Below, in pieces: positions 1 to 39,281 of a stretch of DNA of 39,281 bases. The notes below the pieces were generated by a model. That model ran no database searches. It was not told where the DNA came from and saw nothing but the letters and a program-made list of their open reading frames with translations. Made by a program: the position numbers and the translations under genes. The stretch covers positions 1 through 39,281 of the forward strand of contig JAILRB010000012.1 in the NCBI GenBank assembly GCA_024698585.1, read 5' to 3'. Origin of the DNA: Eubacterium sp. Lineage in GTDB: Bacteria > Bacillota > Clostridia > Lachnospirales > Lachnospiraceae. Position 1 is the first letter of the stretch. Every line of letters begins with the position of its first letter.

Positions 1-90
1 AACAATGTTCGCTGAAAATTTATTTCTTGAATTTTCAGGGATGGTTGCTGTTCAATTATCAATGTTCTTTGCTGTTGTCTTATCAGCGAC
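1..90 (-). other. probable 5' leader of an rRNA operon (partial)
   Basis: Read on minus, the sequence after the tandem promoters at 100-128 and 195-223 contains GAACATTGATAATTGAACAG followed by CCCTGAAAATTC. These resemble the conserved boxes that precede 16S rRNA or sit in rRNA spacers of Firmicutes. No protein gene is plausible here. The 16S gene itself would lie outside the window, so this is an inference from promoter strength and leader-like sequence. Confidence 0.45.
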
Positions 91-99
91 AGCCATACG

Positions 100-128
100 A
101 TTGTATCACATCGTTTTGGCTTTGTCAA
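100..128 (-). promoter_or_regulatory. sigma-A promoter, second of a tandem pair
   Basis: On minus, TTGACA (123-128), a 17-nt spacer and TACAAT (100-105). It is preceded by AAAAAAGTTG, shared with the promoters at 195-223 and 518-546. The start region reads ATGGCTGTCGC, nearly the same as after the promoter at 195-223. Such tandem strong promoters are typical of rRNA operons; the transcript would leave the window to the left. Confidence 0.8.
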
Positions 129-167
129 CAACTTTTTTAAATTTTTTTAAAACTTTTTCTGAAGTTG

Positions 168-186
168 TTTGTCGCTTTTTGCGACA
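168..186 (-). other. short hairpin in the initial transcribed region
   Basis: TGTCGC and GCGACA form a 6-bp stem around a five-base loop, just downstream on minus of the -10 at 195-200. It would lie at the extreme 5' end of the first promoter's transcript. Confidence 0.4.
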
Positions 187-194
187 GCCAGATT

Positions 195-223
195 ATAATA
201 ACATATTTTCAAAACCCTGTCAA
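195..223 (-). promoter_or_regulatory. sigma-A promoter, first of a tandem pair
   Basis: On minus, TTGACA (218-223), exactly 17 nt and TATTAT (195-200), with the upstream AAAAAGTTG context common to three promoters in this corner. It lies downstream of the tRNA-Ser(GGA) gene and points out of the window. Confidence 0.8.
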
Positions 224-274
224 CAACTTTTTAAAGTTTTTTGAGTTTTATTTTTAACTCATTTTTCAACCAAA

Positions 275-363
275 CGGAGAAGGAGGGATTTGAACCCTCG
301 CGCCGCTATTAACGACCTACTCCCTTTCCAGGGGAGCCCCTTCAGCCACTTGGGTACTTCTCC
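275..363 (-). tRNA. tRNA-Ser (anticodon GGA)
   Basis: The reverse complement folds as a class II tRNA. The acceptor stem GGAGAAG pairs with CUUCUCC and the discriminator is G. The anticodon stem CUCCC/GGGAG encloses a loop with anticodon GGA, followed by a long variable arm and a GGUUCAAAUCC T-loop. The 3' CCA is not encoded. It decodes UCC and UCU. It lies 39 nt downstream of tRNA-Ser(UGA) and probably shares its transcript. Confidence 0.96.
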
Positions 364-402
364 AAGCAGTTGAACTATGTAGTTTTAAATAAATATGTTC
401 AG

Positions 403-487
403 CGGAGAAGGTGGGATTCGAACCCACGGAGGTTTGACCCTCACTGGTTTTCAAGACCAGCACCATCAACCACTCGGACACCTCTCC
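403..487 (-). tRNA. tRNA-Ser (anticodon UGA)
   Basis: The reverse complement gives acceptor stem GGAGAGG/CUUCUCC, a D-arm GUCCGAGUGGUU, anticodon stem CUGGU/ACCAG with loop CUUGAAA (anticodon UGA), a long variable arm typical of serine tRNAs and the T-arm GUGGGUUCGAAUCCCAC. CCA is not encoded. It decodes UCN, mainly UCA. It is the promoter-proximal gene of a two-tRNA unit. Confidence 0.96.
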
Positions 488-517
488 GTAGCACCACCGC
501 TTGCGGCGTGCTTGATT

Positions 518-546
518 ATATTAGCACTATTTCATTCTAGTGTCAA
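518..546 (-). promoter_or_regulatory. promoter of the tRNA-Ser pair
   Basis: On minus, TTGACA (541-546), 17 nt and TAATAT (518-523), preceded by AAAAAAGTTG. The start would fall near 511, about 24 nt before the first tRNA base. The rest of the gap to ispD (488-664) shows only an AT-rich tract and a 14-bp palindrome at 629-642 without a U-tract. Confidence 0.8.
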
Positions 547-664
547 CAACTTTTTTCACTTTTTTCCAAAAACTTTTTCTCTACTTTTTCACACCTATTT
601 TTCCCCTAGGATCCACTTTGCTTTTCGCCCTTTATATAAAGGACTTTTTCACGAATTCCCCGTT

Positions 665-1354
665 CTATTTTGCGTACGAATCCAGAAACACTTCCGCCAA
701 AAGAATATCTTCCGGTGTCGTGACTTTCATATTCTTATAGTCCCCTTCCACAAAGTAAACACTTTGACCACCATATTGTTCCACTACCATGGCATCATCC
801 GTCACAGCAATTTGGTCTTCCTGCATCATTTGTTCATAGGCCTGTTTTATCAGTGCCGTCTCAAACCCCTGAGGGGTTTGCGTAATCCATAAGCTGTTTC
901 GGTCCGGGGTGTGAACCACTTTTCCTTCCGAAACCTGTTTAATGGTATCTTTCACCGGAACCCCTACGACGCAGGCTCTGTACTGTTTGATTCCCTGAAT
1001 GGTGTCCTCTATGATTTTTTCTGTAATCATCGGGCGTGCTCCATCATGGATTAGCACATACTCTCCCGCCGCCTTCTGAAGTCCATTATAAACAGAATGG
1101 TAGCGTTCCTTTCCTCCCGCAATCACATCTTTCACTTTTTTGAAGCCATAACGCTCCACGATTTCTTTTTTACAGTACGGAATATCTTCTTCTCCGGTTA
1201 CGAGAATCACTTCGTCCACCAAACTTTGTTCAAACTGAAACAAGGAATACCAAAGAATTGGTTTTCCCTTTACTTCCATAAACTGTTTCTTTTGTTTACT
1301 TTGCATTCTGCTGCCCGTTCCGGCCGCAAGCACAATGGCTGTCACTTTACTCAT
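665..1354 (-). CDS. ispD: 2-C-methyl-D-erythritol 4-phosphate cytidylyltransferase
   Basis: IspD transfers CMP from CTP to methylerythritol 4-phosphate, the third step of the non-mevalonate isoprenoid pathway, in the cytoplasm. The 229-residue product has the N-terminal nucleotide-binding loop [10 protein letters not shown], a Lys-rich KQKKQF segment and the HDGARP signature near residue 100; the length is normal for the family. The ATG start has a GGGAGA ribosome binding site. It overlaps the end of tsaD by 8 nt, which suggests translational coupling, and is the last gene of the long minus-strand cluster behind the FMN riboswitch. No convincing terminator was seen after it. Identification is secure. 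Confidence 0.95.
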
Positions 1355-2372
1355 ATCGTTCTCCCAATTTCAAATTTGGAATGGCGTTCAAATCCCATCC
1401 GTGTCGAACTCCTTTGATATACTCATAATATGCTGCTGATCCAATCATTGCAGCATTATCCGTACAAAGAATCGGACTTGGATGATAAAATTCGATTTTA
1501 CGCTTTTTACACTCTTCTTCAAAAGCTGCACGAATAGCCGTATTGGATGCAACACCACCTGCAATGGCAAACTTCTTCATTCCCGTCTCTTTTAAAGCCG
1601 ACAGACCTCTTGTAACCAAGGTATCTACTACGGCCTGCTGGAAAGACGCTGCCACGTCCGCCTGATTTATTTCTTCATTTTTCATTTTTGCCAGATTGAG
1701 TTGGTTCAGTACTGCAGACTTCATGCCACTAAAGCTAAAGTCATAGACACTGTCTGTAATCTTCGCTCTTGGGAATTCATAAGCATGAGGATTTCCATCC
1801 TTGGACACCTTATCAATCTTTGGTCCACCCGGATACCCCAGTCCAATAGCTCTGGCTACCTTATCGAAAGCTTCTCCTGCCGCGTCATCTCTTGTCTTAC
1901 CAAGAATTCGATAAGTCCCATAATCTTCCACTACTACCAGATGGGTATGACCACCAGACACTACCAGACAAACAAATGGCGGCTTTAATTCCTTGTTTTC
2001 TATATAATTAGCACAAATATGCCCTTCAATATGATGAACACCCACTAACGGGATATTTTTCGCAAAGGAAATAGCTTTTGCCTCTGCCACACCTACCAAA
2101 AGCGCACCTACCAGTCCCGGACCGTAGGTTACACCAATTGCGTCAATATCATCCAGTGTCACATTTGCCTGTTGTAATGCTTCTTCTATTACATAATTGA
2201 TATTTTCAATATGTTTTCTCGATGCAATTTCCGGGACCACCCCACCATAAAGGGTGTGTAAGTCAATCTGTGATGATATGACATTGGATAAAACCTCCCT
2301 GCCGTTTACGACCACTGCCGCCGCAGTTTCATCACAGGAGCTTTCAATTGCAAGTATTTTGATTTCTTCCAT
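1347..2372 (-). CDS. tsaD: tRNA N6-threonylcarbamoyladenosine transferase TsaD
   Basis: TsaD, the Kae1-type ATPase of the bacterial t6A complex, transfers the threonylcarbamoyl group to A37 of ANN-decoding tRNAs, together with TsaB and TsaE. The 341-residue product begins with [11 protein letters not shown], carries the metal-binding HIEGH motif near residue 110 and SGGHTHLV soon after, and has DNAAMI near the C-terminus. Length is typical. The ribosome binding site GAAGAGG lies in the last codons of rnz, 2 nt upstream. tsaB and tsaE are in the same cluster, so the three core t6A enzymes are co-transcribed; TsaC is not in the window. Confidence 0.96.
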
Positions 2373-2374
2373 TT

Positions 2375-3286
2375 CTATACCTCTTCAAACTTCAGATCTA
2401 CACTCATTCCATCTTTTCCCGGTTTTGCATTCGGGAACAATTCCGTAACCTGCTCCATGAATTCCCATGGTTTTGTCAGGGACGGACTATAATGAGTCAG
2501 CCACATTTCCTTCGGCTGTGCTTTTGCTGCTGTTTCTGCAGCTTCCCGGAAGGTCATGTGCTTGTGTTCAATCGCCTTTGCTTCTTTTCCTTCTTCCCCA
2601 TACATCCCTTCACAAATAAACAAGTCAGCACCGGTTGCTGCTTCCACAATATTGTCCACCGGTCTGGTATCTGTGGTATAGGTTACTTTCAATCCTTTTC
2701 GTTCCTCTCCCATGACCATATCCGGTGTATATGTTTTTCCATCGACCTCCACAGTTTCTCCATGCTGAAGACGATTCCAGTTTTGAACTGGAATATCCAA
2801 TGCCTTCGCCTTTTCCAGATCGAATTTTCCCTTCCGATCAATTTCCACGGAGTAACCGTAACAAAGCACATTGTGCTTCACACGAAATGCTTTGATTCGA
2901 TATTCACCGAATTCAAAGGTCTGCTTCGGTTCTGTAATTTCCATAAATTTGATTTCAAAAGGAAGTTCCGGTGCGATGGTTCGTAAAGCAGAAACAACTC
3001 GTTCCAGCCCCTTTGGTCCAATCATTGTGAGTGGTTCCGTACGCTCTGCGTTTCCCATTGTAAGTAACAGTCCCGGCAGACCACTAATATGGTCAGCATG
3101 ATAATGGGTAATGCAGATTACATCAATCGGTTTAAAGTTCCACCCCTTCTGCTTTACTGCTACCTGAGTTCCCTCTCCACAATCAATCAATATCGAACTT
3201 CCATTATATCTGCACATCAATGCAGTAAGCCATCTTCTTGGAAGAGGCATCATTCCGCCGGTTCCAAGTAAACAAACATCTAACAT
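2375..3286 (-). CDS. rnz: ribonuclease Z
   Basis: RNase Z removes 3' trailers from tRNA precursors, and is essential where CCA is not encoded, as in the two tRNA-Ser genes here. The 303-residue metallo-beta-lactamase protein starts with [14 protein letters not shown], has the zinc motif [10 protein letters not shown] near residue 60 and a late THYSPS histidine motif. It is a short-form RNase Z of normal length. The start has GAGGTAAAG upstream, directly after the rimI stop. It lies among other tRNA-maturation genes (tsaD, tsaB, tsaE). Confidence 0.93.
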
Positions 3287-3295
3287 CTTTACCTC

Positions 3296-3736
3296 TTATT
3301 CCTTATGTTTCCACATAATCATTGCGTTTTCTGTGGGTTTCTGATAAAAGTTCTTGCGAATTCCTTCCGATACAAACCCTTGGCTTTCATAGAGTTTAAT
3401 TGCAGGAAGATTCGACTCCCGGACTTCCAACGTAATGGATTCCACGCCCCGTTGTCTAGAATCGGCAACCAATTGGGTAATCAGTCCTTTCCCAATTCCC
3501 ATTCTGCGACAATCCGAAGCAACTGCCACATTGGTAATCGAACCCACTTCAAAACTGATATACATTCCAACATATCCGCAAATCTTTCCTTCCTCTTCTG
3601 CCACCAGAAATAAAGTATCCCCCTGATCCAAGGAATCGGAAAAGGACTTCTCCGACCACGGCATGGAAAAACACGCCTTCTCAATCCGGGCGACTTGCGG
3701 AATATCTTCTTTTTCCATGATTCTATACTTTATCAT
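3296..3736 (-). CDS. rimI: ribosomal protein S18 alanine N-acetyltransferase (RimI-like)
   Basis: A 146-residue GNAT acetyltransferase. The acetyl-CoA binding segment is CRRMGIGKGLI near residue 80, followed by LEVRESNLPAIKLYES, the usual RimI signature. RimI acetylates the N-terminus of ribosomal protein S18, although in Firmicutes the physiological substrate may be broader. The ATG lies within the last codons of tsaB (14-nt overlap) with only a weak AAAGG upstream, so translation is probably coupled. The tsaE-tsaB-rimI-tsaD association is common in Firmicutes and supports the call. Confidence 0.9.
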   Translation of the reverse strand: MIKYRIMEKEDIPQVARIEKACFSMPWSEKSFSDSLDQGDTLFLVAEEEGKICGYVGMYISFEVGSITNVAVASDCRRMGIGKGLITQLVADSRQRGVESITLEVRESNLPAIKLYESQGFVSEGIRKNFYQKPTENAMIMWKHKE

Positions 3737-4436
3737 TGTTCTGTTTCGCCTTTAATTCTCTCTCTGCCTGAGAAGCTCTCAAATAATCCGGTTTATGTTC
3801 CTCTGCAGTTTCTGTTTTTCCTTCCCGGTAATACATCGCCGCAAGAGACGCCACTGCTGCCGCGCGATGGCGATTCATAGAAGCCGGAGCAAAATGGCGT
3901 TCTACCTTCATAGTCTGGTCAATGAATTCCCGGTTCACCGGAACACCATCTCCTAAAAACATAACCGGAAGCCCCATTTGTTCCAGTTCCTCCACCAGGT
4001 CCTGAATCATCATGATACACTGCGGTTTCATTGTTTCCATTTTTGTGCCGTCAAAACGATAAAGTCCTGTATACACCTGGCTTCTTCTGGCATCCATCAT
4101 CGGGCAGATGAGATATTGACTGGAATAGAAATTATACGCCATGGCATCCATGGTTGGAATATTAATAATCGGCTTATTGATTGCCAATCCAATTCCTTTT
4201 GCAGTCGCACTTCCAATTCGAAGTCCGGTATAAGAACCCGGTCCTCCGGTAATGGCAATCGCATCCACACTTTCCATATCTGTTTCCGTCATTTTTACAA
4301 TCTCATCAATCATTGGCAACAAAGTCTGGGAATGGGTCTTTTTATGATTGATGGTATATTCTGCCACCATCACATCATCTTCCCAGATTCCCACAGTTGC
4401 CACCATTGACGAACTGTCTATTGCTAATATCTTCAT
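3723..4436 (-). CDS. tsaB: tRNA t6A biosynthesis protein TsaB
   Basis: TsaB is the inactive Kae1-like paralogue that forms a heterodimer with TsaD in t6A synthesis. The 237-residue product opens with ILAIDSSSMVATVGI and contains GGPGSYTGLRIG near residue 65, the family signature. The metal-ligand histidines of TsaD are absent, as expected. The start codon overlaps the tsaE stop as ATGA, and the ribosome binding site GGAGGGA lies in the tsaE end. Confidence 0.95.
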   Translation of the reverse strand: MKILAIDSSSMVATVGIWEDDVMVAEYTINHKKTHSQTLLPMIDEIVKMTETDMESVDAIAITGGPGSYTGLRIGSATAKGIGLAINKPIINIPTMDAMAYNFYSSQYLICPMMDARRSQVYTGLYRFDGTKMETMKPQCIMMIQDLVEELEQMGLPVMFLGDGVPVNREFIDQTMKVERHFAPASMNRHRAAAVASLAAMYYREGKTETAEEHKPDYLRASQAERELKAKQNNDKV

Positions 4437-4858
4437 ATTCCCTCCGCTGTGATTTTTCTGTAATCCAATCCTTTTTCCAAATCCTTCTCGATGAGAATCT
4501 GAACTGCATCTTCCGGAATCAGTTCTTCAATCAGCTGAGACCACTCTACCAGGCAAACACCTTCTCCGTAGAAATAATCTTCAAATCCAATTTCATACAT
4601 TTCTTCCGGATCACCGATGCGATATACATCAAAGTGATATAAAGGAAGTTTTCCATCATCATAAACCTGAACAATGGTAAAGGTAGGACTATTTACTTCT
4701 TCAGCAATTCCAAGTCCTGATGCAAATCCTTTTGTGAAAACAGTCTTTCCAACCCCCAAATCTCCATTCAGGCAGAAAATCTGTCCCGGTTTTGCACTTT
4801 CCCCTAACTTTCTTCCTATCTCAAATGTCTCTTTTTCACTATTCGTTTCAAAAATCAT
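4433..4858 (-). CDS. tsaE: tRNA t6A biosynthesis ATPase TsaE
   Basis: TsaE is a small P-loop ATPase that regulates the TsaB-TsaD complex. The 141-residue product contains the Walker A motif GDLGVGKTVFTKG near residue 32, the SPTF threonine switch and the YHFDVYRI segment, all diagnostic. Length is normal. The ribosome binding site is GAGGATAAT. It follows the HAD gene by 9 nt and overlaps tsaB by 4 nt. Confidence 0.95.
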   Translation of the reverse strand: MIFETNSEKETFEIGRKLGESAKPGQIFCLNGDLGVGKTVFTKGFASGLGIAEEVNSPTFTIVQVYDDGKLPLYHFDVYRIGDPEEMYEIGFEDYFYGEGVCLVEWSQLIEELIPEDAVQILIEKDLEKGLDYRKITAEGI

Positions 4859-4867
4859 ATTATCCTC

Positions 4868-5545
4868 TTACTTTTCTGTGCAAAGCCTGATTGCCTCCAA
4901 AAGTTCCGTGATATCATGGATGCGTTGGTCAGAAGCGGCTAATTCCTCATCACTCCCATAACCATAATCGCATCCAATGAATTTTGCATTGATAGACTTC
5001 GCGCCACGCAAGTCACTCTCTCGGTCTCCAATGACAATCATTGGTCCCGGATAGGTTTTCTCGATTTCCTTGATAATCTCTTCCTTCGGAGCAAACGCAA
5101 AGCTTTCACAGTCATAAAATTCTTCAAACCAACGATTCATCTGAAACTGCTTCCAGTTCATTTCTTTATACGTAATTTTACAATTACTTAAAATAACCAT
5201 TCGGTAGCCTTCCTCTCGAAGGGCTGTCAGAACTGTTTCCGCGCCGGAATACCACTTGGCTTTCCCTTCTGAAATGCCTTTTAGCATTTCGTCCCCGATT
5301 TTCTTGCTTGCAATGTCTTTGATTTTCTGAGCCAAGTCCGGCTGAAAGGCATCCCACATATCTTTAGCATTCATCCCAAGCCACTGGGAGATTCGGGATG
5401 TCGTAATTTCTTCCTCTACAACATATCGGTTTTCCACAAGCCACCGGTAACATTTTCGAAATGCATTTTCGTAAAGCAACATAGTCTCATGAATCGTTCC
5501 GTCATAGTCAAAGACTAATGTCGGCTTTCTATTAGAGCTGTTCAA
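4868..5545 (-). CDS. HAD-superfamily hydrolase, phosphoglycolate phosphatase-like
   Basis: A 225-residue haloacid dehalogenase-like hydrolase. Motif I is [10 protein letters not shown] near residue 11 (nucleophile and acid Asp), motif II is ILSNCK near residue 120, and motifs III and IV are represented by a Lys-rich segment and [13 protein letters not shown] helical cap (about residues 20-95) indicates subclass I. The only usable start before motif I is TTG at 5543-5545, inside the ribH 3' end (14-nt overlap) and with a poor ribosome binding site, so translation is probably coupled to ribH. Directly after ribH it is a candidate for the 5-amino-6-(5-phospho-ribitylamino)uracil phosphatase of riboflavin synthesis, an inference from position only. 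Confidence 0.85.
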
Positions 5546-6005
5546 TTAAGTTCACCATTTCAATTGCTGACAATGCACAGTCATAACCCTTGTTTCCTGC
5601 CTTGCTTCCGGCACGGGCAATTGCCTGTTCAATATTTTCTGTTGTGATAACACCAAATAATACCGGCACACCAGTGCTTAAGCCAACCTGTGCCACTCCT
5701 TTGGATACTTCATTACATACATAGTCATAGTGTGTTGTATCTCCACGAATCACAGCTCCAACACAGATGACTGCATCATATTTTCCTGACTGTGCCATCT
5801 TAGATGCAACAGTCGGGATTTCGAATGCTCCCGGAACCCATGCAGCAGTGATGTTTTCTTCTTCTACTCCATGACGAACTAATCCGTCTACAGCACCACC
5901 TAATAACTTATTTACAATAATTTCATTAAATCTGGCAGCAACAATACCTACCTTCATTCCTTCTTTTGCTACAACTTTTCCTTCTACTAAATTGATATTC
6001 TTCAT
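5532..6005 (-). CDS. ribH: 6,7-dimethyl-8-ribityllumazine synthase
   Basis: RibH condenses 5-amino-6-ribitylaminouracil with 3,4-dihydroxy-2-butanone 4-phosphate, the penultimate step of riboflavin synthesis, as an icosahedral or pentameric assembly. The 157-residue product has [21 protein letters not shown], the [17 protein letters not shown] active-site segment and [15 protein letters not shown]. The start has AGGAGG 10 nt upstream. It follows ribBA by 12 nt. Confidence 0.97.
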
Positions 6006-6017
6006 TTCTATTTCCTC

Positions 6018-7235
6018 CTATTTATTGAAATTTATTTTATTAAATATATGTCCCATTCTATCCTGCTTGGTCTTCATATATTTGAAATCATATTCCTGCG
6101 GGTCAATTTCGATTGGAACACGTTCCTTGATTTCCAATCCAAATCCTTCCAGTCCGTAAACCTTATCCGGATTATTCGTTAACAGTCTAAGTGACTTCAC
6201 GCCTAGGTCCGAAAGAATCTGTGCGCCTACCCAGTATTCTCTAAGATCTGCATCAAATCCCAATTCCAAATTTGCGTCAACCGTATCCAATCCCTGTTCC
6301 TGAAGCACATAGGCCTTTAACTTATTAATCAGGCCAATTCCTCGACCTTCCTGGCGCATATAAAGAATCACGCCTCGACCTTCTGCTTCCACCTGACGCA
6401 TTGCACTCTGAAGCTGTTCGCCACAATCACAACGCTGAGAACCAAAGGCATCCCCTGTAAGACATTCCGAATGTACACGACACAATACATCCTCACCATC
6501 ACCAATGTCTCCTTTTACCAGGGCAACATGATGTTCTCCCGTAATGTCATTTACATAACCGTAAATCTGGAAATCACCATACTTGGTTGGCATATGCGCA
6601 TTAGCTTCCTGTACCACATGTTTTTCATGCACTCGGCAATAATCCTGAAGTTCTTTAATGGTAATAAATTTCAAGTTATGCTTCTTTGCCAGTTTCCAAA
6701 GATTCGGAGTACGCATCATGGTTCCGTCATCTTCCATAATTTCACAACAGATTCCACATTCCTTTAATCCTGCCAAACGCATCAAATCAACCGTCGCTTC
6801 CGTATGGCCATTTCTCACAAGAACACCGCCTTTTCTGGAAACTAACGGAAACACATGTCCCGGTCTACGAAGATCCTGCGGCTGTGTTCCCTCTTCCACA
6901 CACTTCATAATGGTATAAGAACGTTCTGCCGCTGAAATCCCTGTAGTCGTATCCACATGGTCAATCGACACTGTAAACGCCGTGGAATGATTATCTGTGT
7001 TTTCAGATACCATCTGAGGCAATCCCAGTTTTCCAGCCAGTTCCGCACTCATTGGCGTACAAATCAATCCCTTGGCATAACATGCCATAAAATTAATGTT
7101 TTCCTGGGTGGCAAACTCTGCTGCGCAAATCATATCCCCTTCATTTTCTCTGTCCGGATCATCTGTCACCAGAATGATCTTTCCATTTCTTAAATCTTCC
7201 AAAGCTTCTTCAATGGTATTATATTGTTCGCTCAT
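6018..7235 (-). CDS. ribBA: bifunctional DHBP synthase / GTP cyclohydrolase II
   Basis: A two-domain enzyme supplying both precursors of riboflavin. The N-terminal RibB domain (about 1-200) has [10 protein letters not shown] and RRPGHVFPL, converting ribulose 5-phosphate to dihydroxybutanone phosphate. The C-terminal RibA domain (about 205-405) has the zinc cluster [17 protein letters not shown] and RQEGRGIGL, opening the GTP imidazole ring. Both active sites look intact over 405 residues. The ATG has AGGAGGAAAGA upstream; it follows ribE by 9 nt. Confidence 0.97.
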
Positions 7236-7244
7236 TCTTTCCTC

Positions 7245-7895
7245 CTAGATTCCATATTCTTTCAAAAATTCCATTGTGATTCCGCTACCTTCCTCTTCAG
7301 TTTCTTCTTGAAACCCAAGTAAGCGTTCCACATATTTTCCAATCACATCGTTTTCCAGATTCACCAAGTCCCCTTGCTTCTTTTTCAGTAGTGTAGTCAT
7401 CTCCCCGGTATGAGGAATCACCGACACCTTGAAACTATTGGTTCCTACCGCTGCCACTGTAAGACTGATTCCGTCAATGCAAATAGAGCCTTTCTCCATA
7501 ACGAGACGGAGAATCTTCTCTGTCGTTTCGATTTCAACCCAAATCGCATTTTCCTCTTTTTTATAAGAAATGATTTTTCCTATTCCATCAATATGTCCGG
7601 ATACGATATGTCCTCCAAATCTTCCATCTGCGGCCATTGCCCGTTCCAGATTCACACGATCTCCTTTTTTCGCAGTTCCTAAACTACTGCGGCGAACCGT
7701 TTCTGCCATCACATCTGCAGTAAAGCCATTAGCCTGCAAGGATGTAACCGTTAAGCAGATTCCATTGACGGCAATACTGTCTCCAATTTTCGTTCCTTTC
7801 AGAACTTCCTCAGCCTCAATCGCTATTTGTCCTGAGGTACCCTGCATGGAGAGATTCTTGATTGTCCCTAATTCTTCTATAATTCCGGTAAACAT
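7245..7895 (-). CDS. ribE: riboflavin synthase, alpha subunit type
   Basis: Riboflavin synthase dismutates two lumazine molecules to riboflavin. The 216-residue protein starts MFTGIIEELG and has two homologous barrels, the first with GDSIAVNGICLTV (about 38-50) and the second with KGSICIDGISLTV (about 135-147), as expected from the internal duplication of the family. The ribosome binding site (GTGAGGTGAG) overlaps the ribD stop. Its position between ribD and ribBA is the classic rib operon order. Confidence 0.96.
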   Translation of the reverse strand: MFTGIIEELGTIKNLSMQGTSGQIAIEAEEVLKGTKIGDSIAVNGICLTVTSLQANGFTADVMAETVRRSSLGTAKKGDRVNLERAMAADGRFGGHIVSGHIDGIGKIISYKKEENAIWVEIETTEKILRLVMEKGSICIDGISLTVAAVGTNSFKVSVIPHTGEMTTLLKKKQGDLVNLENDVIGKYVERLLGFQEETEEEGSGITMEFLKEYGI

Positions 7896-7899
7896 TTTC

Positions 7900-8985
7900 T
7901 CACCTCACTTTATATTCCAACAACAAGTCTTCCTCAATTGGAGTCACTTTCACAAATTCCAGCTTCACACATTCATCCGGAACCTCCACACCGATTCCCC
8001 GGACTGGAGAGAGACTCTTTTCCCCACCGAAAATCTTAGGAGCGATGAACACCAGAACCTTCTGTACGATTCCGGTCTGCAAAGCACTTTCATTTATAGT
8101 TCCGCCACCTTCCAGCAGAATACTGTCAATTCCCTGTTCTCCCAGCTTGTTCATCAAATACTGCAAGTCAATGGATTTTTCCACCAACGGACATCGTAAC
8201 AAGGTTACTCCCAGTTCCGACAATAAGGCCTCTTTTTCTTTCGAGCCTTCGTTGTATGCCACAATGGTCTGATATTCCTTAGCCGTACGACAGATTTGTG
8301 AATCTTCCGGAATTCGAAGATGGGTATCACAAATGATTCGCACCGGACTTGTCAATCCTTCCACTCTTGTATTTAACATCGGATCATCTGCCAACACTGT
8401 CTGAATGCCCACCATGATTCCCATGTATTTATGACGTAACCGTTGTACCAAAGCTCTGGAGGATTCTCCGGTAATCCACTTGGACGCTCCGGTTTTTGTA
8501 GCAATCTTTCCATCTGCAGTCATTGCATATTTCATAACCACGTAAGGTTTCTTCGTCGTAATATAATGAAAGAACACCTCGTTGAGAGCGTCACATTCCT
8601 CTCTCATGAAATCTTCCACCACTTCGATTCCTGCTTCCCGTAAGATTTTCGCACCTTTTCCCGCAACCATTGGATTCGGATCTCTGGAGCCAATGACAAC
8701 CTTTGCAATTTTATTTTCAATAATTGCCTCGGTACAAGGCGGTGTCTTTCCGTAATGACAACAAGGTTCCAAAGTCACGTAGATAGTTGCTCCTTCCGCC
8801 GATTCGGTCAGATGCTTAATAGCGTTTCGCTCCGCATGAAGTTCTCCGCAACGTTCATGGTACCCTTCTCCGATAATCCGATTGTCTTTTACGATAACTG
8901 CACCCACCAAAGGATTGGGATTCGTGAACCCTTCTCCCTTTTTCGCCAAATCTATGGCTCGCTGCATATAATCAAATTCATTCAT
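7900..8985 (-). CDS. ribD: bifunctional pyrimidine deaminase / reductase RibD
   Basis: RibD deaminates and then reduces the GTP cyclohydrolase II product. In the 361-residue protein, the N-terminal deaminase (1-145) has the zinc motifs HAERNAI and PCCHYGKTPPC; the C-terminal reductase (150-361) has YAMTADGKIA and the late GGGTINES loop. The start ATG has AGGAGAC upstream, which immediately follows the U-tract of the riboswitch terminator. It is the first gene of the rib cluster and the direct target of the FMN riboswitch. Confidence 0.96.
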   Translation of the reverse strand: MNEFDYMQRAIDLAKKGEGFTNPNPLVGAVIVKDNRIIGEGYHERCGELHAERNAIKHLTESAEGATIYVTLEPCCHYGKTPPCTEAIIENKIAKVVIGSRDPNPMVAGKGAKILREAGIEVVEDFMREECDALNEVFFHYITTKKPYVVMKYAMTADGKIATKTGASKWITGESSRALVQRLRHKYMGIMVGIQTVLADDPMLNTRVEGLTSPVRIICDTHLRIPEDSQICRTAKEYQTIVAYNEGSKEKEALLSELGVTLLRCPLVEKSIDLQYLMNKLGEQGIDSILLEGGGTINESALQTGIVQKVLVFIAPKIFGGEKSLSPVRGIGVEVPDECVKLEFVKVTPIEEDLLLEYKVR

Positions 8986-8995
8986 AATGTCTCCT

Positions 8996-9026
8996 AAAAA
9001 CGAAAACCCCGGATTTCTCCGGGGCC
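8996..9026 (-). terminator. intrinsic terminator, expression platform of the FMN riboswitch
   Basis: CCCCGGA/TCCGGGG arms (9007-9013 and 9018-9024) with a 4-nt loop. On minus they are followed by TTTTCGTTTTT just before the ribD ribosome binding site. Its place between the aptamer and ribD makes it the transcription-attenuation switch. Confidence 0.88.
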
Positions 9027-9041
9027 AAAAACCAATTTCAT

Positions 9042-9061
9042 TTAGGGAAACTTCTCCCTAA
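9042..9061 (-). other. hairpin between FMN aptamer and terminator
   Basis: TTAGGGA (9042-9048) pairs with TCCCTAA (9055-9061), loop of six. It sits between aptamer and terminator and may be part of the switching structure. Its role is inferred from position only. Confidence 0.5.
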
Positions 9062-9184
9062 TCTTCTTCTCTCATCCAGACTATACTGTCGGTCATGGAA
9101 TCACACCATGTCATGCCTTGCGGCTCGCTGACTTATGCTTTCGCAAACACAGCCGGTGGGGAATTTCGCCCCGCCCCGAAGTAT
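9062..9184 (-). ncRNA. FMN riboswitch (RFN element)
   Basis: Read on minus, the conserved RFN elements occur in order: CTTCGGGGCGGGGCGAAATT, CCCCACCGGC, an AGTCAGCGAGCC block, GTGTGATTCCATGACCGAC and finally AGTATAGTCTGGATGAGAGA. FMN binding normally stabilises the aptamer and allows the downstream terminator (8996-9026) to form, lowering rib expression. The aptamer starts about 5 nt after the lysC stop codon, so there is no intergenic space for a promoter upstream. Confidence 0.96.
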
Positions 9185-9188
9185 TCAA

Positions 9189-10517
9189 TTATTTCTTAAT
9201 TTTAATAAATGCATCGTAAATTGCTCTGATTGCAATTTCGAAATCTTCTTCTGCCACACCAATGATAATGTTTAACTCAGAAGATCCCTGGTCAATCATC
9301 TTAACATTGACACGTGCATCAGCCAATGCTGTAAATAAGATGGCTGCTGTTCCTCTGGCACTCTTCATTCCGCGACCTACAACGGCGATTAATGCAAGAT
9401 TGCTTTCAATGTATAACTGATCCGGATGAACTCTTCCACGGATTTCATCCAGGATTGCTGTTTCTTTTCCTGTAAAGTTATCTGTCTGAACAACCACACT
9501 CATGGTATCAACACCGGATGGCATATGTTCAAAACTTACATTGCTCTTTTCTAAAGCACGAAGAACATTTCTACCAAATCCGACTTCGCTGTTCATTTTA
9601 TCTTTTTCAATATTGATTACAGACATACCTTTCTTTCCGGCAATACCTGTAATAATGTGTTCACAAGGTTCTGCTGTTTCGGAAACGATAAATGTTCCGC
9701 GATCCTGTGGACAGTTTGTATTCTTAATGTTAATTGGAATTCCTGCAACTCTAACAGGAAATACTGCATCTTCATGAAGAACGTTGAATCCCATGTATGC
9801 CAACTCACGAAGTTCTGCATAAGTAAGGGTGCTGATTGGTTCCGGATTTACTACGATTCTAGGATCACAGATGAAGATACCACTTACATCAGTCCAGTTT
9901 TCATAAATCTTTGCGTTACAAGCTCTTGCAACGATAGAACCGGTTACGTCAGAACCACCTCTGGAGAATGTCTTGATTGTTCCGTTTGGCATGGAACCAT
10001 AGAAACCAGGAATAACTGCCTTGTTTGTCTTATCAAGCTTTGGCACTAATTTTTCCTTTGTCTTATCCCAATCAAACTTTCCGGCATCATCAAAGAAAAT
10101 GTATTTTGCAGCATCAATAAAATCGAAGCCTAAATACTTTGCTAATACTTTACTGTTCAAATATTCTCCACGGCTGGCAGCATAATCTCTACCTGCCATA
10201 TGTGTGAAGGCACCTTCAATAATCTCAAATTCATCATCTAATGTGAAATCCTTGATTCCAAGGTCTGAAATAATTCCATTATAGCGTTCCTTGATTGCTG
10301 TAAACTCTTCTTCAAAGCTTAACCCTTCAGAAGCCTTTTCATAACATGCATAAAGCATGTCTGTTACTTTAATATCTTCTACATAACGTTTTCCCGGTGC
10401 AGATGCTACTACAAATCTTCTGCTGTCTTCTGCCAAGATAATATCCGCAACCTTCTTAAACTGTTTTGCGTCAGCTAAAGAGCTTCCGCCAAATTTTACA
10501 ACCTTTGTTTCTCCCAT
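9189..10517 (-). CDS. lysC: aspartate kinase
   Basis: Aspartokinase phosphorylates aspartate, the first step to lysine, threonine and methionine. The 442-residue product has KFGGSSLADAKQF at the N-terminus, FSRGGSDVTGS near residue 190 and two C-terminal ACT domains (about 290-440) that usually bind the feedback inhibitor. Its length resembles monofunctional class III enzymes such as YclM. ATG at 10515-10517 is chosen because GGAGG lies 6 nt upstream; an in-frame TTG 12 nt further up would place that ribosome binding site inside the coding region. It follows hom by about 40 nt and shares its promoter. Confidence 0.95.
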   Translation of the reverse strand: MGETKVVKFGGSSLADAKQFKKVADIILAEDSRRFVVASAPGKRYVEDIKVTDMLYACYEKASEGLSFEEEFTAIKERYNGIISDLGIKDFTLDDEFEIIEGAFTHMAGRDYAASRGEYLNSKVLAKYLGFDFIDAAKYIFFDDAGKFDWDKTKEKLVPKLDKTNKAVIPGFYGSMPNGTIKTFSRGGSDVTGSIVARACNAKIYENWTDVSGIFICDPRIVVNPEPISTLTYAELRELAYMGFNVLHEDAVFPVRVAGIPINIKNTNCPQDRGTFIVSETAEPCEHIITGIAGKKGMSVINIEKDKMNSEVGFGRNVLRALEKSNVSFEHMPSGVDTMSVVVQTDNFTGKETAILDEIRGRVHPDQLYIESNLALIAVVGRGMKSARGTAAILFTALADARVNVKMIDQGSSELNIIIGVAEEDFEIAIRAIYDAFIKIKK

Positions 10518-10556
10518 GATTTCCTCCAAATAATCCCTTAACCTCTTATTATAGAA

Positions 10557-11759
10557 TTATGCTTCTACTCTGATTCTAGAAATAACATTTCCTAACTTTT
10601 CTGCACATTCCGCAAACTTTGTTTCTGTCATCTTTGCTGTGACAAATCCAACTTCACCAGCGATTCCAGCATCAATATAGGAAACTTCTCCAAATGCCTG
10701 TTCCACTGCATCCTTGGATGCTGATGTTCTTACAAAGAACGCTTTCTTGGACTGTGAGAAATCTTCTAACTGTAATTTTTCTCCATCCCAAACCACTGTT
10801 GTGGAAACATTTAAGTGTCTTACACAGTCAACAATGTCAGACACTACAGCACTGGCAGTAGGAAGACTTCCTGCACCACTACCAATAAATACTAAATCCC
10901 CAACCATGTTACCACGCACGAGAATTCCGTTTACAACATCACTTACATGGAATAATGGATGATCTTCTGCTAATAATCTTGGAGAAACAGATGCCACGAT
11001 TTCTCCTTCTTCATTCTTACATTTTGCAAGAAGCTTAATGGATCTTCCCATCTTCTTTGCATACTTGAAATCTTCTGCAGAAATCTTTGTGATTCCTTCG
11101 GTATAGATTTCTTCATAATCAACGGTCTTTCCGTAAGCAAGGGATGCAAGAATAGCAATCTTTCTCACTGCATCAAAGCCTTCCACGTCTGCCTCCGGAT
11201 TTCTTTCCGCATATCCCAAATCCTGTGCCTGTTTCAAAACACTGTCAAAGTCTGCACCTTCACGGTCCATCTTTGTAAGGATGTAATTGGTTGTTCCATT
11301 TAAGATTCCTGTGATTTCCTGAATCTTATCTGCAGTAATATGCATGTTCAAAGGACGGATAATTGGAATACCGCCACCAACTGCTGCTTCAAATAAGAAG
11401 TTTCTGTTGTTCTTATGCGCAATAGCAATTAACTCTGCACCATATTTTGCAACCAATTCCTTGTTTGAAGTACAAACACTCTTTCCTGCTTCTAAAGCAG
11501 CCTTTACAAAATCATAAGCCGGTTTCAAACCGCCCATTACTTCTATTACAATTTCAACTTCAGGATCATTTAAAATAATATTGTAATCATGTACTAATAC
11601 ACTCTCACATGGATCTCCCGGAAAATCTCTCAAATCAAGAACGTATTTAATGTCAACTTCCTGACCAGCTTTCCCTGTAATCAATTCACTGTTCTGTTTC
11701 AGTATTTCAAATACTCCGGAACCAACTGTTCCATATCCCAAAATTGCAACTTTAATCAT
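10557..11759 (-). CDS. hom: homoserine dehydrogenase
   Basis: Converts aspartate semialdehyde to homoserine with NAD(P)H. The 400-residue protein starts with the Rossmann motif ILGYGTVGSGV and has EAAVGGGIPIIRPL near residue 125, GILNGTTNYIL near 150 and the catalytic-lysine region around 200. A C-terminal segment (about 325-400) looks like an ACT domain, a probable threonine-sensing module. The ribosome binding site is GAGGG. It is first in a hom-lysC unit with a strong promoter at 11803-11831. Confidence 0.95.
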   Translation of the reverse strand: MIKVAILGYGTVGSGVFEILKQNSELITGKAGQEVDIKYVLDLRDFPGDPCESVLVHDYNIILNDPEVEIVIEVMGGLKPAYDFVKAALEAGKSVCTSNKELVAKYGAELIAIAHKNNRNFLFEAAVGGGIPIIRPLNMHITADKIQEITGILNGTTNYILTKMDREGADFDSVLKQAQDLGYAERNPEADVEGFDAVRKIAILASLAYGKTVDYEEIYTEGITKISAEDFKYAKKMGRSIKLLAKCKNEEGEIVASVSPRLLAEDHPLFHVSDVVNGILVRGNMVGDLVFIGSGAGSLPTASAVVSDIVDCVRHLNVSTTVVWDGEKLQLEDFSQSKKAFFVRTSASKDAVEQAFGEVSYIDAGIAGEVGFVTAKMTETKFAECAEKLGNVISRIRVEA

Positions 11760-11802
11760 GGTTTTCCCTCTCTTGTCTTTTTTGATTTATACCGTGCTTT
11801 TT

Positions 11803-11831
11803 AGTTTATCACGCTTATTTGTAATAATCAA
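11803..11831 (-). promoter_or_regulatory. promoter of hom-lysC
   Basis: On minus, TTGATT (11826-11831), a 17-nt spacer and TAAACT (11803-11808), followed after about 30 nt by the hom ribosome binding site. No terminator, T-box or riboswitch was seen between it and hom. Confidence 0.75.
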
Positions 11832-11893
11832 CAAATTTTGATGCTTTTCGCCATAATGCATAACAGTTCCATCAAATTTCATATTTATTTATC

Positions 11894-13000
11894 TTATTTT
11901 GCATTAATCCACTTTAAATATGCATTAATGAACGGATCCAGATAGCCATCCAGTACTTTTCCAACATCCGCCACTTCTTCATTGGTTCTATGATCCTTCA
12001 CCATCGTGTACGGCTGCATGACATAAGAACGAATCTGATTTCCCCAGCCAATTTCCTTCACTTCACCACGAATTCCGGAACGTTTCTCCTCTTCCTCCTG
12101 TTTTTTCAGAATGTAGAGTTTCGCTTTTAACATCTTCATTGCCCTGTCTTTATTTTGCAACTGAGAACGTTCATTCTGACATTGCACTACAATTCCCGTA
12201 GGAAGATGGGTGATACGAATCGCTGATGACGTCTTATTGACATGCTGACCACCTGCGCCACTGGAGCGATAAGTATCCACACGAATTTCATCATCCTTGA
12301 TTTCAATTTCGATATCATCTTCAATATCCGGCATTACATCCACAGAAGAAAAAGATGTCTGTCGTTTTCCCGCCGCATTAAACGGAGAAATTCGAACCAA
12401 GCGATGCACTCCTTTTTCCGCTTTTAAATAACCATAGGCATTTTCTCCATTCACCTGGAAGGTAATGGACTTGATTCCCGCCTCGTCGCCATCCAGAAAA
12501 TCCAACACTTCTGTCTGGAAGCCTTTAGAATCTGCCCATCGGGTATACATTCGATAAAGCATACTACTCCAGTCACAGGATTCTGTTCCTCCTGCACCGG
12601 CATTGATTTTAATCACTGCATTACACTTATCATATTCTCCCGACAACAGGGTCTCAATTTTCACCGTTTCAAAGTTCTCCACGAAATCGTTCAATTCCTG
12701 CGAAACTTCCTCTACCATATCTGGGTCTGCTTCTTCCACACCCATATCAATCAGAACTCCTAAGTCTTCATACTGAGTTTCCAGATTCCCGATAATTTCC
12801 ATTTTCGTCTTCAGACCTTTCAGTTCCTTCATCTTTTTCTGAGAACCTTCCACATCATCCCAGAATCCTTCTGATTCCATGTCTGCTTCGATTTCGTCAA
12901 TTCGTTCCTTTGTTTTTTCTATTTCAAAAGCACTCTTCAGTTCTTCCAATCGTTCTTTATAACCATTCCACTGAATTTTGTACTGTTCTAATTCTACCAA
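11894..13000 (-). CDS. prfB: peptide chain release factor 2
   Basis: RF2 releases peptides at UGA and UAA codons. The 368-residue product contains the RF2 codon-recognition tripeptide in RISPFNAAG and the catalytic GGQ in SSGAGGQHVNKTSSAIR. The N-terminal coiled coil is complete and in frame from a TTG start (12998-13000) that has AGGAGG 7 nt upstream. The next Met is about 40 residues in, so TTG is the likely start. The in-frame UGA and +1 frameshift that autoregulate RF2 in many bacteria are absent; the reading frame runs straight through. Confidence 0.95.
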   Translation of the reverse strand: MVELEQYKIQWNGYKERLEELKSAFEIEKTKERIDEIEADMESEGFWDDVEGSQKKMKELKGLKTKMEIIGNLETQYEDLGVLIDMGVEEADPDMVEEVSQELNDFVENFETVKIETLLSGEYDKCNAVIKINAGAGGTESCDWSSMLYRMYTRWADSKGFQTEVLDFLDGDEAGIKSITFQVNGENAYGYLKAEKGVHRLVRISPFNAAGKRQTSFSSVDVMPDIEDDIEIEIKDDEIRVDTYRSSGAGGQHVNKTSSAIRITHLPTGIVVQCQNERSQLQNKDRAMKMLKAKLYILKKQEEEEKRSGIRGEVKEIGWGNQIRSYVMQPYTMVKDHRTNEEVADVGKVLDGYLDPFINAYLKWINAK

Positions 13001-13039
13001 CTCAATTCCTCCTAATACGACTCGCGTTTCACGGATTAG

Positions 13040-13067
13040 TTTATAACATTAGAAAAGGAGTTGTCAA
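13040..13067 (-). promoter_or_regulatory. promoter of prfB, overlapping the secA terminator
   Basis: On minus, TTGACA (13062-13067), 16 nt and TATAAA (13040-13045). The -35 hexamer lies in the loop and downstream arm of the hairpin that ends secA. Transcription would start about 33 nt before the prfB TTG. Confidence 0.65.
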
Positions 13068-13076
13068 ACAACTCCT
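13050..13076 (-). terminator. terminator of secA
   Basis: Perfect 8-bp stem AGGAGTTG/CAACTCCT (13056-13063 and 13069-13076), loop of five, followed on minus by TTTTCT. It lies 25 nt after the secA stop. The U-tract is short, so termination may be partial. Confidence 0.6.
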
Positions 13077-13101
13077 CTTCTTTCTCGTTTCTTATCGTTT
13101 C

Positions 13102-15678
13102 TTATCCATTCTTTCTACCACAGCAGTTCTTATATTTCTTACCGCTTCCACATGGACATGGATCGTTCGGATATACCTTTTCTGTATCTCTCATCTTTGG
13201 TTTCTTCACGCCACCATCATCATCTTTATTTGTTCCGGTAACCTTCGCAACCTCTTCTCGTTCAACCTTCTGTTCCACCTTTACGTGGTACAATGTCTTA
13301 ACAGTATCCAGACGAATATTATAAATCATATTATCGAACATTTCAAAGCCCTGAATCTTATATTCCACAGCCGGATCTTTCTGACCATAAGCCATCAAGC
13401 CGATTCCCTGCTTCAACTGTTCCATATCATCTAAATGATCCATCCACTTTCTATCGATAACCCTCAGAAGAACAATTCGTTCTAATTCACGAATCTGTTC
13501 CGGTTCCGGGAATTCACTTTCTTTTTCTTCATAAAGCTGAACAGCTTTTTCCTTCAATAACTGAACCAGTTCTGCCTTTGTCATCTGACGAATTTCACTT
13601 TCATGAATTCCTAAATGCAGTGGAATCACTTCAAACAACGACTGATTGAGTCCCTGTAAATCCCATTCATCCGGATGTGCATCATCTCTCAGGAACATAT
13701 CCACCTGAGATTCAATGATTTCGTATACCATCTTCATAATGGCATCTCTCATATTTTCGCCATCAAGAACACGAGCTCTTTCTGCATAAATAATTTCTCT
13801 CTGATCATTATTTACCTTATCGTATTCCATCAGGTTCTTACGAATACCAAAGTTATTTCCTTCAATCTTCTTCTGTGCTCTTTCAATGGTATTGGATAAT
13901 GCCTTATGATGAATTTCTTCATTTTCAGGAACACCCAATGCATTAAATACTGCCATCAGTTTTTCAGAAGCAAACAATCTCATAATATCATCTTCCAAAG
14001 AGATGTAGAATTTTGATTCACCCACATCACCCTGACGTCCGGAACGTCCACGAAGCTGATTATCAATTCGACGAGATTCATGTCTTTCTGTACCGATAAT
14101 CTTCAAACCACCGGCAGCTCTTGCTTCATCATCTAACTTAATATCAGTACCACGACCAGCCATGTTGGTAGCGATGGTTACTGCACCGTGCTGTCCTGCC
14201 TGTGCTACGATTTCCGCTTCCTGTTCATGGAATTTCGCATTCAATACTTTATGAGGAACACCCTGTTTCTTCAACAACGCACTGATTTCTTCTGAAGAAT
14301 CAATGTTAATCGTACCAACCAATACCGGCTGTCCCTTCTGATACGCCTTCACGATTTCTTCGATTACAGCATGTAATTTTTCTTTTCTGGTCTTGAACAT
14401 TGCATCATCTAAGTCAATTCTAGCGATTGGCTTATTCGTAGGAATTTCTACAACGTCCATTCCGTAAATATCTCTAAATTCTTTTTCTTCTGTAAGAGCT
14501 GTACCGGTCATACCAGCTTTCTTCTTATACTTGTTAAAGAAGTTCTGGAATGTAACAGTCGCCAATGTCTTACTTTCTCTCTTAACCTTTACGTGTTCCT
14601 TTGCTTCAATCGCCTGATGCAATCCGTCAGAGTAACGACGTCCCGGCATAATACGTCCGGTAAATTCGTCTACGATTAAAACTTCGTCATCCTTTACAAC
14701 GTAATCCTGATCTTTGTGCATTAAATTGTGTGCACGAAGAGCAAGAATCACATTGTGCTGTAATTCTAAGTTTTCAGCATCCGCATAGTTTTCGATATGG
14801 AAGAATTTTTCTACCTTTGCAATACCGTCTGCTGTCAACGTAACAATCTTATCTTTTTCATTTACTAAGAAGTCTCCATCTTCTTCAATGTCAACTCCCA
14901 TAATTGCATCCATCTTACTTAACTCAGGATTTGCTGTACCTCTTTCCATCTGTCTCGCAAGAATGTCACACATTTCATATAACTTTGTAGATTTTCCACT
15001 CTGACCGGAAATAATCAATGGTGTTCTAGCTTCATCGATTAAAACCGAGTCAACTTCGTCGATGATACAATAATTCAGACCTCTCTGAACTAACTGTTCT
15101 TTATATACGACCATGTTATCTCTTAAGTAGTCAAATCCTAATTCATTGTTTGTAATATATGTGATATCACATTCGTAAGCTGCCTTCTTATCTTCATGTT
15201 CCATTTCAGATAAAACACAACCTACGGTAAGTCCCAAAAATCTATGAACCTGTCCCATCCACTCAGCATCTCGAGTTGCAAGGTATTCGTTAACTGTAAC
15301 GATATGTACACCCTTTCCTTCCAATGCATTTAAGTAAGCCGGAAGCAAACAAGTCTGTGTCTTACCTTCACCAGTCTTCATTTCTGCGATACGACCTTCA
15401 TGTAAGATAATACCACCCTGAATCTGGCAAGGATAATGTTCTGTTCCAAGAATACGGCGTGTTGCTTCACGAACTAAAGCAAACGCTTCCGGTAAAATAT
15501 CATCTAAAGTTTCACCCTTCGCCAATCTGTCCTTAAACTCCTGAGTCTTTGCTCTCATTTCATCATCAGACAATTTTTCCATCTCAGGCTTCAGGCTTAA
15601 AACCTTCTCTAAAGTGCCTTTATGTCTTTTTAACTCTCTTTCACTGTGAGAGCCAACAATTTTCTTTACAATCCCCAT
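13102..15678 (-). CDS. secA: preprotein translocase ATPase SecA
   Basis: SecA drives post-translational export through SecYEG. The 858-residue product has Walker A in [11 protein letters not shown] near residue 100, the DEAD-type motif [16 protein letters not shown] near 205, [11 protein letters not shown] and [10 protein letters not shown] in the second nucleotide-binding fold, and the helical scaffold. It ends with a SEC-C zinc-binding tail, [18 protein letters not shown]. Length is normal. The ATG has AGGAG 6-7 nt upstream. Confidence 0.98.
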
Positions 15679-15703
15679 GTCAATCTCCTAAATCCCGTAT
15701 TTT

Positions 15704-15719
15704 GTGTATAAGTATACAC
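15704..15719 (-). other. palindrome at the secA transcription start
   Basis: GTGTATA and TATACAC arms are separated by two bases, starting about 8 nt downstream of the -10 on minus. It could be a 5'-terminal hairpin of the secA mRNA or an operator; the sequence alone cannot decide. Confidence 0.5.
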
Positions 15720-15726
15720 CTGAACT

Positions 15727-15755
15727 ATAATACCATTTTCAGCCAAAATGTTCAA
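15727..15755 (-). promoter_or_regulatory. promoter of secA
   Basis: On minus, TTGAAC (15750-15755), exactly 17 nt and TATTAT (15727-15732). The leader to the ATG is about 40 nt. Confidence 0.8.
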
Positions 15756-15799
15756 CAACCTGCCCTATTTATTTTGTTAAACTTTTGTTAACGTCATAC

Positions 15800-15862
15800 C
15801 CCGAGGATACAATATCCCGGCGTGACCGCTAGCGGTCCAAGCCGGGATATTGTATCCTCGGG
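15800..15862. repeat. 22-bp perfect inverted repeat with a nested palindrome
   Basis: Two perfect 22-nt arms (15800-15821 and 15841-15862, beginning CCCGAGGATAC) enclose 19 nt, itself containing the perfect palindrome GACCGCTAGCGGTC (15824-15837). There is no U-tract on either strand, so it is not a normal terminator. It opens a compound repeat block running to 16078. Confidence 0.9.
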
Positions 15863-15863
15863 A

Positions 15864-15886
15864 GTGTGGATGGGAACCATCCACAC
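15864..15886. repeat. 10-bp hairpin with GAA triloop
   Basis: GTGTGGATGG and CCATCCACAC arms flank GAA. It directly follows the 22-bp inverted repeat. Confidence 0.8.
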
Positions 15887-15926
15887 AGCGAAAAGAAACG
15901 GAGCGTAGCGGAGTGAATTTGAGCTG
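15886..15926. repeat. repeat module shared with the locus upstream of hpf
   Basis: Reads CAGCGAAAAGA, then an AGCGTAGCGGA stretch, then ATTTGAGCTG. The same elements with small indels form the centre of each 65-bp unit at 16849-17037. This ties the two repeat blocks flanking hpf to one family. Confidence 0.75.
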
Positions 15927-16078
15927 TATGGCGGTGCAGCATGAGCTGTATGGCGGTGCAGCGTGAGCTGTATGGCGGTGCAGCATGAGCTGTATGACGT
16001 TACAGCATGGGCTGTACGGCGCACGGTGTGTAGCACGGGCTGTATAACGCACAGCACGGGCTGTATGGCATAAGCCGC
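15921..16078. repeat. tandem array of about 22-bp GAGCTGTATGGCGGTGCAGCAT units
   Basis: Seven consecutive units: four of 22 nt (starting 15921, 15943, 15965 and 15987), then diverged ones of about 28, 21 and 21 nt. Each keeps a GCTGTA...CAGC pairing, so each can fold as a small hairpin. Divergence grows toward hpf. Reading frames across the array are low-complexity artefacts. Confidence 0.85.
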
Positions 16079-16112
16079 AAAAAACCCGGAGACAATTCTC
16101 CGGGTTTTTTCT
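16079..16112. terminator. bidirectional terminator after hpf
   Basis: AAAAAACCCGGAGA, loop and TCTCCGGGTTTTTT form an 8-bp GC-rich stem extended by A/T pairs, with U-tracts in both directions. It lies 11 nt after the hpf stop and is a strong terminator for it on minus. Confidence 0.92.
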
Positions 16113-16122
16113 CTATATGAAA

Positions 16123-16668
16123 CTAATCAAGTTCTGGTTCAATTAAACCATATGCTCCATTTTTTCTCTTATACACTACATTTACTTCATTTGTTTCTGC
16201 ATTTAAGAATACGAAGAATGAATGTCCAATCAAATCCATTTCAATACATGCATCTTCCGGGAACATAGGTTTAATTCCAAACCTTTTCGTCTTAACGATT
16301 TTCACTTCATCGTCTTCTTCGTCATCATATGCAAAATCTGCATCAAAAAATTCTGACTGGAAGCTGTCTCTTGCTGCTTTCTTTTTATCTATAATCTTCT
16401 TTTTATATTTTACAATCTGTCTTTCTATAGTTTCTTCAACCATATCAATTGCAGCGTACATATCTTCGCTGATTTCTTCAGCTCTAATTATATTTCCTTT
16501 TACCGGAATTGTTACCTCCACTTTCTGATCATCCTTGTCCACACTAAGTGTAACGTCAACTGGTGTGTCCTCAGCTAAATACTTATTCAGCTTTCCTAAC
16601 TTCTTCTCGATATCAACCTTGATACCTTCTGTAACCTTAATGTTCTTTCCAAATATTCTAATCTTCAT
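16123..16668 (-). CDS. hpf: ribosome hibernation promoting factor, long form
   Basis: Long Hpf dimerises idle ribosomes into 100S particles in stationary phase. The 181-residue product has the N-terminal ribosome-binding domain (MKIRIFGKNIKVTEGIK, about 1-105), an acidic linker (DDEEDDE) and the C-terminal dimerisation domain (about 125-181, with GHSFFVFLNAETNEVNVVY). ATG at 16666-16668 is chosen because AAAGGAAG lies upstream; a longer in-frame TTG start would overlap the promoter. It is monocistronic, with its own promoter and a strong terminator. Confidence 0.94.
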   Translation of the reverse strand: MKIRIFGKNIKVTEGIKVDIEKKLGKLNKYLAEDTPVDVTLSVDKDDQKVEVTIPVKGNIIRAEEISEDMYAAIDMVEETIERQIVKYKKKIIDKKKAARDSFQSEFFDADFAYDDEEDDEVKIVKTKRFGIKPMFPEDACIEMDLIGHSFFVFLNAETNEVNVVYKRKNGAYGLIEPELD

Positions 16669-16700
16669 GTCGCCACTTCCTTTCTTTATTTGGTAGTTCA

Positions 16701-16729
16701 ATTATACCATACATCAGAAAGGTTTCCAA
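16701..16729 (-). promoter_or_regulatory. promoter of hpf
   Basis: On minus, TTGGAA (16724-16729), 17 nt and TATAAT (16701-16706). The start is about 26 nt before the ATG, which excludes the longer reading frame. Confidence 0.8.
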
Positions 16730-16758
16730 CAAATAAATACATCTGTAACGTTTTTATT

Positions 16759-16848
16759 TGCAATCGTCCAGAGCCACTAAAAATACCGTTCATCCGAAGC
16801 TTTCAAATGCTCGCATTTGAAGGCAAGGTTGTGCGGTATTTTTTGTGG
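16759..16848. repeat. left end and nested hairpins of the structured repeat upstream of hpf
   Basis: TGCAATCGTCCAGAGCCAC (16759-16777) is the inverted partner (one mismatch) of the right end of the block at 17022-17040. Inside it, AAATACCG pairs with CGGTATTT, and TTCAAATGC-TC-GCATTTGAA forms an inner hairpin, giving a nested structure. Confidence 0.8.
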
Positions 16849-17040
16849 CGAGTACGCCCCAGCGAAAAGACGCATAGCGGATTTGAGCTGGGTGGCTCTG
16901 GACGATCCTTCGGCGAGTACGCCCCAGCGAAAAGACGCATAGCGGATTTGAGCTGGGTGGCTCTGGACGATTCTTCGACGAGTACGCCCCAGCGAAAAGA
17001 CGCATAGTGGATTTGAGCTGGGCGGCTCTGGACGATTGCA
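16849..17040. repeat. three tandem 65-bp repeats
   Basis: Units start at 16849, 16914 and 16979, exactly 65 bp apart and nearly identical; the last is slightly shortened. Each unit contains CCCCAGC...GCTGGG, which can pair, and ends with GTGGCTCTGGACGAT, the complement of the block's left end at 16759. No gene is supported inside. Confidence 0.93.
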
Positions 17041-17460
17041 ATGCATTTCTGCCCTTATAGAATCATTTCATTCTTCCACTCTCCCACTTTTTCGCGTCAT
17101 TTTGTAGACATTGCACAATTTTCCTTATTTTCCCCCCATGTTACATAAATATCCATTTTCCAAGTTATTAACATCATTTTTTCCATGAAAACACCTTGTA
17201 AAATGGGTTATTAACCGAGTTATTAACATTATTCACGCTTTTTTTCTTTCATTTATGTAAATCTATGTCGAATTTTGTAAAGAACAGACGTTTTGTTAAG
17301 AAGTAATAAACTTGTGCATTTTGAATAATAATCCTTGACATTTTTTTAACACCCACTTAAAAATATTTTTATTTAAAATGCCTTTTTTAGCCTCTTTTTC
17401 AGTTCCATAAACATTACTCGGTCGATATTCAAACTTCTTTCCTCTGTCTTTCCATTCTTC
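17041..17460. other. AT-rich intergenic stretch without a recognised gene
   Basis: No convincing reading frame or known RNA is seen. It holds three copies of GTTATTAAC (17164, 17207 and 17219), two of them 12 bp apart. A weak plus-strand promoter-like pair, TTGACA at 17335 and TAAAAA at 17358 with 17-nt spacing, lies further on. Neither has a visible target gene. Confidence 0.4.
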
Positions 17461-17496
17461 TAAAAAAAGGCCTTCTGCTTATCGCAAAAGGCCTTC
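17461..17496 (-). terminator. terminator of the NlpC/P60 gene
   Basis: AAGGCCTT (17467-17474 and 17488-17495), extended by GC pairs, is followed on minus by seven T. It lies 14 nt after the stop codon. Confidence 0.88.
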
Positions 17497-17510
17497 GTAA
17501 ACTTTTTTAA

Positions 17511-18875
17511 TTATCCTACAATTCTTCTTGCACAACAAGGTGATCCCATACCACTAATGATGATACCTGTTTCTTCTGTTGAAGCATGAATAATCTGTCC
17601 ACCACCAATGTACATTGCAACGTGACTGATTCTAGAACCATCATAGTTATAGAACAATAAGTCACCTGGCTGTAATTCACTTAAGGAAACTGAACGACCA
17701 TTCTTGGACTGTTCTGCAGATACTCTGTTCAATGAATATCCGAAATGCGCATATACTGACATTACGAATCCTGAACAGTCTGTTCCACTAGTCAAACTAG
17801 ATCCTCCATAAACATATGGGTTTCCAAGGAACTGTTTTGCATAAGATACTACATCGGATGCTCCTCCGGAACCATTGTCTCCATAGTTCTGTTTCTGAGA
17901 ACTTCCACCGCCGGAATTTCTTGTTCCACCGGAGTTACCGTTATTATTGGAACTACTTGAATCATTATCATCATCTGAATCATTATATGTATTGTTATTG
18001 TTTGACGGGTTATTATATTCTGTATCACCAGTATTCTGACGAGCTTCTTCCTGAGCCTGTCTTTCGGCTTCTTCTGCAGCTCTTGCTTCTTCTTCGGCTC
18101 TTCTAGCTGCTTCTTCCGCCTCTCTGATTCTACGCTGTTCCTCTTTGATTTCCTTATTGGTCATGGCTGTTTCCATACTTACAGAAACATCAGCGTAATC
18201 AGCTGAAATCCATCCACTGACACCATCTCCGATTTTAATCTTAATCCACTGACCAGTGCTATCGAATTTCTTTACTGTGTATCTTTCGTTCGCATAAACG
18301 TTTGTTACAACGTCTGAATCCTTATTTGCTTTTTCACGTACATGTAATGCATCCTTAATGTCTGCAATAACATATCCATTATCTAAAGCAATCGACTTTG
18401 CTTCACTACCGGTTACAAAGAATTCTGCTTTAATGTATCCTACACAGTTTCCAGATACTACCTTGTACCATCCATCCGCTGTGGTTTCTTTAATTGTCGC
18501 ACCGCAGTTATTGAAAATCTTACCGACTCTCTTTGCATCAGCGTTTGGTTTCTTTCTTACGTTAACGTAATCTTCTTCACCACCTGCAACTGATGTAATC
18601 GCAATGTCATTAAATAAAGCGTCTTCTTTTGTTTTATTATCATTTTGAGTTTCTTCGCCTTCCTTCGTTGCTACATAAGTCTGCTCTGCAGGAAGAATTG
18701 AAACTAAATCATCTTCAGTTCCATTGTTTTCAAGGTATTCATCAATCAATACTGATGAACCTACACTAGGAATTTCTGTTTCCAGCTCCTTTGCAAAGGA
18801 TGTCATACTGCTGGTCACTACTAAACTTGTAATCACTACGCCACTAGCAATCTTTCGTGCGTAACTGTGTCTCAT
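17511..18875 (-). CDS. secreted SH3-NlpC/P60 peptidoglycan hydrolase
   Basis: A 454-residue cell-wall endopeptidase, probably cleaving D-Glu-diaminopimelate bonds. It has a signal peptide (about 1-28, cut near SFAKE), two bacterial SH3 domains (about 100-155 and 168-230), an Ala/Glu/Arg coiled coil (about 240-280), a long Asn/Ser/Gly linker, and an NlpC/P60 domain (about 340-454) with catalytic Cys in GTDCSGF (near 367), His in SHVAMYIG (near 418) and His in IIHAS. ATG at 18873-18875 has GGAGG 7 nt upstream; the longer frame starts before the ribosome binding site. The promoter carries a WalR-type box, fitting autolysin control. Confidence 0.93.
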   Translation of the reverse strand: MRHSYARKIASGVVITSLVVTSSMTSFAKELETEIPSVGSSVLIDEYLENNGTEDDLVSILPAEQTYVATKEGEETQNDNKTKEDALFNDIAITSVAGGEEDYVNVRKKPNADAKRVGKIFNNCGATIKETTADGWYKVVSGNCVGYIKAEFFVTGSEAKSIALDNGYVIADIKDALHVREKANKDSDVVTNVYANERYTVKKFDSTGQWIKIKIGDGVSGWISADYADVSVSMETAMTNKEIKEEQRRIREAEEAARRAEEEARAAEEAERQAQEEARQNTGDTEYNNPSNNNNTYNDSDDDNDSSSSNNNGNSGGTRNSGGGSSQKQNYGDNGSGGASDVVSYAKQFLGNPYVYGGSSLTSGTDCSGFVMSVYAHFGYSLNRVSAEQSKNGRSVSLSELQPGDLLFYNYDGSRISHVAMYIGGGQIIHASTEETGIIISGMGSPCCARRIVG

Positions 18876-18907
18876 AAATAAACCTCCGTATTTATCCATT
18901 TTAAAAT

Positions 18908-18924
18908 GTTACAATTATGTTACA
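18908..18924 (-). promoter_or_regulatory. candidate WalR (YycF) box
   Basis: On minus, TGTAAC-N5-TGTAAC, a perfect match to the WalR consensus TGTWAH-N5-TGTWAH. It begins at the edge of the -10 and covers the start region, a position associated with repression in Bacillus subtilis. A WalRK system in this organism is assumed, not seen. Confidence 0.6.
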
Positions 18925-18951
18925 TTATATCACTCTCATTTGTTATGTCAA
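18924..18951 (-). promoter_or_regulatory. promoter of the NlpC/P60 gene
   Basis: On minus, TTGACA (18946-18951), 16 nt and TATAAT (18924-18929): both hexamers are consensus. Confidence 0.85.
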
Positions 18952-19014
18952 CAGTTTTTTCAAATTTCACACATATTTAAGGCACTTTCCTTTGGAATCA
19001 TTTTCTTCTTTTTA

Positions 19015-19044
19015 TTGAAAACTATCTAACCTCTGTGTTATCTT
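19015..19044 (+). promoter_or_regulatory. possible promoter of the SDR gene
   Basis: TTGAAA (19015-19020), 18 nt and TATCTT (19039-19044) on plus. It is a weak match, but the only reasonable pair before 19098. Confidence 0.35.
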
Positions 19045-19097
19045 ATTACTAATATGTGAAAAATAAGTGAACACTTTTTTTCAGAAAGGATTATTCT

Positions 19098-19814
19098 ATG
19101 CAAACAGTTTTAATCACCGGTGTATCCGGTGGAATCGGTCATGCAATTGCCGAAAAGTTTTTAAAAGAAGGTTATTATGTTATTGGCATTAGTCATAAAA
19201 ACCCGGAATTGGGCGATTCCTTGCAAGCAATTAGCCCTCATTACCTAAATCTCAGTTATGACTTATCACAATTTGAAAACGCGCATCTTTTAATAGAAGA
19301 AATCCATTCCCGAAAACTTACCGTAGATTTCCTGATTAATAATGCCGGCATTTCTGTCGTTGGCTTATTGCAGGACTTGACTGAAAACGACTGGAATCGA
19401 ATTTGGAATACCAATGTCACTTCTGCTGTTGCTCTGAGCCGCGAAGTCATTCCTGATTTTCTCAGAAAGCAACACGGGAAAATTTTAAACATTTCCTCTG
19501 TTTGGGGAACCAGTGGTGCCTCGTGCGAGGTCGCCTATTCTGCCACTAAGGGTGCTATTAATACTTTTACAAAAGCCCTGGCAAAGGAATTGGCACCGTC
19601 GAACATTCAAGTCAATGCTTTAGCTTGTGGCATCATCGATACGAAAATGAATGCTCACCTTACCCCGGAAGACTTACTGGATATTCAGGAGGAAATCCCA
19701 GCCGGTCGCATCGGCACTCCGGAAGATGTCGCAAAAGCCGCATTTTCCATATTAACCGGCAGTTCTTATATCACAGGACAAATTATTGCCGTCGACGGCG
19801 GATGGACTGTATAA
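19098..19814 (+). CDS. short-chain dehydrogenase/reductase, FabG-like
   Basis: A 238-residue classical SDR oxidoreductase. The N-terminal cofactor motif is TGVSGGIG (residues 7-14), NNAG is near 85, the catalytic Ser is in ILNISSVWG and the Tyr-x3-Lys in YSATKGA; the C-terminus has SSYITGQIIAVDGGW, typical of 3-oxoacyl-ACP reductase-like members. The substrate cannot be read from sequence, and as a lone gene outside a fatty-acid cluster it is probably not the housekeeping FabG. The ribosome binding site is AGAAAGGA. It is the only secure plus-strand gene and converges on the aldo/keto reductase. Confidence 0.9.
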   Translation: MQTVLITGVSGGIGHAIAEKFLKEGYYVIGISHKNPELGDSLQAISPHYLNLSYDLSQFENAHLLIEEIHSRKLTVDFLINNAGISVVGLLQDLTENDWNRIWNTNVTSAVALSREVIPDFLRKQHGKILNISSVWGTSGASCEVAYSATKGAINTFTKALAKELAPSNIQVNALACGIIDTKMNAHLTPEDLLDIQEEIPAGRIGTPEDVAKAAFSILTGSSYITGQIIAVDGGWTV

Positions 19815-19851
19815 ACGAAAACGAGGACTCTTTGGAGCCCTCGTTTTTTCT
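19815..19851. terminator. bidirectional terminator between convergent genes
   Basis: AAAACGAGG-A-CTC, loop and GAG-C-CCTCGTTTTTT give an imperfect stem with A- and T-tracts on both sides. It fills the whole gap between the SDR and aldo/keto reductase stop codons and serves both. Confidence 0.88.
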
Positions 19852-20655
19852 TTATTTCAAATCTAAATATGCCATATCTTCGTCGCTGATTTCAAAATCA
19901 ACCTGAACGTTGGAAATGATTCGTTCTTCTTTTGTGGATTTCGGAATAACCACATTGCCCTTCTGAATACAGTAACGAACACAAATCTGCGGAATGGTTG
20001 CCTGATACTTTTCCGCAATTTTCTTTACGTACTCATCTTCTACCAATCCACCGGTAGCCAATGGCGAATATGCCATAATTTGAATGTTCTTCGGCTTGCA
20101 AAAATCAACAATGGCTTCTTGTCTCAAACCAATATGGAAGTTCACCTGATTTACCATCGGAACAATCTCACAGTTATCTAAGATTGGCTGTAAATGCTGT
20201 GGTTCAAAGTTTGACACGCCGATTGCTTTCACCTTTCCACTTTTGTAGATTTCCTCCATTGCTTTCCAGCTCTCGATATTTCCTTCGGTACAATCCATTC
20301 CGATTTTATCCCATGGCCATGGTGCATGGATTAAATATAAGTCAATATAGTCCATATCCAAATCAGCCAATGATTTTTCAAAGCATTCCTTTGCCACATC
20401 ATACCCCTTGCATTCTGCCGGGAGCTTTGTTGTCACAAAGATTTCTTCTCTCGGAATTCCCGAATCCTTAATTGCTTTTCCTACACTCTTTTCATTTCCG
20501 TATGCTGCTGCCGTATCAATGTGACGGTAGCCATTTCTTAATGCATAGGTTACGGAATTGTAAGCATCTTCTCCATCCGGAATCTGCCATGTTCCCAACC
20601 CGATTTTCGGAATTTTCACTCCGTTTGTTAAAACATATGTATCCTGTAATACCAT
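19852..20655 (-). CDS. aldo/keto reductase
   Basis: A 267-residue NADPH-dependent aldo/keto reductase of the AKR5-like group (2,5-diketo-gluconate reductase-like). The catalytic tetrad is visible as Asp in YRHIDTAAAYGNE, Tyr in the same block, Lys in VTTKLP and His in YLIHAPWPW; cofactor residues are in IPKSTKEERI near the C-terminus. The ribosome binding site GGGAGG is strong. It follows the beta-helix lipoprotein by 25 nt and is probably the last gene of that operon. A role in reducing a sugar released by its neighbours is an inference. Confidence 0.92.
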   Translation of the reverse strand: MVLQDTYVLTNGVKIPKIGLGTWQIPDGEDAYNSVTYALRNGYRHIDTAAAYGNEKSVGKAIKDSGIPREEIFVTTKLPAECKGYDVAKECFEKSLADLDMDYIDLYLIHAPWPWDKIGMDCTEGNIESWKAMEEIYKSGKVKAIGVSNFEPQHLQPILDNCEIVPMVNQVNFHIGLRQEAIVDFCKPKNIQIMAYSPLATGGLVEDEYVKKIAEKYQATIPQICVRYCIQKGNVVIPKSTKEERIISNVQVDFEISDEDMAYLDLK

Positions 20656-20680
20656 CGTTTCCTCCCTTTAATTCTCTTCT

Positions 20681-22513
20681 TTAATTCTCTTCTTTCATTC
20701 CATTTTCATATTCCATCACTCTGCAGGCATTTCCACCACGCTCTGTCGGTTCACCGGATTCATTGATTACATGGTTAATCTTTCCTTTTCCGTTTAATTT
20801 TACAGTACAAACATTATGAATCTTTACGCCATCTGTATCCGGCACTTCTGCACCACAGTCAATTTCAACTTCTGCATCTCTATTGTAACAATAGATTCCT
20901 AAACCATATCCTTCGAAATCTGTTACCTTGTCGTCAATCTTAAAGGATGCATATCCTTTCTTCTTTCCATCATGGCTCATATAAGACTTCTGATCCGGTG
21001 CATCATATGGCATTTCACTCTGATAGAAGTAAAGTCTTCCACCGTTACCATTCCAGATTGTCTGGTATTCCTGGAAATGCTCTACAAAAAGTCCGTACAT
21101 AGTTACATTATCACCATTGATGATAATTCCGTTTGGTGCGGTGTTCATATCCCAACCAACGTTTGTGGAGTGATCTGCACGCCATACCCAGAAATTGTCA
21201 CCAATGACATTGTTGCTGTTTACAATCACACAACTTTTAACTTTTCCGGCATATTTTCCACCACCCACTCTGAAGTACACATCACTGAATACACTAGGAT
21301 TTTCAGAGTGATCTTCTTCACAACCTGTTTCACCGATTTCCAATAAAGTCTCGGATTCTTTTTCTCCTGCGTCAAACAACAAACCACAGACTTTCACGCC
21401 ATCCACATCAGCAATCTTCATGCATGCATTGCCTTCTGCTGCTTCCAATGTTGCAAGTCCCATGCCGTATACAATGGTATCCGGATTGGTGACCTGAATT
21501 TCCTGATCCAGAGAGTAGATTCCAGGAGTCAGTAATAAGTTCTTTCCGTCCTTGATTGCTTCATTGATTGTATCTGCGGTATCCTTCTTCGGATCTGCAA
21601 TATAGAAGGTGTTCAGGCTATAGAATTTTCCATTGACACCATCTTCCCAGGAAATACCCTGGCAGTCTTTTCTGCTTTCCGGAAGAACCACGCCATATCC
21701 ATGATCTCCGTCATAACAAAGGTAAGGCTTTTCCTGAATGATTGGTGTCTTTTCCACTCTGGTATACGGAGCCCATGGCCAAGACCCCATTGGAATCTTA
21801 TTCACATTTACTCCGGTAAATACCATGTTCCATACACCGTTTTCGAAATACTTCCAATCATCATTTCTAAACAGGTACTGCTGCTGAGAACCGGAAGAAA
21901 CCATGCCTTCGAATTTTGAATCTGCAATAAATCCACCGGAAGACCATCCTTCCCCGTCGCTTAACACGGCGCCATTGTGAGAATTCAATCTTCTTAAGGA
22001 CACTGCCTGGGAGTTTGCCCACATACAGTAACCATCGATAGTAAAGTTTTCTGCTCCACGCCAGAAGTTACATGTCGCATTGTGCCACATCCAGTCCGCA
22101 TTTACCCAAAGTCCGCGGATATTCGTATCTTCCGGAGACACACCTAATCCGGAAACCTGTGTGTAATAACCTACATTTACTTTTAAAGATTTATCATATT
22201 CTCCCGGAAGGAACATGATAGAATATCGTTCATCCCCAAACTGGTTTGCTTCCTGATTTTTATAGATCTCGTCCACTTTGCTCTGAACGTCCTTGATATC
22301 GTCTTCTGGGGAAAATACATAAGTGTTTTCTCCAAAAACAGAAGCATCTGTAACTGCATCGCCATCAGAAATGTATTCCAATTTCCCGGCATTGTTTGAA
22401 GTAGCCACATTGCTCTTCTTACTTTCCTTCTTTGATTCCACCTTTTTTTCACCGCATGCGGATAACGAGGCTACCATAGCCACGCTCAGTAAAACTACCA
22501 ACCATTTTCTCAT
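20681..22513 (-). CDS. beta-helix lipoprotein, putative polysaccharide-active surface protein
   Basis: A 610-residue lipoprotein. The signal peptide ends in a lipobox (LSAC, Cys20), followed by a Lys/Ser-rich spacer, so it should be anchored outside the membrane. The body looks like two right-handed beta-helix segments (about 60-300 and 305-560); the second opens with NEAIKDGKNLLLTPGIY, the usual start of a pectate-lyase-like helix. Motifs GWSSGGFIADS and SGSQQQYLFRN recall actinobacterial proteins often labelled coagulation factor 5/8-type or adenylyl cyclase, names that do not fit a beta-helix. GH55-like architecture is possible. The substrate is unknown. It lies 24 nt after the cytoplasmic beta-helix gene. 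Confidence 0.75.
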   Translation of the reverse strand: MRKWLVVLLSVAMVASLSACGEKKVESKKESKKSNVATSNNAGKLEYISDGDAVTDASVFGENTYVFSPEDDIKDVQSKVDEIYKNQEANQFGDERYSIMFLPGEYDKSLKVNVGYYTQVSGLGVSPEDTNIRGLWVNADWMWHNATCNFWRGAENFTIDGYCMWANSQAVSLRRLNSHNGAVLSDGEGWSSGGFIADSKFEGMVSSGSQQQYLFRNDDWKYFENGVWNMVFTGVNVNKIPMGSWPWAPYTRVEKTPIIQEKPYLCYDGDHGYGVVLPESRKDCQGISWEDGVNGKFYSLNTFYIADPKKDTADTINEAIKDGKNLLLTPGIYSLDQEIQVTNPDTIVYGMGLATLEAAEGNACMKIADVDGVKVCGLLFDAGEKESETLLEIGETGCEEDHSENPSVFSDVYFRVGGGKYAGKVKSCVIVNSNNVIGDNFWVWRADHSTNVGWDMNTAPNGIIINGDNVTMYGLFVEHFQEYQTIWNGNGGRLYFYQSEMPYDAPDQKSYMSHDGKKKGYASFKIDDKVTDFEGYGLGIYCYNRDAEVEIDCGAEVPDTDGVKIHNVCTVKLNGKGKINHVINESGEPTERGGNACRVMEYENGMKEEN

Positions 22514-22537
22514 TGTTTTTTCTCCTCTTAAACTGTT

Positions 22538-25477
22538 TTACATTTTTATCATATAAAGCGAATGGGCCGTGGTCACGAACAGAATGTCTTTTCTTGAGCC
22601 ACCAAAGTCAAAGGTCGTCGGGCGTTCCGGAACAGGAATCGTCTCCAGATACTTTGAATCATCATACACTTTAATTTGATCGTCTCCCACATAGATCTTC
22701 TCGTTAAATTTCTTGACTCGATAATCTCCCTCATTAATGAGTACAACCGGATTTTCCAATAATCCGTCTTTTCGAACATCACAGCGGAAAACTCTTTTAT
22801 ACATTTCATCTACAGAATACAATTTTCTTCCCGGTCTGGAACGGGACAAGTTCGTGGCACGAATTAAATCGTAATAACACGGAATAATTGTCACTCCATC
22901 CGGAGCCAAAAATGCTTTCTGCGGATTATATTGTACAACCTCTGCATAATCGCTTCCATCTCTCCAGCGGTTTCCCGGAATCAGTACACGTTCCGGCTCC
23001 ACATCCCCAATATTGATTTTATGAAGTTTTTCAATCTTCTTATGTTCCTTTATGGTAAAGACAACAATCTGTGCCTGGCTGTTATACCAGTATCCGTAGG
23101 ACGTTCCATAGGAATCCGGTGGCAATTCATTAAGAACCGGTTTTCCTCGTCTGGTAGCACCTTCCGGAATCGCATATTCTCCCACAACAATAATATTGTC
23201 TCTTAAGTCAAATCCCAAGGAATTGATTTTATACGGCGATTCAAAATACAAGGACAATTCCAGCGTTTCCGCATCTACCTTGTAAATTTTCTTTGCCATG
23301 CTATCCAGGAAATAGAAATTCCCTTTGCCATCACAATTCCCACCGTCTGCAAAACGAAAACCGGAATATAACTTCACCGCTTCCTGGGAAGTGCCCTGCA
23401 TTTTTCCTATAATCGGAATTTTAACTTCCTGCTGTTCTCTCGGTTCTTCGTCTTTCGCTACATATCTTTGATTCTTTGCTTCCGCCTTTCCCGTTACTTC
23501 AATCACAGCCGCCTGCCATGGTCGGATTTCCACACCACTGTTCACATCCAACAGGAAATTATTGATGGTGTATTTCATCTGGGAATAATTATGTACATTA
23601 AAGAATTTGATTTTTTCACAATTCCACGTCTTTACACAATAATCAAACGGTGTCTGAACGAAAACTGTTCTGAAACAGTAAGTCGTTGCAAACGTAATGT
23701 TCTTACATTCTATCAATTCAATCGGAAGGGCATATTCCCCTTCTGCCTTTTCCTCCTCACTCTGGAAACCATAAATCGTGACATGATTTGCCTTTCTCAT
23801 TCGAAGTTCACATCTGGCATGATGTTCTAAGGATAAGCAATAAATCTTTACTGGGTCCTTGTTTTCCCGAATCAGCAGCCCTGCGCTGGCATACGGGCTG
23901 GCAGACCAGACATCCTTAAACACTCCGCCGCCTTCAATAATCAGGCTCGGATACTGATAATCCCATACACGATTGAAATCAATATCTCGCACCCGACCTT
24001 CATCATACGGCATATCAAACTCACCGGTCATTTTTACCAGATAGCCATGTCCTCCCAGGAACTTCACATCATTCATATAAGACTTTCCGTTTCCTTTCCA
24101 AAGGATACCACAGGCTCTTGGGTTTCTGGCGCCGGCATCAATTCCTAATCCCATCAGGATGTGGAATCCTCTCGACGTCTGAATCAATGGCTTCACTGTA
24201 CCGAATCCTGCAAAATTTTCTGTATTGTCTTCAATAAAAATTTTTGTGGAAATCGGGTTCATTCCAACCAGAACATTTCCGTCTTTTAAGGTAATCGTAT
24301 CCGTTAAACGATAATCCCCTTGTGGGAAATACAGGCAATCATACTGCTCTGCCAATTCCTGAATCTTTTCCGTGTCATCGGTAACACCATCTCCACAGAC
24401 CCCCTGTTCCTTCACGTTCACCCATGATTTCATTGGTGGCAACTGCGGAATATCTGTTTTCAGAATTTCATAATTAATTTCCTCAGCAAATCGGTAAATC
24501 TGATCATGAATCTGTTTTTCCGGATAGATATCGGACACCATGATTCCATGAACATATCGTTTTACCATACACTGATAATCCTCTACCGGAATATTTCTTC
24601 CGGTATCTTTATACTCTGCTACATTTTCCAAAGATTTCAGCTGACAGTTTCTGATGTTAATCTGGGTCAGGGAATTCTGATCCAGGGCGACATTCAGGAT
24701 GCTGTTCATATCTTCAAAAACAGAATCTTCTATATATATTTTTTCAAAATATCCATCTTCCACTTCAATAAAGTTTGAAGTGTGCTTGCAATGAGTTCGA
24801 ATCACATTCCAGCCAACTTCTCTGGAACGAATAGCTGACTGCTTCTGATTTGAGAAGCGACAATCCACCATAACAAATGGCCAACCCGGAGAACATTTCG
24901 TGGAGATAATTCCGTACTGTCCTCCATAAAAAGTAACATCTTCAATTTCATTCCCCACATCATAGATTCCAGCCATTCCGGATTCTATATGAATGTCAAT
25001 GTGGTTCAGGAAACAATGCTGTGCGTAATGGGTACGAAATGCCACTGCATAGTCATTTCCCTGTCCCAGGAACACATCCACATTGGACATGGCACTGTAA
25101 AAAGTTCCAGGATTTGCATCATGGCTTTCATCCATCTCTTCTACAATTTCGCTAACAAACCAAAAAAGATACCTGTAGCCTCCCTTTGCATTCTGATCCG
25201 GTTGATTAAATCCCGGAGCATGATCCTTCAATACAAATTTTGGTCTGGTATCTCCATATCCAATAATTCTAACAGCCTTAGGAATCATTATCATCTTTGA
25301 TAACAAATAAGTTCCCGAAGGCACAAAAAGGACACCATAACCTGCTTTTTTCAAAACAGTATTAATGGCATCCTGTAGTTCCTCACTGACATCCACCGTT
25401 CCATCTGCGTACTTCGTCTCAAAGTAAACCGCATTCTCATCGGCCAGTTTTTGCTCATAAAAAGATCGTCCGTTCAT
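22538..25477 (-). CDS. large cytoplasmic double beta-helix protein with C-terminal beta-propeller
   Basis: A 979-residue protein without signal peptide. Two pectate-lyase-like beta-helices are visible: about 25-345 (start AINTVLKKAGYGVLFVPSGTY) and about 350-680 (start GVCGDGVTDDTEKIQ, then LYFPQGDYRLTDTI), the tandem arrangement of GH55-type enzymes. Residues about 690-979 read as an NHL/SMP-30-like propeller (ADGGNCDGKGNFYFLD, then repeated strand patterns ending FVTTAHSLYMI). The combination points to a carbohydrate-active enzyme with a second sugar- or lactone-handling module, but no catalytic residues can be assigned. The ribosome binding site is GAGGTAAAG; it follows the OhrR-type gene by 20 nt. 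Confidence 0.7.
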   Translation of the reverse strand: MNGRSFYEQKLADENAVYFETKYADGTVDVSEELQDAINTVLKKAGYGVLFVPSGTYLLSKMIMIPKAVRIIGYGDTRPKFVLKDHAPGFNQPDQNAKGGYRYLFWFVSEIVEEMDESHDANPGTFYSAMSNVDVFLGQGNDYAVAFRTHYAQHCFLNHIDIHIESGMAGIYDVGNEIEDVTFYGGQYGIISTKCSPGWPFVMVDCRFSNQKQSAIRSREVGWNVIRTHCKHTSNFIEVEDGYFEKIYIEDSVFEDMNSILNVALDQNSLTQINIRNCQLKSLENVAEYKDTGRNIPVEDYQCMVKRYVHGIMVSDIYPEKQIHDQIYRFAEEINYEILKTDIPQLPPMKSWVNVKEQGVCGDGVTDDTEKIQELAEQYDCLYFPQGDYRLTDTITLKDGNVLVGMNPISTKIFIEDNTENFAGFGTVKPLIQTSRGFHILMGLGIDAGARNPRACGILWKGNGKSYMNDVKFLGGHGYLVKMTGEFDMPYDEGRVRDIDFNRVWDYQYPSLIIEGGGVFKDVWSASPYASAGLLIRENKDPVKIYCLSLEHHARCELRMRKANHVTIYGFQSEEEKAEGEYALPIELIECKNITFATTYCFRTVFVQTPFDYCVKTWNCEKIKFFNVHNYSQMKYTINNFLLDVNSGVEIRPWQAAVIEVTGKAEAKNQRYVAKDEEPREQQEVKIPIIGKMQGTSQEAVKLYSGFRFADGGNCDGKGNFYFLDSMAKKIYKVDAETLELSLYFESPYKINSLGFDLRDNIIVVGEYAIPEGATRRGKPVLNELPPDSYGTSYGYWYNSQAQIVVFTIKEHKKIEKLHKINIGDVEPERVLIPGNRWRDGSDYAEVVQYNPQKAFLAPDGVTIIPCYYDLIRATNLSRSRPGRKLYSVDEMYKRVFRCDVRKDGLLENPVVLINEGDYRVKKFNEKIYVGDDQIKVYDDSKYLETIPVPERPTTFDFGGSRKDILFVTTAHSLYMIKM

Positions 25478-25497
25478 AGGCTTTACCTCATATTCGT

Positions 25498-25929
25498 TTA
25501 TTGTCCAAGAATTTTATATAGTAATTGATATAATTGCCCTGCTTCTTCCGGCGACAGCGCAACACACTGTCCCATTTTTTCCGGTACACATTTAGCCTTT
25601 TTCTTTAAGTTTTCTCCCTTTTTTGTAAGGGTAACAATCAGATTTCTTTCATCTTTTTCAGCACGTTTTCGCTCCACATACCCCTTCGCTTCCAATTTTC
25701 GAAGCAATGGAGTCAACGTTCCTGAATCCAGATACAAATACTTTCCAAGTTCTTTCACGTTCAGCTGCTTGTGCTCCCACATAACCATCATGGCAATATA
25801 CTGGGTATATGTTAAGTCCAGTTCATCTAAAAAAGGTTTGTATTTCCGCACAACCTCTTTCGCACAGGCATACAGCGGAAAGCAGATTTGATTTTCTAAT
25901 TTCAAACAATCATATTCGCTTTTTCCCAT
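25498..25929 (-). CDS. OhrR-type MarR family redox-sensing repressor
   Basis: A 143-residue winged-helix regulator. The N-terminal KLENQICFPLYACAKEV block carries the reactive cysteine (near residue 16) of OhrR, which senses organic peroxides; LYLDSGTLTPLLRKLE is the recognition region and RAEKDERN the wing. ATG at 25927-25929 is chosen because AGAGG lies 7 nt upstream; a longer TTG-started frame includes that site. The genes on either side are not the usual ohr partner: it lies between a TSCPD gene and two beta-helix genes. A glutathione peroxidase gene with candidate OhrR-like operators is 0.7 kb upstream. Confidence 0.85.
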   Translation of the reverse strand: MGKSEYDCLKLENQICFPLYACAKEVVRKYKPFLDELDLTYTQYIAMMVMWEHKQLNVKELGKYLYLDSGTLTPLLRKLEAKGYVERKRAEKDERNLIVTLTKKGENLKKKAKCVPEKMGQCVALSPEEAGQLYQLLYKILGQ

Positions 25930-25955
25930 AACCATACCTCTTTCCAATTACAGTT

Positions 25956-26213
25956 CTATTTCTGAGACTCATTATACGCCTTACGAACAGCCTTCGCCAA
26001 CTGATCCGCACAAGACGTCGGTCTCATCCCACATGTATTTCCAAGAAGTTTTTCTTCAATCTGTTCTACAGTCCATCCATCTACCAACTTAGAAATTGCT
26101 TTCAGATTACCGTTGCATCCTCCCATAAACTCAATATTTGAAATCACATCATCATCAATATCAAACTTAATCTGCATTGCACAAACAGATTGTGTCTTAT
26201 ATTTATATTCCAT
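25956..26213 (-). CDS. TSCPD domain protein (TIGR03905-like)
   Basis: An 85-residue protein ending with the TSCPD-type motif GNTCGMRPTSCADQLAKA and with GGCNGNLKAISKLVDG in the middle. The same domain occurs at the C-terminus of some ribonucleotide reductases, but free-standing copies have no established function. Four Cys suggest metal or nucleotide-linked redox binding (inference). ATG at 26211-26213 follows GAAGAGG; a longer frame would begin at the -10. It is the first gene of the operon with ohrR-like and beta-helix genes. Confidence 0.8.
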   Translation of the reverse strand: MEYKYKTQSVCAMQIKFDIDDDVISNIEFMGGCNGNLKAISKLVDGWTVEQIEEKLLGNTCGMRPTSCADQLAKAVRKAYNESQK

Positions 26214-26250
26214 AACTAACCTCTTCTCATGTAAAAAATCATCTAAATTC

Positions 26251-26278
26251 ATTATAACAAAAAAACGTTTTCTTGCAA
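26251..26278 (-). promoter_or_regulatory. promoter of the TSCPD-ohrR-beta-helix operon
   Basis: On minus, TTGCAA (26273-26278), 16 nt and TATAAT (26251-26256). The -35 directly abuts the end of the structured repeat block at 26279. Confidence 0.7.
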
Positions 26279-26435
26279 CAGTTCAGCCACAAGAAACATC
26301 CCCGAAGCCACAGAAAGATTGCTCGCAATCTTTTGTGGTTGAGGGGATGCTTTCTTATGCGCGGAGCGCCACATCGATGAGTAAAACTCATTTGCGAAGC
26401 AAATGACTGGTGACGCAGTCACCGTTTTACGAATC
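26279..26435. repeat. left end and hairpin cluster of the third structured repeat block
   Basis: AGTTCAGCCAC (26279-26290 region) is the complement of the GTGGCTGAACT that ends each downstream unit. Next come nested arms AAGAAACATCCCC/GGGGATG-C-TTTCTT (26291-26303 and 26343-26356) around CCACAGAAAGATTGC-TC-GCAATCTTTTGTGG. Four short hairpins with 3-nt loops then follow: GCGC-GGA-GCGC, ATGAGT-AAA-ACTCAT, CATTTGC-GAA-GCAAATG and GGTGAC-GCA-GTCACC. Confidence 0.85.
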
Positions 26436-26625
26436 GCTGTGGTGGCTGAACTATATTATTGGTACTGTTTTGGTGCCACAGCGGTTTGGGCGCTGTGGTG
26501 GCTGAACTATATTATTGGTACTGTTTTGGCGCCACAGCGGTTTGGGTGCTGTGGTGGCTGAACTATATTATTGCTACTGTTCTGGCGCCACAGCGGTTTG
26601 GGCGCTGTGGTGGCTGAACTATATA
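26436..26625. repeat. tandem 56-bp repeats, three full units plus a partial
   Basis: Units start at 26436, 26492 and 26548 (exact 56-bp period), with a partial unit from 26604 that ends just before the gpx stop codon. Each contains CCACAGCG...CGCTGTGG, a potential hairpin spanning the unit boundary, and GTGGCTGAACTATAT. Few base differences separate units. Confidence 0.93.
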
Positions 26626-26626
26626 T

Positions 26627-27109
26627 TTACTGAAGTAGTCCGAGTTTTTTCATCTTCGCAACAATCTTTTCCGGTGTAGTTGTCGGAGCAAAACGTTCCA
26701 CAACATTACCATCTCTATCTACAAGGAACTTTGTAAAATTCCATTTAATCTTACTTCCCAATGTACCACCCTGTTCTTTCTTTAAGAATGTATACAATGG
26801 TTCTTCATTTTCACCATTGACTTCAATCTTTTTAAACTGTCTAAAGGAAACATTATATCTTGCCTGGCAGAAACTAACGATTTCCCCTTCTGTGCCAGGT
26901 GCCTGATTTCCAAATTGATTACAAGGGAAATCTAAGATTTCAAATCCCTGATCCTTATAATCATCATACATTTTCTGTAATCCTTCATACTGTGGTGTGA
27001 ATCCACATCCTGTAGCTGTGTTCACAATTAGAAGAACCTTTCCTTTAAATTCATCTAAGCTCACATCGTTTCCCATAATATCCTTTACTGTGTAATCATA
27101 AATACTCAT
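26627..27109 (-). CDS. glutathione peroxidase family protein (thiol peroxidase)
   Basis: A 160-residue GPx-fold peroxidase reducing hydroperoxides, most likely with thioredoxin in an anaerobe. The active-site Cys is in NTATGCGFTPQYEG, Gln in DFPCNQFGNQAPG and the Trp-Asn pair in IKWNFTKFLVDRDG. Selenocysteine is not used. ATG at 27107-27109 is chosen because AAAGGAG precedes it; the longer frame crosses the promoter. The promoter overlaps two inverted repeats resembling OhrR sites. Confidence 0.92.
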   Translation of the reverse strand: MSIYDYTVKDIMGNDVSLDEFKGKVLLIVNTATGCGFTPQYEGLQKMYDDYKDQGFEILDFPCNQFGNQAPGTEGEIVSFCQARYNVSFRQFKKIEVNGENEEPLYTFLKKEQGGTLGSKIKWNFTKFLVDRDGNVVERFAPTTTPEKIVAKMKKLGLLQ

Positions 27110-27125
27110 AGTATTACTCCTTTCC

Positions 27126-27138
27126 AAATTAAATTGTA
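27126..27138 (-). promoter_or_regulatory. second candidate OhrR-like site at gpx
   Basis: AAATTAAATTGTA on plus matches the right half and spacing of the OhrR consensus TACAATT-AATTGTA with an imperfect left half. It lies between the gpx -10 and its ribosome binding site. Confidence 0.35.
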
Positions 27139-27160
27139 TGCAACTTGTTTTATTTAATTT

Positions 27161-27174
27161 GATTGTACACAATC
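27161..27174 (-). promoter_or_regulatory. perfect palindrome over the gpx -10
   Basis: GATTGT-AC-ACAATC overlaps TACAAT of the promoter. The half-site ACAATC/GATTGT resembles half of an OhrR box; a repressor bound here would block the -10. Confidence 0.5.
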
Positions 27175-27190
27175 TATTTTGTTTTGTCAA
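27162..27190 (-). promoter_or_regulatory. promoter of the glutathione peroxidase gene
   Basis: On minus, TTGACA (27185-27190), exactly 17 nt and TACAAT (27162-27167). Confidence 0.85.
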
Positions 27191-27252
27191 CACCTCTTTT
27201 TAATCTTATCCAGTTTTAACCTTTTTAAACATATCACAACCGTGTTATATGC

Positions 27253-27287
27253 ACAAAAAAACAAGTTGCATTTTTCAGCAACTTGTT
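27253..27287 (-). terminator. intrinsic terminator
   Basis: Perfect 10-bp stem AACAAGTTGC/GCAACTTGTT (27260-27269 and 27278-27287), loop of eight, then seven T on minus. It ends the transcript carrying the two-TM protein gene and the remnant at 27302-27530. Confidence 0.9.
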
Positions 27288-27301
27288 TATCACAATAATT
27301 A

Positions 27302-27530
27302 TTACAGTCGAAACTGTATTTTACCAACTTTAACTCGGCTGGTAGTATATTCAAAGCGTATCTGATAGATTCCTTTTTCAATGGAACTTTCACTTTTTTT
27401 CGTGAAATCTTATTTTTCTAATCCTCCTTATGCAGTTTCTCGTCCGGTTGTTCCTCCAGAATTCATTTACTGCGACTCTTATTCTATAATAAAACCTCCT
27501 TCCTTTTTTGATAACCCATTCTGTCCGCAC
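27302..27530 (-). pseudogene. frameshifted small basic gene remnant
   Basis: Directly after the stop of the two-TM gene an open frame runs from GTG at 27528-27530 for 46 codons (VRTEWVIKKGRRFYYRIRVA, then Arg-rich ending RFHEKK). It stops just after an A7 run. Shifting frame at that A7 gives SESSIEKGIYQIRF and continues to a double TAA at 27299-27304, immediately before the terminator. No clear ribosome binding site precedes the GTG. It is either a decayed gene, a real slippage site, or chance; the family is not recognised. Confidence 0.3.
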
Positions 27531-27533
27531 AAT

Positions 27534-28103
27534 TTATCGTCGCCGATATTGCGATATTTTTAGTGGTGCCAATCCCCCGTATTTCCCTGACTCTTCAGGC
27601 AGTTCCTCTTTCTCAATTACCACATCATTTTCTTGGAGATACTCATAAAATCGTTCCGCATCCTCTCCCGTAATTGTAGCATAGAATAATGCTAAATAAG
27701 GGGATTTATAATCTCCCATATCGTGAATGTAAATAACCTTTTCTTTTCGGTCTGAGCAAACATTCACATGCATCCTACGATTTTCATAATAAATGTGACG
27801 GTCTTTTGCGAAAAAATCAAACGAACGCGTCATCCAGGAGTTCTCGTACACCTTATTTGCGCGCTTAAGAAGATGTACCAATAACGGTATAAATATTATC
27901 ACACTTACACCTAATGTTACTGCGCCAACGAATATAAAAATCACACCAACTCTCACATCAAGAGCTTCTCTAAGCAGCCTTCCAAAAGCGATCACTAAAA
28001 CTGCTCCAATGAGTGCAGTTCCTATCACAACTATCGGTATGAATAATTTCTCACCCTCTCTGTTCATTTTTTTTCTATCTCGTATTTCTGCATTTACAAA
28101 CAT
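27534..28103 (-). CDS. hypothetical two-TM membrane protein
   Basis: A 189-residue protein of no recognised family. Two hydrophobic segments (about 20-42 and 52-75) are followed by a soluble domain (about 80-189) that looks alpha/beta, with a C-terminal acidic stretch (EKEELPEESG) and a basic end (YRRR). The layout resembles small membrane proteins with a cytoplasmic PH-like or YcxB-like domain, as does the 144-residue protein at 28984. The ATG has AAAGG 6 nt upstream. The 63-bp-period array lies immediately upstream, within its leader or promoter region. Confidence 0.6.
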   Translation of the reverse strand: MFVNAEIRDRKKMNREGEKLFIPIVVIGTALIGAVLVIAFGRLLREALDVRVGVIFIFVGAVTLGVSVIIFIPLLVHLLKRANKVYENSWMTRSFDFFAKDRHIYYENRRMHVNVCSDRKEKVIYIHDMGDYKSPYLALFYATITGEDAERFYEYLQENDVVIEKEELPEESGKYGGLAPLKISQYRRR

Positions 28104-28130
28104 AATTGTACCTTTCTATTTTCCCCTCTT

Positions 28131-28479
28131 CCACCTATAAAAGAATTTTCCACCTTTTAGGTGGTTTTTTCATCTCTATATTTCTTCTTTTTCCACCTAT
28201 CTGAACAATTTCTATAATTTAGGTGAATTATTCATCCTCTTGCCACTTCATTTTTCCACCTATAATAACACTTCTGCTCTCACAGGTGGATTTCATGACG
28301 TCTACCTTTTAAATATCTCCACCTATTTCTCGTGTTTTCCCCCAATAGGTGAAATCTCCCCTAGGACTACCTCTTTTTTCTCCACCTATTTTCCGGATTT
28401 CCTTGAATTAGGTGAATCCGCCCTCCAAATCCACACCAAATCCTTCACCTATTCGAGTGTTTTTGCCGAATTAGGTGGA
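28131..28479. repeat. six-unit array of inverted CACCTA/TAGGTG motifs, 63-bp period
   Basis: CACCTA occurs at 28132, 28194, 28257, 28320, 28383 and 28446. TAGGTG (CAGGTG in unit 3) occurs at 28158, 28220, 28283, 28346, 28409 and 28472. Spacings are 62, 63, 63, 63 and 63 in both series, with the two motifs always 26 bp apart. The 8-bp arms (TCCACCTA/TAGGTGGA) are conserved, while the 20 nt between arms and about 30 nt between units are unrelated. Each unit can form a stem with a 20-nt loop. The period equals 21 codons, and a plus frame from 28240 shows STY...LGG repeats, but no ribosome binding site or known protein supports translation. Confidence 0.9.
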
Positions 28480-28512
28480 TTCATCATGATTTGAACCAGT
28501 CTTCAATAAGAA

Positions 28513-28541
28513 AAGAACCATCTCAGCACGAAACGGTTCTT
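28513..28541 (-). terminator. possible terminator downstream of the RHS locus
   Basis: AAGAACC...GGTTCTT extends to a 12-bp stem with two wobble pairs and a 5-nt loop. The T-run on minus (TTCTTATT) is weak. It separates the RHS-side transcript from the 63-bp array. Confidence 0.45.
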
Positions 28542-28558
28542 CTCTTTCATTTTATGAA

Positions 28559-28642
28559 TGTCTCGTTACAATTTAATTTGGAATATACTCCGTTGCATTT
28601 GCAACAAATCGAAGATGTTTTTACATTTTAATTTGGAACAAA
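28559..28642. repeat. 84-bp direct repeat, copy A (transposon-end-like)
   Basis: Matches 37802-37885 in the same orientation with two mismatches, starting TGTCTCGTTACAATTTAATT. It contains two copies of TTACAWTTTAATTTGGAA, 55 bp apart. Tandem short repeats behind a TG terminus resemble IS21-family ends, but no transposase gene is present. Confidence 0.85.
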
Positions 28643-28673
28643 ATGGTAATCTTTGTATTTATAATTGGAAAAA

Positions 28674-28696
28674 TTTACATTTTAAAGTGGAATAAG
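28674..28696. repeat. third internal copy of the TTACATTTTAA...GGAA motif
   Basis: TTTACATTTTAAAGTGGAATAAG repeats the motif of copy A 54 bp further on, giving three copies at a regular 54-55-bp spacing. Copy B at 37802 lacks this third unit. Confidence 0.7.
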
Positions 28697-28795
28697 ATGA
28701 GTCTCCATCACTTAACAAAATAATTTTCTTATCTACTTTTCCATTACTCTTTTGTAATTGAATTATAAACGTCAAGCTCTTTATAAGAACACCTT

Positions 28796-28960
28796 TCAAT
28801 CTTTTATATCCAAGTCTGATATTCCAGTTTCTCCAACCGAAATACCGACTTTTGTAATAAATACTTCTTTTTCTTCAAAGAATACTTTTATATATTCATT
28901 TTGTGAAATTTTTTCATTTGTTCCAGTATATTCCACTTCAATCCACAACACAAGATATTT
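28796..28960 (-). pseudogene. orphan C-terminal gene fragment
   Basis: On minus, 54 sense codons are open before a TGA at 28796-28798, reading KYLVLWIEVEYTGTNEKISQ and ending ISVGETGISDLDIKD. No ATG or ribosome binding site precedes them. The composition looks like genuine protein. It lies just downstream of the candidate immunity gene, where displaced effector or immunity fragments are common in polymorphic toxin loci. The family is not recognised. Confidence 0.35.
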
Positions 28961-28983
28961 TTAGGAACAAATAGAAGTAATAA

Positions 28984-29418
28984 TCATTTCATTGTACTCC
29001 AACTAATTATAGTTAATATTTCTTTCATAGAAAAACACCTGTCTTTTTCAGAAAGCATAATATTATATTTTGGAAATATAAGTTTTCTATTATCACATTG
29101 CAAATAGTAATTCTTGATTGTCTCCGTTTTAATTGTAATACGATTTTTCACATAATACTTCTTTAATAAAGAACTTAGCACCAACATTTCACCTTCATAT
29201 TTTGCCTTGTAAATAGTAATTAAACAATTATAATATATCAAAAAACAACCTATAATTCCTACAAAAAAAAGTGTTCCAACAAACAAAAGTTTAATGTGGA
29301 TTTTATCTGCCAAAATCACCCCCAAAACACTTGCAAAAAAAATAATTAAGGACACGAAATTCACAAGTACAAAACCATATATACATAAACCCTTCATTTT
29401 TTTCTTCTCAATAACCAT
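28984..29418 (-). CDS. small two-TM protein, candidate immunity protein for the RHS effector
   Basis: A 144-residue protein of unknown family. Two membrane segments (about 10-33 and 41-64) precede a basic, beta-rich soluble domain (about 70-144). It starts 13 nt after the stop of the giant YD-repeat gene, with AAGGA upstream, so it is in the same transcript. In WapA- and RHS-type loci this position is normally occupied by the cognate immunity gene, and a membrane location would suit protection against an envelope-targeting toxin. This role is inferred only from position and topology. Confidence 0.55.
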   Translation of the reverse strand: MVIEKKKMKGLCIYGFVLVNFVSLIIFFASVLGVILADKIHIKLLFVGTLFFVGIIGCFLIYYNCLITIYKAKYEGEMLVLSSLLKKYYVKNRITIKTETIKNYYLQCDNRKLIFPKYNIMLSEKDRCFSMKEILTIISWSTMK

Positions 29419-29431
29419 ATTTTCCTTCTTT

Positions 29432-32400
29432 CTATTTAGATACTTTAATCTTTTTCTTTTTCAAATAAAACTTTACTGCTCTTCTCTCCCTAGATATTTT
29501 AAACTTTGCATACTTCTTTTTTTTGGTATATTTAACTGTTACTCCTTTCCCTTTAACTGTTTTTTTCGTTCCATTTTTTAGTTTTTTAATGGAGTCAATA
29601 CTGATTTCTTTTAATTTCCAAGTATATCCTCCATCAATTCTATATGTTAAGGGAATAATAGCTGCAGAATATCCCAATTCACCTTGTACTCCTGCTTTAA
29701 AATTTGACCAATCTAAAGTGGCTCCCACTGACGCTTTAATGCCATAACTCCAGGCCAAAGACGTTGACCAACCAACACCCAAAACATCTTTCGCTTTTTT
29801 CATTGTAGGATAGACTACCAGCCCCAAAGAAGCACTTGCAGAGGCATTTACTTGATACTGTCCTCCCAGCGAAAATGTTATTACAATATTTTCTGTATCT
29901 GTGAAAACACCAACGTGAGTAAATAGTCCCATTCCACAACCTGCTTGAAGTTCTGCATACGCCCCTATAACAAAATGCCCGCTCGGATCCACATAATTTA
30001 TCGGATTTCCTTCACAATATCCGTACAGATTCCAACTTCCTGCGTCAGTTTCCTTGCCCCTGTATGTATCCTGACTCATAAATACACCATCTTCAGGATT
30101 ATAATATCTGGCATTTAAATAATACAGTCCTGTTGACTTATCATACACTCCTCCTGTATAACAAATTTCATTATCTACCGTTGAATCTAGTCTTTCACTA
30201 GTTTCACCAAAGTCTGTGTAATCATATGAATTAGCACAATTACCACTTGTATCTGTGATATTAGTTATACTTCCCTGTACATCCTTAGAATAAAAATACT
30301 CTTTCTGACCATCTTCATATCTAATTGTAGCAAATGTATTACTAGCATTTCCTATGATGTTTTGGCTTGTCTTTTCTCCATTTTCATTTGTAGTATACAA
30401 AAGAAGACTTCCTTCATAGAAATAGTTCGTTGTTTCAGTCTTGTCTCCGGACTCTGAACTGATTTTCTCTACTTTCTTGATTCGTTGACCGGCACCATTA
30501 TACTCATTATGCTGTACTAATTTCTCATTAACCCTAACATCAACTAACTGATTTTCGACATCATACGCATAAGCTGTTGTATCTCCACTCTTTCCATTAA
30601 CTTCCTCTTCCTTATTTCCCTTGTCGTCATACTTATAAGTACTAACATATGTTTTACAAGATAAATTATTGCCAACAGTTTTAGTGCATACTTCGTTAAC
30701 TTTAACAAGCTGATTTAATTTATTGTATTCATTACGATGGTATGTTCCTTCTAAAATTTCTCCTTCATCAGCTACTGTATATCTTACCGTCTTTGCATCA
30801 TAGCTTCGATTTCCCATCTTATCATAATCATACACAGATGTAGTTGTTTTAAGACTTAAGTTGTCTACATTTTCAGATTTTATCAGTTGATTAGAACTAT
30901 TGTATGTATATATGATATCTTCATCTTTTTTATTATTAATATAATTGAAGACTTCTCGCTTTCTAGTTATATTAGAATTCTTATCATAACTATAATTATA
31001 AGTCTCCAAAATATTATCTAAATCATTGCTGTTAGAATATTTCATAGAAGTAACTCTATCAAACACATCATATGTGTACTCTCTATAAATATATTCTTCC
31101 TTTTTATCTAAGAAATTTTTATAATCCTTAATAGTCTTAACTTTTCCATCATTATGATATACATATTCTCTTATCTTTGCTGACTCATCTCCTGAAAACA
31201 ATGCATCAATCGATACAATCCATTTATCCTTGTTATAATTAAACTTAATACCTTTTAACTCATCATTACTATTATTAGGATAATAAATCTTTTCTATGTT
31301 GTCATCTACATTGTAGACATATTTAAGTTTTGCATTCTTTTTTATCTCATCACTAGGCTTGCTTTCGGCGTTAACCTCTGCTACGGAAATATTTCTTCCA
31401 TACTTATCATACTCATAGAATGTGTATCTATATGGTGTTTCACCATGTTTATCCACAGATTCTACTAACTGATTTTCGTCATTATAAACGTATTCTGTAA
31501 CACCATCTAATTCATTTTTAGGAGTATAACTCATTTTCTTGGTCTGATTACCATCAATATCATACTCAAACTTCACATAGGAACCATCATTATAGGTTTC
31601 TTTAACCTTTAATCCCTCCTTGTCATACTCATATGATGTCTTTAGATTTCCGTCAGCACTTTCATCTGATATAGACAATACCTGACCAGAACCGTTAGTT
31701 GCGGTTACGGATTTAGCGCCATTAACATAAGTAATACTTTCCTTTATTGAATTACATTTCCCATCAATTTTATTAAACTCATCATAATTATAAGTTCCCT
31801 TAACCTCTTCGCTTTCTAGAACCTTACTGATTCTTCCCTGAGAATCATATTCATATGATGTTTCATTTCCCATAGCATCAATTGACTTTAATAGATTTCC
31901 GGCACTATCATATTCATTCCTTGTAACTATAGAATTATCTCCTACTTTTATTGAATCCCCTTTAATTTCCGGGTTAATAATAGTTGCAACTAGATTTCCA
32001 TTCTTATCATAAGTTGAAACAGATAGTTTACCTTCTTCTACTAAATCAGGATTTGACTCATTAACTCCGCTGACATAAGTAGTAAAAACTTTTCCATTGT
32101 TATCATATGTATAGTCTGAGAAGATACCATTACTCATTTCTCTAACAGTTCTACCATACGCGTCAGTATAAGTTTTTCCTACAACTTCTCCTCTATCATT
32201 AGTTACAGTAACTATATTGAGATTTTCTAATATTTCTAAACTTCTTCCATTGTTTCGATTGATACTTCCATAAGAATATGATGTGTTAGTTATTTTTGAA
32301 TCGCCATCTACCACTAATTCTGTTTTTGTGGTTCTGTTCATAGAATCATAAGTAGTCTTAGTAATTCTGTTTTTCTCATCCACAGACTCTATAACACTAC

Positions 32401-35400
32401 CATTTTCATTATATTTATTCTCTGTAGTTTTTTCTCCTTTTTTTGATATTTCAGAAGTTTTTATAGTTCTTAAAAACTCGTCATAATAATACTTATTAAC
32501 AACTAAATTTGTTCCCTTAACTAAGGCTTTAATATTATCAATACTGTTGTCCTTCTTTAGATTCTTTACTAAATCTTCACTTATTTCTTCATTAGAACTT
32601 ATATCAACAATTACATTACCATAATCATCATAGATATATGCATTTTTCTTTTCAACTGTCCCTTCACTAGATTCTTCGTTTACTTCATCGCCATTTTCAT
32701 TATATTCAGTGTTTTCATCTGACGATAAAATGGCTGTATTATCAAAGTTTTCTTTCGCTACATCTTGACCAATATATTCCTGGCTACTTGAAACTTCGCC
32801 ATCATCACCATAAGTATAAATAGTCTTAATATTTTTAATATAGTCTATTTCTTCAATTACATTTCCTAACTTATCATATTTGAATGTTGTATTCTCTGTA
32901 ATATTTCCATTTGGATCAGTAACGTTAGTATTTGTCGGCTGTTTTTTTACTGCGTCTATACTGTTAGAACTGTAATCGTATGTATTTTTGGTAATTGTTC
33001 CGTCTGCATCTATTGATTTAATAATGTTTCCATGAGAATCATACTCTGTTTTATCATTATTAGATATCTGTTTTTGAACCACAGTATCATTTTCAAGTGT
33101 ATAATAACTTTCTTTATCAGTTGTATCTGTCAACAGTGATATCGTATTTTTATCATAACTGTATGATGATGTATTTCCTAAGGAATCTTTTTTATATGTA
33201 ATTCTGCCATCTATTGTAAAGTTATATTCTTCACTTCTTACTTCGTTACCCTGACTGTAACCTTTTATTTTAGTCACTGGCTGGGATTGTTTCTGATTTT
33301 TAGTAAAGCTGAATGTTGTATATTCACCATTCGGATAATGAAATTTAGAAATATATTCCTCATTATATTCAATACTATATTCATTGTCCATAGCATCGAT
33401 TACAGCAGAAAGTCTATTATCATTATTGTAACGATATTTGTATTCTATCTTGTCACCATTAGTTCCAACAAATGTAGCCTTTTTTAATCTACTATTATCA
33501 TACTGATATTCATAACTGTATGGCTTATCATTGTCTGGCGCAGCTGTGATTTTACTAATTAGCCCCTCCTCATTATATGAATATTTAACTTCTTGACCTT
33601 TAGATGTAGATACACTTTCAATTCTTCCATTTTTGCTATTGTAGTCTACATATACAAAAGTTCCATTACTTTCTTCCATCAAAACTAAACGTCCACCATC
33701 GTCAAATCGATAAACGTTACCATCTTTAGTTTTTATTTTATAATAAACATCAAGTTCTAGCTCTTTTAGAACGGTTTCTTCCTTCTCTATTTTTCGATTT
33801 AATCTATCATCATCTATTTCTAATGTCAGCCCCTCATTTTCATTGCATATATATTCATTTTCTTTCTTATTAAATGTATACACTGCATTAGTTCCATCTA
33901 CATAGTAGATTTTATCTCCTACCTTTGAGACATACATATCATAAGCCTGTCTCCATCCGTATCCCATTGAAGATATTTCAGTGCTCTTAGAATTATATGT
34001 TCTATCCATATTGACAGGAAGCTGTGGTGCAGGAAGTGATATATCCTGCTGTGTAAATATGAAGTTACCTCTTGATAATTCTATCTTGGCAGTTCCATTA
34101 GGAGTGTTAAATGACATATACTCATTTAAGGAATTATCTCCAAGTCTATTTTCTAGCATATCTAAAGATTTAGTAGTCGAAGAAATTTCCTCCGAATAAT
34201 CACTGTACTGTGCACTATCTCCTGTTTTCTTTACAGTTCTAAGTTTATAATAATACGTTTTTCCTTCATCATTAGAAATCTTAATTGTACCTTTTGATTC
34301 GAATGATTTTACAAATGTACTCTCATTTATAACAACATTTGGGGTTTCTGATCTATATACCTGATATTTAACATCATCTCTATACTTACTACTTTTAGTA
34401 GAGAATCTAATTATTGTATTTCCGCCTAACTGTTCAATAGCATAAACATCTGTTGGTGTATAATCCTCTAATTCATAATCCTTAGTTTCATAATAATAGC
34501 TATACTCGATTTCCTCTGAAGTATTTCCCGCCTTATCAATTCCTCTAATTGTTAGGTTATACTTTCCATCCTCTGGAAAATCTGAACTAGGAAGAAGACC
34601 TTCCCCAGAAGACTCAAATCCTAATGTTTTAAACGCTCCATCATCTACTTTAATCTGAACTTCTGATAAATTGTCATCATTGATTCCACTCCACTTAACA
34701 GTTGGGAGCTTATTACTAGAATTGAAAAAACCTGTCTTAGGAGTTACTCGAACCTCACCTTTTTCCGGTTTTACTGTATCTCTATAATAAGTTATTTCTT
34801 TATCTGTCTCATTATCAGCTTTATCTACAGCAGTTAAAGTGATAGTATTTTCACCCTCTTCTACACCTTCTAGCTCTATTTCACCTGAATTAGAGTTTAC
34901 ATTAATTTTATTATTATTTAATAGAACCTCATATGATTTCAATGTACTATCTGTAATTGAATATTTCAATTTAGGTTTATTAGTGTAATTGTCCATCTTA
35001 TCCTTATTAGTATTTGGTGTAATAGATGCGGTTATGGTAGGATCTGTTTTATCATAATAATAAGTAAAGCTTTTCTCTACGCTAGTATTTCCTGCCTTAT
35101 CTATAGCTCTTATTTTGATACTATTAACTTTGCCGGATATTAATCCATCAATTTTCTTACCTTCATCATCTTTGCCACTATTATCTGCATCATCACTTAA
35201 CCACTTGTATACTCCTTCGTTAAGACTAAACTGAACAGATTTAAAATTCTTATCTGTCACCTTCCATTTCACTTCTGGCAAATCACTGCTATAATTACTT
35301 GCAGAGCTACTATCTATTGTAGCTGTATTAATTACTGGATTGGTTTTGTCTATTACAAAAGAAGCACCTTTTCCGGTACCCTTTATTCCTCCTTTATCCA

Positions 35401-37204
35401 CGCCTCTTACATAAACTTTATATGTACCATCACTAAGCGAAGATACATTTATATTTTTATTTCCTGACGCAGTTGTTCCTATATGTGTATTTTCTGAATA
35501 TTTTACTACATCATTTCCTGCTGAATTTTCAATTCTATACTGAATATAACTTAATGCATGCGCTGATATACCCTTCCATGAAACATTTAAGTTTTCTCCA
35601 GATTTCAACTGGGTTCTGCTGGTATCATTGGCACATGTAGCACTAACACTGCTAGCTGTACTTGGGGCATCATAATATACCACCTTTAATTTAGGTATGT
35701 TTTTTGAGGCTCTAGCACCATAAAACTTAACATACGATGATCCACTCTCATCATCAGCCTTAAATTCTAAGCCATAGTTTTTGTTTCCATTACCTGAACC
35801 CTTAGCTACATTTTGTACCCATGTTTTTAAATTAATTTCATGTACGGCATCTACCTTTCCTGATGATTTGAATGAAGCAAGGGTTGCACTTGTACCACCT
35901 GGTTGATTATTCCATGTGAGACTTCCACATTTGAACGAATCTTTTGCTGGTTTTACCAATATTTTTGCTCCGCTTACGCTGGATCCATTTTCATATATTG
36001 TGAGTGTTGCACTGTCAATATATTTATTATCTACAGTTTTAGCTAAATCTAATGCTCTAAAATAAGTTCTAAATACTCCCTGAGCTCCCTTTCCGACAGA
36101 AAATGTCTTTACTCCACTGCTAAAGTAGTTAGTACTTGATGTATTATTTAATACATATGCTTCAGGTAGTGTAGTTGTTCCACTCCACGAAACTGTTGGG
36201 TCAATGCTTATAGGATACTTAGCTTCATCTAAATATTTAGTATCAACATTTAGCTTCAACATATACTTATGAACTTCTTTGTTATTTTCATCTAATAATT
36301 CTTCTAATTCATACGTTAAATTTTCAGAATAATTATTATTTGTAACATCGTTCATAAACGGGGCATCAATTCCACCAAGAATATCTTCTCCATCTTCTGA
36401 ATAAATGGTAATTCCATTTCCTATTTCATCTTTTTTAGCAATCATTCCCTGTAATGTCATCTTAAATGTAAATACATTGCTATCAGGCTTTTCGTGAAGT
36501 ATAATTGTTTCTTTTACTCCACAATTTAAAGATTCGTAAGATAAATCTATATTTTTTTCTTTATCTGAATAGTTAGCTACAATATTCTTTTCTTCTGCCT
36601 TTTCATTATAAATATTTTCAATTTTTTCCTCTTCTAATTGCACCTTATCAGTTTTTCCTGATAATGCAGTGATATCTTCATTAGAAACATCAATGTTTTC
36701 TTCATTATTTGAACTAATTTCCCCATTTGTAGGAGCAAAGGATATTGCATAATCATCCTTGGTCATTACTATTGGTGTAGATTCATTAACCTTTGTTGGG
36801 ATAAATTGCTTAGAATCACCGCTGTCATTGGTAAATTTGTATTTATCCACCTCATTTTTCTTAACCTCTACTGACTCAACTAAGTTTTTCTTCTCCTCAC
36901 TACTTATTTTTCTAAGTTCCGGATTAAATTCCTTTAACTCTCCCTTTTCATTTTCAAAATATATATCATCCGAATAGTATGTAGTCTGCTTCATACCTGT
37001 AGACAATAAAAAAGTAGTAGAATCCTTTGTTCTCTCTCGAACAATTTCTTCTACTACTTCTGGTTGTTCATATCCCTCTTCTGATATCACCTTATTTTCA
37101 TTTTTCTTATCTGCCTTAACGGTAATTGCAGATACATTAATTCCGCTTATAGCTAAACTAAAAGCCATTGTCATTGACACTGCCTTACTAATAATGTTAT
37201 TCAT
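29432..37204 (-). CDS. WapA-like secreted YD-repeat (RHS) protein with unrecognised C-terminal domain
   Basis: A 2590-residue secreted protein. It has a signal peptide (about 1-31); an N-terminal region of about 30-340; a DNRLRE-type domain (about 340-512, with PISIDPTVSW and TLTIYENGSSVSGAKI); four Ig/FN3-like modules (about 515-905, repeating AGNTS and DKTNP-type turns); one more FN3-like module (to about 1010); a long YD-repeat shell (about 1030-2270, with NEYDSAGNLLKSID-like units); and the RHS core ending YYNPEDGVFMSQD and NPINYVDPSGH. The DP-x-G motif marks self-cleavage in RHS proteins. The last 180 residues are a separate Gly/Ala-rich then Lys-rich beta domain. It resembles Bacillus WapA, a contact-dependent growth inhibitor. 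Strong promoter and GGAGG ribosome binding site. Confidence 0.9.
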   Translation of the reverse strand: MNNIISKAVSMTMAFSLAISGINVSAITVKADKKNENKVISEEGYEQPEVVEEIVRERTKDSTTFLLSTGMKQTTYYSDDIYFENEKGELKEFNPELRKISSEEKKNLVESVEVKKNEVDKYKFTNDSGDSKQFIPTKVNESTPIVMTKDDYAISFAPTNGEISSNNEENIDVSNEDITALSGKTDKVQLEEEKIENIYNEKAEEKNIVANYSDKEKNIDLSYESLNCGVKETIILHEKPDSNVFTFKMTLQGMIAKKDEIGNGITIYSEDGEDILGGIDAPFMNDVTNNNYSENLTYELEELLDENNKEVHKYMLKLNVDTKYLDEAKYPISIDPTVSWSGTTTLPEAYVLNNTSSTNYFSSGVKTFSVGKGAQGVFRTYFRALDLAKTVDNKYIDSATLTIYENGSSVSGAKILVKPAKDSFKCGSLTWNNQPGGTSATLASFKSSGKVDAVHEINLKTWVQNVAKGSGNGNKNYGLEFKADDESGSSYVKFYGARASKNIPKLKVVYYDAPSTASSVSATCANDTSRTQLKSGENLNVSWKGISAHALSYIQYRIENSAGNDVVKYSENTHIGTTASGNKNINVSSLSDGTYKVYVRGVDKGGIKGTGKGASFVIDKTNPVINTATIDSSSASNYSSDLPEVKWKVTDKNFKSVQFSLNEGVYKWLSDDADNSGKDDEGKKIDGLISGKVNSIKIRAIDKAGNTSVEKSFTYYYDKTDPTITASITPNTNKDKMDNYTNKPKLKYSITDSTLKSYEVLLNNNKINVNSNSGEIELEGVEEGENTITLTAVDKADNETDKEITYYRDTVKPEKGEVRVTPKTGFFNSSNKLPTVKWSGINDDNLSEVQIKVDDGAFKTLGFESSGEGLLPSSDFPEDGKYNLTIRGIDKAGNTSEEIEYSYYYETKDYELEDYTPTDVYAIEQLGGNTIIRFSTKSSKYRDDVKYQVYRSETPNVVINESTFVKSFESKGTIKISNDEGKTYYYKLRTVKKTGDSAQYSDYSEEISSTTKSLDMLENRLGDNSLNEYMSFNTPNGTAKIELSRGNFIFTQQDISLPAPQLPVNMDRTYNSKSTEISSMGYGWRQAYDMYVSKVGDKIYYVDGTNAVYTFNKKENEYICNENEGLTLEIDDDRLNRKIEKEETVLKELELDVYYKIKTKDGNVYRFDDGGRLVLMEESNGTFVYVDYNSKNGRIESVSTSKGQEVKYSYNEEGLISKITAAPDNDKPYSYEYQYDNSRLKKATFVGTNGDKIEYKYRYNNDNRLSAVIDAMDNEYSIEYNEEYISKFHYPNGEYTTFSFTKNQKQSQPVTKIKGYSQGNEVRSEEYNFTIDGRITYKKDSLGNTSSYSYDKNTISLLTDTTDKESYYTLENDTVVQKQISNNDKTEYDSHGNIIKSIDADGTITKNTYDYSSNSIDAVKKQPTNTNVTDPNGNITENTTFKYDKLGNVIEEIDYIKNIKTIYTYGDDGEVSSSQEYIGQDVAKENFDNTAILSSDENTEYNENGDEVNEESSEGTVEKKNAYIYDDYGNVIVDISSNEEISEDLVKNLKKDNSIDNIKALVKGTNLVVNKYYYDEFLRTIKTSEISKKGEKTTENKYNENGSVIESVDEKNRITKTTYDSMNRTTKTELVVDGDSKITNTSYSYGSINRNNGRSLEILENLNIVTVTNDRGEVVGKTYTDAYGRTVREMSNGIFSDYTYDNNGKVFTTYVSGVNESNPDLVEEGKLSVSTYDKNGNLVATIINPEIKGDSIKVGDNSIVTRNEYDSAGNLLKSIDAMGNETSYEYDSQGRISKVLESEEVKGTYNYDEFNKIDGKCNSIKESITYVNGAKSVTATNGSGQVLSISDESADGNLKTSYEYDKEGLKVKETYNDGSYVKFEYDIDGNQTKKMSYTPKNELDGVTEYVYNDENQLVESVDKHGETPYRYTFYEYDKYGRNISVAEVNAESKPSDEIKKNAKLKYVYNVDDNIEKIYYPNNSNDELKGIKFNYNKDKWIVSIDALFSGDESAKIREYVYHNDGKVKTIKDYKNFLDKKEEYIYREYTYDVFDRVTSMKYSNSNDLDNILETYNYSYDKNSNITRKREVFNYINNKKDEDIIYTYNSSNQLIKSENVDNLSLKTTTSVYDYDKMGNRSYDAKTVRYTVADEGEILEGTYHRNEYNKLNQLVKVNEVCTKTVGNNLSCKTYVSTYKYDDKGNKEEEVNGKSGDTTAYAYDVENQLVDVRVNEKLVQHNEYNGAGQRIKKVEKISSESGDKTETTNYFYEGSLLLYTTNENGEKTSQNIIGNASNTFATIRYEDGQKEYFYSKDVQGSITNITDTSGNCANSYDYTDFGETSERLDSTVDNEICYTGGVYDKSTGLYYLNARYYNPEDGVFMSQDTYRGKETDAGSWNLYGYCEGNPINYVDPSGHFVIGAYAELQAGCGMGLFTHVGVFTDTENIVITFSLGGQYQVNASASASLGLVVYPTMKKAKDVLGVGWSTSLAWSYGIKASVGATLDWSNFKAGVQGELGYSAAIIPLTYRIDGGYTWKLKEISIDSIKKLKNGTKKTVKGKGVTVKYTKKKKYAKFKISRERRAVKFYLKKKKIKVSK

Positions 37205-37248
37205 CCTTCAATCCTCCATTTTTATGTTCGTAATTTTTAGCAGACCAA

Positions 37249-37277
37249 ATTGTAACATTTTTATTAACACTTGTCAA
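37249..37277 (-). promoter_or_regulatory. promoter of the YD-repeat protein gene
   Basis: On minus, TTGACA (37272-37277), exactly 17 nt and TACAAT (37249-37254): consensus -35, one mismatch in the -10. Start about 43 nt before the ATG. Confidence 0.88.
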
Positions 37278-37344
37278 ATTTCCGGGATGCTTTTTTCACT
37301 TCTAAATTAGCTTTCTTATCCTTATATCCTTTTGAAAAGATTTA

Positions 37345-37740
37345 TGTTTTTAAGTTATATCGTACCTTATTCCCACTAATGTATTCTCCATCTTGTAAGA
37401 AGCTTTTGTTTTTTTCATCTTATAATTTGTTATTACTCTTACCAAAGTCACCTGTATCACCATTGTTTGATGTTACCCCTTTTAAAAACCCAAAATTCTT
37501 TTCTAATATTTCATTAGCATTCCTCCTTTTCTTGTACCCTTCTCTCCATTACCTTAACTTATCACTTGCCGGTCTGATTTTATTAAATTTATCTATTATC
37601 TTTATACATATTTTCCGCTACCCTAATAATTCCATTTGCATAATAATAGTCACTCTTATCCCCAGCAAAGATTTCATCATTATCTAAACATGCTTTTAAA
37701 TGACTTCTAATACATGACAAGTGTTCAATAGTTAAAAATA
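37345..37740 (-). pseudogene. decayed coding region upstream of the YD-repeat gene
   Basis: On minus, several protein-like stretches are broken by stops: SHLKACLDNDEIFAGDKSDY ending YKDNR; then RRNANEILEKNFGFLKGV ending KSNNKL; then DEKNKSFLQDGEYISGNKVR. They read as fragments of one or more lost genes. The overlapping plus-strand frame from 37271 is Leu/Phe-rich and most likely their shadow. The family is not recognised. They may be remnants of an older effector or immunity cassette. Confidence 0.35.
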
Positions 37741-37801
37741 ACCATGTCTAAAAGGACTGTATATAAGGGGAAAAATCTAGGTCAATGGTGTTATCGGCTA
37801 C

Positions 37802-37885
37802 TGTCTCGTTACAATTTAATTTGGAATATACTCCGTTGCATTTGCAATAAATCGAAGATGTTTTTACATTTTAATTTGGAATAAA
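37802..37885. repeat. 84-bp direct repeat, copy B (transposon-end-like)
   Basis: Same sequence and orientation as 28559-28642 with two C/T differences. Together the copies bracket a 9.2-kb block holding the YD-repeat gene, the small membrane protein and gene fragments. No transposase is seen near either. Confidence 0.85.
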
Positions 37886-37937
37886 CTTTTCAAATTTCAA
37901 TACTTAATGCGAAATATCTATCCTTCCTACAATCATA

Positions 37938-39200
37938 TCATAGAAAAATATCTTGCAATCTTTTCTTCATCACTTTTCCGGTTGGGCCCATGATGATTAG
38001 CGTCATATTTTCCTTCTTAAATATCTTCTCTGCAATTTCTCTTAGTCTTAATACATTTATCTTCCTATTTCGCTCAATTCTTTCCTCTATCGAAAGCAGA
38101 TTTTTTCCTTTTATCCAATCATATCCCAATTGAAAATTCAATTCATGGGTATCGTCTGCCCAAAACCACAAATTTTCTGTAAAGAATGTCATATTCATAT
38201 CCACATCTTTTTGCGAAATGATGATATTTATTTCTTTTAAAATACCGGAAACTTTTTCAAGAGTTTCATATAACATTTCCCGTTCAACAGAAAAATAAAT
38301 TGATAAAACAGCTGCCTCCTCATACATATCAACATCCGAATAGATATCATATACAAGCCCTTCTTTTTCCCTAATTTCCTTTTGTAAGATTGAACCATCA
38401 CCACCACCTAAAACACTATTTAGAAATAGTATTTCGCTTTCAAAAATCTCACTTATCGGTATGTCAAAAGAAATCTGTACATCGCAAAGATTCCAAGAAG
38501 AGAAATTTTCCAAATGAATCTTTGGCTTTCTTGTAAACTGTGTTTTTACATTAGTTTCAATTCTTTCCTGCTCTGAAAGCAGTAAAGGAACTTCTCCTAT
38601 TTTTTCAAGAGATTCCTTTATATCCTCTTCGTCTACCCTTCCTGTAATAATCAATACAATATTGTCTCCACACATGGCATTTTCTTTATATTGAATAATA
38701 TCTTCCAAAGAAAGCTTTTGAATGATTTCCTCACTTCCCAAGACTTGTTGAGAAAGCGGATGATTCCCCCATATTGCTTCATCAGAAATTGACCTCAAAA
38801 ACACCTCATCTTCTTTTTCATTTAATTCGTTTAATACAATTTTCTTCTCCATCTGAAATTGTTCATCTGTCCAGTTTGATTGTACCAATATCTTTTTAAA
38901 AAGACTTAAACTCTCTTTCGTATATTGTGGTCTGACTTTCATGAAAAAGTGCATCATATCTTTATATGTCATTCCTCTTAAAGAGGATCCTATACATTCT
39001 GTTGTATAGTAAATCATATCCTGAGACAGTTCCTCCAATTGCCTAAAATGCATATGTTCAAGCATATGTGTAATCCCATTGTTTCTCTCAGTTTCATATT
39101 TAGAACCAGCTTTAATAAACATTGAGATTTCAGCCGACATTGAAGTCTCAATTGGATACATTATAACATTCAGACCATTTTTCAATTTTGTTACTATCAT
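37938..39200 (-). CDS. M16 family zinc metallopeptidase
   Basis: A 420-residue inverzincin. The zinc motif HMLEH (His45, Glu48, His49) is followed 76 residues after His49 by Glu125 in the LNELNEKE segment, matching HxxEH-x75-E. The C-terminal half (about 220-420) has the second M16 fold, with LNSVLGGGDGSILQKEIREKEGLVY as the substrate-side signature. It is probably active and cytoplasmic, as no signal peptide is present. M16 enzymes of this size process peptides, including RiPP leader peptides, but no precursor gene is visible here. The ribosome binding site is poor, and the ATG lies near a preceding stop, suggesting coupling to an upstream gene outside the window. Confidence 0.88.
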   Translation of the reverse strand: MIVTKLKNGLNVIMYPIETSMSAEISMFIKAGSKYETERNNGITHMLEHMHFRQLEELSQDMIYYTTECIGSSLRGMTYKDMMHFFMKVRPQYTKESLSLFKKILVQSNWTDEQFQMEKKIVLNELNEKEDEVFLRSISDEAIWGNHPLSQQVLGSEEIIQKLSLEDIIQYKENAMCGDNIVLIITGRVDEEDIKESLEKIGEVPLLLSEQERIETNVKTQFTRKPKIHLENFSSWNLCDVQISFDIPISEIFESEILFLNSVLGGGDGSILQKEIREKEGLVYDIYSDVDMYEEAAVLSIYFSVEREMLYETLEKVSGILKEINIIISQKDVDMNMTFFTENLWFWADDTHELNFQLGYDWIKGKNLLSIEERIERNRKINVLRLREIAEKIFKKENMTLIIMGPTGKVMKKRLQDIFL

Positions 39201-39222
39201 TCATTTCACGCTCAACTTTCTA

Positions 39223-39281
39223 TTACAGCAGCGAATGATAGGCTCTCATTAAAAAATATGAAAACCTATCACGCTTAGCTT
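39223..39281 (-). CDS. possible C-terminus of an upstream gene (partial)
   Basis: On minus, a frame open at the window edge ends AKRDRFSYFLMRAYHSLL at TAA 39223-39225, 22 nt before the M16 start. It is too short to identify, and could be chance. Confidence 0.25.
   Translation of the reverse strand, partial: AKRDRFSYFLMRAYHSLL

Follow-up and report, generated by a model that had tools for sequence, protein, structure and literature searches.

CRISPR and TIGR arrays are regular arrays that lie beside a nuclease gene, and the iterons of plasmid origins and the centromere-like arrays parS, parC and tubC are helically phased sites for a protein that regulates its own gene. Palindromic repeats are also found together with enzyme genes. 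For REP/BIME elements and their RAYT (TnpA-REP, a Y1 HUH transposase), one report describes an enzyme gene flanked by two inverted REPs and, for the Stenotrophomonas type, a GT(A/G)G head and a palindrome interrupted by 2–4 bases (PMC2817692). Type III toxin–antitoxin systems, i.e., ToxIN, CptIN and TenpIN, carry a Rho-independent terminator between the repeats and the gene, as set out in PMC5086642. Our literature search, to which subscription journals were largely closed, returned no description of an array–nuclease system of the kind considered here.

The array that we analyzed lies in a 39,281-nucleotide stretch of Eubacterium sp. DNA, hereafter the window. An initial annotation of this stretch, made from the letters alone, had reported six CACCTA-N20-TAGGTG pairs, and all six are present: 28132–28163, 28194–28225, 28257–28288 (one mismatch), 28320–28351, 28383–28414 and 28446–28477, in steps of 62, 63, 63, 63 and 63 bp. 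With their full arms and in minus-strand order, the units on this strand comprise unit 1 (28444–28479; arms TCCACCTA and TAGGTGAA around a 20-bp centre), units 2, 3 and 5 (28381–28416, 28318–28353 and 28192–28227, respectively; arms TTCACCTA and TAGGTGGA), the one-mismatch unit 4 (28255–28290; arms TCCACCTG and TAGGTGGA) and unit 6, 62 bp from unit 5 (28130–28165; arms ACCACCTA and TAGGTGGA). The window contains six matches at up to two mismatches, whereas 100 dinucleotide shuffles averaged 0.68 matches and never exceeded 3. Throughout the source genome (G000; 2.51 Mb, 65 contigs), the exact pattern occurs 11 times and a reversed control pattern once. The exact matches are on contigs C1, C25 (which holds the window), C41 (as two single copies) and C62. 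The array on C1 corresponds unit by unit to that of the window, and C46 carries a further array at one mismatch, consisting of six 63-bp units with about 91% similarity. Just ahead of this array, an 83-bp stretch is exactly duplicated in tandem, together with a terminator-like hairpin (L032:7486–7639).

Each unit is an inverted repeat with arms of about 8 bp and an A-centred middle of about 20 bp, the arms being about 28 bp apart centre to centre; across arrays, the arms range from about 6 to 12 bp and the centre from about 14 to 25 bases. The earlier statement that everything between the two six-letter words is unrelated therefore holds in part, given that the arms reach about 8 bp and the middle of the loop is mostly A. 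In 44 units from five genomes, the two central positions of the 20-base loop, read on the minus strand, are A in 38 and 39 cases, respectively. The view that the array is not coding agrees with our findings, since the 62-bp steps break any frame and many units carry stops in the HL..RW frame. A terminator-like hairpin with a T-run is found just before the array (28505–28541, minus strand), and a similar one is also ahead of the arrays G000:C1 and G000:C41b. The downstream co-directional gene (27534–28103, minus strand) starts 29 bp past the array and encodes a 189-aa product with two hydrophobic stretches and without a Pfam match. The array may serve as an operator for this adjacent membrane-protein gene.

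Several other features of the window were noted. Beside a ribosome-hibernation-type gene is an intergenic 65-bp tandem repeat (16847–17036; three copies, 96% alike) that contains the inverted words CCCAGC..GCTGGG; this is possibly another array of the window kind, its arms not being matched to a nuclease-linked array. A 56-bp tandem repeat (26435–26624; 3.4 copies, arms GCTGTGG/CCACAGC), intergenic after a glutathione-peroxidase-like gene, is out of helical phase because 56 bp corresponds to 5.3 turns. The window also contains an FMN riboswitch (9060–9187; Rfam RF00050, 100.6 bits) and encodes a 2590-aa Rhs/YD-repeat-type protein (29432–37204), with a small ORF just downstream (28984–29418); a shorter Rhs-type ORF (L005:1536–2702) follows the paralogous array on contig C1.

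When related genomes were searched, as the initial annotation had suggested, the exact pattern was found in 5 of 23 genomes of the genus, including arrays in G007. A covariance model of the unit additionally detected arrays of equal geometry with different arms, i.e., CTCATCTA/TAGATGAG and TGCACCCT/AGGGTGCA. In other genera, the arms were ACCACC/GGTGGT, TTGACCC/GGGTCAA, TGCATCC/GGATGCA, TCATCTC/GAGATGA, ATGCATCCC/GGGATGCAT and TACGTCCA/TGGACGTA. A two-unit pattern resembling the exact one matched 2 of 299 genomes of the bacterial family, and the two-unit model R2 gave matches in 18 of 200 family genomes at an E-value of 1e-3 and in 9 of 392 genomes of the order at 1e-5. On inspection, the weaker R2 matches in G056, G083, G208:C6 and G293 were not arrays. 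The exact double-unit pattern gave seven stretches in a genome contig collection, including L036 and L040, which were rejected as lying inside repetitive coding-like DNA, and L037 and L041, which are plausible further arrays. Arrays of the window kind are widespread, mostly in Lachnospiraceae. Two other repeats were encountered in these searches. Beside the two-unit array G002:C28, at about 5330–5750 of L015, is an intergenic repeat (ACCACATAAATCGCATT..TGTGGT) that looks like another array with other arms. G064 contains many copies of a different palindromic repeat that the unit model weakly catches (e.g., L147:914–1206), with a period of 125 bp in one place; this is a separate repeat family.

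Young arrays have loops and linkers that are almost the same from unit to unit, and in old arrays the two diverge jointly with increasing distance. By this measure, the array of the window is old and diverged. The same observation rejects CRISPR-like variable loops, in line with the annotation's remark that the array matches no familiar CRISPR layout. The C62 array and its orthologous counterpart in G007, a second species, align without gaps, with 76 of 80 positions identical in the arms and 115 of 237 in the loops and linkers. Hence, arms and spacing were kept through divergence; as the remainder diverged without gaps, this points to selection on the array itself. The number of units varies: at one locus present in four species (G000:C41a, G002:C57, G008:C19 and G007:C76; L006, L016, L020 and L019, respectively), there are 1, 1, 2 and 4 units, i.e., the number changes by whole units. 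Such variation would suit selfish palindromic repeats that have no cell function and are spread by a nuclease in the way proposed for REPs and RAYT transposases, as would the enzyme gene next to the repeats and the dispersed orphan arrays with the same arms that are described below. Mere copying, however, would not be expected to maintain a helical phase, and the gap-free conservation of arms and spacing in old arrays with a diverged remainder also argues against this explanation. We consider it very unlikely.

It was proposed from the window alone that units recurring every 63 bp, or six turns of B-DNA, are helically phased. This idea extends to the other genomes, where unit spacings lie near 5, 6, 7, 8, 9 and 10 turns, clustering near 52–54, 61–65, 71–75, 83–85, 92–95 and 104–106 bp, with a best period of 10.4–10.5 bp and a phase near zero. 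Two sets of spacings, overlapping in some loci, support this result. The first consists of distances between consecutive units found with the single-unit model in 38 of 42 sources; its 41 genome–spacing values from 12 genomes, which lie near 52–54, 61–64, 73–74, 83–85, 92–95 and 104–105 bp and also include sums of spacings where units were missed, gave a best period of 10.4 bp (R = 0.83). The second comprises 71 spacings from 51 gene-linked arrays, chosen without the covariance model and with no spacing preference beyond a 38-bp minimum. Here a scan of 7–20 bp placed the best period at 10.5 bp, with a phase of −0.17 bp and R = 0.79; 59 of the 71 values deviated from whole turns by no more than about 0.15 turn, and 0 of 20,000 jittered sets were as good. 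Collapsing this set to 40 genus-level values gave R = 0.73, again with 0 of 20,000 jittered sets as good. The worst-fitting spacings include 48, 108 and 114 bp. Spacings are also mixed within single arrays, for example 52, 61, 52 and 52 bp in G489, 53, 105 and 62 bp in G536 and G633, and 63, 63, 63.5, 52.5 and 73 bp in the array G536:C4. The best explanation of these spacings is that like half-sites would face one side of double-stranded DNA.

We compared the neighbours of 48 arrays and found that the gene just downstream is homologous at six loci in four genera: G000:C62 and G007:C64 (one genus), G031:C74, G033:C66, and G536:C9 and G633:C55 (one genus). The arms and spacings differ between those founding loci that belong to different genera. 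Among 68 gene copies examined out of 88 matches, at least three units occur within 900 bp upstream of 46 and at least two units upstream of 51. The corresponding counts in control windows, a conservative choice in that they came from loci with weak model hits, were 3 and 11 of 126 (Fisher p = 5e-24 for at least three units). When units on either side are counted, 51 of the 68 copies have at least three; the downstream array is the best in 6 of those 51, and a few of them, such as G646:C4 and G093:C2, are irregular. Gene-linked arrays were also found in G001, G019, G021 and G022, where the covariance models gave weak or no hits. Counting against a two-part system of array and gene, 17 of the 68 copies lack an upstream array of at least two units. 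Of 34 consensus loops read in gene orientation, 28 have A at the centre, three have T and three have G. Terminator-like hairpins occur in the 250 bp before the array in 14 of 43 gene-linked arrays and between array and gene in 0 of the 43 scanned. The genes downstream of arrays are co-directional in 38 of 45 cases and the upstream genes in 29 of 41, counts in which a few small ORFs are possibly spurious.

The members of this gene family encode proteins of about 270 aa (272 aa for the C62 type) that match no Pfam or NCBIfam model. They comprise a helical N-terminus, a middle segment (residues 41–95) in which Q46, Y61 and Y78 are conserved, and a C-terminal domain of PD-(D/E)XK type. The motif residues K162, E164, D195 and E210 are kept in all 68 of the 68 copies, as are S161, A168, Y180, E181, P194, F196, H211, G213, Y220, E247, Y61 and Y78. 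The assignment of the motif lysine is putative because the third motif reads E-H rather than E/D-x-K. In all six members that were scanned, the C-terminal half is matched by PADLOC models of PD-(D/E)XK type (best E = 4.4e-29); there is also a weak match to a PHROG endonuclease (E = 6e-5). A sequence search of the PDB gave no related chain, its one match being irrelevant (E = 0.61), and a structure predicted from three sequences was too poor (mean pLDDT 51, pTM 0.39) for use in judging the alpha-beta-beta-beta-alpha-beta core of the PD-(D/E)XK superfamily.

The gene family is present in 26 of 50 genomes, with up to 11 matches per genome. It was found in 15 of 16 genomes with arrays known beforehand, compared to 2 of 12 genomes of the bacterial family without a listed array (Fisher p = 5e-5); one of these 12, G053, is absent by name from the model searches shown. 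No member was found in the 11 genus members G003–G006, G010–G015 and G020. Further weak-match genomes gave one (G112), nine (G495), three (G064) and zero gene matches (G628 and G486). In G221, an array is present and the gene was not found, the genome being 70% complete. Among mobile elements, two loci on viral contigs both encode the C-terminal domain alone, fused to a helicase-like protein, and six plasmid records contain the C-terminal part alone. Of three phage records, one covers 84% of the query, with no array in about 1 kb upstream. The location of the arrays upstream of this nuclease-like family partly supports the earlier suggestion of a protein array, in which the binding itself is a step that we infer.

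An alternative is that the repeats, which lie immediately ahead of a nuclease-like gene on the same strand and have a purine-rich strand, are transcribed into a series of RNA hairpins; these might act, for instance, as an antitoxin for the nuclease, as in type III toxin–antitoxin systems, or as a leader RNA. In keeping with such a role, the arms pair in 95% of cells and covary strongly across arrays (score of 0.461, compared to 0.178 when shuffled), and 7 of 8 arm pairs have changes on both sides. However, pairing was part of how these alignments had been selected, and a single protein that reads both half-sites would lead to complementarity across arrays just as well. Changes within 35 arrays gave one-strand pairing no favour: single arm changes produced 38 G.U pairs, 31 A.C pairs and 31 other mismatches, i.e., G.U was not preferred, and the eight double changes (four of them Watson–Crick), compared to about two expected, represent a small excess toward pairing. 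Strand asymmetry, which a few units had suggested as a sign of RNA, failed to hold over the 35 arrays. An inner stem within the loop is weak, with 44% of cells paired, and the window array had no Rfam match at gathering scores. The lack of a terminator-like hairpin between array and gene differs from the type III arrangement as given in PMC5086642, and the steps of 10.4–10.5 bp fit B-DNA, for which an RNA gives no reason. Transcribed hairpins are, in our judgement, quite unlikely. The initial annotation had argued for selection at the level of either DNA or RNA; it is the DNA level that the helical spacing supports, whereas the proposed RNA of six hairpins is weakened by the absence of a G.U preference.

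The arm sequences follow the relationships between gene copies. Related copies in different species share arms, such as TACGAATGA in G007:C12 and G002:C26, and copies within one genome mostly differ, as illustrated by the five gene copies with five different arms in G007. Mean arm scores were 5.1 for protein pairs more than 60% identical and 1.4 for those less than 40% identical. In a permutation test with 51 arrays, arm similarity was most strongly correlated with the middle segment of the protein (rho = 0.126; 0 of 1000 permutations). The other parts ranked below it: N-terminus 0.095 (3 of 1000), whole protein 0.058 (30 of 1000), nuclease part 0.049 (53 of 1000) and linker 0.032 (132 of 1000). 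This correlation is weak and vanishes for pairs below 60% identity; therefore, shared descent could produce the link between arm and protein.

The same arms also occur at arrays away from the gene. Those of the window (TCCACCTA) equal the arms of the array before the family gene on C62 of the same genome. Among 50 such orphan arrays, which are not an unbiased sample given that they were found with models trained on such arms, 38 score at least 6 against a gene-linked array from the genome in which they lie; the best fit is in the own genome for 22, tied for 13, and better in another genome or absent for 15. The array G008:C19 has CACCTA arms, yet its genome, rated 100% complete, has no gene-linked array with those arms. 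Arrays lie upstream of genes as unrelated as those for a RimK-type ATP-grasp protein, an ECF sigma factor, an HTH/zinc-ribbon regulator, an LMW phosphatase, an amidohydrolase and an ABC ATPase. Together with the co-direction of 38 of 45 downstream genes, this would agree with operators of some other regulator, for which the nuclease-like gene is merely a regular target. Such an explanation would require many regulators, as arms differ within a genome and are shared by related copies, and each would need to keep the geometry of about 36 bp and the A-centred loop. Moreover, blast comparison of the 48 neighbourhoods revealed no second recurrent neighbour family, except for orthologous neighbours of the same loci. 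We therefore regard another regulator as unlikely.

Our preferred reading, to which we assign a probability of roughly 0.6, is that the array in the window is an orphan set of sites belonging to a two-part system composed of a phased array and a cognate nuclease-like protein of about 270 aa. It builds on the observed geometry, phasing, linkage to the gene family, shared arms and intact motif. The nuclease-like protein probably binds the arrays. We infer in addition cooperativity, regulation, cleavage and an effect on the neighbour gene. The middle segment would read the arms, with one protomer per half-site and two per unit, and neighbouring units on the same face would be bound cooperatively. 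An array directly upstream of its own gene could regulate the expression of that gene (autoregulation), and arrays elsewhere, including the copy in the window, might recruit the same protein upstream of other genes. Nuclease activity may introduce nicks or cuts in the array or close to it, and this would account for the changes in unit number and the dispersal. An inverted repeat with a centre distance of 28 bp (2.7 turns) is unusual for a simple dimer and counts against this two-part system.

More tentatively, and with rather less confidence than doubt, we propose that this PD-(D/E)XK family represents a class of sequence-specific DNA modules. Each member would have a private arm word, with phased arrays at its own gene and others seeded elsewhere; the nuclease would copy and re-size arrays without an HUH transposase, and orphans would re-wire their neighbours. 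Should the protein read the arms, this one family would comprise dozens of naturally matched DNA words and binding proteins. It would then also constitute a repeat–enzyme system parallel to REP/RAYT on another nuclease fold, account for a large set of the minisatellites between genes of Lachnospiraceae from gut and rumen, and reveal, across many independent arrays, selection for whole helical turns, a sign of DNA-level architecture that is seldom visible.

Compared with described systems, the arrays differ from CRISPR and TIGR arrays in having no guide-like spacers, the loops and linkers of young arrays being near-identical. In contrast to iteron and centromere arrays, there are many arrays per chromosome, with several arm types, inverted units and a centre of about 20 bp, and we saw no partition or initiator gene beside the arrays. 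The PADLOC candidate PDC-S68 and HEAT_CxxC_PD-DEXK proteins share the C-terminal domain of the protein (about residues 135–266; best E = 4.4e-29 and 1.6e-8, respectively). The PDC-S68 models have more than 1200 positions and match at their C-terminal end only, and the N-terminal and middle parts of the family protein match no model. As in type III toxin–antitoxin systems, tandem repeats lie directly upstream of a nuclease-like gene (46 of 68 copies). Unlike them, the repeats here are inverted and helically phased, a terminator follows in 0 of 43 arrays and within-array changes bear no sign of RNA selection. This candidate was rejected because Pfam and NCBIfam gave no ToxN, CptN or TenpN match, PADLOC matches are of PD-(D/E)XK type and the terminator is absent.

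The nearest parallel is REP/BIME with RAYT. Both involve intergenic palindromic repeats, co-evolution of enzyme and repeat, and dispersed copies that match the repeats at the enzyme gene (38 of 50 orphans scoring at least 6). A direct assignment through the Y1 domain (PF01797) was rejected: this domain was over the cut-off in one of five array genomes (G000, two genes), below it in G007 and not found in G002, G008 and G009. The two-sided flanking of REP/RAYT genes was not seen, the array being upstream in most copies, and the unit consensus has no GT(A/G)G head. The array system hence resembles REP/RAYT in logic but departs from the features that define that family: its enzyme carries a motif of PD-(D/E)XK type and lacks a Y1 domain, the array is mostly on one side of the gene, the palindrome is interrupted by about 20 bp rather than 2–4 bases, and the units form helically phased tandem arrays.
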